64,000 bases of DNA from Phyllobacterium bourgognense (GTDB lineage Bacteria > Pseudomonadota > Alphaproteobacteria > Rhizobiales > Rhizobiaceae), in NCBI RefSeq assembly GCF_003337575.1, contig NZ_QPJM01000001.1:434001-498000 (forward strand). Direction: 5' to 3'. The position numbers and the translations under genes are program-made. The notes beneath the pieces are model-generated. The model made no database searches and was not told the DNA's origin. It saw nothing but the letters and a program-made list of their open reading frames with translations. Below, piece after piece: positions 1-64,000 of the stretch (its first letter is position 1; each line of letters opens with the position of its first letter).

Positions 1-1052
1 ATCCGGCAATTGCCGACGCTCTCATTGTTGAAAGACTACGTGCTGCTGGGGCGGTGATCATCGGCAAGACGATCATGACCGAATTTGCGTTCACCGCTGT
101 CGGGCTGAACCCGCATTATCCAGTAGCACCGAACGCCGTCGATCCGGATCGCGTCGCCGGTGGATCGTCCATTGGCGCTGGCATATCGGTGGTGGAGGAC
201 ACCAGCGAAATCGCCATAGGCTCGGATACTGGAGGGTCCGTGCGTATTCCTGCAGCGCTGAACGGAGTCGTTGGATTTAAACCGACAGCCAAGCGTGTAC
301 CGCTGCAAGGTGCGTTCCCGTTGTCGCCAAGCCTCGATTCCATTGGGCCATTGGCGCGGTCCGTTACCGATTGCGCGATCACCGATGCTGTTATGGCGGG
401 GGAGACGGTCCCGGTCCCCGAGCCGATTTCCCTGAATGGACTGCGGATAGGTGTGCCGCGAGGGCAACTGCTTGCGGAGACGGAAAAGCCGATTGCCGAT
501 GCCTTCGAACGCTGCCTGCAGGTTTGCGCAAAAGCGGGGGCAATCATTATCGATTGTTTGGTTGATGATCTGATCGATGCGTTGGCCCAGGCAACGTCGA
601 TCGGGTCTATCGCCGGCATTGAAGCCAGCCGGATCCACGCTGAATGGCTGCATGATGAGACGCTCGACGTTGATCAGCGCGTCCAGCGTCCGCTGTTGCG
701 TCGTCTTGGTGTTTCCGAATCCGATTATATCAAGCTGATGCAGAAGCGACGGGCGCTCGTGCGGCAGATGGATCAACGAATTTCCGACTTTGACCTGTTC
801 GCCTTGCCGACGACACCTGTCGCCGCGCCCACGATCGCCTCGGTGAGGGACGACGCCGTTTACAAGCAGGTTGAAACGCTGCTCCTGCGCAATACGCAGC
901 TTGCCAATCAGTTCGATCTGACGGCGATAAGTCTGCCAATGCCGGGCCTGACTTTGCCGGGCGGGCTGATGCTTGTCGCTCAACATGGTGCGGACAGACG
1001 GCTGCTGGCCATGGCTCTGTCCGTGGAACAGCTTCTATCCTCAGCTATATAG
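1..1052 (+). CDS. Amidase signature family enzyme, 5' end outside window
   Basis: The frame is open from the left edge (first full codon at base 3), so the N-terminus is missing and about 349 residues are visible. The amidase-signature triad can be read: Lys in GKTIMTEFAF, the cis-Ser in the Gly-Gly-Ser-Ser stretch (GGSSIGAG), and the nucleophile Ser in GSDTGGSVRIPAA, followed by GVVGFKPT, a strong family hallmark. These enzymes hydrolyse amides to acid plus ammonia; the substrate cannot be told. GGSSIGAG departs from the usual GGSSGGSA. It is followed on the same strand by a Dabb protein and glycerate 2-kinase, so a small-molecule catabolic cluster is likely. An AtzF-like or Glu-tRNA(Gln) amidotransferase role is not supported by the context. 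Confidence 0.88.
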   Translation, partial: PAIADALIVERLRAAGAVIIGKTIMTEFAFTAVGLNPHYPVAPNAVDPDRVAGGSSIGAGISVVEDTSEIAIGSDTGGSVRIPAALNGVVGFKPTAKRVPLQGAFPLSPSLDSIGPLARSVTDCAITDAVMAGETVPVPEPISLNGLRIGVPRGQLLAETEKPIADAFERCLQVCAKAGAIIIDCLVDDLIDALAQATSIGSIAGIEASRIHAEWLHDETLDVDQRVQRPLLRRLGVSESDYIKLMQKRRALVRQMDQRISDFDLFALPTTPVAAPTIASVRDDAVYKQVETLLLRNTQLANQFDLTAISLPMPGLTLPGGLMLVAQHGADRRLLAMALSVEQLLSSAI

Positions 1053-1158
1053 TCGCCGGCTCATTTGAAATGATAATCATGAAACAACTCGAAATAGCAC
1101 TCGCAATTTCCGGGAATCTCGTCAGGATGCGCCACGCCTTTTAAGGAAAGTTACTTCT

Positions 1159-1470
1159 ATGATCCGTCATTGTGTGTTTATGCGTTTTCGTGACGACGTG
1201 CCGTCGTTGGACCGCCAATCCATCTACCGCGATCTTGAAACTTTGTGCGCAAAGCTGCCGGCTGCGCTGACCATCACGTCCGGAGGAAATGTCAGCCCTG
1301 AGGAGGGCATGGACAAGGGATTTTCTGAAGGCTTTATCCTCGATTTTGCCGATGCGGCGGCGCGTAACGCCTATCTTGTTCATCCGGAACACCAGGAAAT
1401 CGCCCGGCGGATCGTTGCTTCGACCGCCGGTGGCACTGACGGTGTTTTCGTTTTTGATATGGAAGTTTGA
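1159..1470 (+). CDS. Dabb (stress-responsive A/B barrel) domain protein
   Basis: A 103-residue protein filled by one Dabb ferredoxin-like domain: it opens MIRHCVFMRFRDD, has the mid-domain GFILDFADAAARNAYLVHPEH strand-helix block, and ends in a short beta strand (GVFVFDMEV). The LxHPxH element is typical. Dabb proteins are small dimeric barrels, some acting as cyclases or dehalogenases and many of unknown role. An AAGGAAAG ribosome-binding site lies just before the ATG. The stop codon nearly touches the glycerate kinase start (5 bases), which indicates one transcript and translational coupling. Function beyond the fold is unknown. Confidence 0.8.
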   Translation: MIRHCVFMRFRDDVPSLDRQSIYRDLETLCAKLPAALTITSGGNVSPEEGMDKGFSEGFILDFADAAARNAYLVHPEHQEIARRIVASTAGGTDGVFVFDMEV

Positions 1471-1475
1471 GACCG

Positions 1476-2747
1476 ATGCAGGACAAGGAATTCTTCACGA
1501 AGCTGTTTCAGGCTGCAGTCGAAGCGGCGGATCCGGAGCGGACCATTACGGCGCATCTCCCTCCGAAGCCAAAAGGACGGACCATCGTCATTGGCGCGGG
1601 CAAAGGCTCGGCGCAAATGGCCAGCGCTTTCGAGAAAGCGTGGGCAGCGAAACACGGAGATTCTCCGCTCGAAGGTCTTGTCGTCACACGCTATGGATTC
1701 GGTGCGCCTTGCAAACATATCGAGATCATCGAAGCATCGCACCCGGTTCCGGACGCCGCAGGTCTGGTGGCTTCAAAGCGCCTGCTTGAAATAGTCTCGG
1801 GGCTGAAAGAAGATGATCTTGTGGTCGCGTTGATCTCGGGCGGTGGTTCTGCGCTGTTGCCGTCTCCGCCGCTAGGCATGACCCTTGAGGATGAAATCAT
1901 CGTCAACAAGATGCTACTTGCATCCGGCGCGCCAATTGCGGCGATGAATGCTGTACGCAAGCATCTGTCGACTATAAAGGGCGGGCGTCTGGCTGCGGCA
2001 GCTTACCCGGCGCGTGTCTATTCGCTGATCGTCTCGGACATTCCCGGCGACAATCCTGCATTCGTGGCTTCCGGCCCCACCGTGACCGATGCAACGACGC
2101 GGGAGGATGCCTTGAAGATCGTCGAGCGTTACAATCTCGACCTGCCGGCAGCAGCGCTCGCGCATCTGCGCTCAGCAAACGCTGATGCGCCAAAACCCTC
2201 TGACGCGGTTTTTGCCGGCCACGAGCATCATGTGATTGCCTCAGCCGGTGTATCGCTTGAGGCAGCGGCGAAGACCGCTCGCAATTTAGGCGTCGAGGCA
2301 GTCATACTCTCCGATGCAATCGAGGGCGAAGCACGTGAAGTCGCACACGTCCATGCGGCAATGGCGAAACAGGTACTTGCCAAGGATCAACCGTTCAAAA
2401 AGCCCGTCGTTATACTTTCCGGCGGAGAGACGACTGTAACAGTGCGGGGCAAGGGCAAGGGCGGTCGCAACAGCGAATTTCTCCTGTCGCTTGCGATCGA
2501 TATCGATGGAGCAGACGGGATCACCGCCTTTGCGGCAGACACCGATGGCATCGACGGTTCCGAAGACAATGCCGGCGGATTTGCCGATAGCACCAGTATT
2601 GCCCGGTTATTTGCCAAAGGGCATGACGCATCATCCTTACTCAACAAAAACGATGCCTGGACAGCATTTGATGCGATCGACGATTTATTCGTCCCCGGTC
2701 CTACCGGCACCAATGTCAACGATCTGCGGGCCATTCTCATTCGTTGA
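1476..2747 (+). CDS. Glycerate 2-kinase (DUF4147/MOFRL family, TtuD/GckA type)
   Basis: 423 residues, the usual length of the bacterial glycerate 2-kinase family once annotated as hydroxypyruvate reductase. The N-terminal DUF4147 domain shows VIGAGKGSAQMA and LISGGGSALLPSPPLG; the C-terminal MOFRL domain shows LSGGETTVTVRGKGKGGRNSEF-like sequence and ends PGPTGTNVNDLRAILI. It phosphorylates D-glycerate to 2-phosphoglycerate, linking glyoxylate, tartrate or serine-cycle catabolism to glycolysis. The ATG at 1476 is preferred to the upstream in-frame TTG at 1467, which overlaps the preceding stop. The amidase and Dabb neighbours suggest a catabolic operon, but the pathway substrate is not visible. 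Confidence 0.9.
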   Translation: MQDKEFFTKLFQAAVEAADPERTITAHLPPKPKGRTIVIGAGKGSAQMASAFEKAWAAKHGDSPLEGLVVTRYGFGAPCKHIEIIEASHPVPDAAGLVASKRLLEIVSGLKEDDLVVALISGGGSALLPSPPLGMTLEDEIIVNKMLLASGAPIAAMNAVRKHLSTIKGGRLAAAAYPARVYSLIVSDIPGDNPAFVASGPTVTDATTREDALKIVERYNLDLPAAALAHLRSANADAPKPSDAVFAGHEHHVIASAGVSLEAAAKTARNLGVEAVILSDAIEGEAREVAHVHAAMAKQVLAKDQPFKKPVVILSGGETTVTVRGKGKGGRNSEFLLSLAIDIDGADGITAFAADTDGIDGSEDNAGGFADSTSIARLFAKGHDASSLLNKNDAWTAFDAIDDLFVPGPTGTNVNDLRAILIR

Positions 2748-2871
2748 TTGTCGGCCGACGGACGCTTAATCGCCATCTTTGGATGGTCAACAGTGGCCGA
2801 TTCATGCCAGCGTGAACTGCCTGGAATACAACGATCCGCGCCATCTTCTGGCGCAACATAAGGAAAGTCGA

Positions 2872-3087
2872 ATGCGGATAGCACTGTCCCTGATCGCTCT
2901 GTCTCTCATGATCGTCACGGGTTGCACAACCACACCAAAGACGACCACTCCCGCGGGGCCTTCACCTGCCAAGGATACGCATTTTGTCCCGCCACCCAAA
3001 TCCCTGACACAGCGCGCAACTCCCTCCAAGGAGCCCAGCCTGAGTGAGTCTGCCGCAGCGGCTGCAGCGAAGCCTGTCGCGCAGTAA
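2872..3087 (+). CDS. Small Ala/Pro-rich lipoprotein
   Basis: 71 residues with a lipoprotein signal: MRIALSLIALSLMIVTGC, the lipobox Cys at 18, then a Thr/Pro-rich mature part (TTTPKTTTPAG) ending in an Ala-rich tail. The mature part has no recognisable fold, as is typical of small rhizobial envelope lipoproteins. The ATG at 2872 has AAGGAAAG about 9 bases upstream; the longer open frame from 2779 would bury the signal peptide and is rejected. A clear intrinsic terminator follows at 3106-3141. Role unknown. Confidence 0.7.
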   Translation: MRIALSLIALSLMIVTGCTTTPKTTTPAGPSPAKDTHFVPPPKSLTQRATPSKEPSLSESAAAAAAKPVAQ

Positions 3088-3105
3088 CTACATTTTTGCT
3101 ATGCG

Positions 3106-3141
3106 ACGCCGTCTCCGACTACAGCGTCGGGGCGGCGTTTT
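3106..3141 (+). terminator. Intrinsic terminator after the small lipoprotein gene
   Basis: Arms ACGCCG (3106-3111) and CGGCGT (3133-3138) enclose a second stem CCGAC/GTCGG and are followed by TTTT. It sits 18 bases after the lipoprotein stop codon on the same strand. Confidence 0.7.
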
Positions 3142-3182
3142 GCATTATACGGCAGGTCAATTTCTGGAGAAGAGAGCAGGGC

Positions 3183-3333
3183 CTAAAACAACAAAACCCA
3201 CCGCGGGAGGAGGTGCGGTGGGTTTCGTTGGTTATGGAAGGCCTTCTGGGAGGAGAAGAGGCCGTCCGTTTCGACAGGGCCGGGAGGAGGTGACGCTGTC
3301 GAAAATTCCTGATCTGACAATAACTCAACTGTC
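3183..3333 (-). ncRNA. Candidate anti-Shine-Dalgarno (cuckoo/CcsR-like) sRNA with three CCTCCTCCC-type hairpin loops
   Basis: Read on the minus strand, three consecutive hairpins each present a C-rich anti-SD loop. Hairpin 1 has stem TTTCGACAG/CTGTCGAAA (3304-3269) around CCTCCTCCC (3290-3282). Hairpin 2, imperfect, has arms at 3263-3256 and 3247-3240 around CTCCTCCC (3255-3248). Hairpin 3 has an 11-bp perfect stem AAACCCACCGC/GCGGTGGGTTT (3225-3194) with loop CCTCCTCCC, then TTGTTTT-like sequence, so it doubles as an intrinsic terminator. A sigma70-like promoter lies at the right distance upstream. Known family: the CcsR/cuckoo RNAs of Rhodobacter and relatives, stress-induced RNAs with CCUCCUCCC loops. 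Family membership is inferred from motif and fold; the ends are approximate. Confidence 0.72.
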
Positions 3334-3338
3334 CTGAT

Positions 3339-3367
3339 TTAATACAGACAATATTGCATAGCAGCAA
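3339..3367 (-). promoter_or_regulatory. Putative sigma70-type promoter of the anti-SD sRNA
   Basis: On the minus strand TTGCTG (3367-3362) and TATTAA (3344-3339) are separated by 17 bases, placing a start near 3333, just before the first hairpin. A heat-shock sigma factor match, expected for the Rhodobacter homologues, is not obvious. Confidence 0.4.
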
Positions 3368-3535
3368 TGCATTTTGTGCAACGCAGCAATCTCATCGCCG
3401 AGGCGTCACGCTCCGATCACGGCCAATTGACTATGCATCAGGAACGGAACCAGTCCCCATCCGTTAATAATCCATGAACGAGGCTTATATGGCGATAAAC
3501 GCTGGCCTCCAGATGTGGTTGGAAGGGGCAGGAAA

Positions 3536-3892
3536 ATGCGCTTCTACAAATCATCGATACCCATTCTCGCAGCGGCGCTCTTTGCGTCGGCCGCTATATT
3601 GCCGGCCAATGCGTTCAATATCAAAAATCAGGCACAAGCGTCGGAGGACGTTAGTGAGGTCAGCAATCGACAATTCGAACGGGCTGCCCTGCTTGAGGCC
3701 AGAGCGTATATATGCGGGACCGATGAAGCCAGCGAAGCGGCGATGAAAGCGGGGATGCGGGAAACCGGATTGCCGGAAGACATAGCGGTCGAAATCGTTT
3801 CGGATCTCGCTTCTGGCCACATCGACAAGGCAGAAGAGTCCGGATCGAAAGAAATATGCGGAAAAGCTAAAGTGCAACTTTCCGGTTTTTAG
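3536..3892 (+). CDS. Small exported hypothetical protein
   Basis: 118 residues starting MRFYKSS with a Sec signal peptide (PILAAALFASAAILPANA, cleavage near residue 26) and a soluble, mostly helical remainder. Two Cys (YICGTD and EICGKA) could form one disulfide in the periplasm. The start at 3536 follows GGGGCAGGAAA; the in-frame codon at 3515 would put seven basic residues ahead of the signal. A palindrome TTATTCGA-TGA-TCGAATAA at 3899-3917 just after the stop may end the transcript. I do not recognise the family; it resembles rhizobial periplasmic proteins of unknown function. Confidence 0.6.
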   Translation: MRFYKSSIPILAAALFASAAILPANAFNIKNQAQASEDVSEVSNRQFERAALLEARAYICGTDEASEAAMKAGMRETGLPEDIAVEIVSDLASGHIDKAEESGSKEICGKAKVQLSGF

Positions 3893-4236
3893 TGCAGATT
3901 ATTCGATGATCGAATAAAATATATCAATGCATTCATTCACTTGTAAATCGATCAGTAAAATTTTAGAAAAAATTTATGGATTAGCGCCATTTATTCACGA
4001 ATATTTGTAGTAATTAAAGGGCTTTTCAATTCGCGTATTTCGAGAATAATGTTATCTGCGCAGTCTTGGTGGAATCAACAATCATAATTTAACCATCGCT
4101 GGAAATTTCTTCGAAAGTATCGGGGAATTTGTTGATAAGCACATTGGTCGCATGGCTTTTGTCCTTGCACTAATGCGAGAAGATTTTAGTGGGATACAAC
4201 TCACTATTGCGGTTCACGGGATATGGAGAGAACAGC
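3893..4236. other. AT-rich intergenic stretch
   Basis: Apart from the TTATTCGA-TGA-TCGAATAA palindrome at its left end, I see no gene or RNA fold. Base composition is much more AT-rich than flanking genes. The right end must carry the promoter of the short gene at 4237, but no clear -35/-10 pair stands out. Confidence 0.4.
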
Positions 4237-4440
4237 ATGAACAAGAGAGCACAAACACTCGAAGTATTAAAAACAGAACTCTCAAAATTGTGCACCGTGG
4301 CGGATAATGCTGGTTTCGAGATGATTGCCTATTTCATCGAAACTGCAATCCGTGAATCTGATGAGCAGTTGTCACAGGAAACGCGCGCCGTGGTCGGTAT
4401 GGAACTGCGCCTGGAATCGTCCCGCGCACGCCACCTTTGA
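4237..4440 (+). CDS. Short conserved-looking cytosolic protein, unknown function
   Basis: 67 residues, mainly helical: MNKRAQTLEVLKTELSKLC, then a second helix around FEMIAYFIETAIRESDEQLS and a basic end (SSRARHL). A GGAGAG ribosome-binding site precedes the ATG at 4237, and this is preferred to the upstream start at 4189. No DNA-binding motif is certain. Proteins of this size and pattern are common in Rhizobiales and unassigned. Confidence 0.55.
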   Translation: MNKRAQTLEVLKTELSKLCTVADNAGFEMIAYFIETAIRESDEQLSQETRAVVGMELRLESSRARHL

Positions 4441-4527
4441 ATCGCGTCCTTCCCATTCAATCAAGCTTCAATTTTTGTGAATCATGAAATCGCGCTCTGT
4501 TATTGTGCGTTTGCGCCGCTCGCTTAT

Positions 4528-5556
4528 ATGAAGGCAATGACCCCGCTATCTGTCCTTGACCTTTCACCGATTGTTGCTGGCAGCGATGCCGCACAGTCCC
4601 TTCGTAATTCGCTGGATCTTGCGCAAAACGCGGAGCGACTTGGCTATAACCGCCTTTGGCTTGCCGAGCATCATAGCATGCGCGGTATTGCCAGCGCGGC
4701 GACAGCCGTTGTCATCGCGCATGTCGCGGCTGGCACGTCGAAAATCCGGCTTGGTGCCGGTGGTATCATGCTGCCGAACCATTCACCGCTGATGGTGGCA
4801 GAAGCTTTCGGCACGCTGGCTTCCTTGCATCCGGGCCGTATCGATCTCGGTGTCGGTCGTGCGCCGGGCACGGATCAGATCACTGCCCAGGCATTGCGCC
4901 GCAATCTCGATCAGGACATCAACGGCTTCCCGCAGGATGTGGTCGAGTTGATGGGGTATTTCCGCGATCCCGAGCCTGGCCAGCGCGTGATAGCTGTTCC
5001 CGGCGCCGGAACGAAAGTGCCTGTCTGGATATTGGGCTCCAGCCTTTTCGGCGCACAGCTCGCGGCGGCGCTCGGTTTGCCTTATGCCTTCGCATCGCAT
5101 TTTGCACCGGCTGAAATGGAGCGGGCGATCGAGATCTATCGCGCCCGGTTCGAACCATCCGAATATCTCGACAAGCCTTATGTGATGCTGGGACTTAACG
5201 TCTTCGCCGCAGAAACCGATGATGAGGCAAAGCTTCTGCAAACATCGCAGCAGCAGGCCTTCGTCAATCTGCGTACCGGCAATCCCGGACCATTACCAGC
5301 GCCAGTGCGAGGCTATGAAGAAACGCTCGACCTCCACGCGAAGGCGATTTTGCGTCAGGCTCTATCTTGCTCGGTCGTCGGGTCGCCGGAGACCGTCAAA
5401 GCCGGCGTTCAGGATTTCATCGTGCGCACGGGGGCAGACGAGATTATGGTCACAGGCCAGATTTTCGATCATCCAGCAAGAATCCGCTCTTACGAGATTC
5501 TCGCTGAAACCATGATCAAGCGGCCCGAAGCTGCACCACTAAGCCGCCTCGCGTAG
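4528..5556 (+). CDS. LLM-class (luciferase-like) flavin-dependent monooxygenase
   Basis: About 342 residues of the bacterial-luciferase TIM-barrel family, MsnO8-like branch. Recognised by LSVLDLSPI at the N-terminus, [15 protein letters not shown], the [17 protein letters not shown] block and [13 protein letters not shown]. Members use reduced FMN and oxygen to oxidise small molecules; the substrate is unknown. The start is uncertain: ATG 4528 or ATG 4537 fit the family N-terminus better than 4477, which adds an unrelated Cys-rich stretch. The 3' end overlaps the 3' end of convergent ureG by 18 bases, so the two transcripts interfere or share a boundary. Confidence 0.85.
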
Positions 5557-6162
5557 ACCGCCTGCCGCTTCGATAAAGGCGATCACGTCGTCAAGGCCGT
5601 TTCTGCGCAGCATGTCGGTGAACACATAGGGTTTCGCTCCGCGCTGAACCTTGGTATCCGCATCCATCACATCGAGATCAGCGCCGACATGGGGCGCAAG
5701 GTCCTTTTTGTTGATGATCAGCAAATCCGAGCGGGTGATGCCCGGCCCGCCTTTGCGCGGTATTTTTTCGCCTTGGCAAACCGAAATCACATAAATGGTC
5801 AAGTCAGCGAGATCGGGTGAGAAAGTTGCGGCCAGATTATCCCCGCCGGACTCGATAAAGACGATATCGAGATCGGGATGGCGCTTGTTCATCTCGGCGA
5901 TAGCCTGCAGGTTGATTGTCGCGTCTTCCCGGATGGCCGTGTGCGGACAACCGCCTGTCTCTACACCCATGATCCGGTCCTCGGGCAGGGCTTGCAGCCG
6001 GTTGAGGATCAGCGCGTCTTCCTTCGTGTAGATATCATTGGTAACGACAGCGATGGAATAGCGGTGACGCAGCGCTTTGCACAACATTTCGGTGACAGTG
6101 GTCTTGCCGGAACCAACTGGCCCGCCAATCCCGATGCGAAGCGGTCCGTTTTGCGAAATCAT
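5539..6162 (-). CDS. ureG: Urease accessory GTPase UreG
   Basis: 207 residues, standard for UreG. The P-loop [18 protein letters not shown] sits near residue 14; the nickel-binding CPH appears in [32 protein letters not shown] and the [13 protein letters not shown] guanine-specificity motif follow. UreG is the GTPase that drives nickel insertion into apo-urease together with UreD, UreF and UreE. Its ATG overlaps the ureF stop by four bases (ATGA), which implies coupled translation. It is the last gene of the minus-strand urease operon and its end overlaps the convergent monooxygenase gene. Confidence 0.97.
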
Positions 6163-6824
6163 GAGCGAAATACCCTCGAATATTGTGTTTCATGTTGCAT
6201 GGCCATGATGTCGGACATGATGGCAGCCGAGCCCAGATCATCAAGGCTGGAACTCGCGGCACGCTCAGTGACCGCCACGATTTGCGTTTCCATTGCCGCC
6301 ATCAACGATACGCCATGGCTCTGTCCGAGTGGCACCAACCGGACGGCGCCTTGAATGAGGTTGGAAACGACGGCATGAAGATAGGCGGCAAGCGCTGGTT
6401 CACATGCAACCCTGTTCCGGGCTGCAACCATGGCGACGGCGACGGGATAGGGCATCTGTGCAGCGCCAGAATCCCTGCCGCTCCAATGTCCAATAGCCTG
6501 CACGAAAGCATTGCCTTGCAGCATGGTCTCCATGTGCCGCTCTTTCGAACCTGCCATCGCCTCCCCGAGCTCTGATTGTTCGAGGCAGCTGCCACCCGTA
6601 TCCGCATCCCTCCAGCTTGCCGCAAACAGAACCGCATCGTTCCAGACCGAGCCATGGTTCATGAGTTCAACAAGCCAGTCCTGCAGTGATGCCTTGTCGT
6701 GGATCAAACCATCATGCACTGCCCGCTCGATGCCATGACTGTATGAAAACGCCCCGACAGGAAAAGCTGGGGAAAGCCACGTCATGAGGCGCAGAAGCGC
6801 GGTATTTGGGGCAAGGTCAGCCAT
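6159..6824 (-). CDS. ureF: Urease accessory protein UreF
   Basis: 221 residues, all-helical UreF family, identified by [20 protein letters not shown] near the N-terminus, the [12 protein letters not shown] helix and the C-terminal [11 protein letters not shown]. UreF acts as the fidelity or GTPase-regulating component of the UreDFG nickel-insertion complex. The start is set at [16 protein letters not shown] six bases upstream is equally possible, and the much longer frame to 6935 runs into ureE. The gene overlaps the end of ureE slightly and its stop overlaps the ureG start, so E-F-G are tightly coupled. Confidence 0.95.
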
Positions 6825-7305
6825 GGGCATGATCGTGGTGTTGATGATCATGCGCGTGCGAATGCCCATTCCCGCTATGATATGCGCCGTGCAATGGATG
6901 GAACGGCGCAGTGATCTCGGTAACCTTCGCGCCAAGACCTTGTAACATCGCCTTGATCACGTGGTCGCGCAGGATGACGATGCGGCTTTCTTCCAGTTGC
7001 GCCGGCAGATGACGATTGCCAAGATGCCAGGCCAGTTCCGACAGATGCCGGCGATCCCGCGGCGTGACCTCGTAGAGCGCTTCATCCGCCGCAATGATCT
7101 CGGCCATTCTCCCATCCTCAAGAACAAGCACGTCGCCATGCTCGAACGCGATAGCCTCCGGCAAATCGACAAGTATTTGTTCGCCCTTCTGTAGTGTCAG
7201 TACCTTGCGCCGCAAATGCCGCTCGTCATGGGCCAGCACAACGCGATCGAACGGCATGCCGTGATAACGCCCGGCGTGGCTATGGCTGGTGACACGCTTC
7301 ATCAC
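6817..7305 (-). CDS. ureE: Urease nickel metallochaperone UreE
   Basis: 162 residues. It has the UreE peptide-binding N-terminal domain ([20 protein letters not shown]) and the metal-binding C-terminal domain ([29 protein letters not shown]). It ends in a His-rich tail ([15 protein letters not shown]) that would bind several Ni ions, as in Klebsiella UreE. UreE delivers nickel to the UreDFG complex. The start overlaps the stop of the DinB-family gene by four bases (ATGA), so that gene is translationally coupled to ureE. Confidence 0.96.
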
Positions 7306-7814
7306 GCTTGGCCTTTCTCATGAAAATCATCGTTCATGCACAGGAAGAAGTCGATCGGCGGTGCGTCACCGGTCAGTTGCGAAAGCAGCGTATGTACCTG
7401 GCCGCGATGATGCGTCTGGTGGTTGAAAATTTGCGTCAAAGCACGATCCAAGGTCGAGGTATATGGCTGGCCTTCGGTGGTGATCCAACGAAAGACGCCT
7501 TTGATCGAAGCCTCGTCCATAGCGTCGACCACGTCGATGATGTGATCGTCCAGGGCGATGCGCGCCGCGTGCAAGTCTTTGAAGTTATCGTGTAGAATCA
7601 CATCCATGGAAGGGATCGCATAAAGGTCCCCCGTGAAGCGACCGAACCATAATTTGTCGATGGCCAGGATATGGTTGAGCGTGCCGTGTACAGATTTGAA
7701 AAATGCACGTCTGTCGGCGAAATAATCTTCGTGGTCAAGGGCACCGGCTGCCGCGTAAATCCGCCCATTGGCCCATTTGTTATAGTACGCAAGCCGCCCG
7801 AATTGATCCTTCAC
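7302..7814 (-). CDS. DinB/YfiT-family putative metalloenzyme embedded in the urease operon
   Basis: 170 residues of the DinB four-helix family: [15 protein letters not shown] at the N-terminus, [21 protein letters not shown], and the C-terminal [18 protein letters not shown] that supplies the usual His metal ligands. A GTG start at 7814 is chosen because GGGGAGGA lies just upstream; the longer frame starts inside ureC. It begins 13 bases after the ureC stop and its stop overlaps the ureE start. DinB proteins bind Zn or Ni through three His, some being thiol transferases. A role in urease maturation or nickel handling is suggested only by position. Confidence 0.85.
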
Positions 7815-7827
7815 TTTGTTCCTCCCC

Positions 7828-9540
7828 TCAGAACAGAAAGTAGCGCTGCGCCATCGGCAGTACCGTTGCCGGCTCACACGTCAACAACTCGCCATCCGCC
7901 CGAACCTCATAGGTCTCCGGATCGACCTCCACATGCGGCGTGGCATCGTTGTGGATCATCGACGCCTTGGAAATGCCGCTACGCGTGTTTTCAACGCCGA
8001 TCAGTTGTTTGTCGACACCGAGCGACTGGCGCAAGCCTGCCTCGACCGAAGCCTTGCTGGCAAAGACGACCGACGAGTTGCTGACATTCTTGCCATAGCC
8101 GCCGAACATATAGCGGTAATGTACGGGCTGCGGCGTCGGGATGGAAGCATTGGGATCGCCCATCGGTGCGGCAACAATCGAGCCGCCAAGCAGGACCATG
8201 TCAGGCTTGACGCCGAAGAAGGCCGGGTTCCACAGAACGAGATCGGCACGCTTTCCGACCTCGATTGAACCAACGTGCCGGGAAACACCCTGTGCAATCG
8301 CCGGGTTGATCGTGTATTTCGCGATGTAGCGCTTGACGCGAAAATTGTCGTTGTCGCCGGTTTCCTGCGCCAGGCTCCCGCGCTGGCGCTTCATTTTATC
8401 AGCGGTCTGCCAGGTGCGTATCAGCACTTCCCCAACACGGCCCATGGCCTGGCTGTCAGAGGAAATGATCGAAAACGCGCCGATATCATGCAGAATATCT
8501 TCGGCGGCGATCGTCTCCTTGCGGATACGGCTTTCGGCAAAGGCCACATCTTCCGGGATCGATGATGAGAGATGATGGCACACCATCAGCATATCGAGAT
8601 GTTCGGCGATGGTATTTTTCGTATAGGGCCGCGTCGGATTGGTCGAAGATGGAATGACGTTGGGAAGCCCGCAAATCTTGATGATGTCGGGGGCGTGTCC
8701 ACCACCAGCGCCTTCCGTATGAAAAGCGTGAACTGTGCGACCTTTGAAGGCGGCCACCGTGTCCTCGACGAAGCCGCTCTCGTTCAGCGTGTCGGTGTGT
8801 ATCATCACTTGCACATCGTACTGGTCGGCAACCGAGAGGCAATTGTCGATTGCCGCCGGTGTCGTACCCCAGTCCTCATGCAGTTTCAGCGAGCACGCCC
8901 CGCCAAGGATCATCTCCTCCAGCGCTTTCGGCAGCGATGTATTGCCCTTGCCTGAAAGACCGATGTTCATGGGGATGGCGTCGAAAGACTGAATCATCCG
9001 GCCCATGTGCCAGGGCCCTGGCGTACAGGTGGTCGCCAGTGTCCCATGGGCTGGTCCTGTGCCGCCGCCAAACATTGTGGTAACGCCTGACATCAGCGCT
9101 TCCTCGATTTGCTGCGGGCAGATGAAATGGATATGGGCATCCATCCCGCCAGCAGTGAGGATTTTGCCTTCGCCCGCGATGATTTCCGTGCCAGGACCAA
9201 TGATGATCGTCACGCCGGGTTGCGTATCGGGGTTGCCGGCTTTGCCGATTTCCGCAATCAGCCCATCCTTCAGACCGACATCGGCTTTATAAATACCACT
9301 GTGATCGACGATGAGTGCATTGGTAATGACTGTGTCGACGGCACCATCCGCACGGGCGATCTGGCTCTGACCCATGCCATCGCGAATGACCTTGCCGCCG
9401 CCGAACTTCACCTCTTCGCCATAGATAGTGAAGTCCTTCTCCACCTCGATGAAGAGTTCGGTGTCGGCAAGGCGCACCTTGTCGCCCGTCGTTGGCCCAA
9501 ACATACGGGCATAGGCCGCGCGGGTGATTTTAGCGGGCAT
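7828..9540 (-). CDS. ureC: Urease alpha subunit UreC
   Basis: 570 residues, the normal length. The active-site series is complete: HIHF for the first Ni ligands, the carbamylated Lys in [30 protein letters not shown], the flap His region MVCHHL, and DSQAMGR with the Asp ligand. UreC hydrolyses urea to ammonia and carbamate at a di-nickel centre. The start [21 protein letters not shown] at 9540 follows GAGGGAAG; the longer frame from 9579 adds a non-family N-terminus. Unusually it is separated from ureB by about 650 bases that hold a gene on the other strand. Confidence 0.98.
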
Positions 9541-9718
9541 GGAACTTCCCTCTTGTATGGATAACGGAATGGACGACAACGGGCGGCGTCTGCCACATTT
9601 CTGCCGCGATATTGCCTTGGAAAAACCCGATCAGCGACCGCTTGAGATCGAATTCCGCATGTGAAGTGCGCGCGTCATCAGTAGATGATCGTTCGCCAAT
9701 CTCGTGAAAGGAAAAACG

Positions 9719-10102
9719 ATGCGAAAGATGATAGCCCTCGCGCTCTGTGCGGGATTCCCGCTTGCGACTTCTGTTGCTTACGCGCAGTCCGCGGCGCCGC
9801 AGGCTCCAAGCGCCGAGCAGCCCGCTCCAAAGAGCGAGACTCCAGCCAAGCCTGGTGCCACGGCCATTACCACCATCAATATCGTGGATATCAATGAACT
9901 GCCGGATGCAACCAAGACCCAGGTCAACGATGCGCTTGCCAAGCGTAGCGACGCAGACATGCAGAAACTGCGCACGTCGATCGACAAGTCGCCACAAGTC
10001 TCCGCGGCCCTGAAGGAAAAGGGGCTGACGTCCGCGGCGGTGGTCATTGCCAGCCTCGATTCCAAAGGCCTGCTGACCCTGGTGACCAAGAAGCCAAGCT
10101 GA
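9719..10102 (+). CDS. Small exported protein encoded antisense within the urease operon
   Basis: 127 residues: a Sec signal peptide (MRKMIALALCAGFPLATSVAYA), a Pro/Ala-rich linker, then a compact domain with INIVDINELPDATKTQVNDAL and LKEKGLTSAAVVIASLDSKG. The mature domain has no motif I can name; periplasmic location is predicted. AAAGGA precedes ATG 9719, chosen over 9704. It lies between ureB and ureC but on the opposite strand, so any polycistronic ure transcript crossing here is antisense to it. The competing minus-strand frame over the same bases looks like a shadow. Confidence 0.7.
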   Translation: MRKMIALALCAGFPLATSVAYAQSAAPQAPSAEQPAPKSETPAKPGATAITTINIVDINELPDATKTQVNDALAKRSDADMQKLRTSIDKSPQVSAALKEKGLTSAAVVIASLDSKGLLTLVTKKPS

Positions 10103-10194
10103 CAGGCACCTACCTGACCCATATCTGGAATATGCCCAGCGATCGGTGTTTCTCCGGTCGCTTGTTGTCGTGGAAATGAGGTCAAGCGGAGCGG

Positions 10195-10500
10195 TCAAAG
10201 CTTTCCCATGATCTTCTGCTGAAACCCGTAAACGGTCCGGTTCCCGCCGAGCGGCACGAGCGTAATATCACGCTCCTGCCCAGGCTCGAACCGGACCGCC
10301 GTTCCGGCAGCAATATCGAGACGCATGCCGCGTGCTTGATCGCGGTCGAATACCAGTGCGGAGTTGGCTTCGAAGAAATGATAGTGCGACCCGACCTGCA
10401 CCGGACGGTCGCCGGTATTTGCCACCTTCAGCATGATGTTGCTGGCACCGGCATTCAGTTCGATTTCGCCTTCAGCCGTTATGATTGCACCGGGGATCAT
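10195..10500 (-). CDS. ureB: Urease beta subunit UreB
   Basis: 101 residues, standard small beta subunit: [18 protein letters not shown], then [24 protein letters not shown] and [23 protein letters not shown], all signature UreB blocks. It forms the structural trimer with UreA and UreC. It starts 10 bases after ureA. The usual short ureB-ureC junction is replaced by a 654-base gap with an opposite-strand gene. Confidence 0.97.
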
Positions 10501-10510
10501 CTGCGGTTTC

Positions 10511-10813
10511 CTACCTTATCGGTTCGTGCACAGTGACGAGCTTCGTCCCGTCCGGAAATGTCGCCTCGACCTGTATGTCGTGGATCATCTCTGGAATACC
10601 TTCCATCACCTGTTCCCGGGTGATGACATGTGCCCCTGCCTGCATCAGATCGGCGACGGAACGGCCATCGCGGGCGCCCTCGACGACGAAATCGCTAATC
10701 AATGCAATGGCTTCCGGATGGTTGAGCTTGACGCCGCGTTCGAGTCGGCGGCGGGCGACCATCGCCGCCATAGAGATGAGAAGTTTGTCCTTCTCGCGTG
10801 GTGTCAGGTTCAT
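10511..10813 (-). CDS. ureA: Urease gamma subunit UreA
   Basis: 100 residues: [20 protein letters not shown] at the start, [21 protein letters not shown] in the middle, [21 protein letters not shown] and the VTVHEPI end are the classic UreA signature. It is the small structural subunit of urease. It lies 31 bases downstream of ureD and 10 bases upstream of ureB, so D-A-B are one transcript. GGAAAAG just upstream serves as ribosome-binding site. Confidence 0.98.
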
Positions 10814-10844
10814 GCTTTTCCTTTAGTCATACTCAGTTTTGCGT

Positions 10845-11675
10845 CTAGATTGACCAGACTTTAGGCACGCCTGCCTTTTCATTGAGCAGTTCTATCAATG
10901 GCACCAGCCGCTTCCTCAATGAATAGGCGTCGCCATCGACAAGCCTCGCAAGAAGCTTGCCAGACCAGAAGGAAACACCGCCTTTTGTGCCAACTATTTT
11001 TCGGCTCGGTTCAAGATGACGCTCGGCGTTGGCATCGAGCAGCAGGACAGTGGCCATGGTGCGCATCCCCCCAAACAGGGCAGGACGGCCCAGCATCGAT
11101 GCTGTGTCGGGTCCGATTGTGAAATCTTCGGCATGGATCAGTCTGCCTTCGCGGCGAACGCGCCAGCGATCCCGGAACAAACAGGTCTGCACGTCCTCAC
11201 CCATCGCCTTGCGACCGAACACGACGGGCTCCACGATCAAGACACGGCTCGTCTCGGCAAGATCGACGGTAAGGGTTCGCTTCAGTGCCGAGCCCTCAAA
11301 CAAAATCGTCTCCTGCGGCAACCATGCGAGCGAGGCCCGCTCCCCCACCTTCAAGATGCTTGCCACGTCAGCGATATCGGCAGATGCCTTGTAGATGCGC
11401 TCGCATGCCTGAGTGGTGACCTGCGCCCGGCAGTTATCCGCGACGTCGAACCCCCAACGCATCTCGTCGCCCCCCGTCAGTCCGCCCGATGTGTTGATCA
11501 TCACCGCCTCAAGCGAACGATCATCAATCTCGGGCAACCGAATCTTGGCGCAGCCTTCCTGATAAAGTGTGTCGATACGCGTACGACCATTGACGGGTTT
11601 TACAGCGAGATGCGCCGAGCCAAAGGCACGTTGCGGTTTTGCTTCGATGGCTGGATCAGACGGATGCACGCTCAT
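10845..11675 (-). CDS. ureD: Urease accessory protein UreD
   Basis: 276 residues of the UreD/UreH family, recognised by INTSGGLTGGDEMRWGFDV, TTQACERIYKA, LAWLPQETILFEGSALKR and the FGRKAMGEDV motif. UreD is the scaffold that binds apo-urease and recruits UreF and UreG for nickel insertion. It is the first ure gene; proC ends 37 bases upstream on the same strand, so the operon may start at proC or just before ureD. Confidence 0.95.
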   Translation of the reverse strand: MSVHPSDPAIEAKPQRAFGSAHLAVKPVNGRTRIDTLYQEGCAKIRLPEIDDRSLEAVMINTSGGLTGGDEMRWGFDVADNCRAQVTTQACERIYKASADIADVASILKVGERASLAWLPQETILFEGSALKRTLTVDLAETSRVLIVEPVVFGRKAMGEDVQTCLFRDRWRVRREGRLIHAEDFTIGPDTASMLGRPALFGGMRTMATVLLLDANAERHLEPSRKIVGTKGGVSFWSGKLLARLVDGDAYSLRKRLVPLIELLNEKAGVPKVWSI

Positions 11676-11712
11676 TTCGGCACGCTATCGCAAGGATCCA
11701 GCTTGCGGAAGC

Positions 11713-12525
11713 TCAATAGGTGCCAAGTTCTATGGCGCGCTGGTGTGCCTTGAATACAGCCCGGATCATAAGCCGCTTGAGTTTGTCATGACCCATCAAC
11801 ACGTCGAGCGCGGCGGCAGTGGTACCCTTCGGGCTCGTCACCTGTTCGCGCAGCGTCGTTGGCGTGTCTTCGCTCGAAGCGGCGAGGACGCCAGCGCCGT
11901 AGACGGTTTGCATCGCCAGAAGCTCGGCCGTCTTTCGTTCGAGGCCAGCCACGACGGCCGCCTCGGTCAGGCATTCGATGAAGTGAAAAACGTAGGCGGG
12001 GCCCGAGCCCGAAACCGCGGTTGCCACGTCGATGAGTTTTTCATCGTCCACGGCTGCAACTTTTCCGCTGGTCTTCAACAAGGTATCGACAAACGCGGCA
12101 TCCTCGTCGCTCACGTTCGAGTTGCGGAACGTGACGATCATGCCTTTGCCGATCGCTGCAGGCGTATTCGGGATGGTGCGGATAATCGCGGTCTTTTCGC
12201 CCAGAAATTCTTCGAACAACCCAACCTTGACGCCCGCAGCGACACTGACGAACGTCGAACCGGCGGCGAAACGCTCATAGGCGGGCAGCACGTCGCGCAT
12301 CACCTGCGGCTTGACTGCGATGAGGATAATGCGCGGCGCCAGATTGTCTTCGAGCCTGCTTGCGTTGGCATGCGCATGAACACCGAGCGTTGCCGCCCGT
12401 TCACGCAGCGCATCGGTTGGCTCTACCACCGTGACCTGATCTGGCTTCAATATTCCTGCGTCCAGCCAGCCCTTGAGCATGGCAAAGCCCATATTGCCGC
12501 AACCGACCAGAACCACATTATCCAT
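11713..12525 (-). CDS. proC: Pyrroline-5-carboxylate reductase
   Basis: 270 residues. The N-terminal Rossmann domain has VVLVGCGNMGFAMLKGW; VKPQVMRDVLP and IIRTIPNTPAAIGKGM are family blocks; the C-terminal dimerisation helix carries the ProC signature SGSGPAYVFHFIECLTEAAV and TSPKGTTAAALDVL. It makes L-proline from pyrroline-5-carboxylate with NAD(P)H. ATG 12525 is preceded by GGGAGA; the frame to 12552 adds a short unrelated start. It sits upstream of ureD on the same strand with 37 bases between. Confidence 0.96.
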   Translation of the reverse strand: MDNVVLVGCGNMGFAMLKGWLDAGILKPDQVTVVEPTDALRERAATLGVHAHANASRLEDNLAPRIILIAVKPQVMRDVLPAYERFAAGSTFVSVAAGVKVGLFEEFLGEKTAIIRTIPNTPAAIGKGMIVTFRNSNVSDEDAAFVDTLLKTSGKVAAVDDEKLIDVATAVSGSGPAYVFHFIECLTEAAVVAGLERKTAELLAMQTVYGAGVLAASSEDTPTTLREQVTSPKGTTAAALDVLMGHDKLKRLMIRAVFKAHQRAIELGTY

Positions 12526-12576
12526 TTCATTCTCCCGCTGATGTCGCGGCACTTTGATCCGGCCGAGTGCGCCCGG

Positions 12577-13908
12577 TCAACTGGTCCTGTGCGAATTTAT
12601 GCGCGCGAGGATGGGAACGCGGGCGGTCATGCGCAGACCGAAACACGCCATCACCACGAGCAGCCACACGGGATCTGCACGCCGGAAGAAGAAGCTCTCA
12701 AGAAAAGCGTTCATCAGCGAAAATGTCAGGCACATCATGAAAAAGTCGGCCATGAACACATTCTCCCGCTTTTTCAGGCAGCGCGCATAGTCAAAAAGCG
12801 GCAGCACAATCAAGACGATGAGCGCGCATATCATGGCCGGATAACCCATGGCGATCGCAATATCGAGATAGCCATTATGCGCGTGCACAATGCCGCGAAC
12901 GTCCCAATCGAGGTAGTAGCTCGGATTTTCCGCCTGCCGCACGACCGGCGCTTCCCAGAAACTTTCAAAACCATAGCCGCGCCACGGTGTTGCGGCGAGT
13001 TTTTCCAGTCCGAACTGCCAGATGGATGTGCGGCCGGTAAACGTGGTGTCTGCGCCGAGCTGAACGAGGAGATCGTGCGTTGCCGGGAAGAAGAGTGTTC
13101 CTATGGTGAAGAAGAAGAATCCGATTAAAGCTGCGGCGATCAACACGGCAGCGATCATACGAAAGCCGAACATTCCGGGGAACATGACGAGGAAAATCAC
13201 GATTGGCACCAGCGCCGTCGCCGTCTTCGAACCGGTATGCGCAACAAACCAGAGCGCGAGCATCAGCAGGACAATGCCAGTCCCGCGCCAGCCGCGACGC
13301 AGCAGATATATGCCAGCAAAGGAGAACGCCGCCATGACCGGTCCGGCAATATTCTTATGCGCGAAGATACCGCGCCAAAGCCCCGCATGTTCGGCTTCGA
13401 TTTCGTTGGCGGTATGCTTCGCGAGGTCCGGAACGAGAACCAGACCGGCATAGGAGAGCGTCAGCACGGCAAAGGCTGCGATCACCAGCGCCAGTGAAAA
13501 TCCATCGGCATCGCGCGGAAGCGCCAGCACCGCGATCATGCATAAAGCGGCGATCACAGTGAAGAGCACAGCGCGTTGAGCGGCTCCGGGATCGGTGGCG
13601 GCAAATGTCGACAGGAAAAGAAAGCCGAACATGACGATCCACATCGGGCTGATGAGGGCAACAAGCGTACGCGGGTTCGCAAGCACCATCATCGCAAGCA
13701 CGGAGATGCCGCCCAAGGCGCCGAAACCGAGCTGATTGACGAGATCCCCGCCGCTCCCCGCGATTGCCGTACTTGCCGGTTGGAACGGGCGGAACGAAAT
13801 CAACAGCACGCAAAGGATGATCGCCGCGACAAGACCGGCGACCAGTCGCATTGGGATCGCGGATTCCGCGTCAGTTCTTTTCAGGTTGTCGATACTGCTC
13901 ATTCGCAT
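12577..13908 (-). CDS. O-antigen ligase / Wzy-ExoQ-like polysaccharide polymerase
   Basis: 443 residues with about ten to twelve hydrophobic segments. A large periplasmic loop between roughly residues 290 and 360 carries GRTSIWQFGLEKLAATPWRG and VHAHNGYLDIAIAMGYP, the hallmark of the Wzy_C/O-antigen ligase family. The GIFAHKNIAGPVMA stretch matches the ExoQ branch. It probably polymerises undecaprenyl-linked exopolysaccharide repeats at the outer face of the inner membrane. The start overlaps the end of the upstream glycosyltransferase gene by 38 bases. The polymer made cannot be told from sequence. Confidence 0.85.
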   Translation of the reverse strand: MRMSSIDNLKRTDAESAIPMRLVAGLVAAIILCVLLISFRPFQPASTAIAGSGGDLVNQLGFGALGGISVLAMMVLANPRTLVALISPMWIVMFGFLFLSTFAATDPGAAQRAVLFTVIAALCMIAVLALPRDADGFSLALVIAAFAVLTLSYAGLVLVPDLAKHTANEIEAEHAGLWRGIFAHKNIAGPVMAAFSFAGIYLLRRGWRGTGIVLLMLALWFVAHTGSKTATALVPIVIFLVMFPGMFGFRMIAAVLIAAALIGFFFFTIGTLFFPATHDLLVQLGADTTFTGRTSIWQFGLEKLAATPWRGYGFESFWEAPVVRQAENPSYYLDWDVRGIVHAHNGYLDIAIAMGYPAMICALIVLIVLPLFDYARCLKKRENVFMADFFMMCLTFSLMNAFLESFFFRRADPVWLLVVMACFGLRMTARVPILARINSHRTS

Positions 13909-14866
13909 ATCCGAATTCCGCTAGAACGCGGCCAACGCCAACATAGATCTGATAGGCGCCGATGGACAGAGATCCCGTCTGTATGACCTTGATCACGGCC
14001 CGCAGCGGCGAGACCGCCAGAAGTGCCAGACTCTTCAGGACTGTCTTCGCTCCGCCAAAAGGTTCGCCGCCACGCTTGCGCTTTTCGATCAAGGTGGAGA
14101 TCACGCCATTGCGCAGTGCCCGTGCCCGGATCCAGTCCGCCTCGACGCGCCTTGCCGGGATGGTCTCGTAAACGGGTGCTTCCGCGCACCAGGCAATGGT
14201 GAAACCGTTGACGACGCTGCGGCTGATCAAATCCGAATCACCGCCGCCCATGAAGTTGAATGCGAGATCGAGAAACGGAAATGGCATGGCCTCGAGCACA
14301 TTGCGCCCGACCAGCAGATTTCCGGATGAATAGATGATCGGCACACGACCCGTGCGGGTATGATGGGGGCTGAAAACCGGATGTGTCGACCATTTCGTAT
14401 GTTCCGGCTTGGCGAAGACCGGAAGTTGCGGCCCGCCGACAAAGTCGACACCATAGCTCTCTCGCGTCGTGCACATGTTTTCCAGCCAAGTCGGATCGGC
14501 TATCTCATCGTCGTCGATAACCAGCAGTGACGAGAAATTTGGAAAGGCCTTCAGCGCGGTCAACCATCCTGCATTGTAGGCGTTACAATTGCCGCGATCA
14601 TGCGCAATGATCAGCAGGCCCGGAAGTTCGCCACTCTCGAACAGCGGTTTCGCCGCTTCCGCGCCCTCACGTTTTTCGGTCTCGTTCTCCATGACGATGA
14701 CGGCAAAGCGCCGTGTGGTTACTTGCGCTTTGAGCGACGCCAAGGTTTTCAACAGATGTTCCGGACGTTTGAACGTCGGCAACGTCACCACGACATCGAT
14801 CGTTTCGGGCTTGAGGCCGGGTGACTGTGCCACGACGCTGATATTTTCTGGGAGATCGAGATTCAT
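13871..14866 (-). CDS. Family 2 glycosyltransferase
   Basis: 331 residues. The GT-A fold is clear: IDVVVTLPTFKRPEHLLKTL for the nucleotide-binding start, then VIDDDEIADPTWLENM carrying the DxD-type metal site, and FNFMGGGDSDLISRSV with the catalytic-region ED/D-like acid. It probably adds one sugar of the exopolysaccharide repeat on the cytosolic face. A C-terminal hydrophobic stretch may associate with the membrane. It is divergent from the glycosyltransferase at 15116 and overlaps the downstream polymerase gene, so the two are co-transcribed. Confidence 0.88.
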   Translation of the reverse strand: MNLDLPENISVVAQSPGLKPETIDVVVTLPTFKRPEHLLKTLASLKAQVTTRRFAVIVMENETEKREGAEAAKPLFESGELPGLLIIAHDRGNCNAYNAGWLTALKAFPNFSSLLVIDDDEIADPTWLENMCTTRESYGVDFVGGPQLPVFAKPEHTKWSTHPVFSPHHTRTGRVPIIYSSGNLLVGRNVLEAMPFPFLDLAFNFMGGGDSDLISRSVVNGFTIAWCAEAPVYETIPARRVEADWIRARALRNGVISTLIEKRKRGGEPFGGAKTVLKSLALLAVSPLRAVIKVIQTGSLSIGAYQIYVGVGRVLAEFGYANEQYRQPEKN

Positions 14867-14988
14867 CGCCGGAGTATTTATCCGTTATCCATGGTTACAA
14901 CTTATAAGAGTCGGTTATTCAACATTTCATTACGTTCTGGAGAAAAACCCGTTATGAAGCGCGTTGGCGCTAAGAGACTTCCGAAACT

Positions 14989-15090
14989 TCAGCCTGATGA
15001 GGCAGGTGATGTGGTTTTCGAGGACCGGAGCGCAATGGACGTTAAAGTCCATGAGCACCGGAAGCGCAGAAAATCGCATCAGATGTCCGT
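14989..15090. repeat. Palindromic dispersed repeat (family B) between divergent glycosyltransferase genes
   Basis: The halves GATGTGGTTTTCGAGGACCG and CACCGGAAGCGCAGAAAATC are near-complementary, with AATGGACGTTAAAGTCCAT in the centre. Related sequence (ACCGGAGCGCAG, CATGAGCACCGG, GCAGAAAA) recurs at 24486-24631 and in part at 46850-46950. It lies in the 5' leader of the gene at 15116, where it has opened a spurious longer reading frame. Confidence 0.65.
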
Positions 15091-15115
15091 CAGGATGGAG
15101 TTGGGAAGTCTCGTT

Positions 15116-16306
15116 ATGCATTTGCTGTTCGTAACATCGATAGTACCGGATGGTAAGCCGACGACCGGCTATGAGATTGCCAACAAAGCGATCATCGATG
15201 GCCTTGTGCGTGCCGGCGCTCGCGTCACCGTGATCGGATTTGTCTGGCCCGGAAGCAAGCCGCTTGATCCGTATAACACGATCATCCTCGGTGAAGTGGA
15301 TGTGCGTAACGACACAGCGAACTTTGCGCAAAAGTTGCGTTGGTTCGGCAAGGCAATGATGTCAGGTCTCACGGTTTCGTCGGTCAAGCTGCGCGTCGTC
15401 ACCAAGGAGACTTTTCGTGCCGCAATCGCCTCGGTGGAGCCCTTCGACGCTTACGTGCTGAACGGCGTGCCATTGCCCGGAGCATTCGAGGACTGTTTCG
15501 ACGATAAGCCGCAAATCTTTATCGCGCACAATGTCGAACATCGCTCCGCGCGCGAGAATGCCGAGGCGGCAACCAGCTCCGTACAGAAATATCTGTTCAG
15601 CCGGGAGTCCCGGCTTCTGATGGGACTTGAGAAGCGGTTGTGCGGCAGGGCGTCGTTCGTCTTCACGCTCGCCGATGACGATATTGATGCGTTGGGCTTA
15701 TCCGGAACCGGACGTGCCGCGGCACTTCCTCTCGTGACCGGCGCCGATACGGCAAAAAGCAAAGGCCGCAAAGTAGTACGCGACCTTGGCCTGATAGGAA
15801 CCTGGACATGGCAGCCGAACCGCATCGGTCTTGAATGGTTCCTGCGTGAGGTCGTACCGCATCTGGACAAGGATATCGGCGTGACGGTTGCCGGAAGTAC
15901 CCCGGCAGATATCAAGGCTGCATGGCCCGAAGCTACCTTCGCGGGTCGTGTGGCGGACGCTACGGATTTTGTCTGCGGCTGTGCCGTGATCCCGCTGATC
16001 AGCCGCGCCGGGAGCGGCGTGCAGCTCAAGACGATCGAAACATTCGAACTGGGTTTGCCCAGCGTCGCCACCGCGCTTTCTGTGCGCGGCATCGCGGATA
16101 TTCCGGATAATTGCGTTGTCGCCGATGATCCCGTCGCCTTTGCCAAGGCGGTCAACGCCAGGGTGGCCCGCGTGCGCGCAGGAGAGGACTTGGTGCGTGA
16201 GGGAGACGCCTTCCGCGCGGCGCAATTGGTACGCTTCGACCAGCATATAAGATTGGGACTGGACCGTCTTGAAGCCCGGATTGTAAATGGGCGTGCGGCC
16301 GCATGA
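15116..16306 (+). CDS. Family 4-like glycosyltransferase
   Basis: 396 residues beginning MHLLFVTSIVPDGKPTTGYE, a typical GT-B donor-side N-terminus, with RVTVIGFVWPG and a C-terminal half containing LIGTWTWQPNRIGLEWFLREV, ATFAGRVADATDFVCGC and SRAGSGVQLKTIETFELGLP, the GT4-type donor-sugar region. It probably transfers a sugar in exopolysaccharide assembly. ATG 15116 with GGGAAG upstream is preferred; the frame from 14891 reads through the dispersed repeat. Its stop overlaps the start of the WecG/TagA gene (ATGA), so the two are translationally coupled. Confidence 0.85.
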   Translation: MHLLFVTSIVPDGKPTTGYEIANKAIIDGLVRAGARVTVIGFVWPGSKPLDPYNTIILGEVDVRNDTANFAQKLRWFGKAMMSGLTVSSVKLRVVTKETFRAAIASVEPFDAYVLNGVPLPGAFEDCFDDKPQIFIAHNVEHRSARENAEAATSSVQKYLFSRESRLLMGLEKRLCGRASFVFTLADDDIDALGLSGTGRAAALPLVTGADTAKSKGRKVVRDLGLIGTWTWQPNRIGLEWFLREVVPHLDKDIGVTVAGSTPADIKAAWPEATFAGRVADATDFVCGCAVIPLISRAGSGVQLKTIETFELGLPSVATALSVRGIADIPDNCVVADDPVAFAKAVNARVARVRAGEDLVREGDAFRAAQLVRFDQHIRLGLDRLEARIVNGRAAA

Positions 16307-17067
16307 GTTTGGGCAAAACGGATATTCCACGTCGTACGATTCTTGGCGTAGAAGTTGTCGCGTTACCTTGGATGGACGCCATAGAAGTCATGCGGGAGCG
16401 TATTGCGCAACAGCGCTTCGCTTTGGTCACCTGGCTCAATGCCCACAATGCCAATCTCACGCAGGAGAATGTTGATTTCCGTCAGGCTTTGAATCAATTC
16501 CTCGTTCTTCCCGATGGCTTCGGGGTCGATATCGCCTCGAAACTCCTGCATGGCACACCTTTTCCGGCCAATCTCAACGGTACGGATTTTACGCCCGCGC
16601 TCCTTGAGGCAGAGACCAGCTCTCTGCGCGTTGGCCTCATCGGCGCGCGCCGTGAAGTGGTTGAAAAGGCTGCGGAGAGCTTCAGGCAACTTGCGCCCCA
16701 GCATGAAATCCGCGTGATCAGTGACGGCTTCTTCAAGAGCGAACATCAGCCATACATTCTGCGTGTCCTGAAAGAATATCATCCGCATATCCTGCTCGTC
16801 GCCATGGGTGTACCGCGACAGGAGATGTTCATGGCGAACAACTTGACGGCCGAACATTGCACCTTGGCCTTTGGCGTTGGCGCGCTGTTTGATTTCATGG
16901 CGGGCGCTGTGCCTAGGGCTCCCTTGATCGTGCAGAAGCTGCGCTTTGAATGGCTTTATCGCCTTGTTCAAGAACCGGGCCGGTTGTGGTACAGATACAT
17001 TGTGGGCAATCCGCTTTTTCTGCTACGCGTCATGCGGGCGAAATTCAAAGCCGGCAGGGGCGCATGA
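16303..17067 (+). CDS. WecG/TagA/CpsF-family glycosyltransferase
   Basis: 254 residues. Family blocks are LVTWLNAHNANLTQENVDFR, FLVLPDGFGVDIASKLL, NGTDFTPALLE, LLVAMGVPRQEMFMANN and FGVGALFDFMAGAVPRAP, followed by LRFEWLYRLVQEPGRLWYRY. Members transfer N-acetylmannosaminuronate, N-acetylmannosamine or related sugars to lipid-linked intermediates. The gene overlaps its neighbours on both sides by four bases, so three glycosyltransferase-type genes form one coupled unit. The exact sugar is unknown. Confidence 0.93.
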   Translation: MSLGKTDIPRRTILGVEVVALPWMDAIEVMRERIAQQRFALVTWLNAHNANLTQENVDFRQALNQFLVLPDGFGVDIASKLLHGTPFPANLNGTDFTPALLEAETSSLRVGLIGARREVVEKAAESFRQLAPQHEIRVISDGFFKSEHQPYILRVLKEYHPHILLVAMGVPRQEMFMANNLTAEHCTLAFGVGALFDFMAGAVPRAPLIVQKLRFEWLYRLVQEPGRLWYRYIVGNPLFLLRVMRAKFKAGRGA

Positions 17068-17927
17068 CGAAAACGGCACTTGTTACCGCGAGTTATGCAC
17101 CCGATTTCGAGCGCTGCAGATTGCTCTGCGAAACTATTGATCGGTTCGTCACGGGCTACACCAGACATTATATTTTGGTCGAGCATCGCGACGTTGCGCT
17201 GTTCAAGCAGCTGGAAGGTCCGCGCCGTGTAGTGATCGACGAGAACGATCTATTGCCCCGCTGGATCAGGCCGTTTCCGGATCCGAGCAATTTCGGTCGC
17301 CGTCGCATTTGGCTGTCGCCAAGGACGATGCCATTGCGCGGCTGGCACGTGCAGCAGTTTCGCCGTATCGCCATTGCAGCACACGCGGATGAAGACGCTT
17401 TCTTCTACATCGATTCCGATGTCGCTTTCCTGAAATCTTTCGATTGCGCCTCGGTCTGGCGGGGCAGCGATTTGCGCCTGTTCCGCCGCGATGGCGACCT
17501 GTTGCGTCCTGTGCCCGGTGATCAACTCATCTGGTCTGAACACGCGGGCCAGGTGCTCGGGCTCGTTCCCGTGAGCCCAGCAGGACACGACTATATCGGC
17601 ACCTTGATAGCCTGGCGGCGAGACGCGTTGCTGACCATGTGCGCCCACATCGAGAGGATCACCGGCCGCCATTGGATCGCAGCTATCGGGCGTTCGCGCC
17701 GGTTTTCCGAATGCATGATCTATGGCCGCTATGCCGATGAAGTCCTGATGGCCGAAGGGCACTATCATGACGCCGCTGAATTCTGCCGGGTCTACTGGTT
17801 TGCACCTGCGCCAACGGACGCGGAGTTCCTTGCCTTCATTGAAGCGATGACACCGGAACAGGTCGCGATCGGCATGCAATCCTTTATAGGCGACGATACG
17901 GCCCGCATCCGGAAATTGTTAGCGTAG
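17064..17927 (+). CDS. Putative glycosyltransferase-like protein (DUF6492-like)
   Basis: 287 residues with a short GT-A-like look: MTKTALVTASYAPDFERCRL at the start, HYILVEHRDVALF, FFYIDSDVAFLKSFD with a DxD motif, and GRYADEVLMAEGHY near the C-terminus. No signal peptide or membrane segment. I think it belongs to the DUF6492 group found in rhizobial polysaccharide loci, but this is from memory of pattern. It starts at ATG 17064, overlapping the previous stop by four bases, and is the last gene of the plus-strand glycosyltransferase unit. It converges on the flippase gene with only 7 bases between. Confidence 0.7.
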   Translation: MTKTALVTASYAPDFERCRLLCETIDRFVTGYTRHYILVEHRDVALFKQLEGPRRVVIDENDLLPRWIRPFPDPSNFGRRRIWLSPRTMPLRGWHVQQFRRIAIAAHADEDAFFYIDSDVAFLKSFDCASVWRGSDLRLFRRDGDLLRPVPGDQLIWSEHAGQVLGLVPVSPAGHDYIGTLIAWRRDALLTMCAHIERITGRHWIAAIGRSRRFSECMIYGRYADEVLMAEGHYHDAAEFCRVYWFAPAPTDAEFLAFIEAMTPEQVAIGMQSFIGDDTARIRKLLA

Positions 17928-17934
17928 CAAATTC

Positions 17935-19194
17935 TCACACGCGCCGCGCCGGCTTTTTTACAGCTCTATATGTGAGATATGCCGATAGCAGATAAAGCAC
18001 GGCGAACATGGCATTCAGCCAGATCATCCAATCGTGGGTATCGAGAAACACGACAAGAATCCACGAAAGCAGTGCAGCCTTGGCGATGCCGAGCAAGGCG
18101 AGATTGAGTGCACGCAAGCCAGATTGGCCGCGCGCATAAAGGATTTCCGCCTGATATTCGATAAGATTGCGCAGTCCCGGTACGAGCAGGACCAATGGCA
18201 GCAGTGAAACAACCGAGGCCACATTCGCGCCAAGCGCTCGCGGGAAAATGGTGAGGAAGATTGCAAGCGCCGCCAGTCCGAGTGTCGACACCAAAAATAC
18301 GCCAAGCTCCAGCCCGCCTCGGATTTTGAGCGATTTCAGCATGTCCGGCGTTCGCATCAACTTCTGCACCAGCATCATATTGAATGAGCGGACGGGAAGG
18401 GCGGTCAAATCGACGAGCCGCATGATGATGGCATAGACACCTGCCGTCTGCGGTCCGCCGACTGCAAGCACCAGCAGCTTGTCCATTTCGGATTGGACGT
18501 AGAAGAGTACCTCGGCACCTGTGACGGCAAAGGAATCCGCTAGCCTGCGACGATAGAGCTTGGGAATAAGCCGCAGTCGCACGTGCGGGTAGAAGAAGAG
18601 GATAGCGATAAGAAGCGCAACGCCGTTCGCCCCCGCATACCACCAGCTCCATATTGCGAGGTTGGTCACGCTTGAGAACGCGAACAACACTGCCGCCACC
18701 GCCCGTAACGCTGTACCGATAATGACCAGCAATGCTGCCCGGCCAAAGCGGTTCATGCCGTTATTGACGATGACCACAACTTCCAGCGACCGCCAAAGCA
18801 ATGCTTCCGCCGCAACGATCACCGCAAAGGTACCGAGCGCGAGATCGGCGCCGAAGAAAATCAGATGCATCAGATAGGCTGCAAGAATGAAGATCGGCAA
18901 CGACACGACGACCGCCACGAGAAAGCCGCCCGTATAGGCGCCGATCAATTGCGGCTTCACGGTGGAAATCCGGTAAAGCGGCGAAACGAAGCCGAAGGAA
19001 ACGAGGCGCGACAGGACGACGCCGGTTGCCGATGCCGTCGCAAACAGACCGAACTCCGCAATCGAAAGTGTATTGGCAAGCGCCACGAAATAGGCGAGCG
19101 AAATGACCAGCCGCCCCGCCGATCCACTGATCACGGAGAAATAGTCGCGGATAAGCCCCGCATTGGCTTTCAGATGGCGTGCAACCAATTCCAT
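17935..19194 (-). CDS. Wzx-like polysaccharide flippase
   Basis: 419 residues with about 12 hydrophobic helices spread over the whole length and few soluble loops, typical of the MOP/PST superfamily. The first helices (VISGSAGRLVISLAYFVALA, LSIAEFGLFATASATGVVLS) and the basic loop MRTPDMLKSLKIRGG fit oligosaccharide flippases. It likely moves undecaprenyl-linked repeat units across the inner membrane for the polymerase at 12577. It is divergent from the chain-length protein at 19463 with about 270 bases between, so regulation may be shared. Confidence 0.85.
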   Translation of the reverse strand: MELVARHLKANAGLIRDYFSVISGSAGRLVISLAYFVALANTLSIAEFGLFATASATGVVLSRLVSFGFVSPLYRISTVKPQLIGAYTGGFLVAVVVSLPIFILAAYLMHLIFFGADLALGTFAVIVAAEALLWRSLEVVVIVNNGMNRFGRAALLVIIGTALRAVAAVLFAFSSVTNLAIWSWWYAGANGVALLIAILFFYPHVRLRLIPKLYRRRLADSFAVTGAEVLFYVQSEMDKLLVLAVGGPQTAGVYAIIMRLVDLTALPVRSFNMMLVQKLMRTPDMLKSLKIRGGLELGVFLVSTLGLAALAIFLTIFPRALGANVASVVSLLPLVLLVPGLRNLIEYQAEILYARGQSGLRALNLALLGIAKAALLSWILVVFLDTHDWMIWLNAMFAVLYLLSAYLTYRAVKKPARRV

Positions 19195-19462
19195 GTCCTG
19201 CCGGATATGCCTGAATCAAGGCTGCGGGGAAAGCACTGCCTCAAGCGTCACTTCGCCGGATTTCTACATCAAAAGACTTAACGGCTTGTATTTGCCGTTT
19301 TGAAACGTGGTATAGATGACATCCAGGGCAAGGTTAGCTTGCAGACATATGGGTGCTGATAATTAACGATTTATTTTCCATAGAACTTTAGGTTGAATTA
19401 ACTGTGGGTGTGGTGCCGCAAATGAATCGCGTTGGTTGGGCGATCGTGGAGTTGAAGTGGGA

Positions 19463-21745
19463 ATGAGTAATCGCGAAAACGAGACGGCAAAGCGGCCGCG
19501 GCGCTCGCTTCTCTCGTTTGCCAGTCAGCCAGAATCGGCGGGAGACACTCATGTCGACCCCGAACCCTTGAGCACGTCCATCCGCGGCGAAGACAATCTC
19601 GATCACTATCACCGCATGCGCGCCTTGCGCTTGGCGGCCGGCAGCGAAATCTCGCAACCATCATTGAGTGATATTCCCGAGGACCTCAGTTCCGAAGAAG
19701 CCGAGCAGGATGCGGTCAATCGCATGCGCGCCGACATGGCCGCGATCAAGGCAGAGCTCAACCGCCGCGTCGATGCTGCCGAACAAATTACGCCACAGCG
19801 CGAAGAACCTTTGCTGTTGATTGATGAGCCGGTCCGTGCCGAAGCGGAAACTCCAATCGTCACTGCAAGATCCGAACCCGAGCCGATAGAGCAGTTCCAG
19901 GAAAAGTCGGAACCGGTTTTCCGTCCGGAAAACAAGGAGCTAGAGCCGGACCCTGAACCTGCTATCGCACTGGTTCCGGTGCGCCGGCAGGCTCCGCGCA
20001 AAGTACAGCCGGTCGAATATCAAAGCGATGAATGGCGGCCGCTCGTTGACCCGCGTATCGTGATCAATCGCGTTGGCCGTTCCAAGGGTCTGATTATCGC
20101 AACAACGATCATCGGTACGCTTCTTGGCGTTGGCTATGCGATGACCTTGCCGAAGCTCTACGCCTCGACTGTTGAAGTGCTTGTCGATCCGCGCGATCTC
20201 AAGATCGTCGACAAGGAGATTTCGTCGAGCCAGCTGCCAGTCGATGCATCGCTGGCCATCGCCGAAAGCCAATTGCGCGTCATTCAGTCGAGCAGTGTGT
20301 TGACGAAGGTGATCGATCGCACGGGACTCGCCAAGGATCCGGAATTCAATGGGGACCTCAAGGAGCGAGGCCTTCTTGCATCGATACAGGACCTGTTTTC
20401 CACCGATAGCACGCCGGATGAGACAACGCGTGAAACCGTTCTCCTGCGCAATCTCTATGATCATCTTGAGGTAGAGCGAAGCACCAAGAATTTCATCTTC
20501 AATATAACTGTGAAATCAAGGGATCCGCAGAAGGCGGCCTTGATTGCCAACACAGTGTCCGACGTCTTCCGTGAGGAGCAGGGCAATATCCAGTCCGACA
20601 CGGCCCGGCAGGCCACGGAGTCTCTGACCGCACGGCTCAATGATCTGCGCGCAGGCGTCCAGGATGCAGAGAATGCCGTGCAGAAATTCAAGGCGGAAAA
20701 TGACCTTGTCGACGTACAGGGCAGGTTGATCAGCGATGATGAGATCACGCGCACGAATGACGAACTCACTCAGGCGCGCAACCAATCGATCCGGCTCAAG
20801 GCGCAGGCTGACTCCATCCGCAATACTTCCGTCGAAGGCGTGCTCGGCAACACACTGCCGGAAGAATTCCGCTCCGGTGTCATAGTCGCCCTTCGCTCGC
20901 AATATGGTGCGCTGAAGCAACAGGCGGACGGCCTCGCCACCAAGCTTGGGCCACGTCATCCGCAACTTATTCAAGCCCAGTCCCAGGTTGTTGGAGTTCG
21001 CAACGAAATCCGCAACGAGCTTGGCCGTATTGCGTCTTCGGTGCAGGTCGAACTACAGCGTGCCACCCAGCAGGAACAGGACCTGTCATCACGGCTGGCG
21101 CAGCTGAAAGCGCGTACCGCCAACAACAACGAGGACATGGTCAAGCTGCGCGAGCTCGAACGGGAAGTCACCGCCAAGCGCGAAGTCTATGAAGCCTTCC
21201 TGTTGCGCGCAAAGGAGACTGGCGAACTCGAAGGCATGAACACAACGAATATCCGCGTCATTTCCCCGGCGCGACCCGCACTTGAAAGCACAGGCGGTTC
21301 GCGCAAACTCGTTGCAATTGGCGGCCTGCTCGGCGGGCTCTTGGCCGGTCTCGGAATCGCCGTGTTGCTTGGCATGATCGAAAGCTTCCGTGCTGGCAAT
21401 CGCGCTCCTGTTTATGCCGAGGATGAACCGCCAGTCGATCCGGTGCCGCCATCCGGTACGAAGCGCACCGTTTCGCCCGAACGTGCTGGCTCTGCCTCCG
21501 CAGTATCTTCTGAATCTCGACTTGGCGCAGCAATACGGCGTGCGCAAACGCGGGCCATGGCGTCTGACACAGCTGAATTTGAGGACTCACCGCATTCTGC
21601 TGATGACGAGGCCGCGATTGCCGAGTTTCTATACGAGCATGCTGACGCGCTGGTCGGGCCACGCCACCATGACAATTCGAACATCGAGGAAATGCTGGCC
21701 GAGATCGCGGCGTTGCGCGAAGTCCTGCGTCTACGCGCCGGCTGA
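19463..21745 (+). CDS. GumC/Wzz-type polysaccharide chain-length protein carrying an in-frame RIME-like repeat
   Basis: About 760 residues. An acidic, low-complexity N-terminus precedes TM1 (GLIIATTIIGTLLGVGYAM, about residues 210-230), then a Wzz domain (LYASTVEVLVDPRDLKIVD), a long periplasmic coiled coil (about 370-580), the GumC-like ISPARPALESTGGSRKLVAI and TM2 near 617. The tail is Pro/Ser-rich without Walker motifs, so the tyrosine-kinase half of ExoP-type proteins is absent. Residues about 143-160 (EQFQEKSEPVFRPENKE) are encoded by a repeat that elsewhere in this window is intergenic. It controls polymer length. The start is uncertain between ATG 19463 and GTG 19436. Confidence 0.88.
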   Translation: MSNRENETAKRPRRSLLSFASQPESAGDTHVDPEPLSTSIRGEDNLDHYHRMRALRLAAGSEISQPSLSDIPEDLSSEEAEQDAVNRMRADMAAIKAELNRRVDAAEQITPQREEPLLLIDEPVRAEAETPIVTARSEPEPIEQFQEKSEPVFRPENKELEPDPEPAIALVPVRRQAPRKVQPVEYQSDEWRPLVDPRIVINRVGRSKGLIIATTIIGTLLGVGYAMTLPKLYASTVEVLVDPRDLKIVDKEISSSQLPVDASLAIAESQLRVIQSSSVLTKVIDRTGLAKDPEFNGDLKERGLLASIQDLFSTDSTPDETTRETVLLRNLYDHLEVERSTKNFIFNITVKSRDPQKAALIANTVSDVFREEQGNIQSDTARQATESLTARLNDLRAGVQDAENAVQKFKAENDLVDVQGRLISDDEITRTNDELTQARNQSIRLKAQADSIRNTSVEGVLGNTLPEEFRSGVIVALRSQYGALKQQADGLATKLGPRHPQLIQAQSQVVGVRNEIRNELGRIASSVQVELQRATQQEQDLSSRLAQLKARTANNNEDMVKLRELEREVTAKREVYEAFLLRAKETGELEGMNTTNIRVISPARPALESTGGSRKLVAIGGLLGGLLAGLGIAVLLGMIESFRAGNRAPVYAEDEPPVDPVPPSGTKRTVSPERAGSASAVSSESRLGAAIRRAQTRAMASDTAEFEDSPHSADDEAAIAEFLYEHADALVGPRHHDNSNIEEMLAEIAALREVLRLRAG
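19889..19943 (+). repeat. RIME-like palindromic repeat inside the Wzz/GumC coding sequence
   Basis: The sequence from GAGCAGTTCCAGGAAAAGTC through ACCGGTTTTCCGTCCGGAA matches, with about three differences over 45 bases, the intergenic unit repeated at 33873-34050 and 40753-41050. It is read in frame, adding about 18 residues to a disordered cytosolic region. Confidence 0.85.
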
Positions 21746-21749
21746 GTTT

Positions 21750-21927
21750 TTATCTCCCCCCTTGTGGGGGAGAAAGCGATTTCAGTATCTTAGCGCTAGC
21801 TAAGTGCTAGAAATCGCAAGAGAGGGGGATTTGCTTCACTGGATTACCCCTCACTTCGATTTTCTAAGAATTTAGCAAAGAGGCCAAATTCAAGAAAATC
21901 CTTTCTCTCCCACAAGGGGAGAGATAA
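21750..21927. repeat. MITE-like element with 27-bp inverted ends
   Basis: The 27-bp ends (21750-21776 and 21901-21927) are inverted copies with three mismatches; the core of the left end is TTATCTCCCCCCTTGTGGGG. The 178-bp element has no coding capacity. It fills the gap between the convergent chain-length gene and the oxidase gene, where it may also act as a bidirectional terminator. Confidence 0.75.
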
Positions 21928-21951
21928 TCGGCATCAGCCGTTGCGCATTAC

Positions 21952-23205
21952 TTAATGCAATCTTGGCGTCGGGCCTTGCCCTTTGTCGTCAATAACGTAG
22001 CCGCGATAAAACCGGTCCAGTGTAAAGGGTGCAGACAGCGGATGCGGCTCATCCTTGGCGATTGTCCAGGCGAAGCATTTTCCTGAGATCGGCGTCGCCT
22101 TGAAGCCGCCGTAGCACCAGCCGGTGTTGAGATACATGCCCGGCAGTGGACCCGTGGTGATGATCGGCGAGCCATCCATGGTCATGTCCATGATCCCGCC
22201 CCACGAGCGCAGCAGCTTGACGCGCGCCAGTGCCGGGATGAGCGCAACGAATTCGCTCATCACATCCTCAACCACCGGCAGGTTGCCGCGTTGCGCATAG
22301 GAATTATAGCCGTCGATGTCGCCGCCAAAAACAAGGCCGCCCTTGTCGGACTGGCTGAAATAGAGGTGACCGCCGCCGAAAGTCGCCACTGTATCGACCA
22401 CAGGCTTCAGCGCTTCCGAGACGAACGCCTGCAGCACATGCGATTCAAGTGGCAGGCGGTCGATACCGGCGCGCCGCATGAGCTCACTGGTGTGCCCGGC
22501 TACAGCACAGCCAACCTTTTTGGCATTGATAGGCCCGCGTGTAGTCATGACGCCTGTGACGGTGTCGCCGTCCTTCAGGAAGCTTGTGACCTCGCAATTC
22601 TCGATGATATCGACGCCGAGCTGGTCAGCGGCGCGCGCGTAACCCCATACGACCGCATCGTGCCGTGCAGTCCCCGCACTACGCTGCATCAACCCGCCAA
22701 GAATGGGAAAGCGCGCGTTACTGCCGATGTCCAGCCCGGGGATAAGTTTCTTGATTTGCTGCGGATTCATCAGTTCGCAGTCGATACCGTTGAGCCGCAT
22801 CTGGTTGCCGCGTCGCGCATAGATATCGAGCTGCGGCAGCGTGTGGGCCAGATTCACCACGCCGCGTTGCGAGAACATCACATTGTAGTTGAGGTCGTGG
22901 GACATGGTTTCCCATAGTTTCATCGACGCTTCATAGAAATGCTGGTTCTCTGAAAGAAGATAGTTGGAGCGAATGGCCGTGGTGTTACGGCCTATATTTC
23001 CGGATCCGAGCCAGCCCTTTTCCACGACAGCGATATTGCGCATGCCGTGCTCCTTGGCCAGATAGTAGGCGGTGGCAAGACCATGGCCGCCGCCGATGAT
23101 CACCACGTCATATGCTGGTTTCGGATCGGGCTTGCGCCAGGCGGGTCTCCAGTCCTTGTTGCCGTTGAGGGCGTTTTTCAAAAGGCTGAAGGCTGAATAG
23201 CGCAT
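21952..23205 (-). CDS. Sarcosine oxidase beta-subunit-like FAD enzyme
   Basis: 417 residues, the usual size of SoxB. The FAD-binding Rossmann motif is DVVIIGGGHGLATAYYLAKEHG (about 33-54), followed by GWLGSGNIGRNTTAIRSNYL; GTARHDAVVWGYARAADQLG contains the His that in heterotetrameric sarcosine oxidase carries covalent FMN; WGGIMDMTMDGSPII and GWCYGGFKATPISG close the fold. It would demethylate sarcosine, giving glycine and 5,10-methylene-THF. The partners soxD, soxA and soxG are not adjacent, so it is either a stand-alone paralogue or works with subunits encoded elsewhere. Confidence 0.88.
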   Translation of the reverse strand: MRYSAFSLLKNALNGNKDWRPAWRKPDPKPAYDVVIIGGGHGLATAYYLAKEHGMRNIAVVEKGWLGSGNIGRNTTAIRSNYLLSENQHFYEASMKLWETMSHDLNYNVMFSQRGVVNLAHTLPQLDIYARRGNQMRLNGIDCELMNPQQIKKLIPGLDIGSNARFPILGGLMQRSAGTARHDAVVWGYARAADQLGVDIIENCEVTSFLKDGDTVTGVMTTRGPINAKKVGCAVAGHTSELMRRAGIDRLPLESHVLQAFVSEALKPVVDTVATFGGGHLYFSQSDKGGLVFGGDIDGYNSYAQRGNLPVVEDVMSEFVALIPALARVKLLRSWGGIMDMTMDGSPIITTGPLPGMYLNTGWCYGGFKATPISGKCFAWTIAKDEPHPLSAPFTLDRFYRGYVIDDKGQGPTPRLH

Positions 23206-23271
23206 AGGAGTTCCCGGATTCGTTTTATCGCGATCATGCTTGCATTCATCGGCTTAGCCAAGACGCTCATT

Positions 23272-23411
23272 TTGCATTGCCATTGTGCGTGGTTCGACGG
23301 GGCTCACCATGAGGGAATTAGGTTGATTGCAGGGACGACAATGACGAACCTTGCAGCCCAAAAATCTCCCTCATGGTGAGCCCCGTCGAACCACGCACAA
23401 TGGCAATGCAA
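23272..23411. repeat. 140-bp dispersed palindrome (GTGCGTGGTTCGAC family), perfect 45-bp arms
   Basis: Arms at 23272-23316 and 23367-23411 are exact reverse complements. The family core is GTGCGTGGTTCGACGGGGCT then CACCATGAGGGA; the outer TTGCATTGCCATT is specific to this locus yet still perfectly paired. Other copies lie at 39111-39258 and 45146-45328, with a remnant near 43004. The copy occupies the gap between the divergent oxidase and folD genes and gives an open frame upstream of folD that is not real. Confidence 0.9.
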
Positions 23412-23557
23412 CGATTACAGCCCGCAGCCGGGATATTGCCGCATTGCGATCCGCACCCGCTTTCGCTATTGCGTCAGTGAACGCCGTTATGGCGGTATTG
23501 TTGGCGCGTAAAATCAACAGAATGGCGCTCAAAACCGTGAACTTCCAGGAGCAGCAC

Positions 23558-24457
23558 ATGGCAGTGACGATCAATGGCAGGGAAATTGCCGAGGACGTGG
23601 TTTCGAAGGTCAAAGCTTCTGCCGCCGATCTGATCGAAACCAGCGGGATCACACCCGGCATCGCCGTTGTTATCGTTGGCGAAGATCCGGCCAGTCAGGT
23701 CTATGTTGCGTCAAAGGGCAGGAAGGCGCGAGAATGCGGCTTTCACTCAGTCCAATATACTTTGCCGGAAGATACTTCAGAGGACGAGCTCGTCGCGCTG
23801 GTTGAAAAGCTCAATGCCGATCAGCTGATCCATGGCATCCTCGTCCAGCTTCCTTTGCCGAAACACATCGATTCCGGCCGCATCATCCAGACGATCTCGC
23901 CGGACAAGGACGTTGACGGCTTCCATTTCGTCAATGTCGGCAAGCTGGGCACCGGCGAAATCGAGACGGCTTTCGTTCCCTGCACCCCAGCCGGGTCGAT
24001 GCTGTTGATCGAGCGCATCCTGGGACGGGATCTCTCGGGCCTCAATGCAGTGGTCATTGGCCGTTCCAATATCGTCGGCAAGCCGATGTTCAACCTTTTG
24101 CTCGCCCACAATGCCACAGTTACCATTGCGCATAGCAAGACCAAGGATCTCGCCGCCCTTTGCCGGACAGCCGATATTCTGGTTGCTGCCGTCGGCAGAC
24201 CGCAAATGGTCAAGGCCGATTGGGTCAAGCCCGGCGCAACGGTTATCGACGTCGGTATCAACCGCATTCCAGCTCCCGAAAAAGGTGAGGAAAAGACCCG
24301 CCTCGTCGGTGATGTGGACTTCGCTGACGTGTCAACGGTCGCTGGCGCTGTTACGCCTGTCCCGGGTGGTGTCGGGCCCATGACCATCGCTATGTTGATG
24401 GCCAATACGCTCGTCGCCGCCTATCGCTCGGTCGGCGAAGTGCCGCCGCGCTTCTGA
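23558..24457 (+). CDS. folD: Bifunctional methylene-THF dehydrogenase / methenyl-THF cyclohydrolase
   Basis: 299 residues. FolD blocks are complete: [20 protein letters not shown] with the catalytic Lys, [61 protein letters not shown] and [15 protein letters not shown]. It interconverts 5,10-methylene-, methenyl- and 10-formyl-THF. ATG 23558 has AGGAGC upstream; the longer frame from 23351 starts inside the palindromic repeat. The neighbours, a sarcosine-oxidase-like enzyme and a GbdR-like regulator, fit use of FolD in oxidising methyl groups released as methylene-THF. Confidence 0.97.
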
Positions 24458-24485
24458 CGGCTTGCTCAATCAGGGAATCCGGTTA

Positions 24486-24631
24486 GGGTCTGCTGAGATT
24501 CAGGTCAGGGCGAGCCGAAAATGGCGCTTATTGAGAACCGGAGCGCAGTGAACATTCTTGTTCATGAGCACCGGATCGCAGAAAAGTGCCATTTGCAGGC
24601 CGTCATGGCGTGAATATCAACAGACCCTAGA
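24486..24631. repeat. Palindromic dispersed repeat (family B)
   Basis: The outer arms AGGGTCTG and CAGACCCT face each other over about 145 bases; inside are ACCGGAGCGCAG, TGAACATTCTTGTTCATGAG and GCAGAAAAGTGCCATTTGCA. The inner parts recur near 14989 and 46850. It fills the folD to glxA-like intergenic gap. Confidence 0.7.
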
Positions 24632-24639
24632 AGAGCATA

Positions 24640-25602
24640 ATGCCAGAAGCACTTAAGATCACCAGAACCTTTGCCTTTCTGCTCGTCGACAGATTCCCGA
24701 TGTTCAGCCTCGCGGCGGCTATCGATACCATGCGCACGGCCAACCGCATGTCGGAGGAGGCGTTCTATTCCTGGACTACCGTTTCCGCCAATGGCGCAGC
24801 GGTGACCGCTTCAAACGGGCTCGAAATCAACGTTCAATATGCGCTGGCGGATTTGCCCAGCGCCGACATCACCTTCATTTGCGCCGGGTTGACGACTGAG
24901 TTTGACGACAAGGCTAAGGTCATCGCAACCCTGCGCACCCTGGGACGCCGAGGCGCCGTGCTCGGCGGACTGAATGTAGGCAGTTACATTCTGGCGGAGG
25001 CGGGCCAGCTGGAAGGGCATCGCTGCACCATACACTGGGAAAATCGTGCCGGGTTTCAGGAGCGGTTTCCGCAGATCGAGTGCACCGGCAATGTCTTTGA
25101 AATCGACCGAAAGCGCTATACCTGCGCCGGAGGTACGACTTCGATCGATTTGATGCTGGAAATCATCAAGCAGGACTTCAGCCCGGCGCTTGCCAATGAA
25201 GTGGCGAACCAGTTCCATCATGAACGCATTCGCTCGCAGACCGACCGCCAGCGTGTCGGCCCCGAACGTGATCTCACCGGCAAGTCGGAAAAGCTGCGAA
25301 AGATCGTCGAGCTCATGGCGGACAATCTCGAACAACCGAAATCGGCTGTGCGTCTTGCCAAGGCCGTTGGCCTGTCGGTGCGGCAGGTGGAGCGATTGTT
25401 CCTGCGTCATCTCAACATGACGCCGGGGCGCTACTATATGAGCCTGCGCCTCGAGCGTGCGCGCGAACTGCTACGGCAAACCCATTCCCCCATTCTGGAC
25501 GTCGCGCTGGCAACAGGCTTCACGTCGCATTCCTATTTTGCCCAGAGCTACCGGGCACAGTTCGGCCGCTCACCCTCCGACGAGCGCCGCACGACTTACT
25601 GA
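24640..25602 (+). CDS. GlxA/GbdR-like AraC-family transcriptional regulator
   Basis: 320 residues. The N-terminal DJ-1/PfpI-like domain (AFLLVDRFPMFSLAAAIDTM, FICAGL, GRRGAVLGGLNVGSYILAEAG, CAGGTTSIDLMLEII) senses a ligand, and the C-terminal AraC domain has two helix-turn-helix units (SAVRLAKAVGLSVRQVERLF and ILDVALATGFTSHSYFAQSY). The family includes GbdR, which responds to glycine betaine and dimethylglycine. With a sarcosine-oxidase-like gene and folD beside it, control of methylamine or betaine catabolism is a fair inference. Its 3' end overlaps convergent vapC by seven bases. Confidence 0.88.
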   Translation: MPEALKITRTFAFLLVDRFPMFSLAAAIDTMRTANRMSEEAFYSWTTVSANGAAVTASNGLEINVQYALADLPSADITFICAGLTTEFDDKAKVIATLRTLGRRGAVLGGLNVGSYILAEAGQLEGHRCTIHWENRAGFQERFPQIECTGNVFEIDRKRYTCAGGTTSIDLMLEIIKQDFSPALANEVANQFHHERIRSQTDRQRVGPERDLTGKSEKLRKIVELMADNLEQPKSAVRLAKAVGLSVRQVERLFLRHLNMTPGRYYMSLRLERARELLRQTHSPILDVALATGFTSHSYFAQSYRAQFGRSPSDERRTTY

Positions 25603-26027
25603 TCTTTGACAGGGTCGATGGCTTCGAGATCGGTGAGGGCAAAGCCGGCATCCTTGGTCAGGATCGGTGCTCGATGGGATTTTGCCGAGGCATAGTGGAA
25701 GCAATCCGCAAGGTTCAGCGCGCTATTGCGATTGTTGGCTGGGTACTGGTGTTTCCCATAACGCTCGAATGCTTGTAACGCGAATGACAGGTCGTCATTT
25801 GAGATGGCAACTACCTCGATGTTCGTTTCATTGATAAATACTGTTACCAGCGATTGAGCTTGCGACATGGCGATGCCCTTCTTGCCGAAAAGCGCAGCAG
25901 TGGTTTCCCATACCGCTATAACCGATGTGATGAGCTGGGAGTCTGTATCTTCAAGGTGCCCCGCATACGTTTCCGCCTCCGGCTCTTTCAGCAGGATAGC
26001 CACCATAACCGATGCATCAACAAACAT
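25596..26027 (-). CDS. vapC: VapC-type PIN-domain toxin
   Basis: 143 residues, PIN fold. Acidic residues in order: MFVDASVMVAILLKEPEAE (first Asp at 4), an SVIAVWETTAALFGKK Glu, LNLADCFHYASAKSH (third Asp) and ILTKDAGFALTDLEAID (fourth). These form the Mg-dependent RNase site. Type II toxins of this family cleave tRNA or rRNA. It follows vapB with a one-base overlap, the normal order. Its stop overlaps the convergent regulator gene. Confidence 0.9.
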   Translation of the reverse strand: MFVDASVMVAILLKEPEAETYAGHLEDTDSQLITSVIAVWETTAALFGKKGIAMSQAQSLVTVFINETNIEVVAISNDDLSFALQAFERYGKHQYPANNRNSALNLADCFHYASAKSHRAPILTKDAGFALTDLEAIDPVKDQ

Positions 26028-26269
26028 TAATAATCGCCGCTGAGTTCGTCAAAAAATGCCTTGTCGATGACAACACCCTCCCTGTCAGGATAGGCTGCTA
26101 TCTTATCCTGTATCATTTTTATACGCTCTAAAAGCGGGACTTCCTTGTCGGTCAGCCGCAATTCCCTTTCCAGCGCGAGCTTCACGGCCTCGGTTTTGGT
26201 AATATGTTTGCGAGCCGCAAGCTTTGCCGCGAGCTGGTTCACTTCCTCATTGCGAATATTCAATGGCAT
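26027..26269 (-). CDS. vapB: VapB-type antitoxin
   Basis: 80 residues of the Rv0623-like VapB family: MPLNIRNEEVNQLAAKLAAR at the start forms the strand and helix of the ribbon-helix-helix-like DNA-binding part, TKTEAVKLALERELR is the dimer helix, and the acidic C-terminus (VVIDKAFFDELSGDY) would wrap the toxin active site. It is adjacent to vapC and preceded by a perfect palindromic operator-promoter, so it likely represses its own operon. Confidence 0.88.
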   Translation of the reverse strand: MPLNIRNEEVNQLAAKLAARKHITKTEAVKLALERELRLTDKEVPLLERIKMIQDKIAAYPDREGVVIDKAFFDELSGDY

Positions 26270-26276
26270 GACAAAC

Positions 26277-26321
26277 CTCGTGTGTAGACATCAATATAGG
26301 AGTGTCTACACACGAGCGCAA
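26277..26321 (-). promoter_or_regulatory. vapBC promoter with overlapping palindromic operator
   Basis: CTCGTGTGTAGAC (26277-26289) and GTCTACACACGAG (26304-26316) are exact inverted repeats. On the minus strand TTGCGC (26321-26316) and TATATT (26298-26293) are 17 bases apart, so the -10 box lies between the arms. Binding by VapB-VapC would block transcription. Confidence 0.75.
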
Positions 26322-26326
26322 TGCGA

Positions 26327-28153
26327 CTAAAGGCCAAACACCGATGCGCCGTTTTCCGCCTTTCCAACAACATTGCGGAAGGCTGCGAAGAGCTCGCGTC
26401 CCATGCCGTAGCTGTTGTGGCTGATATCAACGTCCGGCGTCGGGCGCGCTGCGAGGACCTCAGGATCTTCAAGCACGTCGAGCGTGCCGATTTCGGCATC
26501 GAGCCGAACCACATCGCCATCCCGGATCTTGCCGATAATACCGCCATCGAGTGCTTCCGGCGTCACGTGAATAGCCGCAGGTACCTTGCCGGATGCGCCG
26601 GACATGCGTCCGTCCGTGACCAGGGCAACCATATGGCCGCGATCCTGCAACACGCCTAGGGCAGGGGTGAGCTTGTGCAGTTCGGGCATGCCATTGGCAC
26701 GAGGCCCCTGGAACCGCACGATCGCGACGAAATCGCGGTCGAGTTTCCCGGCCTTGAAGGCATCCTGCAGCGCTGCCTGGCTGTCAAAGACGATAGCAGG
26801 CGCTTCGATGATGTGCCGGTCGGCCTTTACGGCCGAGGTCTTGATCACCGCCGTGCCGAGGTTGCCCTTGAGCATCTTGAGACCACCCGTCACCTGGAAT
26901 GGCTGCTTGCAGGTCGATAGAACTTTTTTGTCGGCGCTTTCTGCAGCGACCGGCTCGCGCACGACCGTGCCGTTTTCACCGAGCTTCGGCTCGATCGTAT
27001 AGGCGCGCAAACCTTCCGAACCGCCCCAGACGGTCTTGACGTCCTCGTGCAGGAGGCCGCCGTCGAGCAACTCGCGTATGATGTAACCCATGCCACCGGC
27101 AGCGTGGAAATGGTTCACATCGGCAAGACCATTGGGGTAAACGCGCGCCAGCAACGGCACGACGTCGGAAAGATCAGAAATGTCCTGCCAGGTCAGCTTG
27201 ATGCCGGCAGCGGCGGCCATGGCGACGAGATGCATCGTATGATTGGTCGAGCCACCCGTGGCGTGCAGACCAACAACGCCATTGACGATACTGCGCTCAT
27301 CGATCATTTCCCCGACCGGCGTGTATTCATTGCCAAGCGCCGTGATCGCAAGCGCCCGCTTCGCCGCTTCACGCGTCAGCGCTTCGCGCAAGGGCGTGCC
27401 CGGATTGATGAAGGACGAACCCGGCATATGCAGGCCCATGATCTCCATCAGCATCTGGTTGGAATTGGCTGTGCCGTAAAATGTGCAGGTGCCAGGCCCA
27501 TGATAGGACTTGGATTCGGATTCGAGCAGCTCCTCGCGGCCAACCTTGCCTTCCGCATAGAGCTGGCGCGTTTTGGCCTTCTCGTCATTGGGAAGGCCAG
27601 TAGTCATCGGGCCTGCGGGAATGAACACGGCCGGCAAGTGGCCGAAGGTAAGCGCGCCGATCACGAGGCCCGGCACGATCTTGTCGCAAACGCCGAGATA
27701 GACCGCGGCGTCGAACATGTCGTGCGACAGGCCGATGGCGGTCGCCATGGCAATAACGTCGCGCGAAAACAGCGAGAGCTCCATACCCGGCTGCCCTTGC
27801 GTCACGCCATCGCACATGGCAGGCACACCGCCCGCAACCTGAGCCACACCGCCAGCTTCCTTCGCCGCGGCCTTGATTAGATTCGGATAGGTCTCAAAGG
27901 GCTGATGCGCCGAAAGCATGTCATTATAGGAGGTGATGATGCCAAGATTGGCTATGACATCGCCAGCGAGCGCCGCCTTGTCGGAAGGACTGCAGGCCGC
28001 AAACCCATGGGCGAGATTGGCGCAGGCGAGCGCCGAACGCTTTGGCTTGCGCGATGCCGCTTCGCGAAGATGATCGAGATAGACATCGCGTGTCGGCTTC
28101 GACTGTTCGCAGATGCGATGGGTAATGCTTTTCACCCGTTGCAGGACGGTCAT
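26327..28153 (-). CDS. edd: Phosphogluconate dehydratase
   Basis: 608 residues, the expected length for Edd in the IlvD/Edd family. Fe-S cluster Cys are seen in [35 protein letters not shown] and [13 protein letters not shown]; the C-terminal swivel domain carries [23 protein letters not shown]. It converts 6-phosphogluconate to KDPG in the Entner-Doudoroff pathway. ATG 28153 is preceded by AAGGAGA; the frame to 28204 is rejected. It is the last gene of zwf-pgl-edd, 67 bases after pgl. Confidence 0.97.
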
Positions 28154-28220
28154 TTCATGTCTCCTTATGGCGTTTGCCCGGAAGTTTGGGAGCCTTCCCG
28201 GCAATCACAGGCTCCGGGCC

Positions 28221-28925
28221 TCAGGGAGCCCAGAAAATCTCGAGCGCAATCGGCTCGTATCGCAATATCGCGCGTATCGGCATGTCGGTTGTCGCGCCAC
28301 GTCCAAGAGCCGCCTCAAGGGTCGTACGCTTGCCCGCACCTTCAATATGCAGCGCCACGAAACGTGCATTGACGATTGCCGGTAGCGTCAGCGTCAGCCT
28401 TGGCTCGCCTGCACCTTCTGCATGCATCGGCAGCACTAGCGCCGGCTGATCTGGCGAAATCGCGTCGCTCAACCGGTCTCCGCCGGGAAAGAACGACGCG
28501 GTATGACCATCGCCGCCCATGCCGAGAATGACGACATCGAATGGCTGTCCAAGCTTGGCTATCGCCTGCGCCGCTATTTTAGCACCTTCTTCGGCATTAG
28601 GCGTCTCATTGTAGAGCCCGATGAAATTCGACTGGGCGGCTTTGTTTTGCAGAAGCATTTCTGTCACGAGCTTCTGGTTTGAACGGTCGCTGGTCGGCGG
28701 TACGAAGCGCTCATCCACCAGCGTGATCGTGATCTTGTCCCACGCCAAATCCTTGAGTGACAGCACCTTGAAAAACCGGGCAGGGGTTGTGCCGCCCGAT
28801 ACGGCCAGCACAGCCTTACCGCGTGCTTCCACTGCGTCCGCCAGCCGTGCCGCAACGGTCGAAGCGAGGGCTTCGGCAAGCGCATTGCCATCGGCAAAAC
28901 TGGTCAATCTCGGATCTGCTGTCAT
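28221..28925 (-). CDS. pgl: 6-phosphogluconolactonase
   Basis: About 234 residues of the glucosamine-6-phosphate isomerase/6PGL fold: AVSGGTTPARFFKVL, TLVDERFVPPTSDRSN, and GMGGDGHTASFFPG with the catalytic His region. It hydrolyses 6-phosphogluconolactone between Zwf and Edd. Two starts are possible: ATG 28925, or GTG 28940, which would overlap the zwf stop (GTGA) and give coupled translation. Either way the gene is co-transcribed between zwf and edd. Confidence 0.95.
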   Translation of the reverse strand: MTADPRLTSFADGNALAEALASTVAARLADAVEARGKAVLAVSGGTTPARFFKVLSLKDLAWDKITITLVDERFVPPTSDRSNQKLVTEMLLQNKAAQSNFIGLYNETPNAEEGAKIAAQAIAKLGQPFDVVILGMGGDGHTASFFPGGDRLSDAISPDQPALVLPMHAEGAGEPRLTLTLPAIVNARFVALHIEGAGKRTTLEAALGRGATTDMPIRAILRYEPIALEIFWAP

Positions 28926-28936
28926 GGGATCAAATT

Positions 28937-30409
28937 TCACTCAGGTTCGTGCCATGTGCGGTTGTCGCGTTCGATAAGAGCGATAGCTGCCGATGGACCC
29001 CACGTGCCGGCGGTATAGCCTGCCGGTGGCTGTTCGGTTTCGGCCCACGCCTTCAGGATCGGGTCGACCCATTGCCACGCCGCGACCACTTCGTCGCGCC
29101 GCATGAACAGCGTCTGGTTGCCACGTACTACATCCATGATCAGCCGTTCATAGGCGTCGGGGCTACGCGCGGTGAAGGATTCGGCGAAGGTCATGTCCAG
29201 AGGAACGTGACGCAGGCGCATGCCGCCCGGACCCGGGTCCTTGATCATCATCCACTGCTTGACGCCCTCGTCCGGCTGCAGGCGGATGACGAGCTGATTG
29301 GCGACAACGCGGCCGGCACTGTCACCAAAGATCGAATGCGGGATGGGCTTGAACGACACGACGATTTCGGAAGCACGTGATGCCAGGCGCTTGCCCGTAC
29401 GCAGATAGAACGGCACCCCGGCCCAACGCCAGTTGGCGATTTCGGCCTTGATGGCGACGAATGTTTCGGTGTTGCTGGGGTGTTCCAGCTCTTGTATGTA
29501 GCCCTTCACTGCGCCGCCCGAAGAAGCGCCAGCGCGATATTGGCCGCGGACGGTAAGCTCCTCGGCGTTCTTCGAGGTGATCGGGCTGAGCGACCGCAGC
29601 ACCTTCAACTTTTCGTCGCGCACTGCATCCGCATCCATCGATGCCGGCGGCTCCATAGCCACGAGACAAAGCAGCTGCATGATATGATTTTGCACCATGT
29701 CGCGAAGTGCACCCGCCGTATCGTAGTAGCCAGCGCGATTTTCCAGCCCGACAGATTCAGCAACTGTAATCTGCACGTGGTCGATATGGGCCGAATTCCA
29801 AAGAGGTTCATACAGCGCATTGGCAAAGCGCAGCGCCATCAGATTTTGCACAGTCTCCTTGCCGAGATAATGATCGATGCGGAAGATTTGCTGTTCGTGA
29901 AAAACGTGGCCGATCGTATCATTGAGTGCGATGGCTGACTGAAGGTCGCGGCCAATCGGCTTCTCCACAATAATGCGCGTGTGGTCATGAACCAGCTTGT
30001 AGCTCTTCAGGCGGCTTGAGATGTCGGCGAAGAGGGATGGACTGACAGCAAGATAAAAGGCGCGGACGCGTTTGGTATCATTACCGATCTCGGTCTTCAG
30101 CTCCTCCCAGCCATTGTCTGAGGTGGCATCGACCGCGACATAGGACACACGCGCCAGAAACTGATCGACCTGCTTCTGGTCGAATTCGCTCGGCTTCACG
30201 AACTCCTTGATCGCGCTTTCCGCGAACTTGCGGTAGTCGTCGTTTGACATAGGCGAACGGGAGGCGCCGATGATGCGGGTCGGTTCTGAAAGCTGGCCAT
30301 CGCGCTGGCGTTGATAAAGCGCCGGGATCAGCTTGCGCTCGGCAAGGTCGCCGGTACCTCCGAACACGATACAATCAAAGGGATCAACCGGGATAATCTG
30401 ACTTGTCAT
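28937..30409 (-). CDS. zwf: Glucose-6-phosphate 1-dehydrogenase
   Basis: 490 residues. The NADP-binding GGTGDLAERKLIPALY, the substrate signature RIDHYLGKETVQNLMALRFAN with catalytic His region, and GVPFYLRTGKRL are all present. It is the entry enzyme of the Entner-Doudoroff and pentose phosphate routes. It is the first gene of the zwf-pgl-edd operon common in Rhizobiales and is divergent from the aldehyde dehydrogenase gene over a 141-base shared promoter region that contains an AT-rich ATCTAATCGATTTA element of possible regulatory use. Confidence 0.98.
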   Translation of the reverse strand: MTSQIIPVDPFDCIVFGGTGDLAERKLIPALYQRQRDGQLSEPTRIIGASRSPMSNDDYRKFAESAIKEFVKPSEFDQKQVDQFLARVSYVAVDATSDNGWEELKTEIGNDTKRVRAFYLAVSPSLFADISSRLKSYKLVHDHTRIIVEKPIGRDLQSAIALNDTIGHVFHEQQIFRIDHYLGKETVQNLMALRFANALYEPLWNSAHIDHVQITVAESVGLENRAGYYDTAGALRDMVQNHIMQLLCLVAMEPPASMDADAVRDEKLKVLRSLSPITSKNAEELTVRGQYRAGASSGGAVKGYIQELEHPSNTETFVAIKAEIANWRWAGVPFYLRTGKRLASRASEIVVSFKPIPHSIFGDSAGRVVANQLVIRLQPDEGVKQWMMIKDPGPGGMRLRHVPLDMTFAESFTARSPDAYERLIMDVVRGNQTLFMRRDEVVAAWQWVDPILKAWAETEQPPAGYTAGTWGPSAAIALIERDNRTWHEPE

Positions 30410-30550
30410 GGGAGAGTCTCGCTATGCCTGACTTTGCGGGTTGTATAATCTAATCGATTTAAAATGACCAGTCCTGAAGCATAAACTGCGTCAAAATGCA
30501 TTTCCAATTCGTGTCCTTTCCAATAGGCTTGCAACGAATGGGATGTGATC

Positions 30551-32026
30551 ATGGTACATAATCTATCCAGAGTTGTCGCACAGGATAAGCATTTCCTGAA
30601 CATCGTAAATGGCAGACCTGTTGCCGCATTAAGCCAGGAAACGATCACTGTTTTGTGTCCGTCCGATGGCTTGGCCTTTGCGACCATTCCGGCGGGCGAT
30701 GCCGATGATGTGGACCGTGCCGTACGTGCCGCGCGCGAGGCCTTCGATCGCGGTCCCTGGTCAAGGATGCCTGCCTTCGAGCGCGGTAGGCTGTTGACGC
30801 GGCTCGGGCAATTGATCGAACAGCATGGTGATGAACTTGCAGCGCTCGAATCGCGCGATACCGGCAAGCCGATTCGCCAGGGCAGGGCGGATGTTGCCGC
30901 GGCCATACGTTATTATGAATTCTACGGCGGTGCGGCCGACAAGATCCATGGCGATACAATCCCGTTTCTCGATGGCTATACGGCGCTGACATTGCGCGAA
31001 CCGCACGGCGTCGTTGCCGGGATCATTCCGTGGAACTACCCGATGCAGATTATGGCGCGCGTGGTTGGCGCGGCGCTTGCCATGGGCAACACGCTGGTCA
31101 TCAAGCCAGCCGAAGATGCATCGCTCTCAACGATCCGTATCGGCGAACTTGCCATTGAGGCAGGTCTTCCGGATGGCGTGCTCAATGTCATCACCGGCTA
31201 CGGCCGCGAAGCAGGTGCAGCTCTCTCAGCGCATCCCGACGTGGACTATGTGACATTCACCGGTTCTCCCGCAACTGGCACAGCCATCCAGCAGGCCGCT
31301 GCCGCGAACAATCGCGGCGTTACGATGGAACTTGGCGGCAAGTCACCGCAGATTGTCTTTGCCGACGCGGATATTGAAAAGGCGCTCCCTGTTCTCGTCA
31401 ATGCAATCATCCAGAACGGTGGGCAGACCTGCTCGGCCGGTAGCCGCATTCTCATCGAGCGTCCGATCTACGATGAGGTCGCTGCCGCGCTGGGCGAGCG
31501 TTTCGACAAGCTCGTTGCCGGCCCTCACGATGCGGATCTCGACCTCGGGGCGATGATCAATCCGGCACAGAAACGCAGGGTTGAAGATTACGTCGCGTCG
31601 GCTGCCGAGGCAGGCATCGATGTCATTGCGCGGGGTTCCATCGATGCCCAAGCCCCGACCACTGGCTACTACGTGGTACCAGTGCTGTTCGGTGCCGTCG
31701 ATCCGGCGGCCATTATCGCCCAGGAGGAGGTTTTCGGCCCGGTGCTCACGCTGTTCGCGTTTGACGACGAGCAGGAGGCCATAAGGCTCGCCAACCACAC
31801 GGACTATGGCCTCGTCGCGGGTATCTGGACCAGAGATGGCGCGCGCCAGCATCGCGTTGCCAAGCGCGTGCGTGCGGGGCAGGTCTTCGTCAATGCCTAC
31901 GGCGCCGGCGGTGGCGTCGAACTGCCATTTGGCGGCTTCAAGAAATCCGGTCATGGTCGTGAAAAGGGTTTCGAGGCCCTTTACGACATGTCCGCGACCA
32001 AGACGATCATCTTCCGCCACGATTGA
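30551..32026 (+). CDS. NAD(P)-dependent aldehyde dehydrogenase
   Basis: 491 residues, class of betaine/gamma-aminobutyraldehyde dehydrogenases. Blocks: GIIPWNYPMQIMARVVGAAL, TLVIKPAEDAS, FTGSPATGTAIQQAA, catalytic Glu in TMELGGKSPQIVF, catalytic Cys in NGGQTCSAGSRIL, EEVFGPVLTLFAF and LPFGGFKKSGHGREKG. It oxidises an aldehyde to the acid. Two SDR genes follow on the same strand, the first 30 bases away, suggesting a catabolic unit. The aldehyde cannot be named; a gamma-glutamyl- or aminobutyraldehyde role would fit the polyamine genes elsewhere in the window but is not shown. GTG 30545 is an alternative start. Confidence 0.92.
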   Translation: MVHNLSRVVAQDKHFLNIVNGRPVAALSQETITVLCPSDGLAFATIPAGDADDVDRAVRAAREAFDRGPWSRMPAFERGRLLTRLGQLIEQHGDELAALESRDTGKPIRQGRADVAAAIRYYEFYGGAADKIHGDTIPFLDGYTALTLREPHGVVAGIIPWNYPMQIMARVVGAALAMGNTLVIKPAEDASLSTIRIGELAIEAGLPDGVLNVITGYGREAGAALSAHPDVDYVTFTGSPATGTAIQQAAAANNRGVTMELGGKSPQIVFADADIEKALPVLVNAIIQNGGQTCSAGSRILIERPIYDEVAAALGERFDKLVAGPHDADLDLGAMINPAQKRRVEDYVASAAEAGIDVIARGSIDAQAPTTGYYVVPVLFGAVDPAAIIAQEEVFGPVLTLFAFDDEQEAIRLANHTDYGLVAGIWTRDGARQHRVAKRVRAGQVFVNAYGAGGGVELPFGGFKKSGHGREKGFEALYDMSATKTIIFRHD

Positions 32027-32056
32027 TCAAATCACCACCATGCATGAGGAGAAGAC

Positions 32057-32806
32057 ATGAAGCGTTTGGCAGGCAAGACAGCAATCATCACCGGAGGAGC
32101 ATCGGGCTTTGGCGAGGCAATGGCCAAGCGCTTCGCCGGGGAGGGGGCGAATGTCGTCGTTGCTGATCTGAACCTTGTGGGTGCCGAAAAGGTCGCCGCG
32201 GATATCGGCAAATCGGCCGTTGCCATTCATGCCGACGTGACGCGCAAGGAAGAGGTGGACGTCATGGTACAGGCCGCGATGGACGCGTTTGGCCGGATCG
32301 ACATCATGGTGAACAATGCCGGCTTCACCCACCGCAATGGCTCGATGCTCGGCGTTGACGAGGCGACATTCGATCTCATCACCGGCGTCAACATGAAAGC
32401 GATTTACTATTCCGCGCTCGCCGTGGTGCCTGTCATGGAAAGGCAGGGCGGTGGCTCGATCATCACGACCGCCTCGACAGCGGGCCTGCGCCCTCGCCCT
32501 GGTCTCACCTGGTACAATGCGTCGAAAGGCTGGGCGATCAGCGCCACCAAATCCATGGCGATCGAACTTGCACCGAAGAACATCCGGGTCAATTGCCTGT
32601 GCCCGGTCGCGGGCGAAACCCCGATGCTCGGCCTGTTCATGGGTGAAGACACGCCGGAAAAGCGTGCGCAGTTCAAGGCCACGGTTCCGCTTGGCCGCTT
32701 GTCCACTCCGCTTGACGTTGCCAATGCAGCGTTGTGGCTTGCCTCGAGCGAAGCCGACTTTATTACCGGCGTTGCACTGGAAGTTGATGGCGGGCGCTGC
32801 ATCTGA
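32057..32806 (+). CDS. Short-chain dehydrogenase/reductase
   Basis: 249 residues, classical SDR. The cofactor motif is TAIITGGASGFGEAMAKRF, NNAG follows in DIMVNNAGFTHRNG, and the catalytic Ser and Tyr-xxx-Lys are in IITTASTAGLR and TWYNASKGWAIS, ending with the FITGVALEVDGGRCI tail. Asp after the second strand (VVVADLN) suggests NAD preference. It follows the aldehyde dehydrogenase by 30 bases with GAGGAGAAG as ribosome-binding site. The pair probably handles an alcohol-aldehyde-acid sequence; substrate unknown. Confidence 0.9.
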   Translation: MKRLAGKTAIITGGASGFGEAMAKRFAGEGANVVVADLNLVGAEKVAADIGKSAVAIHADVTRKEEVDVMVQAAMDAFGRIDIMVNNAGFTHRNGSMLGVDEATFDLITGVNMKAIYYSALAVVPVMERQGGGSIITTASTAGLRPRPGLTWYNASKGWAISATKSMAIELAPKNIRVNCLCPVAGETPMLGLFMGEDTPEKRAQFKATVPLGRLSTPLDVANAALWLASSEADFITGVALEVDGGRCI

Positions 32807-32840
32807 TCGAACGATAAACCTTGAAACATGGGCTAGGTGG

Positions 32841-32960
32841 GCTACATTACCAGAGCAAGTCCAGGAAAAGTGCGAAGCGGTTTTCCGTCCGGAATTGCGC
32901 AAAATAAAGACTAGAGCAATTCCGTGTTTCGAAGAAAAAACGAAGTTGCTCTAATGTAGC
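32841..32960. repeat. RIME-like repeat, single unit plus terminal hairpin
   Basis: The outer arms GCTACATTA and TAATGTAGC are inverted. Inside are one unit with CCAGGAAAAGTGCGAAGCGG and TTTTCCGTCCGGAATTGCGC, then the hairpin AGAGCAATTCCGTG...TTGCTCT (32913-32952). It separates the two SDR genes. Confidence 0.85.
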
Positions 32961-33029
32961 AGATTTTCCCCTGTGCTGCCCTGGCCCCTTCGGACCCCCG
33001 TGGCGCTCCCATCTTTCAAGGACATCAAC

Positions 33030-33872
33030 ATGACATCGAAACCTGTCTGGTTCATCACTGGCTGTTCAACCGGCTTTGGCCGCGAACTTGCGCGCCATAC
33101 GCTTGAGCTTGGTTATCCGACCGTTGTCACCGCTCGCAACGTTTCACAGATCGAAGACATTGCCAAAGGCCATGAGGACAACGCGCTTTTGCTGAAGCTC
33201 GACGTGACCAAGCCTGAGGATATTGAAAACGCCGTCAAAGCCGCGACAGAACGCTTCGGACGCATCGATGTGCTCGTCAACAATGCCGGCATCGGCTATT
33301 TCGCCTCCTTCGAGGAGAGCGAAATGGAAGAGGTGCGGCAGATGTTCGAGATCAACGTCTGGGGTCTTGCCAATATGACGCGTGCGGTCCTGCCAACCCT
33401 GCGCAAGCAGCGCTCGGGCACCGTCGTGAATATCTCCTCGCAGGGTGGATTGGTGGCCAACCCTGCCGTCAGTTTCTACACTGCGACCAAATTCGCCGTC
33501 GAAGCGCTGTCGGAAGCTCTTTCAAAGGAAATCGCGCCCCTCGGGCTCAAGGTGCTTATCGTCGAACCAGGTCCATTCCGCACCGATTGGGCCGGCCGCT
33601 CCGCCAATGAAGCCAAGCACACGATTGAAGACTATCGCGCCACGTCCGGTCAGCGCGCCGAGATGATCCGCAACATCAGCGGCAATCAGCCGGGTGATCC
33701 GGTCCGTGCGGCCAAGGCGATCGTTCAGGCGGTCGAAGCCAAGGATCCGCCACTACGCCTGCTGCTCGGCAAACAGGCATGGCAGAACGCTCACGCCAAA
33801 ATTGCGGACCTTCAAAAGGATTTCGGCGCTTGGGAAAAAGTGACGTTGGGTGCGGATTACCCGGACGCTTAA
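33030..33872 (+). CDS. Short-chain dehydrogenase, oxidoreductase
   Basis: 280 residues, SDR with PVWFITGCSTGFGRELARH at the N-terminus, NNAGIGYFASFEESE, catalytic Ser in VVNISSQGGL and Tyr-Lys in SFYTATKFAVEALSEAL. The long C-terminus (about 100 residues after the YxxxK) is typical of the SDR_c5-like group. Start at ATG 33030 with AAGGA upstream. The stop codon directly abuts the first base of a RIME-like array, so the transcript end lies inside that repeat. Substrate unknown. Confidence 0.9.
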   Translation: MTSKPVWFITGCSTGFGRELARHTLELGYPTVVTARNVSQIEDIAKGHEDNALLLKLDVTKPEDIENAVKAATERFGRIDVLVNNAGIGYFASFEESEMEEVRQMFEINVWGLANMTRAVLPTLRKQRSGTVVNISSQGGLVANPAVSFYTATKFAVEALSEALSKEIAPLGLKVLIVEPGPFRTDWAGRSANEAKHTIEDYRATSGQRAEMIRNISGNQPGDPVRAAKAIVQAVEAKDPPLRLLLGKQAWQNAHAKIADLQKDFGAWEKVTLGADYPDA

Positions 33873-34093
33873 AGCAATTCCAGGAAAAGTGGGAACCGGT
33901 TTTCCGTCTGGAACTGCGTAGAAACAAACCTGGAGCAATTCCAGGAAAAGTGGGAACCGGTTTTCCGTCCGGAACTGCGTAGAAACAAACCTGGAGCAAT
34001 TCCAGGAAAGTGGGAACCGGTTTTCCGTCCGGAATTGCGTAGAAACAAACCTAGAGCCATTCCGTGATTTGAAGAGAAACGGAATGGCTCTAG
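33873..34093. repeat. RIME-like array, three 61-bp tandem units plus terminal hairpin
   Basis: Units start at 33873, 33934 and 33995, each with AGCAATTCCAGGAAAAGTGG and ACCGGTTTTCCGTC. The array ends in an inverted pair AGAGCCATTCCGT/ACGGAATGGCTCT (34053-34092). It lies between an SDR stop and the toxin-antitoxin promoter, and differs from the 40.8-kb array in having ACCGG where that one has AGCGG. Confidence 0.9.
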
Positions 34094-34119
34094 TCACGAC
34101 CGGCTGCGTGAACTTTCGA

Positions 34120-34162
34120 TTGTCGAAATAGAAAATCGATGGTATTAGCTAAGTTAGCTAAT
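34120..34162 (+). promoter_or_regulatory. Promoter and 19-bp perfect palindromic operator of the second toxin-antitoxin operon
   Basis: ATTAGCTAA-G-TTAGCTAAT (34144-34162) is an exact palindrome. TTGTCG (34120-34125) and TATTAG (34143-34148) are 17 bases apart, so the operator covers the -10 box. The antitoxin gene starts 11 bases after it, at 34174, as expected for autorepression. Confidence 0.75.
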
Positions 34163-34173
34163 GGAGCATTTAA

Positions 34174-34404
34174 ATGCAGGTGACAGTTCACGCAGCCAAA
34201 ACCAATTTATCGAAATTGATCGATGCCGCCTTGGCTGGCGAAGAGGTTATCATTGCCAAAGGCAAGAATCCGGTCGTCAAGATCGTTCCGATTCCCAAAA
34301 GCCGTTTCAAGGTTGGAATTCTGAAAGGTCAGCTCGGCGAGGCGCCAGATTTCTTCGAGCCCATGTCCGAGGAAGATCTTGCCCTTTGGGAAGGCCGTGA
34401 GTGA
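34174..34404 (+). CDS. Phd/YefM-type antitoxin
   Basis: 76 residues: MQVTVHAAKTNLSKLIDAAL followed by GEEVIIAKGKNPVVKIVPIP is the Phd/YefM DNA-binding fold; the C-terminal part (LGEAPDFFEPMSEEDLALWE) is acidic and flexible and would neutralise the toxin. Its stop overlaps the GTG start of the PIN toxin gene. With the palindromic operator upstream this is a complete type II module, different in antitoxin class from the vapBC pair at 26 kb. Confidence 0.9.
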   Translation: MQVTVHAAKTNLSKLIDAALAGEEVIIAKGKNPVVKIVPIPKSRFKVGILKGQLGEAPDFFEPMSEEDLALWEGRE

Positions 34405-34802
34405 AATCAATCCTTCTTGACACCCATGCGTGGGCTTGGTCTCTCTATAAGAGTCCACGCCTGTCCGCCAAATTCATTTCAACTGTTGAACAGGCTGAGG
34501 CTGTTTTTGTTTCTCCCGTCAGTTTCTTCGAAATTGGCCAGAAGGTTCGGATCGGTAAATGGCCCGAGATGGAGGCTTTTCTAGACCGGCTGGTGATTTT
34601 GCTGGGCGAGGTAGGAGGGCACGTTGCTGCGCTTACTCCCGAAATCAGCCTGTCGGCCTCGAGATTGGACTGGGCTCACCGCGATCCGTTCGACCGGATG
34701 CTTGCTGCGACAGCAATACATCATGAGCTGCCATTGATCTCCGCGGACACGACCTTCGATACGCTTTCGAACCACAAAGGTTGGGTTGGCCGCGTATGGT
34801 GA
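34401..34802 (+). CDS. PIN-domain toxin
   Basis: 133 residues beginning MKSILLDTHAWAWSLYKSPR with the first catalytic Asp, a Glu in VSFFEIGQKVRIGKW, and DWAHRDPFDRMLAATAIHHELPLISADTTFD with the remaining acidic residues. The FDRMLAATA block is typical of PIN toxins paired with Phd-like antitoxins. The GTG start overlaps the antitoxin stop (GTGA). Probably an RNase that blocks translation when free. The operon sits between two repeat elements, which fits a mobile or exchangeable module. Confidence 0.9.
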   Translation: MKSILLDTHAWAWSLYKSPRLSAKFISTVEQAEAVFVSPVSFFEIGQKVRIGKWPEMEAFLDRLVILLGEVGGHVAALTPEISLSASRLDWAHRDPFDRMLAATAIHHELPLISADTTFDTLSNHKGWVGRVW

Positions 34803-35175
34803 AACAAAAAAGGCCAGCAAAAGCCGGCCAATTTGTTCTACTGCCTGCTTCTTGGGTGTGTTGAAATTCCTGTCAGCGCGAGCCGAAATGGCGTGGTTTT
34901 CGGGGGCGCCCTTGCGACGAGTGCAGCATACCTAAGTGCGGAAGCGCAGAAAACCGCGTTAGATGACCGCCGCACCTTGGTTTCAAAACGGGCTTTAGTG
35001 AGGAAAGGCTATGACCCTCACATGAACCCTTGATGACAAGACCAGCCTTAATTGCCACTACCTTCGGCTTAGAACACCTACTCCGTCGTGACGGAGAGGG
35101 GGGCGCACCTATGACAACTTGCGCGAAACGCCTGGAAACTCTATCGCTTTTCAAAGACAAAATTTTGGAAGCGCC
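34803..35175. other. Intergenic stretch with hairpin and a dispersed repeat
   Basis: AGGCCAGC-AAAA-GCCGGCC (about 34810-34829) is a hairpin followed by AATTTGTT, possibly ending the toxin operon; its minus strand has a better T run. From about 34870 to 34985 lies a repeat (family C) with GAGCCGAAATGGCGTGG, GCGACGAGTGCAG and GGAAGCGCAGAAAACCGCG; related GCGACGAG...TTAAGTACGTG sequence recurs at about 48050-48125. No gene seen here. Confidence 0.5.
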
Positions 35176-36300
35176 ATGCATAAAGTCGTCATCAGCGGTA
35201 CGGGCGTTTTCACGCCAGAGCAGTCCATCAGCAATGCCGAGCTGGTGGAGGCGTTCAACACCTATGCCACACGGCAGAACGAGCTCTACGCCGATGAGAT
35301 TGCCGCAGGCACACGCGCGCCGATGACGATGTCAGCGGAGGATTTCATCGTCCGCGCGTCCGGCATTGAAAACCGCTATGTCCTCAACAAATCCGGCATC
35401 CTCGATCCGGAGATCATGCACCCGGTCCTGCCCGAGCGCGCAGACGAGGATCTGTCCGTCATGGCGCAGATGGCCGTACATGCCGCGAGTCTCGCCCTCG
35501 CCAAAGCCGGGCGGGATGTGTCGGAAATCGATGCGGTGATCTGCGCCGCTTCCAATCACGAGCGCCCCTATCCGGCCATCGCCATCGAGGTACAGCAGGC
35601 CCTCGGCATCGAAGGCTTCGGCTTCGACATGAATGTCGCCTGCTCGTCGGCCACCTTCGGCATCCAGGCCGCTGCCGACATGATCCGCTCGGGCTCGGCC
35701 CGCGCGATCCTCATGGTCAACCCGGAAATTTGTTCGGCGCATCTCGAATGGCGCGATCGCGACTGTCATTTCATCTTTGGCGATGTTTGCACCGCCGTGC
35801 TGCTCGAGCGCGACGACCTGGCCACCGCCAAGGACCGCTTCGAGATCGTCTCAACGCGCTGCCTCACGCAGTTTTCCAACAATATCCGCAACAATAACGG
35901 CTTCCTGCGCCGCACCCGCGAAGGCCACATGGCCGACCGGCGCGACATGCTGTTCAAGCAGGAAGGCCGCAAAGTTTTCAAGCAGGTGGTGCCGATCGTC
36001 TCCGATCTGATCCTCACCCATCTCGCCGACGAGAACATCGCGCCGGCGCACCTGTCGCGGCTCTGGCTGCACCAGGCAAACAAGGGCATGAACGACCTGA
36101 TCGGCGTCAAGGTGCTCGGCCGCGAGCCGGAACCCGGCGAACAACCCAATATCCTGCAGGATTATGCCAATACGTCGTCCGCCGGCTCGATCATCGCCTT
36201 CTCGAAATATTCCGACGATCTCGCCCCCGGCAGCCTCGGCGTCATCTGCTCGTTCGGCGCGGGGTATTCGGTGGGTAGCGTGATCGTGCGGAAGGTTTAG
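35176..36300 (+). CDS. Beta-ketoacyl-ACP synthase III-like enzyme
   Basis: 374 residues, longer than typical FabH (about 320) because of an insertion near residues 20-80 and another after 230. Catalytic Cys is in MNVACSSATFGIQAAA, His in LWLHQANKGMNDLIG and Asn in YANTSSAGSIIAF, so the KASIII triad is complete. It condenses an acyl-CoA with malonyl-ACP. The length puts it with the second, FabH2-like paralogues of proteobacteria rather than housekeeping fabH. GGAAG precedes ATG 35176. A bidirectional terminator follows at 36350. Confidence 0.88.
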   Translation: MHKVVISGTGVFTPEQSISNAELVEAFNTYATRQNELYADEIAAGTRAPMTMSAEDFIVRASGIENRYVLNKSGILDPEIMHPVLPERADEDLSVMAQMAVHAASLALAKAGRDVSEIDAVICAASNHERPYPAIAIEVQQALGIEGFGFDMNVACSSATFGIQAAADMIRSGSARAILMVNPEICSAHLEWRDRDCHFIFGDVCTAVLLERDDLATAKDRFEIVSTRCLTQFSNNIRNNNGFLRRTREGHMADRRDMLFKQEGRKVFKQVVPIVSDLILTHLADENIAPAHLSRLWLHQANKGMNDLIGVKVLGREPEPGEQPNILQDYANTSSAGSIIAFSKYSDDLAPGSLGVICSFGAGYSVGSVIVRKV

Positions 36301-36349
36301 GACCGTTCAAGATAAGAGTTGCAAAGCCCAAATGCCCCTGCATATGGGG

Positions 36350-36377
36350 CCAGGAGACCTTTCAGGCCTCCTGGTTT
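36350..36377. terminator. Bidirectional intrinsic terminator
   Basis: CCAGGAG (36350-36356) and CTCCTGG (36368-36374) with inner ACC/GGC-side pairing form a hairpin followed by TTTATT on the plus strand. It serves the KASIII gene and possibly the convergent RTX gene. Confidence 0.7.
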
Positions 36378-36392
36378 ATTCCCATCATGATA

Positions 36393-37577
36393 TTAAATGA
36401 GGAAGAGACTGCCGTGATGGATACCGCTTCCATCAAAGTCCACATATATAGTTGCGGAGCTGGTGCCCGAAATAAGTCGGTATTGGGTGAACTCTCCACT
36501 AGTGCCGACGTAACTTACGGTTGTAATATTGGCCGCTCTCGCATCGATCCTCTCTTGATCATATAGAGCGTTTAGGTTGACTATCCTGTCGCCGTTCAGA
36601 TCGGCAAGGGATTCATAGATGAACTGGTCGCGACCCGCGCCACCAGTAAGGGTGTCGTTTCCTTCACCTCCTCGGAGTTGATCATCGCCGGCGCCTCCGT
36701 TGATCACATCGTTTCCGCCGCCGCCCAGTAGATTATCGCTACCTCCTCCACCGGAGATATTGTTGGCCTCACCAGTACCGTAAATACGGTCGTTGAATTG
36801 GCTACCGACAACGTTCTCGATAAATTTGTATGTATCGCCATCTGCTGCATCGCCTCCGTGTCCCCATCCGTTCGCGTCCGGTCTTAAATCGACGATTGTG
36901 CCGCGGCTGTTCTCGACCCCCGAATAGTCTACCGTATCTGCTGTCCCGGCTCCTCCGTCCATCGCGTTATATTGGGAACTGAAATAGAACGTATCATTGC
37001 CCTCGTCCCCGAAAAGCTTATCGTCGCCGGCCTCACCATAAATCTTGTCATCACCGAGACCGCCGTGAATGGTATCGACACCGTCACCGCCATACAGCAC
37101 GTCATTGCCGCCGCCTCCAGATATGTCGTCATCACCGCCCATACCGATAATGATGTTGGCGCTGGCATTGCCGGTCAGGACATCGCCAAAATCAGAGCCA
37201 ACGAGATTTTCGAAGCCCCCGACGGCCGTATCACCTAGGGCGTGGCCCCCGGAGGCGCTCTGAATGCCGCCAAGCAAACTCAGAGTGACGTTTACGCCTG
37301 AGTTGGAGTTTAAATAACCGAGCGTGTCACTGTTAGTGGCCGGGGTAAGACCAATGCCGGGATCGAGTAATATGGAATCGGCCCCTGCTCCGCCCTCGAT
37401 GTAGTCATTGCCAAGGCCGCCAGTGATGAGGTCGTTTCCACCTAGACCTTGGTAGTAGTGATTTGCAGCTGAAAGAAGATATGACTGAGTATTCGGACGA
37501 TCGTCTCCCATCGTCCCCGGGTCCGGCACGTTGCCGACGCCAAGTATATTCTTATAATTTTGGGATAATGTTGCCAT
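36393..37577 (-). CDS. RTX (hemolysin-type) calcium-binding protein
   Basis: 394 residues, mostly Gly/Asp-rich nonapeptide repeats: GGNDLITGGLGNDYIEGGAG, GGGNDVLYGGDGVDTIHGGL, GDDKIYGEAGDDKLFGDEGN and GGGGNDVINGGAGDDQLRGG. These fold into calcium-binding beta rolls. The C-terminal 60 residues (RIVNLNALYDQERID...) resemble the M10 peptidase-type C-terminal secretion region, so export by a type I system is likely, but no such transporter is in the window. No enzymatic domain is seen. The start MATLSQN follows GGGAGGGA. The leader contains two hairpins. Confidence 0.92.
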   Translation of the reverse strand: MATLSQNYKNILGVGNVPDPGTMGDDRPNTQSYLLSAANHYYQGLGGNDLITGGLGNDYIEGGAGADSILLDPGIGLTPATNSDTLGYLNSNSGVNVTLSLLGGIQSASGGHALGDTAVGGFENLVGSDFGDVLTGNASANIIIGMGGDDDISGGGGNDVLYGGDGVDTIHGGLGDDKIYGEAGDDKLFGDEGNDTFYFSSQYNAMDGGAGTADTVDYSGVENSRGTIVDLRPDANGWGHGGDAADGDTYKFIENVVGSQFNDRIYGTGEANNISGGGGSDNLLGGGGNDVINGGAGDDQLRGGEGNDTLTGGAGRDQFIYESLADLNGDRIVNLNALYDQERIDARAANITTVSYVGTSGEFTQYRLISGTSSATIYVDFDGSGIHHGSLFLI

Positions 37578-37598
37578 AACCAATCCCTCCCCGTGGGT

Positions 37599-37660
37599 GA
37601 GAGGGCAAGTGCTGCCCTCTCGGGCTGCGGGGCGGTCGCCGGAATGGGGCCTTGAACCCC
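37599..37660 (-). promoter_or_regulatory. Structured 5' leader of the RTX gene
   Basis: GAGAGGGCA (37599-37607) and TGCCCTCTC (37613-37621) form a perfect 9-bp stem about 20 bases upstream of the RTX start codon, close to its GGGAGGGA ribosome-binding site. A second small stem TGGGG/CCCCA lies at about 37645-37660. Translational control is possible. Confidence 0.4.
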
Positions 37661-37796
37661 ACAGTCGCTACAAGCAGTGTATACCTATATTTAGTTACAT
37701 CCAAGTATAATCATTAATATCTAATGCGTAATTCAGAATAACTACCGAAAACATGTACTTAGACGCAAGAATTTGCGATTTTTTATTTGAAGAAAC

Positions 37797-39083
37797 CTAG
37801 ATTCTGTCGACCAGCGCGTACCAGCTGAGCGCAAGGAATAACAGCGGCGCCCGGAAGGTGCGCCCACCCGGAAATGCCGGTACTTTCAGCTCCTCCAGCA
37901 GCTTCAGCCGGTCGCGGTTGCCGGCAATAGTCTCGGCATAGAGCTTGCCGACGAAATTCGACAGCATCACCCCATGGCCGGAATAGCCCCCGGCCGAGAT
38001 CACGTTCGGCATGACCTCGCGAACAAAGGGCTGGCGCGGCAGGGTAATGCCCACCGAGCCGCCCCAGGCCTGCGTGATTTCGACATCGGCGAGCGCCGGA
38101 TAAATCTCGGCGATCTGCCGGCGGATATGCGTGCTGATATCGAGCGGGTTGTCTGCCGTATAGGCCTCGCGCCCGCCGAACAGCAGCCGCCCATCCTTCG
38201 AGCGGCGGAAATAGCGCACCACGAAACGCGAATCGTCGACGCTCTCGCCGCCCGGCAAAACGGGACTGTCGGGCCCGAGCGGCACGGTCGCACCGATGAA
38301 CGAGCGGATCGGCATCACATGCGCTGCGCTGATTGGTTCGAGATTTCCGCCATAGGCATTGACCGCGATCAGGCACTTTGCCGCCGTCACATTGCCGAAA
38401 GGCGTCGTAACGGTCACGCGGCCGTTGTCGGATTTGACCCCGGTTACCTTGCTGTTCTCGTAGAGATGCGCGCCGGCCTGCGCCGCTGCCTTTGCTGTGC
38501 CGACCACCAGCTTCATCGGCTGGATATGGCCGGTGCCTTTGTCGTATGTTCCGCCGAGATAGCGCTTCGAACCAAGGCGTTCCGCGGTTTCCGCGGCATC
38601 CATGTAGTGGATATGCGGATAGCCGAAACGTGTCGCCATCAGTTCCGCGTGCGCCCGATAGTCCTTCAGGTAGCGCTTCTTGTGCACAACGGACATTTGC
38701 CCCGGCACATATTCGATGTCGATCTTGTGGGTCTCGGCAAATTGTAGGAGATGGCTCTTCGCCTCTTCAGCGAGATCGAAAAGCGCCTTGGCGCGGGTGA
38801 AACCATATTGCGCCTCGAGTTCTTCCGCCCAGGCGCGCTGACCGGTGCCGAGTTGGCCGCCATTGCGCCCTGATGCGCCGTCGCCGAAGCGCCAGGCTTC
38901 GAGCAACACCACATCGACACCTGCCGACGCCAGATGCACGGCTGCGGAAAGACCTGTGAACCCGCCGCCGATAATGACGACGTCGGCGCTGCGCGATCCA
39001 TCCAGCGCCGGATATTCCGGACGGTCATCGACCGCGGTCTCGTACCAGGAGATGCCGGGGGCAATGGGTGATTGGTAGGGCAT
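37797..39083 (-). CDS. FAD-dependent oxidoreductase, gamma-glutamylputrescine oxidase-like
   Basis: 428 residues, DAO family. The FAD motif is VVIIGGGFTGLSAAVHLASAG, followed by GASGRNGGQLGTGQRAWAEEL and ISWYETAVDDRPEYPALDG at the N-terminus, all typical of PuuB/OrdL. GRLLFGGREAYTADNP and YSGHGVMLSNFVGKL lie in the substrate and FAD-closing regions. PuuB oxidises gamma-glutamylputrescine to the aldehyde. The PuuA-like ligase gene lies just upstream on the same strand, with a 148-bp palindrome between. The longer frame to 39173 reads through that palindrome and is rejected. Confidence 0.85.
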   Translation of the reverse strand: MPYQSPIAPGISWYETAVDDRPEYPALDGSRSADVVIIGGGFTGLSAAVHLASAGVDVVLLEAWRFGDGASGRNGGQLGTGQRAWAEELEAQYGFTRAKALFDLAEEAKSHLLQFAETHKIDIEYVPGQMSVVHKKRYLKDYRAHAELMATRFGYPHIHYMDAAETAERLGSKRYLGGTYDKGTGHIQPMKLVVGTAKAAAQAGAHLYENSKVTGVKSDNGRVTVTTPFGNVTAAKCLIAVNAYGGNLEPISAAHVMPIRSFIGATVPLGPDSPVLPGGESVDDSRFVVRYFRRSKDGRLLFGGREAYTADNPLDISTHIRRQIAEIYPALADVEITQAWGGSVGITLPRQPFVREVMPNVISAGGYSGHGVMLSNFVGKLYAETIAGNRDRLKLLEELKVPAFPGGRTFRAPLLFLALSWYALVDRI

Positions 39084-39110
39084 ATTTTTGCAAACTTCTA
39101 CATTGATCTG

Positions 39111-39258
39111 CTGCGCAACTGCTGTGCGTGGTTCGACAAGCTCACCATGAGGGAGGTGGTGGACTGCATGCAATCACCAACCTTGCAGAACTTGGCCGCT
39201 TGCAATCAACTACCTCCCTCATGGTGAGCTTGTCGAACCACGCACAGCAGTTGCGCAG
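39111..39258. repeat. 148-bp dispersed palindrome with perfect 47-bp arms inside the puu-like operon
   Basis: Arms at 39111-39157 and 39212-39258 are exact reverse complements, containing GTGCGTGGTTCGACAAGCTC and ACCATGAGGGA. The outer CTGCGCAACTGC is locus-specific yet paired. In a transcript running from the ligase to the oxidase gene it would form a very long hairpin. Confidence 0.92.
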
Positions 39259-39288
39259 TAGAAAGAAAACAGCGGATGAGGGGCAACA

Positions 39289-40716
39289 TCACACATTCAG
39301 CAGCAAAAACTCGCGCTCCCACGGGCTGATGACCTCCATGAAGGTCTCGAACTCGGCGCGTTTGATTGCGGCGTAGGTGATTGCGAAGGATTCGCCGAGC
39401 ATGGCCACCAGTTCCCTGTCCTGCTCGAACAGGATTGTCGCCTCGATCAACCCGCGCGGCAATTCAATCAGATTGTCGTTGACGGTCGTGGAGGCAGGTT
39501 CATCCGGCTCGATCTTGTTGTTCATGCCGATCAAGCCGCAGGCGAGCGATGCCGCCAGTGCCAGATACGGGTTGGCGTCGGAGGAGGGGATTCTGTTTTC
39601 GACACGCCGCGCCGCGGGGTCGGACCTCGGTACACGAAAGGCCGTGGTGCGGTTGTCATAGCCCCATTTGACATTGACAGGCGCAGAGGCCGCCGGTGTC
39701 AGCCGCCGGTAAGAATTCACATAAGGCGCAAACATCACGAGCGAGGCCGGGACGTGTTTCTGCATGCCGCCAATAAAATGCCGGAACGCCGGGCTTTCCG
39801 TTCCATCCGGGTTGGAGAACACGTTTCTGCCCGTCTTCTTGTCGATGATCGATTGATGGATATGCATCGCGGAACCCGGCTGGCCCTGTATAGGCTTCGC
39901 CATGAATGTCGCATACATGTCGTGCTTCAGTGCGGCTTCCCTGATCGTGCGTTTGAACAGGAACACCTGATCGGCAAGCTCGATAGGATCGCCGTGTCGC
40001 AAATTGATCTCCAGCTGCGCCGCGCCTTCCTCATGGATCAGCGTGTCGATCTCGAGGCCCTGACTTTCGGAGAAATGATAGATATCATCGATGAGTTCGT
40101 CGAACTCGTTGACGCCGGCGATTGAATAACCTTGTCCACCACCGATCGCCCGGCCCGAGCGTCCGACAGGCGGGGTCAGGGGATAATCCGGATCTGGGTT
40201 TTTCTTGACGAGGTAGAATTCGATTTCCGGCGCGACGACCGCCTTCAGGCCCTTCCTGGCATAAGCGGCCATGACGCGCTTCAGGACATTGCGCGGGGTA
40301 AATTCCACCGCTTCCCCGTCCTTGTTGACGAGATCACAAATGACCTGCGCTGTCGGATCGCTTTCCCACGGTACTTCCGAAAGCGTGGAGAGATCCGGCA
40401 TCAGCTTTAGGTCGCCGTCGTCTTCGGGATAAGAGAAGCCATGCCCATCTTCCGGATAGGAGCCGGAGATTGTCGCCATAAATACGGCGGAGGGCAGCGC
40501 CAGCGAGGTATTGGATGTGAATTTTTTCGACGGCATCATTTTGCCGCGCGCCACACCCGCCTGATCCGGGGTAATGCATTCGATGTCCTCGATATCCCGC
40601 CAGGCCAGCCACTCGGAAGCTTCACGCCAGTTCTTCACGCCGCGTGTGGCTTTGACATAGGCCGGCGTACGCCGCCGGGTCCGTGCGGGTTTTTTCTCGG
40701 GAGTTTCGGAGGGCAT
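39289..40716 (-). CDS. Glutamine synthetase-family ligase, glutamate-putrescine ligase-like
   Basis: 475 residues. Blocks of the GS fold: VAPEIEFYLVKKNPDPDYPL with metal-binding Glu, EEGAAQLEINLRHGDPIELA, GSAMHIHQSIIDKKTGRNVF, NSYRRLTPAASAPVNVKWGYDNR and RVENRIPSSDANPYLALAA. PuuA-type enzymes attach glutamate to putrescine. It is paired with a PuuB-like oxidase downstream, and a putrescine-type ABC importer lies at 55.4 kb, so polyamine catabolism is a fair inference; ligases for ethanolamine or other amines look alike. ATG 40716 is preferred to TTG 40719. Confidence 0.85.
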   Translation of the reverse strand: MPSETPEKKPARTRRRTPAYVKATRGVKNWREASEWLAWRDIEDIECITPDQAGVARGKMMPSKKFTSNTSLALPSAVFMATISGSYPEDGHGFSYPEDDGDLKLMPDLSTLSEVPWESDPTAQVICDLVNKDGEAVEFTPRNVLKRVMAAYARKGLKAVVAPEIEFYLVKKNPDPDYPLTPPVGRSGRAIGGGQGYSIAGVNEFDELIDDIYHFSESQGLEIDTLIHEEGAAQLEINLRHGDPIELADQVFLFKRTIREAALKHDMYATFMAKPIQGQPGSAMHIHQSIIDKKTGRNVFSNPDGTESPAFRHFIGGMQKHVPASLVMFAPYVNSYRRLTPAASAPVNVKWGYDNRTTAFRVPRSDPAARRVENRIPSSDANPYLALAASLACGLIGMNNKIEPDEPASTTVNDNLIELPRGLIEATILFEQDRELVAMLGESFAITYAAIKRAEFETFMEVISPWEREFLLLNV

Positions 40717-40752
40717 CAATCACCAGAATGAGTTGCGGTGACAAGATGATAA

Positions 40753-41085
40753 AGCAATTTCAGGAAAAGTGTGAAGCGGTTTTCCGTCCGGAATTGCGCA
40801 AAAACAAAAATCAGCAATTTCAGGAAAAGTGTGAAGCGGTTTTCCGTCCGGAATTGCGCAAAAACAAAAATCAGCAATTTCAGGAAAAGTGTGAAGCGGT
40901 TTTCTGTCCGGAATTGCGCAAAAACAAAAATCAGCAATTTCAGGAAAAGTGTGAAGCAGTTTTGCGTCCGGAATTGCGTAAAAACAAAAATCAGCAATTT
41001 CAGGAAAAGTGTGAAGCGGTTTTCCGTCCGGAATTGCGCAAAAACAAATCTAAAGCATTTTCGTGATTCGAAAGGAAAACGGAAA
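40753..41085. repeat. RIME-like array, five 60-bp tandem units plus terminal hairpin
   Basis: Units start at 40753, 40813, 40873, 40933 and 40993; each contains AGCAATTTCAGGAAAAGTGT and AGCGGTTTTCCGTCCGGAAT with few substitutions (TCTGTCC in unit 3, AGCAGTTTTGCG in unit 4). It ends with AAAGCATTTTCGTGATTCGA and the partner AAACGGAAAT. There are no spacers, so it is not a CRISPR array. It fills the gap between the ligase gene and the Crp/Fnr gene. Confidence 0.93.
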
Positions 41086-41115
41086 TCCTCCAGCGGAAAA
41101 GTTTGCAGCTAGGGA

Positions 41116-41835
41116 TTATCGGGCGAGGTTTATCCCGAGCAGACGTTTATACTCGTTCTCGGCCACCCCGTAGAAACCATTGGCCTCGGCCATAAGTCCG
41201 GTACGATCGACGATGGTTATCTGTCCTCGCTTTGCCCGGATCAACCGTTTGTCTTCCAGTATATGCAAGATTTCGGTCACCCATGGCCGCCGCACTCCAA
41301 GCATGACTGACAGGAATTCGTGCGTCAGCACAATATCTGGGCCGTGGGTGCGGTCATGCACCATCAGGAGCCAACGAGCCATTCTGGATGAGACGTCCGC
41401 CTGACTATTCGCCAATGCGGTCGAGGCCGTCTGGATGACCATGGTCTGGACAAAGAGGAGCAGGTAGTTGCGCAGGGTGGCGCTTGTTTCCATTGCGCGC
41501 TGAAGATCCACAGTAGCGATACTGTAGCCTATGCCGGCTACCTGCATATAGCTGTCATGCGGCGATTGCATCGCCCCAAGAACGACCGAGGACCCTGTCA
41601 TCCCCTCATTGCCGGAGACTCCCACTTCGACGTCGCGGCCATTGGGCATTTTCGAGACGATCGATGCAAGACCTGTTTCAAGAAAGTATACATCGGTGAC
41701 GGGCGTTTGCGATTTCTCGATCACGTGTCTCAGCGGCAACTTCTGTGCTTCGAGATGCGGTGCCAGCAATTCAAAATCGCTCGCGCGCATATGCCTGAGA
41801 AGCTTGTTCTCGAACGCAAATTGTGAAGCTGGCAT
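41116..41835 (-). CDS. Crp/Fnr-family transcriptional regulator
   Basis: 239 residues. The N-terminal cyclic-nucleotide-like domain covers VIEKSQTPVTDVYFLETGLASIV and VGVSGNEGMTGSSVVLG, then the dimer helix, and the C-terminal winged helix contains LTHEFLSVMLGVRRPWVTEILHILEDKRLI. There are no Cys residues, so it cannot be an Fe-S FNR; the PWVTEIL recognition helix differs from cAMP-CRP. This group of rhizobial Crp/Fnr proteins often responds to stress or metabolic state. A 20-bp palindrome 80 bases upstream is a candidate autoregulatory site. Confidence 0.9.
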   Translation of the reverse strand: MPASQFAFENKLLRHMRASDFELLAPHLEAQKLPLRHVIEKSQTPVTDVYFLETGLASIVSKMPNGRDVEVGVSGNEGMTGSSVVLGAMQSPHDSYMQVAGIGYSIATVDLQRAMETSATLRNYLLLFVQTMVIQTASTALANSQADVSSRMARWLLMVHDRTHGPDIVLTHEFLSVMLGVRRPWVTEILHILEDKRLIRAKRGQITIVDRTGLMAEANGFYGVAENEYKRLLGINLAR

Positions 41836-41914
41836 CCTCGTCCCTTCTCGCGGGAACAGAGAATCCTGCGTGATGAAATGCTATAAATATCGAAATAAAA
41901 AAATGACACAATGC

Positions 41915-41934
41915 ATTGTCCGCCAATGGACAAT
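41915..41934. promoter_or_regulatory. Palindromic candidate operator upstream of the Crp/Fnr gene
   Basis: ATTGTCC-GCCAAT-GGACAAT has exact 7-bp arms with a 6-base spacer, the geometry of Crp/Fnr sites. It lies 80 bases upstream of the minus-strand regulator start in an otherwise AT-rich region. Confidence 0.55.
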
Positions 41935-42690
41935 AATAGAATTGTCTGTCATTATTTGACCGAATAATCGGTTATATTTTCTCTGCACCCTATTATGACA
42001 CATATTGTAAAATATAAAAAGGATTACTCTACATTCAAATGCTCCAATCGATACTTTAGATCAATTCCTTTAGGGGCAAATGGGAAAGTTATGGCGTGTA
42101 TTCTTGGAAACGAAAACTGAAAAGATGGCGAGGCTCAGGTTCATACGCCCCCGTGGCATCGCAGCATTCGAAACGGTAAAAAACCTGCAGCAGAAATACG
42201 AACTTCGATCGAAAACGGTTATCACAAGCAATGTATGTCTTGAGTAAACGCTCCAATAAAAATTGACGCGCACAATGTTCTATCAATTTGACGAATTCTT
42301 TTTGCAAAGTTATTTTTAAAAAAAGTTTGTCAATTGACAGACAGAATTTTCGATATATACTTTTACTAATCCAGAATAATTAGTGTATTGATAAGTTTGC
42401 TTAGATTTTCCGAGGGGAAGACTTGGATGGATGACGTCTATTATTTTTCGGGCGATAACATTCTGCCTCTTTGCCAAAAGCGGTATGTCGGGCAATGGGG
42501 TTCGAATGTTGGGGAGCACGATCCGAAGTTTTTGGTTTCTGCGCTGACCAACAAGACACTTGTCGGAAAACATGCTCTGCGTAAAGCAAAAAGGCGAGAG
42601 CGCATGCATTTGAAGTTTCTGAGATGCTACCAGACAATTTGATATCCGTCGCATTTTCTGGGAGCTCATGCATGGCATAGGGAGAGGAGC
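41935..42690. other. AT-rich stretch without convincing genes
   Basis: Composition is clearly more AT-rich than the rest. Open frames on either strand (for example 42388-42642 plus, 42316-42702 minus) overlap each other, lack ribosome-binding sites and have unconvincing protein composition. It may be degenerate horizontally acquired DNA or a regulatory region for the small gene at 42691. No RNA structure was identified. Confidence 0.4.
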
Positions 42691-42936
42691 ATGCGTATTC
42701 ATAAACCGATGCGTCCGACCGAATATCCAAGCCGGAGCTACGATTGTCAGCTGGCCCTAGAGCCGGAGTTCCGGCGTGCCGTCGATTTTCTTGCGAGTGA
42801 GGCAGGAGAAGCAGGTTGGTCGTCGAATGAGATCACTCGAGCCATTGTCGGCCTTGCCCTTGCCTATGCGGCCGACCAGCATATGGATCGAACGCCCGCG
42901 TCGACCATGAATATAAGGCGCCTCTTCTTGAACTGA
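42691..42936 (+). CDS. Small hypothetical protein
   Basis: 81 residues, MRIHKPMRPTEYPSRSYDCQ at the N-terminus, then LALEPEFRRAVDFLASEAGEAGWSSNEITRAIVGLALAYA, a helical segment that looks like a ribbon- or helix-based DNA-binding or dimerisation unit but is not a clear match. GGGAGAGGAG precedes the ATG. No neighbours on the same strand help. Unknown function. Confidence 0.6.
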   Translation: MRIHKPMRPTEYPSRSYDCQLALEPEFRRAVDFLASEAGEAGWSSNEITRAIVGLALAYAADQHMDRTPASTMNIRRLFLN

Positions 42937-43355
42937 GCAGGTGATTGGATGGTTTGAAGCGAATTTCCTTCGTTCGCTGTGGGGTCAGACAGCTCCAGTC
43001 ATCGGTGCGTGGTTCGACGGCAAATCGGACCACGCACTTTCCCTTGGCTAGGTCGTGAACTCGTTGATCCGGTTGAAATCGCAATGTTTATCCATCGTCG
43101 AGCATTTGCGCGGCGTAGCCTGGCAAATGGACCCTATGCGGAGGGCGCCGAAACGGCTGCAAGCTGGAGTGTCGAACCGTTGGGGCGAAGGACGGCCGAG
43201 ACCTGTGGCTCGCCCCTGGTCGGCTCCGCCCTAGCAGTTTCTAGCGCCATTTCTACCGGATCGGTGAGTTACTACCTAAAACCGCCCGCAATTGCTTGCG
43301 AGCGGTTTTGCGCGTCATTCTGGCTCCAAACCGAGCCATGCCAGGCCGCGGAGAG
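42937..43355. other. Intergenic stretch with palindrome remnant and terminator
   Basis: GTGCGTGGTTCGAC...GGACCACGCAC at about 43004-43037 is a shortened copy of the dispersed palindrome. The right end holds an intrinsic terminator (43278-43309). A plus-strand open frame from 42979 lacks a ribosome-binding site and reads through these elements, so I do not call it. Confidence 0.45.
43278..43309 (-). terminator. Intrinsic terminator after aceA and the small downstream gene
   Basis: AAAACCGC and GCGGTTTT flank CGCAA/TTGCG in a long near-perfect hairpin; on the minus strand it ends in GGCGGTTTTAGG. It lies 47 bases after the stop of the 77-codon gene. Confidence 0.7.
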
Positions 43356-43589
43356 CTACTGCCTTGTAAGAACAACCGGGATCAGAAGATCGCCCCAGTT
43401 GCCGTCGCCGCCGTGGTGACGGGCGGAACGGACCAGTTCCACGGATACACCGGCGTCAACCGCCTTCATGACGGATTGGTTGAGGCGATGCAGGTCATTG
43501 GCGACCATGCGAATGACAGCCTGCTGGTCTGTATTCATGGCCGATGATTGCTCCTCGGCCCGTTCCTTGACGCGTGTCTGCGGTGCCAT
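43356..43589 (-). CDS. Small protein co-transcribed with isocitrate lyase
   Basis: 77 residues: MAPQTRVKERAEEQSSAMNTDQ, then IRMVANDLHRLNQSVMKAVD and a C-terminal SARHHGGDGNWGDLLIPVVL. AAGGAGA lies 7 bases before the ATG, and the gene starts 27 bases after the aceA stop, so it belongs to the same transcript. The family looks conserved in Rhizobiales next to aceA, but I know no function. Confidence 0.7.
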   Translation of the reverse strand: MAPQTRVKERAEEQSSAMNTDQQAVIRMVANDLHRLNQSVMKAVDAGVSVELVRSARHHGGDGNWGDLLIPVVLTRQ

Positions 43590-43616
43590 GATTTTTCTCC
43601 TTGGCGTTTCGTTATT

Positions 43617-44906
<1,290 letters not shown>

Positions 44907-45057
44907 TATTATCTCCACAAAGAGTTTTATCCCGCCGCAGCCTGCATCATAAGGAGTTTAAAAGCTGCGTTAATATGACTAGATTTACATTGCAGCGCGA
45001 TATGATCCAGAAATATCGCATATTTGGGCGGTTATATCGAGTTATCGTGTCGTGTGT

Positions 45058-45094
45058 TTGACAATACTGGTTTGTAAATTTGTAAATTTTGTAA
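45058..45094 (+). promoter_or_regulatory. Putative ScfR promoter with TTTGTAAA direct repeats
   Basis: TTGACA (45058-45063) and TGTAAA are 17 bases apart. The -10 region lies in tandem TTTGTAAATT / TGTAAATTTTGTAA repeats (45071-45094), a candidate operator for the regulator itself and for aceA on the other side. Confidence 0.5.
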
Positions 45095-45145
45095 TATCCT
45101 GATTGGGTGATGGATATGTAAATCTTGTCATAACCGGCCTGCAAT

Positions 45146-45328
45146 GCTGCTGTGCGTGGTTCGACAAGCTCACCATGAGGGATGTGGATTGATAGCAACA
45201 CCAATTGGGAACGTCGCAGAACATAGCTCCCTGCACTCAGCCCAAGCCCCTCATGGTGAGCTTGTCGAACTGCTTTTTGCAATCAGCCAAGTCCCTCATG
45301 GTGAGCTTGTCGAACCACGCACAGCAGC
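45146..45328. repeat. Dispersed palindrome copy with an extra half unit
   Basis: Arms GCTGCTGTGCGTGGTTCGAC (45146 on) and the reverse complement near 45292-45328 enclose an additional half copy CCCTCATGGTGAGCTTGTCG at 45247-45266. It lies in the predicted leader of the regulator gene at 45352. Confidence 0.85.
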
Positions 45329-45351
45329 GATGCACGCAATAGTGAGGCTCC

Positions 45352-46794
45352 ATGGCTGAAGGCAAGATATTCGCCGGACCGCGTATCAGGCGCATTCGCA
45401 ACGAGCGCGGCCTGACACAAACCTCGATGGCCGAGGCGCTCGGTATTTCGCCTTCCTATCTCAATCTCATCGAGCGCAACCAGCGGCCGCTCACGGTGCA
45501 GCTCCTGCTCAAACTCTCCTCAACCTACAAGATCGAGCTCGACACACTGCAGATGGAGACAGGCTCCTCCATGGCCGTGCTCAAGGAAGTGTTTTCCGAC
45601 CCGCTGCTCAATGGCGAGTTGCCGGGCGACCAGGAGCTCATCGAAATCAGCGATGCGGCGCCCAATGCCGCCACCGGCGTCATCAAGCTTTATCGCGCGT
45701 ACAGGGAATCGCTCGAGCGCCTTTCTGATCTGTCACAACTTCTGGCGAAGGACGGCCGCGCCCCATCCCTTGTTGCCACACGCATGCCGCTGAATGAGGC
45801 GCGCGAGGCCCTGGAGCGCCGCGCCAATCATTTTCCCCGCATTGAAGGCGAGGTCGACAGCTTTACCAGCCTGCTCAAGCCTGGCGATGATCTGCTTGGC
45901 GCACTCAAGGCCTGGTTAAAGAGTGAACATGGCATCTCCGTGCGTGTGCTTCCCGTGGCGACCATGCCGAACTGGCGCCGGCGTTATGATCGGCATTCGC
46001 AGCGGCTGTTCATATCTGAACGCTTGTCACCCTTCGACCAGTTGCGCGAAGTGGCGATGGAGGCGGCGCTCATGCGCATGCAGGTCGTCATCGCAGCCGA
46101 AATACAGGATTTGAAACTCTCCTCGGACGAGGCGCGCCGCATTGCCCGTTTCGAGTTCGGGCGCTACGCGGCGCATGCACTCATGATGCCTCATCAGGCT
46201 TTCCAGAGTGCGGCTGTTCGTGCTCGCTATGATGTTGACGTCCTTCGTTCACGCTTCCACGTCTCCTTCGAACAGGCCGCCAACCGCCTGACAACGCTTG
46301 ACGGCAAGTCCGACATTCCGTTCTTCATGCTGGAAGTCGACCACGCCGGCAATCGTTTCCGCCGGGCAGGGGCGCAAGGATTCCCGCAGTCCCGTTTCGG
46401 CGGCGAATGCCCGAAGCTGCCTGTCCATGCCGCGTTCGCTCAGCCTGGCCAGATCCTCGTCGAGGCGGTGGAGATGCCGGATGGCGCCGAGTTCATGACG
46501 ATTGCCCGCACCTTGGAAGGGCCGCAGGGCGCCTTCAACGAACGCCCGCGCCGCACGGCCATCCTACTCGGCTGCGATATCGAACATGCCGACAAGACGG
46601 TTTACGGCAGCGCGTTCGGTAACATGAGTATTAGCGCCCCTCCGCTCGGCAAATTCGTCGGATCCACGCCTGTCGGCCCGGCCTGCCGCCTGTGCGAACG
46701 CGCCGCCTGCCTCTCCCGAGCCGAACCACCCGTGACGCGGCCGGTGGGACTGGACGAGATGGTGACAGGGCTCAGCGCGTTCGATTTTCAGTAA
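45352..46794 (+). CDS. ScfR/RamB-like XRE-family regulator (short-chain fatty acyl regulator)
   Basis: 480 residues. The N-terminal XRE helix-turn-helix (about 9-65: GPRIRRIRNERGLTQTSMAE, LGISPSYLNLIERNQRPL) is followed by a central IrrE/ImmA-like region and a C-terminal DUF2083-type domain with the Cys cluster CRLCERAACLSRAEPPV. Relatives (RamB in actinobacteria, ScfR-like in alphaproteobacteria) control acetate, propionate and glyoxylate genes. Position divergent to aceA supports this role. A long palindromic repeat sits between its promoter and start codon. Confidence 0.88.
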   Translation: MAEGKIFAGPRIRRIRNERGLTQTSMAEALGISPSYLNLIERNQRPLTVQLLLKLSSTYKIELDTLQMETGSSMAVLKEVFSDPLLNGELPGDQELIEISDAAPNAATGVIKLYRAYRESLERLSDLSQLLAKDGRAPSLVATRMPLNEAREALERRANHFPRIEGEVDSFTSLLKPGDDLLGALKAWLKSEHGISVRVLPVATMPNWRRRYDRHSQRLFISERLSPFDQLREVAMEAALMRMQVVIAAEIQDLKLSSDEARRIARFEFGRYAAHALMMPHQAFQSAAVRARYDVDVLRSRFHVSFEQAANRLTTLDGKSDIPFFMLEVDHAGNRFRRAGAQGFPQSRFGGECPKLPVHAAFAQPGQILVEAVEMPDGAEFMTIARTLEGPQGAFNERPRRTAILLGCDIEHADKTVYGSAFGNMSISAPPLGKFVGSTPVGPACRLCERAACLSRAEPPVTRPVGLDEMVTGLSAFDFQ

Positions 46795-46849
46795 GGCGAG
46801 TTTCGCCATCCGGAAAACAGAACTGTGTTTATTTGATCGGAAATGCCAG

Positions 46850-46950
46850 AGGCTGTTGCGATTCACACTATGACGCGGCGAAAATGGTGGGTTTCGAGCA
46901 CCGGACACAGAAAGACGCCATTTGCAGGCCGTCAGAGTGTGAATGCCTAG
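46850..46950. repeat. Palindromic dispersed repeat (family B)
   Basis: GATTCACACTATGACG and CGTCAGAGTGTGAAT face each other; inside are GGCGAAAATGG, GAGCACCGGACACAGAAAG and GCCATTTGCAGGCCGTC, shared with the copy at 24486. It lies between the convergent regulator and lipoprotein genes and may end both transcripts. Confidence 0.7.
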
Positions 46951-46951
46951 C

Positions 46952-47581
46952 CTAGCCGGGAGGGCCGGTATACCCGACCGCATTGGGCCCGCCGTTCATC
47001 TCTCGAAGCTTGACGATGTATTGTTGCGGACGCAGCAAGTGGCCGGGTGCTTTGTATCCCATGGACCGCGCAATCTCGCCGACGAAGGCATTGCAGTTGA
47101 ACGTCGTTGCCTGCCAGAAACGCGATCTGGCTTGGAGTTTGCGTATGTAGGCGACGACTTTATTGTATTCGGCTTCGTTCAAGGTGACGCGCCAGGTTGC
47201 CGACCTGTACTTATCGTCCGTATCACCGTCGCTCTCACCGGTCTCGGCTGGTACGGGTATGTAATGGCCAAGAATATAGGGAACCACGCTGTTTGTAGCC
47301 GGGTGAAGACCGGCAACTTCGCGATCAACTATATTGCCCGCCTTGTCCAGACGCCCGAACATCACATAGGTATGGCCGTAGGTAAGGGCATAGCGCGAGC
47401 GAAACTCGATATAGTACCGCCCGTTTTTTTGCGCGGGTTGTTTTGTTGTCGCCGAAGTAACCTGAACGGCCGCAGTGCTGTCACTGATACCGGACACGGA
47501 ACCCGACTTGCTCTCATTGCTCGTTTGACATCCCGCCACTGCGAGCCCAAGCATGATCACAGACAAAAGACGAACACTCAT
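46952..47581 (-). CDS. Lipoprotein with NlpC/P60-like (papain-type) His...Cys pattern
   Basis: 209 residues. Lipobox VIMLGLAVAGC with Cys 18, a Ser/Thr-rich linker, then a domain starting NGRYYIEFRSRYALTYGHTY. His 70 (YGHTYVMFGRLD) and Cys 163 (TTFNCNAFVGEIARSMGYK) look like a permuted NlpC/P60 or LRAT-like pair. The same pattern (GHAAFIVIDENG and DRNCMKFVYDAANAAGLK) appears in the giant protein at 49851. It may cut or amidate a peptide or lipid in the envelope; activity is not shown. The start MSVRLLS at 47581 is chosen for the signal peptide. Confidence 0.75.
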   Translation of the reverse strand: MSVRLLSVIMLGLAVAGCQTSNESKSGSVSGISDSTAAVQVTSATTKQPAQKNGRYYIEFRSRYALTYGHTYVMFGRLDKAGNIVDREVAGLHPATNSVVPYILGHYIPVPAETGESDGDTDDKYRSATWRVTLNEAEYNKVVAYIRKLQARSRFWQATTFNCNAFVGEIARSMGYKAPGHLLRPQQYIVKLREMNGGPNAVGYTGPPG

Positions 47582-47662
47582 GAGCGTCATCCCATACCAG
47601 AATTCGTCAAAACGCAATCCTCAAGCCCGGCCATACCCGTTATAAATCATCGGGGGCCGCAC

Positions 47663-47688
47663 AGCCGCTTGTGAAGCCGGCTTTTTTT
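47663..47688 (+). terminator. Plus-strand intrinsic terminator without an obvious gene
   Basis: AGCCGCTT and AAG(C)CGGCT form a hairpin followed by seven T (47682-47688). The nearest upstream plus-strand gene ends at 46794, so it may end an unannotated RNA. Confidence 0.55.
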
Positions 47689-47705
47689 GCGAATCACATG
47701 ATGCT

Positions 47706-47735
47706 GGAAGGGTCGGGCGACCCTTCCATTTTTTT
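47706..47735 (+). terminator. Second plus-strand intrinsic terminator
   Basis: GGAAGGGTCG-GG-CGACCCTTCC (47706-47727) is a perfect 10-bp hairpin, then A and seven T (47729-47735). It is 18 bases after the previous terminator, again with no plus-strand gene before it. Confidence 0.65.
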
Positions 47736-47746
47736 GACGAAACTTC

Positions 47747-47878
47747 TTATTTATAAACTGGTGCTGCTGCGGGCTCTTCAGCGACTGGCGGCGGGGCTTT
47801 CCCCTTACCCATCGTCCCACACGCGCTTAGGCTGGCAACGGCCAAGGTGGCAACTACAGCGAATAGAATCCTGCTCAT
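47747..47878 (-). CDS. Very small lipoprotein, 43 residues
   Basis: Translation on the minus strand gives MSRILFAVVATLAVASLSAC with a lipobox Cys at 20, then GTMGKGKAPPPVAEEPAAAP and a short VYK end. GAAAGGAAATTTG precedes the ATG at 47878. Short Pro/Ala-rich lipoproteins of this kind (entericidin- or Lpp-like) are common in Rhizobiales. It is below usual gene-caller size. An imperfect palindrome GGTAGTACTCTACC lies upstream as a possible control site. Confidence 0.72.
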   Translation of the reverse strand: MSRILFAVVATLAVASLSACGTMGKGKAPPPVAEEPAAAPVYK

Positions 47879-47904
47879 CAAATTTCCTTTCCCTCAAAGG
47901 CGAG

Positions 47905-48161
47905 TAGGTTACTGATGGTAGAGTACTACCAATGGTAGAGTAGCACAAATAGTAGTGATGACTAGAGCTTGGAATGGTAAACGCACAACAAGTGTGTCCA
48001 GTTTGCAACAGGGCGGTCCAGGCCCGGATTATGAGGGCGTGTTTCGAAAGTCGCCGCGGGTCGGCCCATGCGACGAGCGTAGGGTACATTAAGTACGTGA
48101 ACACTGTGAGCGCAGGAGATCGCGTCAGATGACTGCCGGACAGAGTTCCAAGACAAAGCTC
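47905..48161. other. Intergenic stretch with repeated ATGGTAGAGTA sites and a dispersed repeat
   Basis: ATGGTAGAGTACTACC and ATGGTAGAGTAGC (about 47917-47945) are tandem partial palindromes upstream of the 43-residue lipoprotein gene; on the minus strand TTGTGC and TACTCT lie 17 bases apart here. From about 48028 to 48128 is a repeat with GCGACGAGCGTAGGGTAC and GGAGATCGCGTCAGATGAC, related to the one near 34870. Confidence 0.45.
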
Positions 48162-48758
48162 TTAGACGATCAATACCGGGGTTCCCAAAGGTGTGTTGTC
48201 ATAGAGATAAAGGATGTCCTCATTCGTCAGGCGAATGCACCCGTTCGATACGGCTTGTCCTATCAACCAGGGTTCATTTGTACCGTGCAGGCGAAAATAG
48301 GTGTCACGTCCGCCGCGGTAGAGATAAAGCGCCCGTGCACCGAGCGGGTTGTTTGGCCCGCCGGGGACTCCGCCGGCATATTGCGCCAAATGCGGCTTGC
48401 GCCTGATCATGCTTGCAGTGGGCGTCCAGGATGGCCATTGCTCCTTGCGCTCGATCGTCGCCCTGCCTTTGAGCGTCAATCCCTCTTCGCCGACCGCGAT
48501 ACCATAGCGCGTGGCCGACCCGTCCCGCTGGACCGCATAGAGGAAACGTTCATAGGTGTTGACGACGAGCGTCCCGGGCGCCTCGCTCCCTTGATACGCC
48601 ACCTCCTGCCGTCTCAGACGGGGATCCATGCCGCGTGGCACGGCAAAAGCAGATGAGATTGGTGAAAACGCCTCGCGCACTCCGGAACCGCATCCGGAGG
48701 TCATGAGTGCTATACTGCCCAACACGAGCCCCCGGCGCGTAATTTTATCAATTGTCAT
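48162..48758 (-). CDS. L,D-transpeptidase (YkuD family), probable lipoprotein
   Basis: 198 residues. The signal region is TRRGLVLGSIALMTSGC with a lipobox-like Cys, and the YkuD catalytic block is FRLHGTNEPWLIGQAVSNGC with IRLTNEDILYLYD; the nucleophile Cys lies in SNGCIRL. Such enzymes form 3-3 peptidoglycan cross-links or attach lipoproteins to peptidoglycan. The Arg pair before the hydrophobic core might also allow Tat export. ATG 48758 is preferred to TTG 48770. It neighbours two small lipoproteins, fitting an envelope-maintenance role. Confidence 0.93.
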   Translation of the reverse strand: MTIDKITRRGLVLGSIALMTSGCGSGVREAFSPISSAFAVPRGMDPRLRRQEVAYQGSEAPGTLVVNTYERFLYAVQRDGSATRYGIAVGEEGLTLKGRATIERKEQWPSWTPTASMIRRKPHLAQYAGGVPGGPNNPLGARALYLYRGGRDTYFRLHGTNEPWLIGQAVSNGCIRLTNEDILYLYDNTPLGTPVLIV

Positions 48759-49060
48759 TTGTTGCCCCAACCAGTCGACACATTCGCGGCCACCCTAACA
48801 TTGCAGGAGTGGCTGGCCAAGTCTTGTACGTCGCAGCGATCGACTATGAACAACTAGCTGGAATATCCGCTGATTATGCGCTGCAGGATCTGGAATTTCG
48901 GGACGGCAAGAGCCGAGAAACGAACTGATCGTGACACGCTGAGTGCATTTGATTTTAGCAGGTGCAACTCAGACGCACGTTGCGCGCGCTTCAACCAAGG
49001 TCGAATTGCAAGGGAAGTCTGCGCGTGTAATGAGCGCTGTGCAATCGATAGGAATCAGGA
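48759..49060. other. Intergenic stretch without clear features
   Basis: I see no convincing gene, repeat or RNA fold in these 302 bases. It must contain divergent promoters for the transpeptidase and the membrane protein at 49061, but no clear -35/-10 pair stands out. Confidence 0.35.
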
Positions 49061-49804
49061 ATGTCTCTTGCCACTTTGGCGATATGGCCAACGCTTGGGC
49101 GCAGCCTTGCAATTGTGTTTTGCACAGTGCTTTGGCCGTTAGCCGTTGCGACGGCACAGGATGTGGAAGCGGAGAGTGACTGGGAAGCCATTTGGAAAAA
49201 AACGACGGCGTTTCAACAATCCATCCAGGAAGCTGAAACGCGAGGGGATCATCGAGCGGCCGTCTCGTACGCGCGTGAATGCCATGAGTTGTGGGTGTCA
49301 ATAGGGCGGTTTTCGTCCCCGTATTGCACCTACTACTATGTTAATGCTTTGGCATTTGAAGGGGCAGTGTGTGGGGATCAAGATCGCGCTTTCCGGATTG
49401 TCGCCAAGATAGTCAGCATGAATTTTGACGATACATTCTCAATAGAGTTGACCCGGTTTTATCTGGACGGAATCGGCACTTTTCGAAACACAGTTGAAGC
49501 TACCGTGACGCTCTGGCGTTTCAGGAACGGAAAGATATCTGAAGCCTTTTCGTGCAAGAATGGTTGTGACGATCTTTGGCACGATGTTAAAGCGCTCGAG
49601 ACGCGCTTGGAAAAAGAGTTATCCAGGGAGGAAAAAGCCAAGGCAAGAACGCTGGAACGAGAGCGATTTCCGAGATTGTATTACGAAGTATTATTTTGGA
49701 ATATACTGTTTTTATCAACAAAATACTCCTTTATTGTACTTATATATTTGCTGGCATTTAAAATATTAAGAAGTATATTTTCCGCTATACGTTCATTTTT
49801 TTAA
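49061..49804 (+). CDS. Exported, C-terminally membrane-anchored Sel1/TPR-like protein
   Basis: 247 residues: N-terminal signal segment (SLAIVFCTVLWPLAVATA), a helical repeat region with RAAVSYARECHELWVSIG, DRAFRIVAKIVSMNFDD and FYLDGIGTFRNTVEATVTLW, the last resembling a Sel1 repeat, then a charged helix and a C-terminal hydrophobic segment (YSFIVLIYLLAFKILRSIF). Four Cys in the exported part may form disulfides. It ends 46 bases before the giant repeat protein on the same strand, so it may be a partner, anchor or immunity protein. More AT-rich than neighbours. The start is uncertain. Confidence 0.55.
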   Translation: MSLATLAIWPTLGRSLAIVFCTVLWPLAVATAQDVEAESDWEAIWKKTTAFQQSIQEAETRGDHRAAVSYARECHELWVSIGRFSSPYCTYYYVNALAFEGAVCGDQDRAFRIVAKIVSMNFDDTFSIELTRFYLDGIGTFRNTVEATVTLWRFRNGKISEAFSCKNGCDDLWHDVKALETRLEKELSREEKAKARTLERERFPRLYYEVLFWNILFLSTKYSFIVLIYLLAFKILRSIFSAIRSFF

Positions 49805-49850
49805 TGAGCACATGATGCGTAAATAATTGTCTAATAATTAGGATGTTTCG

Positions 49851-52800
49851 ATGGTAAAACAAATCCCCATTTTTATACCGGTAATACTTCCAAACTACAA
49901 CGTTGGTAGCGGTGGTAATCTTGAAGCGCCCATGCTGGGTCACGCCGCCTTCATTGTGATTGATGAGAATGGCAAGGCAACCTATCAGGAATTTGGACGC
50001 TATGATCCCAAAAAAGTCCAAGGGGTTGTGACCAACAACCAGAATGAATATACGGAAGGTAACATTCGGCAACACGCGATTGTTGCAAAACTTGAATTCG
50101 ATGACGCTGGGAATCTAACGGAAAGGTCTTTGACAGCAGCGCTTGACGAGGTGTTTGATACATCGGGTCTGTACAAAAATACGGATATCGGTGCGGCTCA
50201 GATTACACAATTCAAGATGAGCAAGGAACAAACCACCCAAATCAATACTTGGTTTGGAGAACAGAAAAAGCTGATCAACGATGGAATAACGCACTATTCG
50301 ATTTTTGATAGAAATTGCATGAAGTTCGTTTATGACGCGGCCAATGCTGCAGGCTTGAAGATCAGCAACGCACAAAATTTGACGGGCCTTTCCATCCCAA
50401 GCATTGGTGGAGCCAATATTCTTGAGGTGGCAAAAAAGGGCTACGAATACTATGCACCTAATTCATGGAATAAGATCCAGTTAACTGCACTGTCTGGACC
50501 TGGCAGCCAGACTGCCAGCTTCTTTATCGATCGTGCGTGGCAGGCCACGAAAGCCATGGCGGAGTGGGTTGGGGTTGATCTGGCTGTCGATCAGAAAGAT
50601 TTTTCCATCATTACGAACTCGATTACCGGGTTGCCCACGGCAATTGAGTTTAAAAACACTCTAGGCCGTTTGTTGCAGCGTACGTCAATCGAAAAAGACG
50701 GAACGCTGAAGAATGTGACTTTTGACGACCTCAGCACCAAAACCAGGGAAGCGCTGCTCAACCCCAATGGCAGTCTGATCACCGTTTCCACATTCAATCC
50801 CGCCGGTCTCAAAACATCCGAAAAGCAATTCAATCTGGATGGTTCACGCAACGAAACCAGTTTCGATCCGGTTTCCGGCGAGGCTACATACAAGACCCTT
50901 TTCAAGGCGGATGGAACGGCCACACAGACAACCTACGACATAGTCAACGTAAAGTCATGGAAGGAAGCCACAGCCGAGTATGGCAAGGACGGCAAGCTCG
51001 TCTCCGAAAAGGTTATCAACGACAACAATACCCGTATAGACAGAGTTTTTTTCCCCGGTACGACCAAAACCAATTTTAGCAAGGAGTATGACGCAGCAGG
51101 AAAATTGACGACGGAGACCACATATCGGGTGGACGGCACGCAGACCCGCAAGCTCCATGACGTGGAGAATAAAGGAGACTGGCGGGAAGCGACGATCGAC
51201 TATGACAAGAACGGCAACCGGATCCTTGAAAAGGCAGTCAATGACGATGGCAGCCGTTATGATCTGATCTATGATTCAAACGATGTTCCGAAATCCAAGA
51301 CAGTCTATAACCCGGCAGGGAAGGTAACGACGGTCACCACCAATAATTCCGACGGCACGCAAACGGAAACCGTCTATGACCCTGACAACAAGCAATCGTG
51401 GCGGGAAGCAACAGTTCAATATGGACGGGATGGCAATCCGGTTTCTGAAAAGGGGATCAATGACGATGGCAGCAAATACGATGCCACCTATCAACCGGGC
51501 ACATCCAAGGTCAATTCCTATGTGCTGACACGGGGCGACGGTACACAATCGAAGACAGTCTTCGATGCGGACAACCAGCAGGATTGGCGCGATGGTACTT
51601 TTGAATATGACAAGAACGGCAAGCTGATTTCGGAACAGGGCACCTTCGACGATGGTACCACTTACGACCAGAAATATGATCCCTTGACGGGGAAGATGAC
51701 GGCGAGGACCGATTACAATCCCACGGGCAATGTGACTTCGATCAGGTCAGTCAAGACAGATGGATCGGAAACCAAGACGGTTTTTGATCCTGAAAATAAA
51801 GAGGCTTGGAAAGAGGCCACTATTGAATACCGCAAAGACGGAAGTCTGGTTTCCGAAAAAGGATTGAATGATAACGGCACCCGCTATGATTTGACTTTCG
51901 ACAAGGATACGGGCGAGGTTAACCGGCGGTTTGACTACAACCAAGCCGGCCAGAAAGTTTCCGATACTGTTTTCAAGATCGATGGAACGCAGACCAAAAC
52001 GGTGTTCGATCCAGACAATCAACAGGATTGGCGCGAAGATACTTTTGAATACGACAAGAACGGCAAGCTGATATCGGAAAAGGGTACCTTCGACGATGGC
52101 GAGAAATACGACCAGAAATATGATCCCTTGACGGGGAAGATGACATCTAGAACTGACTACAATCCGGCAGGGAATGTGACTTCGATCAGGTCAGTCAGGG
52201 CTGACGGAGCGGAAACCAAGACGGTTTTTGATCCAGACAATAAACAGACCTGGAAAGAGGCCACCATTGAATATCGTAAAGATGGAAGTCTGATCTCCGA
52301 AAAAGGGTTGAACGATAATGGCACCCGCTATGATTTGACCTTCGATAAAGATACGGGTGAGGTTAATCGGCGGCAGGAATACAATCAGGCAGGTCAGACA
52401 ACGTCCACTACCACTTTTAAAGTGGATGGCACCCAGTCGCGACTTTTCTATGATGTTGGGAACAAGCAGGGCTGGCGTGAAGCCACAGTCGAATTCGACA
52501 AGAACGGCAGGTTGGTTTCGGAAAAAGGCGTCATCGACGATGGAACCCGTTACGATGTGAAATACGATCCAAATACAAACAAGATGACGGCAAGAACAGA
52601 TTATAATCTGGGAGGGCAGGTCAGTTCGGCTACTTCGGTCAATGCGGATGGCTCGCGGACGAGGACTTTTTACGATCCCGCCAATGCTGCTGGCTGGAAA
52701 GAGGTTGCCGTTCGGTATGACAAGAACGGGAAGGCAATCTGGGAGAAGGGTACTATTGACGATGGCAGCCGGTACGATGTGGCGTATGATTCGACCACTG

Positions 52801-54173
52801 GCAAGGTAACAGCGAGAACAGACTATAATCCTGCAGGTCAGGTAACCTCGATTACTGCTGTTCATGCGGATGGATCGCAAACCGTAACGATGTACGACCC
52901 TGAAAATAAAAGCAATTTACAGAAAGCGGTTATTGAATATGACAAGTATGGTGATCCTGTATCGGAAATAGGGACACTCGATGATGGAACGCGCTATGAA
53001 AGTACGTATGACTTCCGGGGGGTAAAGACAGAGAAGGTTATATATCCCGATGGGACGGCATCGGAGAAAGAGTTTATGGGGGGGAAAATCTGGAAATACA
53101 CCGAACAAGATCTTGGTAATCATCAAGGATGGGCGCAAATCGAAGAAACATACTATTCTGATGGCAAGAAATGGTCAGAAGAACGCATCATGGACAATGG
53201 AGACATCTACCAATTTGGCTATGACATGAAAACTGGTGAAGCAACGTCGGCAAGCTGGACCCACAATGGAGTAAAGCGGTTTGGCGAACTGAACAAGAAA
53301 AAGAACAGTTTTGTTTTCAAGACTGGCGGCGGTGGGGGAGATGGCGGCGGGTTCTGGAGCCAGGTCTTTGACTTCGTTTCGAGCATAGTTCGGCCGTGGT
53401 CGTCATGGTCGAGCACGATTGGCGGTGACTCTTCAAGCAACCCCAAATCCCGTCCCCCTGTGTTTGATATCACAAAACATCTCGATGATTGCCCTTACTA
53501 TAATAATCCGCACCCCTCCAATCATACTGAAGACCCCGATGGGACCATTCATCTGAATACCATTGTTATTTATGGCAGTCATCCCGTCCTCCTCGACCTA
53601 AACAACGACAACACTCTCGATGTACGCCTGCTCGAGCGCATGGACCTTGCCGATATTTCCACCCCACGCTTCGATTGGAATTCCGATGGCACGCCAGACC
53701 GCACGGCTTGGGTTGGTCCTGATGATGGCTTGCTGGTGATCGATCTCGCCAAAGACGGTGCCGCCGGTCCTGACGGCAAGATCGACCAGGCCCGCGAAAT
53801 CGCTTTCGCGTTGTGGAAGACCGAAAAGGAAATCGACAGCGAGAACGTCACCGATCTCGAAGGCCTGCGTTATGCCTTCGATACCAATCACGACAACATG
53901 CTGGATCAGAACGATGCCCGATGGAATGAGTTCCGTGTCTGGCAGGATACCAACCAGAACGGCATCAGCGAGGATGGCGAGTTGATGACCATGAGCGATG
54001 CGGGCATCAAGCTGATCAATCTTCTCCCGGACCCGAAGGGCGCAAAGCAGTTTGCCGACGGCTCGGCGATCACCGGTACGACGACGGCGCTGATGACCGA
54101 TGGAACGACAATGCTTGTCGGCGATGTCAGCCTGCGGTTCCAGCCTTTCGGTCATTCGCATCATATGGTGTGA
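49851..54173 (+). CDS. Giant 1440-residue protein: NlpC/P60-like domain, ten 74-residue repeats, C-terminal EF-hand-like module
   Basis: Residues 1-190 contain His 31 (MLGHAAFIVIDENG) and Cys 156 (DRNCMKFVYDAANAAG), a permuted NlpC/P60 or LRAT-like pattern. Residues about 353-1070 hold ten tandem units of about 74 residues, each like DGTQTKTVFDPDNQQDWRE, EYDKNGKLISEKG, DDGTRYD and RTDYNPAGNVTS. They resemble YD/MORN-type repeats but are longer. A Gly-rich linker (TGGGGGDGGGF) follows near 1157. Residues about 1243-1390 have four Asp-rich loops (DLNNDNTLD, DWNSDGTPD, DTNHDNMLD, DTNQNGISEDGE) as in calcium-binding modules of RTX proteins. No signal peptide; export route unknown. Units 4-5 are duplicated as 6-7. 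Confidence 0.8.
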   Translation: MVKQIPIFIPVILPNYNVGSGGNLEAPMLGHAAFIVIDENGKATYQEFGRYDPKKVQGVVTNNQNEYTEGNIRQHAIVAKLEFDDAGNLTERSLTAALDEVFDTSGLYKNTDIGAAQITQFKMSKEQTTQINTWFGEQKKLINDGITHYSIFDRNCMKFVYDAANAAGLKISNAQNLTGLSIPSIGGANILEVAKKGYEYYAPNSWNKIQLTALSGPGSQTASFFIDRAWQATKAMAEWVGVDLAVDQKDFSIITNSITGLPTAIEFKNTLGRLLQRTSIEKDGTLKNVTFDDLSTKTREALLNPNGSLITVSTFNPAGLKTSEKQFNLDGSRNETSFDPVSGEATYKTLFKADGTATQTTYDIVNVKSWKEATAEYGKDGKLVSEKVINDNNTRIDRVFFPGTTKTNFSKEYDAAGKLTTETTYRVDGTQTRKLHDVENKGDWREATIDYDKNGNRILEKAVNDDGSRYDLIYDSNDVPKSKTVYNPAGKVTTVTTNNSDGTQTETVYDPDNKQSWREATVQYGRDGNPVSEKGINDDGSKYDATYQPGTSKVNSYVLTRGDGTQSKTVFDADNQQDWRDGTFEYDKNGKLISEQGTFDDGTTYDQKYDPLTGKMTARTDYNPTGNVTSIRSVKTDGSETKTVFDPENKEAWKEATIEYRKDGSLVSEKGLNDNGTRYDLTFDKDTGEVNRRFDYNQAGQKVSDTVFKIDGTQTKTVFDPDNQQDWREDTFEYDKNGKLISEKGTFDDGEKYDQKYDPLTGKMTSRTDYNPAGNVTSIRSVRADGAETKTVFDPDNKQTWKEATIEYRKDGSLISEKGLNDNGTRYDLTFDKDTGEVNRRQEYNQAGQTTSTTTFKVDGTQSRLFYDVGNKQGWREATVEFDKNGRLVSEKGVIDDGTRYDVKYDPNTNKMTARTDYNLGGQVSSATSVNADGSRTRTFYDPANAAGWKEVAVRYDKNGKAIWEKGTIDDGSRYDVAYDSTTGKVTARTDYNPAGQVTSITAVHADGSQTVTMYDPENKSNLQKAVIEYDKYGDPVSEIGTLDDGTRYESTYDFRGVKTEKVIYPDGTASEKEFMGGKIWKYTEQDLGNHQGWAQIEETYYSDGKKWSEERIMDNGDIYQFGYDMKTGEATSASWTHNGVKRFGELNKKKNSFVFKTGGGGGDGGGFWSQVFDFVSSIVRPWSSWSSTIGGDSSSNPKSRPPVFDITKHLDDCPYYNNPHPSNHTEDPDGTIHLNTIVIYGSHPVLLDLNNDNTLDVRLLERMDLADISTPRFDWNSDGTPDRTAWVGPDDGLLVIDLAKDGAAGPDGKIDQAREIAFALWKTEKEIDSENVTDLEGLRYAFDTNHDNMLDQNDARWNEFRVWQDTNQNGISEDGELMTMSDAGIKLINLLPDPKGAKQFADGSAITGTTTALMTDGTTMLVGDVSLRFQPFGHSHHMV
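51537..52424 (+). repeat. 444-bp direct duplication inside the giant gene
   Basis: Bases 51537-51980 and 51981-52424 are two copies of a two-unit block. Long identical runs such as ACCAGAAATATGATCCCTTG and ACTTCGATCAGGTCAGTCA appear at the same offset in both, giving a period of 148 residues. This marks recent intragenic expansion. Confidence 0.8.
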
Positions 54174-54299
54174 TCTCGCAAAGACGAGGGACGACAATTG
54201 CCGCCCCTTGCCAACCTGCTGCCAACATGCCGTTAAACCGACAATCAACAGTCGTTTTCCAGACTCAACCTTTGCCACAAGCTTGGCATTGTCGCGTGC

Positions 54300-55241
54300 A
54301 TGAGTATCTCCGCCGTGCCCCTGCCGCCCGTCACCGGGCCTGACCCAGCCAAGAGCTCTTCGGAGGCTATGATCGGCTGTCTGCTGGTGGCGGGTGCCGC
54401 GATCGCGTGGAGCACCGGCGGCGCTCTCACGCGCTTCGTCGAAGCCAATGACAACTGGACGATCGTCTTCTGGCGCTCGGTCTTCGCCGCGCTGTTTCTC
54501 CTCTGCTTCATGCTGGTGCGCGACGGGCCGCGCGGCACATGGCGGCTGTTTCAGCATATGGGACTGGCCGGCCTCGGCGTCGCCATTTGCTTCGCCATCG
54601 CCTCATCCTGCTTCATCATCGCGCTGTCCTATACGACGGTCGCCAATGTGCTCCTGCTGCAGGCGGGTGTTCCGCTCTTTGCGGCTTTGATCTCGTGGAT
54701 ATTGTTCCGCGAGCGCATCAGTTCCGCCACATGGATCGCCATTGCCGTGGTCATTGCCGGCGTTGCCATCATGGTGTCGGATTCACTTGACGGGGAGGTT
54801 TCGCCCATCGGCGATATGCTGGCGCTGTTGATTGCCATCTCGTTCGCCATCGCCACCGTCATAACCCGCCGCAAGGCGCATCTGCGCATGACGCCGGCGG
54901 TTTTTCTCGGCGTGGTCATTGCCGCCTGCGTGGCCTCGACGATGGCCGGCCAGTTCAGCACGAGCGTGCGCGATTTCGGCCTGCTCTTTGCACTCGGCGC
55001 GGTCAATCTCGGCCTCGGCCTCGCGTTCTTCGTCAGCGGCGCGCGGCTCATTCCCTCGGCGCTGGCCGCGCTGATCAGCACGCTCGAACCTGTGCTCGGC
55101 CCGGTCTGGGTCTGGCTCCTGCACAACGAGGTCCCGGCTCCGCGCACGATCATCGGCGGCGCCATCATTCTCGCCGCACTGCTCATGCATCTCGGCTGGG
55201 AATATCGGCGTCAAAAACGCGTGGCGGCGGTCGTCCGCTAG
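54300..55241 (+). CDS. EamA/DMT-superfamily transporter
   Basis: 313 residues with ten hydrophobic helices in two EamA halves: GCLLVAGAAIAWSTGGALTR and WRSVFAALFLLCFMLV in the first, GVVIAACVASTMAG, GAVNLGLGLAFFVSGARL and ISTLEPVLGPVWVWLLHNE in the second. The PxxGPVWxxL-like end of helix 9 is typical of the family. It exports or imports a metabolite; substrate unknown. It lies 127 bases after the giant gene, and a stable inverted repeat follows its stop. Confidence 0.9.
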   Translation: MSISAVPLPPVTGPDPAKSSSEAMIGCLLVAGAAIAWSTGGALTRFVEANDNWTIVFWRSVFAALFLLCFMLVRDGPRGTWRLFQHMGLAGLGVAICFAIASSCFIIALSYTTVANVLLLQAGVPLFAALISWILFRERISSATWIAIAVVIAGVAIMVSDSLDGEVSPIGDMLALLIAISFAIATVITRRKAHLRMTPAVFLGVVIAACVASTMAGQFSTSVRDFGLLFALGAVNLGLGLAFFVSGARLIPSALAALISTLEPVLGPVWVWLLHNEVPAPRTIIGGAIILAALLMHLGWEYRRQKRVAAVVR

Positions 55242-55273
55242 TCGCAATTCTCCACACGACAACTGCGCTGCAT

Positions 55274-55307
55274 CATTGAAAATTTCGCACTTGCGCAATT
55301 TTCAATG
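55274..55307. promoter_or_regulatory. Perfect inverted repeat after the EamA gene
   Basis: CATTGAAAATT (55274-55284) and AATTTTCAATG (55297-55307) are exact 11-bp arms with GCAC/TGCGC-rich centre. There is no T run, so it may be an operator upstream of potF as well as a transcript end. Confidence 0.5.
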
Positions 55308-55420
55308 AAAGTGTTGCCTGAAGCCAGTTGACGAAGCCTTCGCAATCTAAAAAGGTGGAGGCCAATCACGGGAACCCCGGCACAATTCAAAGGATTAGTG
55401 CCAGCATCATGGAGAACTAA

Positions 55421-56509
55421 ATGGGTATCAAAACCGCTCTGTTGACGGCCACTCTCGCGCTCGGCCTTGCAAGCTCGGCCTTCGCGCAGGAACGCGTCGT
55501 CAATGTCTATAACTGGTCTGATTATATCGACCCGACGACTTTGGAGGATTTCACCAAGGAAACCGGCATCAAAGTCGTCTATGACACCTTTGATTCCAAC
55601 GAGATTCTCGAGACCAAGCTTCTCGCAGGCGGTACTGGCTACGATGTCGTGGTTCCAACGGCCTCTTTCCTTCAGCGCCAGATTGCGGCTGGTGTTTTTC
55701 AGAAGTTAGATAAATCCAAATTGCCCAATCTCTCCAATATGTGGGATGTCATCAGCCAGCGTATCGAGAAATACGATCCCGGCAATGAATATTCCGTCGA
55801 TTGGATGTGGGGCACAACTGGGCTGGGCTACAATGTCGACAAGGCCAAGACGATCCTTGGTACAGACGAGCCGCCAACATGGGATGCGTTGTTCAAGCCA
55901 GAAATTGCTGCGAAGTTCAAGGATTGCGGCATCTATGTTCTCGATTCTGCAACCGATGTCATGCCGTCGGTGCTGGCCTATCTCGGACTTGATCCAGATA
56001 GCAAAAATCCCGACGATCTGGCCAAAGCCGGTGCACTGCTCGAAACGGTTCGCCCATATATCCGCAAGTTCCATTCGTCCGAATATATCAATGCGCTGGC
56101 GAATGGCGATATCTGCCTTGCGCTCGGCTATTCCGGAGATGTCTTCCAGGCGCGTGACCGAGCCGCCGAAGCAAAGGCGGGTGTGAACGTCGGCTATTCC
56201 ATTCCGGGAGCCGCCCAGATGTGGTTCGACGTGCTTGCTATCCCCGCTGATGCGCCGCATGTGGCAGAGGCGCATGAACTCATCAACTACTTGATGAGGC
56301 CGGATGTCGCCGCCAAGGCGTCCAACGTTGTGTTCTATGCCAACGGCAACAAGGCTTCGCAATCAGCCATCGCCAAGGAAATCCTGGACGATCCGGCTAT
56401 CTATCCAACGCCCGAGGTGCTGGCAAAGCTCTTCACGGTCACACCCTATGACACCAAAACCCAACGCGTTGTGACGCGCTTGTGGACGAAAGTGGTCACA
56501 GGCCAATAA
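55421..56509 (+). CDS. potF: Putrescine/polyamine ABC transporter, periplasmic binding protein
   Basis: 362 residues with a Sec signal (TALLTATLALGLASSAFAQE). Mature motifs match PotF/SpuD: VVNVYNWSDYIDPTTLEDFT, KVVYDTFDSNEILETKLLAG, YDVVVPTASFLQRQI, and SVDWMWGTTGLGYNVDKA. PotD/PotF bind polyamines in the periplasm and hand them to the permease. First gene of potFGHI. A strong hairpin with a T run follows its stop, which would give more binding protein than transporter. The specificity (putrescine, spermidine) is inferred. Confidence 0.92.
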   Translation: MGIKTALLTATLALGLASSAFAQERVVNVYNWSDYIDPTTLEDFTKETGIKVVYDTFDSNEILETKLLAGGTGYDVVVPTASFLQRQIAAGVFQKLDKSKLPNLSNMWDVISQRIEKYDPGNEYSVDWMWGTTGLGYNVDKAKTILGTDEPPTWDALFKPEIAAKFKDCGIYVLDSATDVMPSVLAYLGLDPDSKNPDDLAKAGALLETVRPYIRKFHSSEYINALANGDICLALGYSGDVFQARDRAAEAKAGVNVGYSIPGAAQMWFDVLAIPADAPHVAEAHELINYLMRPDVAAKASNVVFYANGNKASQSAIAKEILDDPAIYPTPEVLAKLFTVTPYDTKTQRVVTRLWTKVVTGQ

Positions 56510-56514
56510 TCCAC

Positions 56515-56547
56515 AAAAGACCCCGGCAGGCAATGCCGGGGTCTTTT
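56515..56547 (+). terminator. Strong hairpin between potF and potG, partial terminator
   Basis: AAAAGACCCCGGCA and TGCCGGGGTCTTTT form a perfect 14-bp stem with loop GGCAA. It lies 5 bases after the potF stop and would lower downstream gene expression and stabilise the potF message. Confidence 0.85.
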
Positions 56548-56579
56548 GAAATCAAGAACAGAAAAGACCGGGGCAAATC

Positions 56580-57728
56580 ATGAAATCATTGGGAAGCTTT
56601 CGCCGCACATTCGCACCTTGGAACGATCCGCAGGCGAAGCCCTTTATCGCGATCGAAAATGTCACCAAGAAGTTCGGTGATTTCGCGGCAGTCAATGATT
56701 TGTCCCTCAACATCTATAATCGCGAATTCTTTGCGCTGCTGGGTGCTTCCGGCTGCGGCAAGTCGACTCTCCTGCGCATGCTTGCCGGCTTCGAAGAGCC
56801 GACCGCCGGGCGCATTCTCATCGATGGTCAGGATATGCGCGGCATTCCGCCCTATAAGCGCCCGGTCAACATGATGTTCCAGTCCTACGCCCTTTTTCCG
56901 CACATGACGGTCGAAGGCAATATCGCTTTCGGTCTGAAACAGGAGGGTATGGCCAAGGGCGATATCGAGGCGCGTGTCGCCGAAATGCTCAAGCTTGTGA
57001 AGCTCGAGCAGTTCGCCAAGCGCAAGCCGCACCAGCTCTCCGGCGGTCAGCGCCAGCGCGTCGCGCTTGCGCGTTGCGTTGCAAAGCGTCCGAAGGTTTT
57101 GCTGCTCGACGAGCCCCTCGGTGCGCTCGACAAGAAACTGCGCGAGGAAACCCAGTTTGAACTCATGGACCTGCAGATGAAGCTCGGCCTGACATTCGTT
57201 GTGGTTACCCACGACCAGGAAGAGGCGATGACCATGGCCGACCGGATCGCTGTCATGGACAAGGGCAAGGTCATGCAGGTGGCAACGCCGGCGGAAGTCT
57301 ATGAAGCTCCAAACTCGAAGTTCGTCGCCGATTTCATCGGCAATGTGAATATGTTCGAAGGCACCGCCGCTGCAGTCGCCAATGGCAAGATCGACATCGC
57401 TGTCGCTCCTGAAAACCTGACGATCCGCACCGATGCAGCTTCGAGAAATTGCGCTGTCGGCCAGCCGGTCGGCTTTGCCATAAGACCGGAGAAAATTCGG
57501 GTCAGCCGCAAGCAGCCCGCCGATCCGTCCGTCAACTCCGCGCACGGGGAGCTTTATGACATCGCCTACTTCGGCGACATGACGGTTTTCCATGTGAAAC
57601 TTGAGAGCGGCCGGATCATCAAGGCGGCGAGCCTCAACGCGGTGCGCACGGTTGAAGACCCGCTGGGCTATGACGATACGGTCTGGGTCAACTTCGATAC
57701 CGACGCCGGTATCGTGTTGACCGCGTGA
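56580..57728 (+). CDS. potG: Polyamine ABC transporter ATP-binding protein
   Basis: 382 residues. Walker A GASGCGKSTLLRML, Q-loop MFQSYALFPHMTVEGN, signature LSGGQRQRVALARC, Walker B VLLLDEPLGALDKKL and the switch His in VTHDQEEAMTMADRIAVMD are complete. A C-terminal TOBE-like domain follows (FAIRPEKIRV). The N-terminal PWNDPQAKPFIAIENVTKKF extension fits PotG. It powers import with PotH and PotI, whose genes follow at 12 and 1 bases distance. Confidence 0.96.
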   Translation: MKSLGSFRRTFAPWNDPQAKPFIAIENVTKKFGDFAAVNDLSLNIYNREFFALLGASGCGKSTLLRMLAGFEEPTAGRILIDGQDMRGIPPYKRPVNMMFQSYALFPHMTVEGNIAFGLKQEGMAKGDIEARVAEMLKLVKLEQFAKRKPHQLSGGQRQRVALARCVAKRPKVLLLDEPLGALDKKLREETQFELMDLQMKLGLTFVVVTHDQEEAMTMADRIAVMDKGKVMQVATPAEVYEAPNSKFVADFIGNVNMFEGTAAAVANGKIDIAVAPENLTIRTDAASRNCAVGQPVGFAIRPEKIRVSRKQPADPSVNSAHGELYDIAYFGDMTVFHVKLESGRIIKAASLNAVRTVEDPLGYDDTVWVNFDTDAGIVLTA

Positions 57729-57740
57729 GGGGGCGATGTC

Positions 57741-58652
57741 ATGCAGAAATTGATATCGTCCGTTGCTGGTCGGCTGGTCATAGCCGTTCCTTATCTGTGG
57801 CTACTGATCTTCTTTCTCATTCCCTTCGTCATCGTATTCAAGATTTCACTGTCTGAAGTCGCCATGGCGATTCCGCCCTATACGCCTGCGTTCAATCTCT
57901 CGGCGGGTTGGCAAGGGCTCAGGGAGAGCTTCGCTCAGTTGTCGTGGGACAACTATATTTGGCTCGTGGAGGATCCGCTTTATTACAAAGCCTATCTTTC
58001 CAGTTTGCTCATCGCCGCGGTTTCGACCGTTCTGACGCTTATCATCGGCTATCCTATTGCATACGGCATGGCGCGCGCGCCCGCGACGGTGCGGCCGACA
58101 CTGCTGATGATGGTCATCCTGCCGTTCTGGACCAGCTTCCTGATCCGCGTCTATGCGTGGATAGGCATCTTGAAGCCCGAGGGCCTGCTAAACCAATTCC
58201 TGATGTGGGCGCATGTGATCGACACGCCGCTCAACATCCTCAACACCAATACAGCCGTCTTCATCGGTATCGTCTATTCTTACCTGCCATTTCTGGTTCT
58301 GCCGATTTATTCGGCGCTGGAAAAGATGGACTACTCGCTGGTCGAAGCAGCTGAAGATCTTGGCTGTCCGCCCATACTCGCCTTCTGGAAAATCACCTTT
58401 CGCCTGTCGATGCCGGGCGTCATAGCCGGGTGTTTCCTGGTTTTCATTCCTGCAGTCGGGGAATTCGTCATTCCTGACCTCCTCGGCGGATCGCAGACCC
58501 TGATGATTGGCAAGACACTGTGGAACGAGTTCTTCTCCAACCGCGACTGGCCGGTTTCCTCCGCCGTCGCTGTGATTCTTCTGCTGTTGCTGGTCGTGCC
58601 GATCGTTCTGTTCCAACGTGCGGAAGCGCGGGCGCAGGAAAGCGAGAAATAA
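57741..58652 (+). CDS. potH: Polyamine ABC transporter permease PotH
   Basis: 303 residues, six transmembrane helices. The EAA loop of binding-protein-dependent permeases is visible in LVEAAEDLGCPPILAFWKIT followed by LPIYSALEKMD-type context; FWTSFLIRVYAWIGILKPEG and VGEFVIPDLLGGSQTLMIG are typical of PotB/PotH. It pairs with PotI to form the channel. It starts 12 bases after potG. Confidence 0.95.
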   Translation: MQKLISSVAGRLVIAVPYLWLLIFFLIPFVIVFKISLSEVAMAIPPYTPAFNLSAGWQGLRESFAQLSWDNYIWLVEDPLYYKAYLSSLLIAAVSTVLTLIIGYPIAYGMARAPATVRPTLLMMVILPFWTSFLIRVYAWIGILKPEGLLNQFLMWAHVIDTPLNILNTNTAVFIGIVYSYLPFLVLPIYSALEKMDYSLVEAAEDLGCPPILAFWKITFRLSMPGVIAGCFLVFIPAVGEFVIPDLLGGSQTLMIGKTLWNEFFSNRDWPVSSAVAVILLLLLVVPIVLFQRAEARAQESEK

Positions 58653-58653
58653 G

Positions 58654-59472
58654 ATGAACACCACCTGGTCCCGCTTCAACATTGCCTCTCTGGTGTTCGG
58701 TTTTGCCTTCCTTTATTTGCCGATCGTCCTTCTGGTCGTCTTTTCGTTCAACGAATCCCGGCTCGTCACCGTGTGGGCAGGGTTCTCGACCAAATGGTAC
58801 GTGTCCCTGTTTCACAACCAGAGCTTCATCGATGCGGCTTGGGTGACGATCCGCGTCGGGCTCGTCTCGGCCACGGTTGCGACAATTCTTGGAACACTCG
58901 GTGCCTTGGCTATGACCCGCTATACGCGCTTTCGCGGGCGCTTGCTGTTTTCAGCAATGATCTACGCGCCGCTGGTCATGCCGGAGGTCATCACGGGATT
59001 GTCGATGCTGCTGCTGTTCGTTGCCATCGGCTTCGACCGCGGCCTGTGGACCATGACCCTCGCACATATCACCTTCTCCATGTGCTTTGTCGCCGTCGTC
59101 GTGCAGTCGCGATTGGTGACATTTGACCGCTCGCTGGAAGAAGCGGCGATGGACTTGGGGGCAACGCCGGTGACGACGTTCTTCAAGGTGACGCTGCCGG
59201 TGATTCTGCCGGCAGTGGTCTCGGGCTGGATGCTTGCCTTCACCCTTTCGCTGGACGATCTGGTTATTTCCAGTTTCACCTCTGGCCCCGGCGCAACGAC
59301 CCTCCCGATGCGCATTTACTCGCAGGTCCGGCTTGGCGTGACACCGGAAATCAACGCAGCCTGTACCATCCTGATTGCCATCGTCGCAGTCGGAGTGATC
59401 ATCGCGTCGATTGCCAACAAGCGCCGCGAGGTTCAGAAGGCTCGCGACGAACAGGCCGCTGCACGGAACTGA
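58654..59472 (+). CDS. potI: Polyamine ABC transporter permease PotI
   Basis: 272 residues, six transmembrane helices. YLPIVLLVVFSFNESRLVTVWAG at the start, YAPLVMPEVITGLSMLLLF, the EAA loop SLEEAAMDLGATPVTTFFKV and SLDDLVISSFTSGPGATTLP are the PotC/PotI signature. ATG 58654 lies one base after the potH stop (TAAG ATG), so the genes are coupled; the frame from 58618 begins inside potH. The last gene of the transporter operon. Confidence 0.95.
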   Translation: MNTTWSRFNIASLVFGFAFLYLPIVLLVVFSFNESRLVTVWAGFSTKWYVSLFHNQSFIDAAWVTIRVGLVSATVATILGTLGALAMTRYTRFRGRLLFSAMIYAPLVMPEVITGLSMLLLFVAIGFDRGLWTMTLAHITFSMCFVAVVVQSRLVTFDRSLEEAAMDLGATPVTTFFKVTLPVILPAVVSGWMLAFTLSLDDLVISSFTSGPGATTLPMRIYSQVRLGVTPEINAACTILIAIVAVGVIIASIANKRREVQKARDEQAAARN

Positions 59473-59527
59473 CAACCCCGGACAACCTCAGAGCCTGAGA
59501 TAACAGGTCGAATGCAACTCTACGTTC

Positions 59528-59760
59528 GTTGTTGCCCACATCAAACCAAGCAATAGATGAGAAATGGCGCTAACGCGCTAACAGTTTGATGGCGAAGCAA
59601 CAACACCGGACCAGCGGTGTATCGAGGAAGACAGGCTCCCCCGACTGCGGCAACAGCCTTGCCTCAAACTTGGAGGTGAAACTATGCGGCATCTACCGTT
59701 TAGTCTAACCCTTATCGTCAAGAAAACCCGGACGACCTGGTCAGTGACCGTCCGGGTTCA
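59528..59760 (+). ncRNA. Candidate structured RNA with intrinsic terminator, downstream of potI
   Basis: GTTGTTGC...CATCAAAC (59528-59546) pairs with GTTTGATG...GCAACAAC (59584-59604), closing a loop that holds GGCGC-TAA-CGCGC. Then ACACC/GGTGT forms a small hairpin. At the end AACCCGGACG and CGTCCGGGTT (59725-59758), with GGTCA/TGACC inside, form a strong hairpin before CATGTCTTT. No known RNA family is recognised. Boundaries are approximate; it could be a potI 3' UTR, an sRNA, or the leader of the 29-codon ORF. Confidence 0.45.
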
Positions 59761-59773
59761 TGTCTTTAGATAA
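59684..59773 (+). CDS. Possible 29-residue peptide overlapping the terminator
   Basis: The frame reads MRHLPFSLTLIVKKTRTTWS then VTVRVHVFR and stops at 59771-59773. TTGGAGGTGAA lies 4 bases before the ATG, a strong ribosome-binding site. The peptide is basic and has an alternating beta-like pattern. Its codons run through the hairpin at 59725-59758, so translation would affect termination. It could be a leader peptide or chance. Confidence 0.4.
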   Translation: MRHLPFSLTLIVKKTRTTWSVTVRVHVFR

Positions 59774-59863
59774 GGAACGGAGGGTGAGCGAAAGCTCATC
59801 CTCTGCTCCAAGACTATAGCATCTTCTCGCGGGTTTCCAAGAGCGGTCACTGACGACTTTCGT
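59774..59863. other. Short intergenic stretch with GAAA-loop hairpin
   Basis: GAGGGTGAGC-GAAA-GCTCATCCTC is a stable 10-bp hairpin with a tetraloop at about 59781-59804, between the convergent RNA candidate and the AsmA-family gene. It may terminate the minus-strand transcript. Confidence 0.4.
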
Positions 59864-61744
59864 CTACTGCGAAATGATCGGCGAGATAAACGGGTTGTCC
59901 CAGGAACCACCAATAAAAAAGCGCGTGTGATTGATCGTCGGCTCCGGCTTGGGCGCGTCCGGTGCAGCGCCTGCCGCCGATGCTGGAGCGGGACCTCGGG
60001 CTGCGAAGTCGCCCGTGAGCGCCAGGCTTTTACCGATCAGCGTCACGATACCGGCAAAATTCAGAGTGCCGGACTTGGTCTGGATTTGCGCCGTCTCCAG
60101 GGCCGCCACCCCATCCATGATATTCGCTTTGGCCTCGAACTTATCGAAGGCCAGCCAGGCATCTGTCTTCTCGTTGAGGCTGAAGAAACGGTCCGTCTTG
60201 GCCTTGCTCAGGAGGCCGTTGAAGTCCAGGCTACGGATCTGCCCACTGCCGAAGCGCATGGACAGCGTTCCCTTGGCATTGCCGAGCGCTGTTGACCAAC
60301 GTGATATCGGACCCTTCAAGACAAGGGACAGTGTTCCCTTGCCAAGTTGGAAGCGATCGCCAAATCCAAGCAGGGAGGCGATAGAAGCACTGTTTACTTC
60401 GGTGCCGTTGAGGCGCAATTCACCGGTCGTTGCGCCATCCCCCTCATCCGCGAGCTGGAAACTTGCAGCAACGGAACCATCGAATGCCGAGGCCTCGCCG
60501 ATGTCGAACATCGCGCGTCCATTGCGGATTTGTGCCGTCGCGGCGACCTTCGAGAGATCGATCGTCCCGATCGTTGCTTTTTGTGTGGATACGCGCAGGT
60601 CGAGATTGAGCTGCTTCAGGAAACCACTGTCGATAACCGTGTCGGAATCCGCGGAACCATCCGGCAAGGGCATGAAACCTGAAAACACCGAATGAATGTC
60701 GAGCGTTTCGAAGGCAAGCGTGCCGGTGACGCTGGGTGTGCCCTGATTAAGCACGACTTCGATGACACCCTTCGCGGGGTTGTCGTTCAGTGTTGCCGTC
60801 AGTCCGTCCAGCTTTACGCGCGTAGCGGAACCGGAGACGGATGCATCCATTGCGAAGCTTCCGATCGGCGCGCCCGGAATAGTCGCCATTCTCGACCATT
60901 CGAGCGTGCGTCTCAGGGATGGTGAGGTCAGCGACAGCGTTCCTTCGAAGAACTGATCCTTGGAGACATTGGCCGATCCGTTGAATGACAGCGTCAAGGG
61001 TGTCGAGCCGAGATTGACCTGCAGAGGGCTGGTGCCGCCAGCCAGAAGTAACAAAGCCCGCGTGGCCGAACTGTCGATTTCCGTTTCTTCGCCGTGCCAG
61101 ATGGCTCTGCCCTGGAAACTCGCAACGCCCGAGGTCTGCGGCCAGTCAAAAACGCCGCTGATGCTCGAGATTTGTTCTTCGGCGCCGTTGATTGGCCGTT
61201 TGAAGGTGACCGTCGCGTCTTCCAGCCGCACACGCCCGAACGGCTGCGACGATACGGTGCTCATATCCGGTTTGGCGGGATTGGCTTCAACAGCAGCGCG
61301 CGCTTCCCGGACGACATCGCCGATCCGGCCATCACTCTTGGCAAGGGCTTCGCCGATCTCGGAAAGGCTTTTGATCGGTTCGTCGATGACAAATCTTGGC
61401 CGCACGATTTTGGTTTCAGTAAATTCGATATTGCCCAGTAGCGCGGAAAGAAGCGACAGGTCGACTTCTATTCTCTCGGCTTGCATGAAGGGTGCTCCTT
61501 CACTCTGCCACGGGTTGCGAATGGTGATATCGCCTAGCGAAGCGGTGAAAACGGGAAAGAAGGATATCTGCGGCGTCTGACGGGACTCGACGCTATAGCC
61601 AGTCCAGTTGCTGATTTCCTGGATAAGCCTGGCCCGAATCAGGTCCGTACTGACGAGGTAGGGCAGGGCCGCCAGAACTCCCACGGCGATGAGAGCCAAC
61701 ATCAAGATCGTGGCGAGAAGGTTCCTTGGCCTGTACCAGGACAT
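59864..61744 (-). CDS. AsmA-family envelope protein
   Basis: 626 residues: one N-terminal membrane anchor (LLATILMLALIAVGVLAALP) followed by a long periplasmic beta-rich region. AsmA features are LIRARLIQEISNWTGYSV near the start, FPVFTASLGDITIRNP, ERIEVDLSLLSALLGNIEF, and a C-terminal AsmA_2-like part (GTLSMRFGSGQIRSLDFNGL, FDKFEAKANIMDGVAALE). Such proteins are thought to carry phospholipids between membranes. The Pro/Ala-rich segment near residue 590 is a linker. ATG 61744 is favoured for its signal-like start; 61807 is an alternative. Confidence 0.88.
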   Translation of the reverse strand: MSWYRPRNLLATILMLALIAVGVLAALPYLVSTDLIRARLIQEISNWTGYSVESRQTPQISFFPVFTASLGDITIRNPWQSEGAPFMQAERIEVDLSLLSALLGNIEFTETKIVRPRFVIDEPIKSLSEIGEALAKSDGRIGDVVREARAAVEANPAKPDMSTVSSQPFGRVRLEDATVTFKRPINGAEEQISSISGVFDWPQTSGVASFQGRAIWHGEETEIDSSATRALLLLAGGTSPLQVNLGSTPLTLSFNGSANVSKDQFFEGTLSLTSPSLRRTLEWSRMATIPGAPIGSFAMDASVSGSATRVKLDGLTATLNDNPAKGVIEVVLNQGTPSVTGTLAFETLDIHSVFSGFMPLPDGSADSDTVIDSGFLKQLNLDLRVSTQKATIGTIDLSKVAATAQIRNGRAMFDIGEASAFDGSVAASFQLADEGDGATTGELRLNGTEVNSASIASLLGFGDRFQLGKGTLSLVLKGPISRWSTALGNAKGTLSMRFGSGQIRSLDFNGLLSKAKTDRFFSLNEKTDAWLAFDKFEAKANIMDGVAALETAQIQTKSGTLNFAGIVTLIGKSLALTGDFAARGPAPASAAGAAPDAPKPEPTINHTRFFIGGSWDNPFISPIISQ

Positions 61745-61894
61745 GAGCGTTTCCGATTTCAATCCTTCCAGCTGCCGGGGCTGTAAGCTTTTTGCACTGC
61801 CATCCACGGTTTAGCGATCACGCAGGGCAATTCAAGCCGGTATAGACCTTTTACGATCGATTTGTTGGAAATGACCCGTTTGTGAATTAGCCGA

Positions 61895-64000
61895 CTACTC
61901 AGCGAGAACACGCGTGGACGGAAATGTTATCTCGACCATCGTCCCGCGACCCGGATTGGAGTCGATCGTGAAATTGGCGCGGTTGGCTTCGGCCATTGCC
62001 TTGGTCAACGGCAGGCCAAGCCCGGTACCATCGCTGCGAGAATGCTTCGGCGTTGTGATCTGCTTGTAGGGCCGCAGAGCCTGCTCGACCTCCTGCCGCG
62101 TCATGCCGATGCCGGTGTCCCGCACACGCAAAAGCACATCGCCGCTCGCCTCATAGCTCGTGGAAACGATAACCTGTCCGCCCGGTCCCGTGAATCGGAT
62201 CGCATTTGACAAGAGGTTCAACGCGATCTGCGTGATCGAACGATGGTCCGCGACAATGTCGGGCAACCGCGATGTCAGGCTGGAGCGGATGATGACACGC
62301 TCGCGGTTCGCTTGCGGCTGCATGATCGCAACGGCTTCCGTCAGCGCTTCGTTGAGCGAAACCGCCTCGAAATCCATCTCGACGGCGCCGGCCTCGATCT
62401 TCGAGATATCGAGTAGATCGTTGACCAGCGACAGGACATGATTGCCGGAGCGACTGATATCGTTCAAATAGTCGCGGTAGCGTTCGCTGCCGATAGGGCC
62501 GAACTTCTCGTCCGCCATCAATTCGGAAAAGCCGATGATGGCATTGAGCGGTGTGCGGATTTCATGGCTGATGCGCGCCAGAAATTCGCTCTTCTGCGCA
62601 GACGTACGTTCGGCCTCGCGCCGGGCGCTGACCAGCTCTTCCTCTGCGCGTTTCCAGTGGGTGATGTCGCGCAGGACAACGCAGTATCCTTTGGAGGCGT
62701 CCAGCTTGCCGATAGTCATGAACAGCGGGATGAAGCGGCCTTGGGCTTCACGGCCAATCACCTCGCGCCCGTCATTGAGCAGACTGGCGACGCCATTTTC
62801 TGAAAGACTGTTCAGATAATCCATCGCTGCACGCTGGCTTTCGATGGCGAAAAGCATGGAGAAGGCTTTGCCGGTCAATTCCTCCGGCTCGTAGCCGAAG
62901 AGCGCAGCGGCGGAATGGTTGACGGAGCGGATCGAACCGGCTGAATCGAGCAGGATCACGCCGTCGGTCGCCGTATCGAGAATGGCGCTGAGCTCATCGA
63001 TGCGCGTCTGCAGCAGCTGGCGCTCGCTCACCTCGAAATGGTCGGCAGCCCGGGCTTGCGGCGACAATGCGAGCAGCAGCGCACGCTCGCCATTCTCGGT
63101 TGCTTCGTCCCAGCGGACCGCCTGCAGATGCGCCTGAACCCGCGTCACCGAGCCATCGCTGCGCCGAAGGTTCATGCCGGCTTCGTCGTCATCGCTGCTA
63201 TCGCCAGTTTCATCGGCGAAGAGGATGCTCAAGCCGCCCGCATCGTTGATCGCTTCGGCAGACGCGTACAATATGTTCTCCAGCAGCGCGGGATTTGCAT
63301 AAAGTATCTGGCCGTGGCGGTGAATCAGGACCGGCAAGGGCAGGGCCGCGAGAATGGACGTGTCGACACCTTGCCGCGCCTGTTCGCGAATGTTTATCGC
63401 AAAATCCTCAGGCTGGCCGAGTTCGTCCTTGCTATCGCCATCCGCAACAGCATAGCCCGGACCGACCACTTCCGCATCGGGAACCTTGGGCTCCATCTTT
63501 ACAGCCGGCGCGGCAACTGGCGCAGGTTCTGCATCGCCATTGCTCTTCGGGCCATCACCAAGAACTTCCCGGCGCAGCCTTTCGGCAATTTCGCGAAATG
63601 CATTGCGTTCGGCATCGTTGAGCCGTCCGTCGTCGCGTGAGAGCCGTTGCGTCTTGAGCGGAATGATATTGTCTGTTGTATCCGGCGTGATTTCCAGCGC
63701 GGGTTTTTCCCCGTTGAAGACGTCTACGTCCGCCGCTTTATGCACCACCGCTTGTACGTCGTTCAATGTCTCGCCGGCGGCTTTCGGATCGGTTGTCACA
63801 TCGCCCATACGGGCCACGCCAAACCCCCGGAAACCCAGGAACACCCGGTCACGCGAATAGATCGGCAGCGCAGCAAGCTCGATCGGCACACGCAGGTCGG
63901 TGCCTTCGATTGGCCATAGCACCGTCCGTCCCGACCAAGTGTCGCGGCGCTCGAGAAGCGCGGCGATTTCCTCATTGTCGTCGAACCCATGGCTCGCAGC
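61895..64000 (-). CDS. PAS-domain sensor histidine kinase (PdhS/CbrA-like), 5' end outside window
   Basis: About 701 residues are visible; the frame is open to the right edge (AASHGFDDNEEIAALLERRD precedes the first internal start). A PAS domain lies in IDELSAILDTATDGVILLDS to YCVVLRDITHWKRAEEEL. The H-box is SHEIRTPLNAIIGFSELM, N-box NLLSNAIRFTGPGG, and G boxes DTGIGMTRQEVEQAL and GTGLGLPLTKAMAEA. The kinase core resembles PleC/DivJ/PdhS kinases that control DivK and the cell cycle in Rhizobiales. An acidic linker rich in Pro/Ala is at about 110-170. Which member it is cannot be settled from this fragment. Confidence 0.9.
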   Translation of the reverse strand, partial: AASHGFDDNEEIAALLERRDTWSGRTVLWPIEGTDLRVPIELAALPIYSRDRVFLGFRGFGVARMGDVTTDPKAAGETLNDVQAVVHKAADVDVFNGEKPALEITPDTTDNIIPLKTQRLSRDDGRLNDAERNAFREIAERLRREVLGDGPKSNGDAEPAPVAAPAVKMEPKVPDAEVVGPGYAVADGDSKDELGQPEDFAINIREQARQGVDTSILAALPLPVLIHRHGQILYANPALLENILYASAEAINDAGGLSILFADETGDSSDDDEAGMNLRRSDGSVTRVQAHLQAVRWDEATENGERALLLALSPQARAADHFEVSERQLLQTRIDELSAILDTATDGVILLDSAGSIRSVNHSAAALFGYEPEELTGKAFSMLFAIESQRAAMDYLNSLSENGVASLLNDGREVIGREAQGRFIPLFMTIGKLDASKGYCVVLRDITHWKRAEEELVSARREAERTSAQKSEFLARISHEIRTPLNAIIGFSELMADEKFGPIGSERYRDYLNDISRSGNHVLSLVNDLLDISKIEAGAVEMDFEAVSLNEALTEAVAIMQPQANRERVIIRSSLTSRLPDIVADHRSITQIALNLLSNAIRFTGPGGQVIVSTSYEASGDVLLRVRDTGIGMTRQEVEQALRPYKQITTPKHSRSDGTGLGLPLTKAMAEANRANFTIDSNPGRGTMVEITFPSTRVLAE

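What the first reader, a model, noticed from the sequence alone, without database searches (positions are those of the whole stretch)
49851..54173. Giant protein with a papain-like N-domain, 74-residue repeats and EF-hand-like C-module
Seen: His 31 and Cys 156 in NlpC/P60-like contexts, ten tandem 74-residue units unlike standard 20-residue YD repeats, and four Asp-rich calcium-type loops near the C-terminus, with no signal peptide. Known: the C-terminal module type occurs in RTX proteins exported by type I systems. Inference: an exported adhesin or effector with a cysteine-hydrolase head.
Basis: partly seen in the sequence, partly recalled or inferred. Interest (0 to 1): 0.8.

Follow-up and report, generated by a model that had tools for sequence, protein, structure and literature searches.

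The report
Type I-linked toxin with N-terminal warhead
A plant- and soil-associated bacterium carries a giant protein that looks like an exported antibacterial weapon built back to front: the swappable toxin sits at the front end, its probable antidote gene lies just ahead of it, and the rear end carries a calcium-type module that in relatives goes with a type I export pump.

Summary
The ORF at 49851-54173 (1440 aa) is as described: a TseH-type cysteine-hydrolase head (His31, Cys156), ten tandem units (nine of 74 aa, one of 62; diverged YD/RHS type), and a C-terminal domain related to the FrpC self-processing module (SPM) but without its cleaved Asp-Pro. Comparison of 41 related loci suggests a polymorphic toxin in mirror image. 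The 3' part is conserved while N-terminal heads are swapped, and the gene just upstream is swapped with the head: 10 of 11 homologous upstream pairs also share heads (0 of 20,000 shuffles reach 10). Two relatives pair an AHH-nuclease head (one below cut-off) with an upstream Imm11 immunity gene. In 32 of 41 loci an HlyB-type transporter gene follows within 1.4 kb. The window's genome holds that transporter (83% identical) elsewhere and has no T6SS sheath hit. The two-gene cassette is missing at the same place in 15 of 15 sister genomes examined. Best reading: a type I-exported antibacterial effector whose immunity protein is 49061-49804. Toxicity, export and immunity are inferred, not shown; no structure model was obtained. 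Ten literature searches listed no description of this family.

The parts
48883..54227 (.). Approximate extent of the inserted two-gene cassette
   Evidence: blastn of the transpeptidase-transporter interval of L090 matches window 48642-48882 and 54228-54429, plus one 12-base match at E 0.36; L092 gives 48636-48864 and 54228-54424. The two genes are missing at this place in 15 of 15 other same-genus loci examined
49061..49804 (+). Candidate immunity gene, 247 aa; TM-like stretches 12-30 and 215-233, soluble part between; ends 46 bp before the effector gene
   Evidence: two tandem copies in one 517-aa ORF beside the only other copy of this head found (L047/L005); no Pfam hit
49851..54173 (+). 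Effector gene, 1440 aa
49926..50342 (+). TseH-type cysteine-hydrolase core (residues 26-164); His31 at 49941-49943, Cys156 at 50316-50318
   Evidence: Pfam PF25218 8.7e-11; 6v98 4.3e-6 with both motifs aligned; both residues conserved in the 69%-identical head of L047
50922..53105 (+). Ten tandem units (residues 358-1085): nine of 74 aa, one of 62 aa; YD/RHS-derived
53583..54140 (+). SPM-like EF-hand-type calcium domain (residues 1245-1430); the residue before its N-terminal Pro is His, not Asp
   Evidence: FrpC SPM 6sjw 9.7e-16, profile 5.6e-22; alignment A1; Asp-Pro count

Best explanation
The pair 49061-49804 / 49851-54173 is an immunity-effector cassette of a polymorphic toxin family exported by an HlyB/HlyD-type type I secretion system. 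Its layout is the mirror image of classical polymorphic toxins: the variable toxin tip is N-terminal, the immunity gene is upstream, and the conserved export and display part is C-terminal. Likely course: (1) the membrane-anchored immunity protein is made from the first gene (inferred); (2) the effector is exported unfolded, C-terminus first, by the type I system encoded on contig C13 (inferred from linkage in relatives and co-occurrence); (3) the SPM-like domain binds Ca2+ and folds outside the cell, then the YD-type repeats form a stalk, and the head leaves last (inferred from what is known of FrpC and RTX export); (4) the TseH-type head attacks envelope lipids or peptidoglycan of neighbouring cells (inferred from TseH); (5) the immunity protein blocks heads that reach the periplasm of kin (inferred from topology and co-inheritance). 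Shown here: domain homologies, head/upstream-gene co-inheritance, the conserved 3' part, T1SS linkage and co-occurrence, absence of the cassette from the same place in sister genomes, and no T6SS sheath hit.
For: [quoted passage not shown] In 29 loci with a head and an upstream ORF there are 17 head-sharing and 11 upstream-sharing pairs; 10 coincide, and 0 of 20,000 label shuffles reach 10 (mean 0.45, maximum 5). Heads and 3' parts are uncoupled: of the 10 closest C-terminal pairs of 406 (84-94% identity) none passes the head-sharing test (L081/L085 are remotely alike, 26.5% over 215 aa), while L042/L065/L083 share head and upstream gene at 54% C-terminal identity. Six pairs chosen for sliding identity show a divergent head and a conserved body, e.g. 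L041/L080 at or below 0.38 up to residue 500, then 0.97. L083 and L042 pair an AHH match in the head (4.9e-6 over the cut-off; 0.0078 below it) with upstream Imm11 (7.7e-28, 4.5e-54); Imm11 is listed with Tox-AHH in PMC3482391 (passages). HINT-type matches lie in 6 of 25 scanned heads, over the Pfam cut-off in 1. HlyB-type ABC gene 3' on the same strand, 59-1359 bp away, in 32 of 41 loci. ABC gene of at least 67% identity in 11 of 13 cargo genomes and 3 of 381 others. G000 holds the pair (HlyB 927 bits, HlyD 356 bits, both over cut-off). T6SS sheath PF05943 absent. The head occurs in 2 of 149 relatives and the upstream gene in 2 of 20: the same two genomes, G000 and G014. GC of upstream gene and head is 0.458 each, against 0.57 for the SPM part and 0.588/0.646 for the flanking genes.
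Against: No toxicity, export or immunity was tested. The window's upstream protein has no known family, nor have 18 of 23 upstream ORFs scanned, the window's included. In the window, G014 and G001 the T1SS is unlinked. Seven of 17 head-sharing pairs show no detectable upstream homology, and the 11th upstream pair (Sel1 repeats, L045/L075) has unrelated heads. Two of 31 heads (L053, L082) have no upstream ORF of at least 60 aa in the band searched. The upstream ORF was picked mechanically as the longest in a band; in L078 it reads by eye as a transposase and in L045 it is cut by the locus end. Two cargo genomes (G681, G778) lack an ABC gene of at least 67% identity; at E 1e-180 the counts are 12 of 13 and 15 of 381; G015, G768 and G821 have the close ABC gene without a detected cargo. 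Only 1 of 25 heads scanned has a nuclease match over the Pfam cut-off. No fold model was obtained. Shuffles and the Fisher test do not remove relatedness.
Confidence: 0.7

Rival explanations
1. A type I-secreted surface adhesin or matrix protein with an enzymatic head; the upstream gene is an accessory (retention, chaperone or processing) factor, not an immunity protein.
For: Giant repeat proteins with Ca2+ modules beside T1SS genes are often adhesins (recalled); one relative is annotated 'adhesin' (L075). FrpC clip-and-link is proposed to serve adhesion (PMC7078468 passages).
Against: A common accessory factor should be shared across the family, but upstream genes go with the heads. Two are Imm11 beside AHH-type heads.
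Confidence: 0.16
2. An effector aimed at a eukaryotic host (plant) or a predator rather than at bacteria.
For: Many hosts of the family are plant-associated; T1SS proteins often act on eukaryotes (recalled).
Against: Co-inherited immunity-like genes and the AHH/Imm11 pairs suggest bacterial targets; the candidate immunity protein has membrane anchors.
Confidence: 0.1
3. A type VI effector, as TseH is in Vibrio cholerae.
For: Head is a TseH-family member.
Against: PF05943 (VipB sheath) has no match in the genome, which is 96.5% complete; T1SS linkage in relatives.
Confidence: 0.04

Closest known systems
TseH of Vibrio cholerae (T6SS effector, PF25218, PDB 6v98)
   Same: Head residues 24-170 align with the His and Cys motifs in register
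   Different: Here the domain is the N-terminal head of a 1440-aa repeat protein with an SPM-like C-terminus, in a genome without a T6SS sheath hit
FrpC/ApxIVA self-processing module (SPM) of RTX proteins (6sjw)
   Same: C-terminal domain homologous over nearly the whole SPM, with the Ca2+ loops and two Trp positions aligned
   Different: Asp-Pro missing in 36 of 38 C-terminal copies and 24 of 24 internal copies scored; 24 of 40 cargo ORFs carry the domain twice; RTX nonapeptides lacking in the window protein
Classical polymorphic toxins (CdiA, Rhs, MafB, LXG; PMC3482391, passages)
   Same: Swappable toxin domains (AHH in relatives), Imm11, HINT-type domains, YD-type repeats
   Different: Order reversed: toxin at the N-terminus, immunity-like gene 5', conserved part and HlyB-type T1SS 3'
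Cdz system of Caulobacter (PMC5380434; passages)
   Same: Type I-exported antibacterial toxin with a membrane immunity protein in an alphaproteobacterium
   Different: Cdz toxins are 84-86 aa glycine-zipper proteins, not giant modular ones
Min-Wnt lipocone domains fused N-terminally to RTX-like repeats (PMC12419801; one passage)
   Same: Toxin domain at the N-terminus of a presumed T1SS substrate
   Different: Different toxin and repeats; the passage seen mentions neither SPM modules nor an upstream immunity gene

Membership tests
TseH family (Pfam PF25218) | Profile score over the curated cut-off | tested here: met
   42.4 bits against 27
TseH family (Pfam PF25218) | His-before-Cys pair in conserved motifs | tested here: met
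   LGHAAF/His31 and NCM/Cys156 aligned with 6v98; catalytic role not tested
TseH family (Pfam PF25218) | Delivered by T6SS (a property of V. cholerae TseH, not of the domain) | tested here: not met
   No PF05943 match in the genome
FrpC-type self-processing module | Homologous Ca2+-binding domain | tested here: met
   Sequence homology only; Ca2+ binding not testable here
FrpC-type self-processing module | Asp-Pro scissile bond at the N-terminal edge | tested here: not met
   His-Pro in the window; Asp-Pro in 2 of 38 C-terminal and 0 of 24 internal copies scored by motif
Polymorphic toxin system | Swappable toxin domain joined to a conserved trafficking part | tested here: met
   Swapping; that each head is a toxin is shown for none and suggested by known families in few
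Polymorphic toxin system | Adjacent immunity gene inherited with the toxin domain | tested here: met
   Co-inheritance; Imm11 in 2 of 23 upstream ORFs scanned; neutralisation not testable here
Polymorphic toxin system | Toxin domain at the C-terminus with 3' immunity gene | tested here: not met
   Variable domain N-terminal, immunity-like gene 5'
RTX protein family | GGxGxDxUx nonapeptide repeats | tested here: not met
   One GGxGxD match in the window protein; at least 3 in 2 of 40 cargo ORFs (L080, L070)
Type I secretion substrate | Export by HlyB/HlyD-type machinery | not testable with these tools
   Only linkage and co-occurrence

The most novel reading that the evidence does not exclude
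A distinct class of interbacterial weapon in Alphaproteobacteria: polymorphic toxins dedicated to an HlyB-type type I exporter, built as [immunity gene]-[N-terminal toxin tip]-[optional HINT-type domain]-[internal SPM-like domain]-[repeat stalk]-[C-terminal SPM-like domain]-[HlyB]-[HlyD]. Export is C-terminus first, so the tip leaves last and can stay surface-held until contact, with SPM-derived domains kept as Ca2+ folding clamps rather than proteases. The window's form is a compact, mobile cassette served in trans by an unlinked T1SS.
Probability: 0.53. Interest if true: 0.85.

Novelty: new variant of a known kind. Interest (0 to 1): 0.72.

Why it matters
In the passages I read, antibacterial toxin delivery by type I systems is credited to small Cdz glycine-zipper proteins, with one prediction for N-terminal Min-Wnt domains on RTX-like repeats. 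A modular family with swappable N-terminal heads and upstream immunity genes in rhizobia and relatives would add a delivery route for polymorphic toxins and give a search rule (read N-termini and 5' genes beside HlyB/HlyD) for new toxin and immunity families: 22 of 25 scanned heads have no Pfam match over its cut-off, and 18 of 23 scanned upstream ORFs have no Pfam match at E 0.05. It would also offer a testable role for non-cleaving SPM domains and may bear on rhizobial competition.

Tried and rejected
Rejected: T6SS delivery. SPM self-cleavage releasing the head: Asp-Pro is missing in the window and in nearly all relatives, and the window has one SPM copy, at the C-terminus. A phage origin: one phage record, matching the C-terminal part only, and no head relative in viral contigs. 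A wide spread of the head: 2 of 149 relatives, PF25218 in 1 of 385 class genomes. Led nowhere: plasmid tblastn with the head (no match); PDB search with the repeats (no match); promoter/terminator scan at or below chance. Selection before counts: of 46 plasmid records matching the C-terminus I fetched the top 15; G718 was not fetched; small match loci of the same places, duplicates of the same record (L005, L025-L028, L063, L064, L068, L069), L029 (30% identity) and L061/L062 (no cargo) were left out of the 41. L060 gave no cargo ORF at the match. L049, L051, L052, L057, L059, L079 and L086 (ORF cut, split or without its own N-terminus) and L070 and L071 (distant forms, 47% and 42% identity) were left out of the heads, leaving 31, of which 29 have an upstream ORF. 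The 41 are therefore the closer relatives, not a random sample.
Full report
WHAT IS THERE. The ORF 49851-54173 is real and intact. Residues 26-164 match Pfam TseH (E 8.7e-11, over the cut-off), and residues 24-170 the solved TseH structure 6v98, with His31 and Cys156 in the matching motifs (E 4.3e-6). TseH is placed in the permuted NlpC/P60 group and showed phospholipase activity in a liposome assay at pH 8.9, but not in a mass-spectrometry assay (PMC12994826, passages). The middle holds ten tandem units, nine of 74 and one of 62 residues, which score as diverged YD/RHS repeats. The C-terminal part (residues 1261-1429) matches the FrpC self-processing module. The window has His-Pro where FrpC has the cleaved Asp-Pro (FrpC mechanism from PMC7078468, passages). 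It has no RTX nonapeptide array (one GGxGxD match).

WHERE IT LIES. The window is on contig C1 of a 5.6-Mb genome. Same-genus genomes G013 and G007 have contigs with the lengths and match coordinates of Phyllobacterium zundukense plasmid records, and G014 has the contig length of Phyllobacterium sp. 2063, so the genome is taken to be Phyllobacterium. A 247-aa gene (49061-49804) ends 46 bp upstream. Both genes sit between an L,D-transpeptidase and a DMT transporter. The transporter was found in 17 of 20 same-genus genomes. In the 15 of these other than G000 and G014 neither gene lies between the flanking genes. Four of the 15 keep transpeptidase and transporter 227-253 bp apart; the other 11 lack the transpeptidase match there, and one (L096) has other genes in between. 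Blastn against two of the four puts the insert at about 48883-54227. GC is 0.458 in the upstream gene and in the head, 0.49 in the repeats and 0.57 in the SPM part, against 0.588 and 0.646 in the two neighbours. The head was found in 2 of 149 relatives and the upstream gene in 2 of 20 same-genus genomes, the same two: G000 and G014. In G014 the upstream gene occurs as two tandem copies in one ORF.

THE FAMILY. The C-terminal domain led to 41 distinct loci from genome contigs, family genomes and plasmids, mostly Rhizobium, Phyllobacterium, Agrobacterium, Sinorhizobium/Ensifer and relatives. They are the closer relatives: 15 of 46 matching plasmid records were fetched. Forty gave a cargo ORF, 391 to 3453 aa by the longest reading frame. 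Twenty-four of 40 ORFs hold two SPM-like domains, one behind the N-terminal head and one at the C-terminus. In 32 of 41 loci an HlyB-type ABC gene follows on the same strand, 59-1359 bp on, 31 of them with an HlyD match. Of the nine others, three have less than 250 bases held beyond the cargo ORF (L051, L052, L070), one gave no cargo ORF (L060), and in five none was found in the bases held (window, L047, L042, L057, L071). The window's genome has the HlyB/HlyD pair on contig C13, 83% and 70% identical, over the NCBIfam cut-offs for type_I_sec_HlyB and type_I_hlyD, with no cargo C-terminus in the 20 kb around it. G014 and G001 have the ABC gene on other contigs. The outer-membrane partner was not looked for. 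Among 394 family genomes, 13 have the cargo C-terminus at E 1e-30 and 14 an ABC gene at 67% identity or more; 11 have both (Fisher p 3.6e-17). With the looser ABC limit it is 12 of 13 against 15 of 381 (p 8.8e-15). Relatedness is not corrected.

HEAD AND UPSTREAM GENE MOVE TOGETHER. For 29 loci with a head and an upstream ORF, phmmer gave 17 head-sharing pairs (match starting within the first 100 residues) and 11 upstream-sharing pairs; 10 coincide, and none of 20,000 shuffles reached 10. The odd one is a pair of Sel1-repeat proteins. Seven head pairs have no detectable upstream match: four within the L050/L054/L056/L085 group, whose upstream proteins have three to five TM-like stretches, and three within L058/L073/L080. 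The upstream ORF was chosen mechanically; in L078 it reads as a transposase. C-terminal similarity does not explain the match: head-sharing pairs have a median C-terminal identity of 0.64 (0.54-0.84) against 0.58 (maximum 0.94) for others, and the ten closest C-terminal pairs fail the head-sharing test, one of them (L081/L085) being remotely alike. Sliding identity in six chosen pairs shows a divergent head followed by a more conserved body, with dips (L056/L058 falls to 0.36-0.46 near residue 2400-2500). In L083 the part shared with L042 is about the first 75 residues, where Pfam AHH lies in L083 (4.9e-6) and weakly in L042 (0.0078, below cut-off). Their upstream genes are Imm11 at 7.7e-28 and 4.5e-54. 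Imm11 is listed with Tox-AHH in PMC3482391 (passages). HINT-type matches were found in 6 of 25 heads scanned, over the Pfam cut-off in one, L078. In five of the six they begin after about 165-200 residues; in L078 only about 45 residues precede, so its tip may be lost. Two of these proteins are annotated 'Hint domain-containing'. In classical polymorphic toxins HINT precedes the C-terminal toxin (recalled), so the order here is reversed.

HOW IT LIKELY WORKS. Shown: homologies, swapping, linkage, co-occurrence, absence from the same place in sisters. Inferred: type I export C-terminus first, Ca2+-driven folding outside, a repeat stalk, envelope attack by the head, and protection by the membrane-anchored upstream protein. 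In the clearest cases the predicted place of the antidote fits the head: no TM-like stretch in the two Imm11 proteins beside AHH-type heads, and two TM-like stretches around a soluble part beside the TseH-type head (a simple hydropathy scan).

NOVELTY. Ten literature searches (listings only, with passages of seven papers) showed no description of this family. Nearest are Cdz (small type I-exported proteins) and a remark on Min-Wnt domains N-terminal to RTX-like repeats. The library holds only open-licence papers, so absence there is weak evidence. I file it as a new variant of polymorphic toxin systems, not as a self-processing SPM protein or an RTX protein, because the Asp-Pro and nonapeptide tests were not met.

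Noticed in passing
window 46952-47617 (-): A lipoprotein-like ORF with His and Cys motifs (YGHTYVMFGR, FNCNAFVGEI) in the order of permuted NlpC/P60 enzymes, near an L,D-transpeptidase (48162-48770, YkuD 3.7e-25). No Pfam hit of its own; present in four sister genomes without the cassette, so not part of the insert.
   Followed up: partly
window 40683-41112: Short ORFs made of a tandem repeat (QQFQEKCEAVFRPELRKNKN) beside a glutamine synthetase-like gene; probably repeat DNA.
   Followed up: no
L062 (G000 contig C11:131878-132108): A 77-aa stretch 90% identical to the C-terminus of the HlyD partner, away from the intact pair: possibly a remnant of a second locus.
   Followed up: no
L076:16474-23147: A 'pre-toxin TG domain' gene and an ankyrin-repeat gene lie 3' of the HlyB/HlyD pair on the opposite strand in an Agrobacterium plasmid: perhaps a further toxin/immunity pair.
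   Followed up: no
L079:4959-12603: The cargo of P. zundukense A18/3m is annotated as two overlapping CDS: a frameshift or a natural split.
   Followed up: no
L053 and L082: Two related heads (52% over 106 aa) both lack an upstream ORF of at least 60 aa in the band searched: a head type with its immunity gene elsewhere, or none.
   Followed up: no
L078:3926-4738: A transposase-like ORF (read by eye) lies where other loci have the immunity-like gene, and the head there keeps only about 45 residues before its HINT match: perhaps a decayed tip.
   Followed up: no
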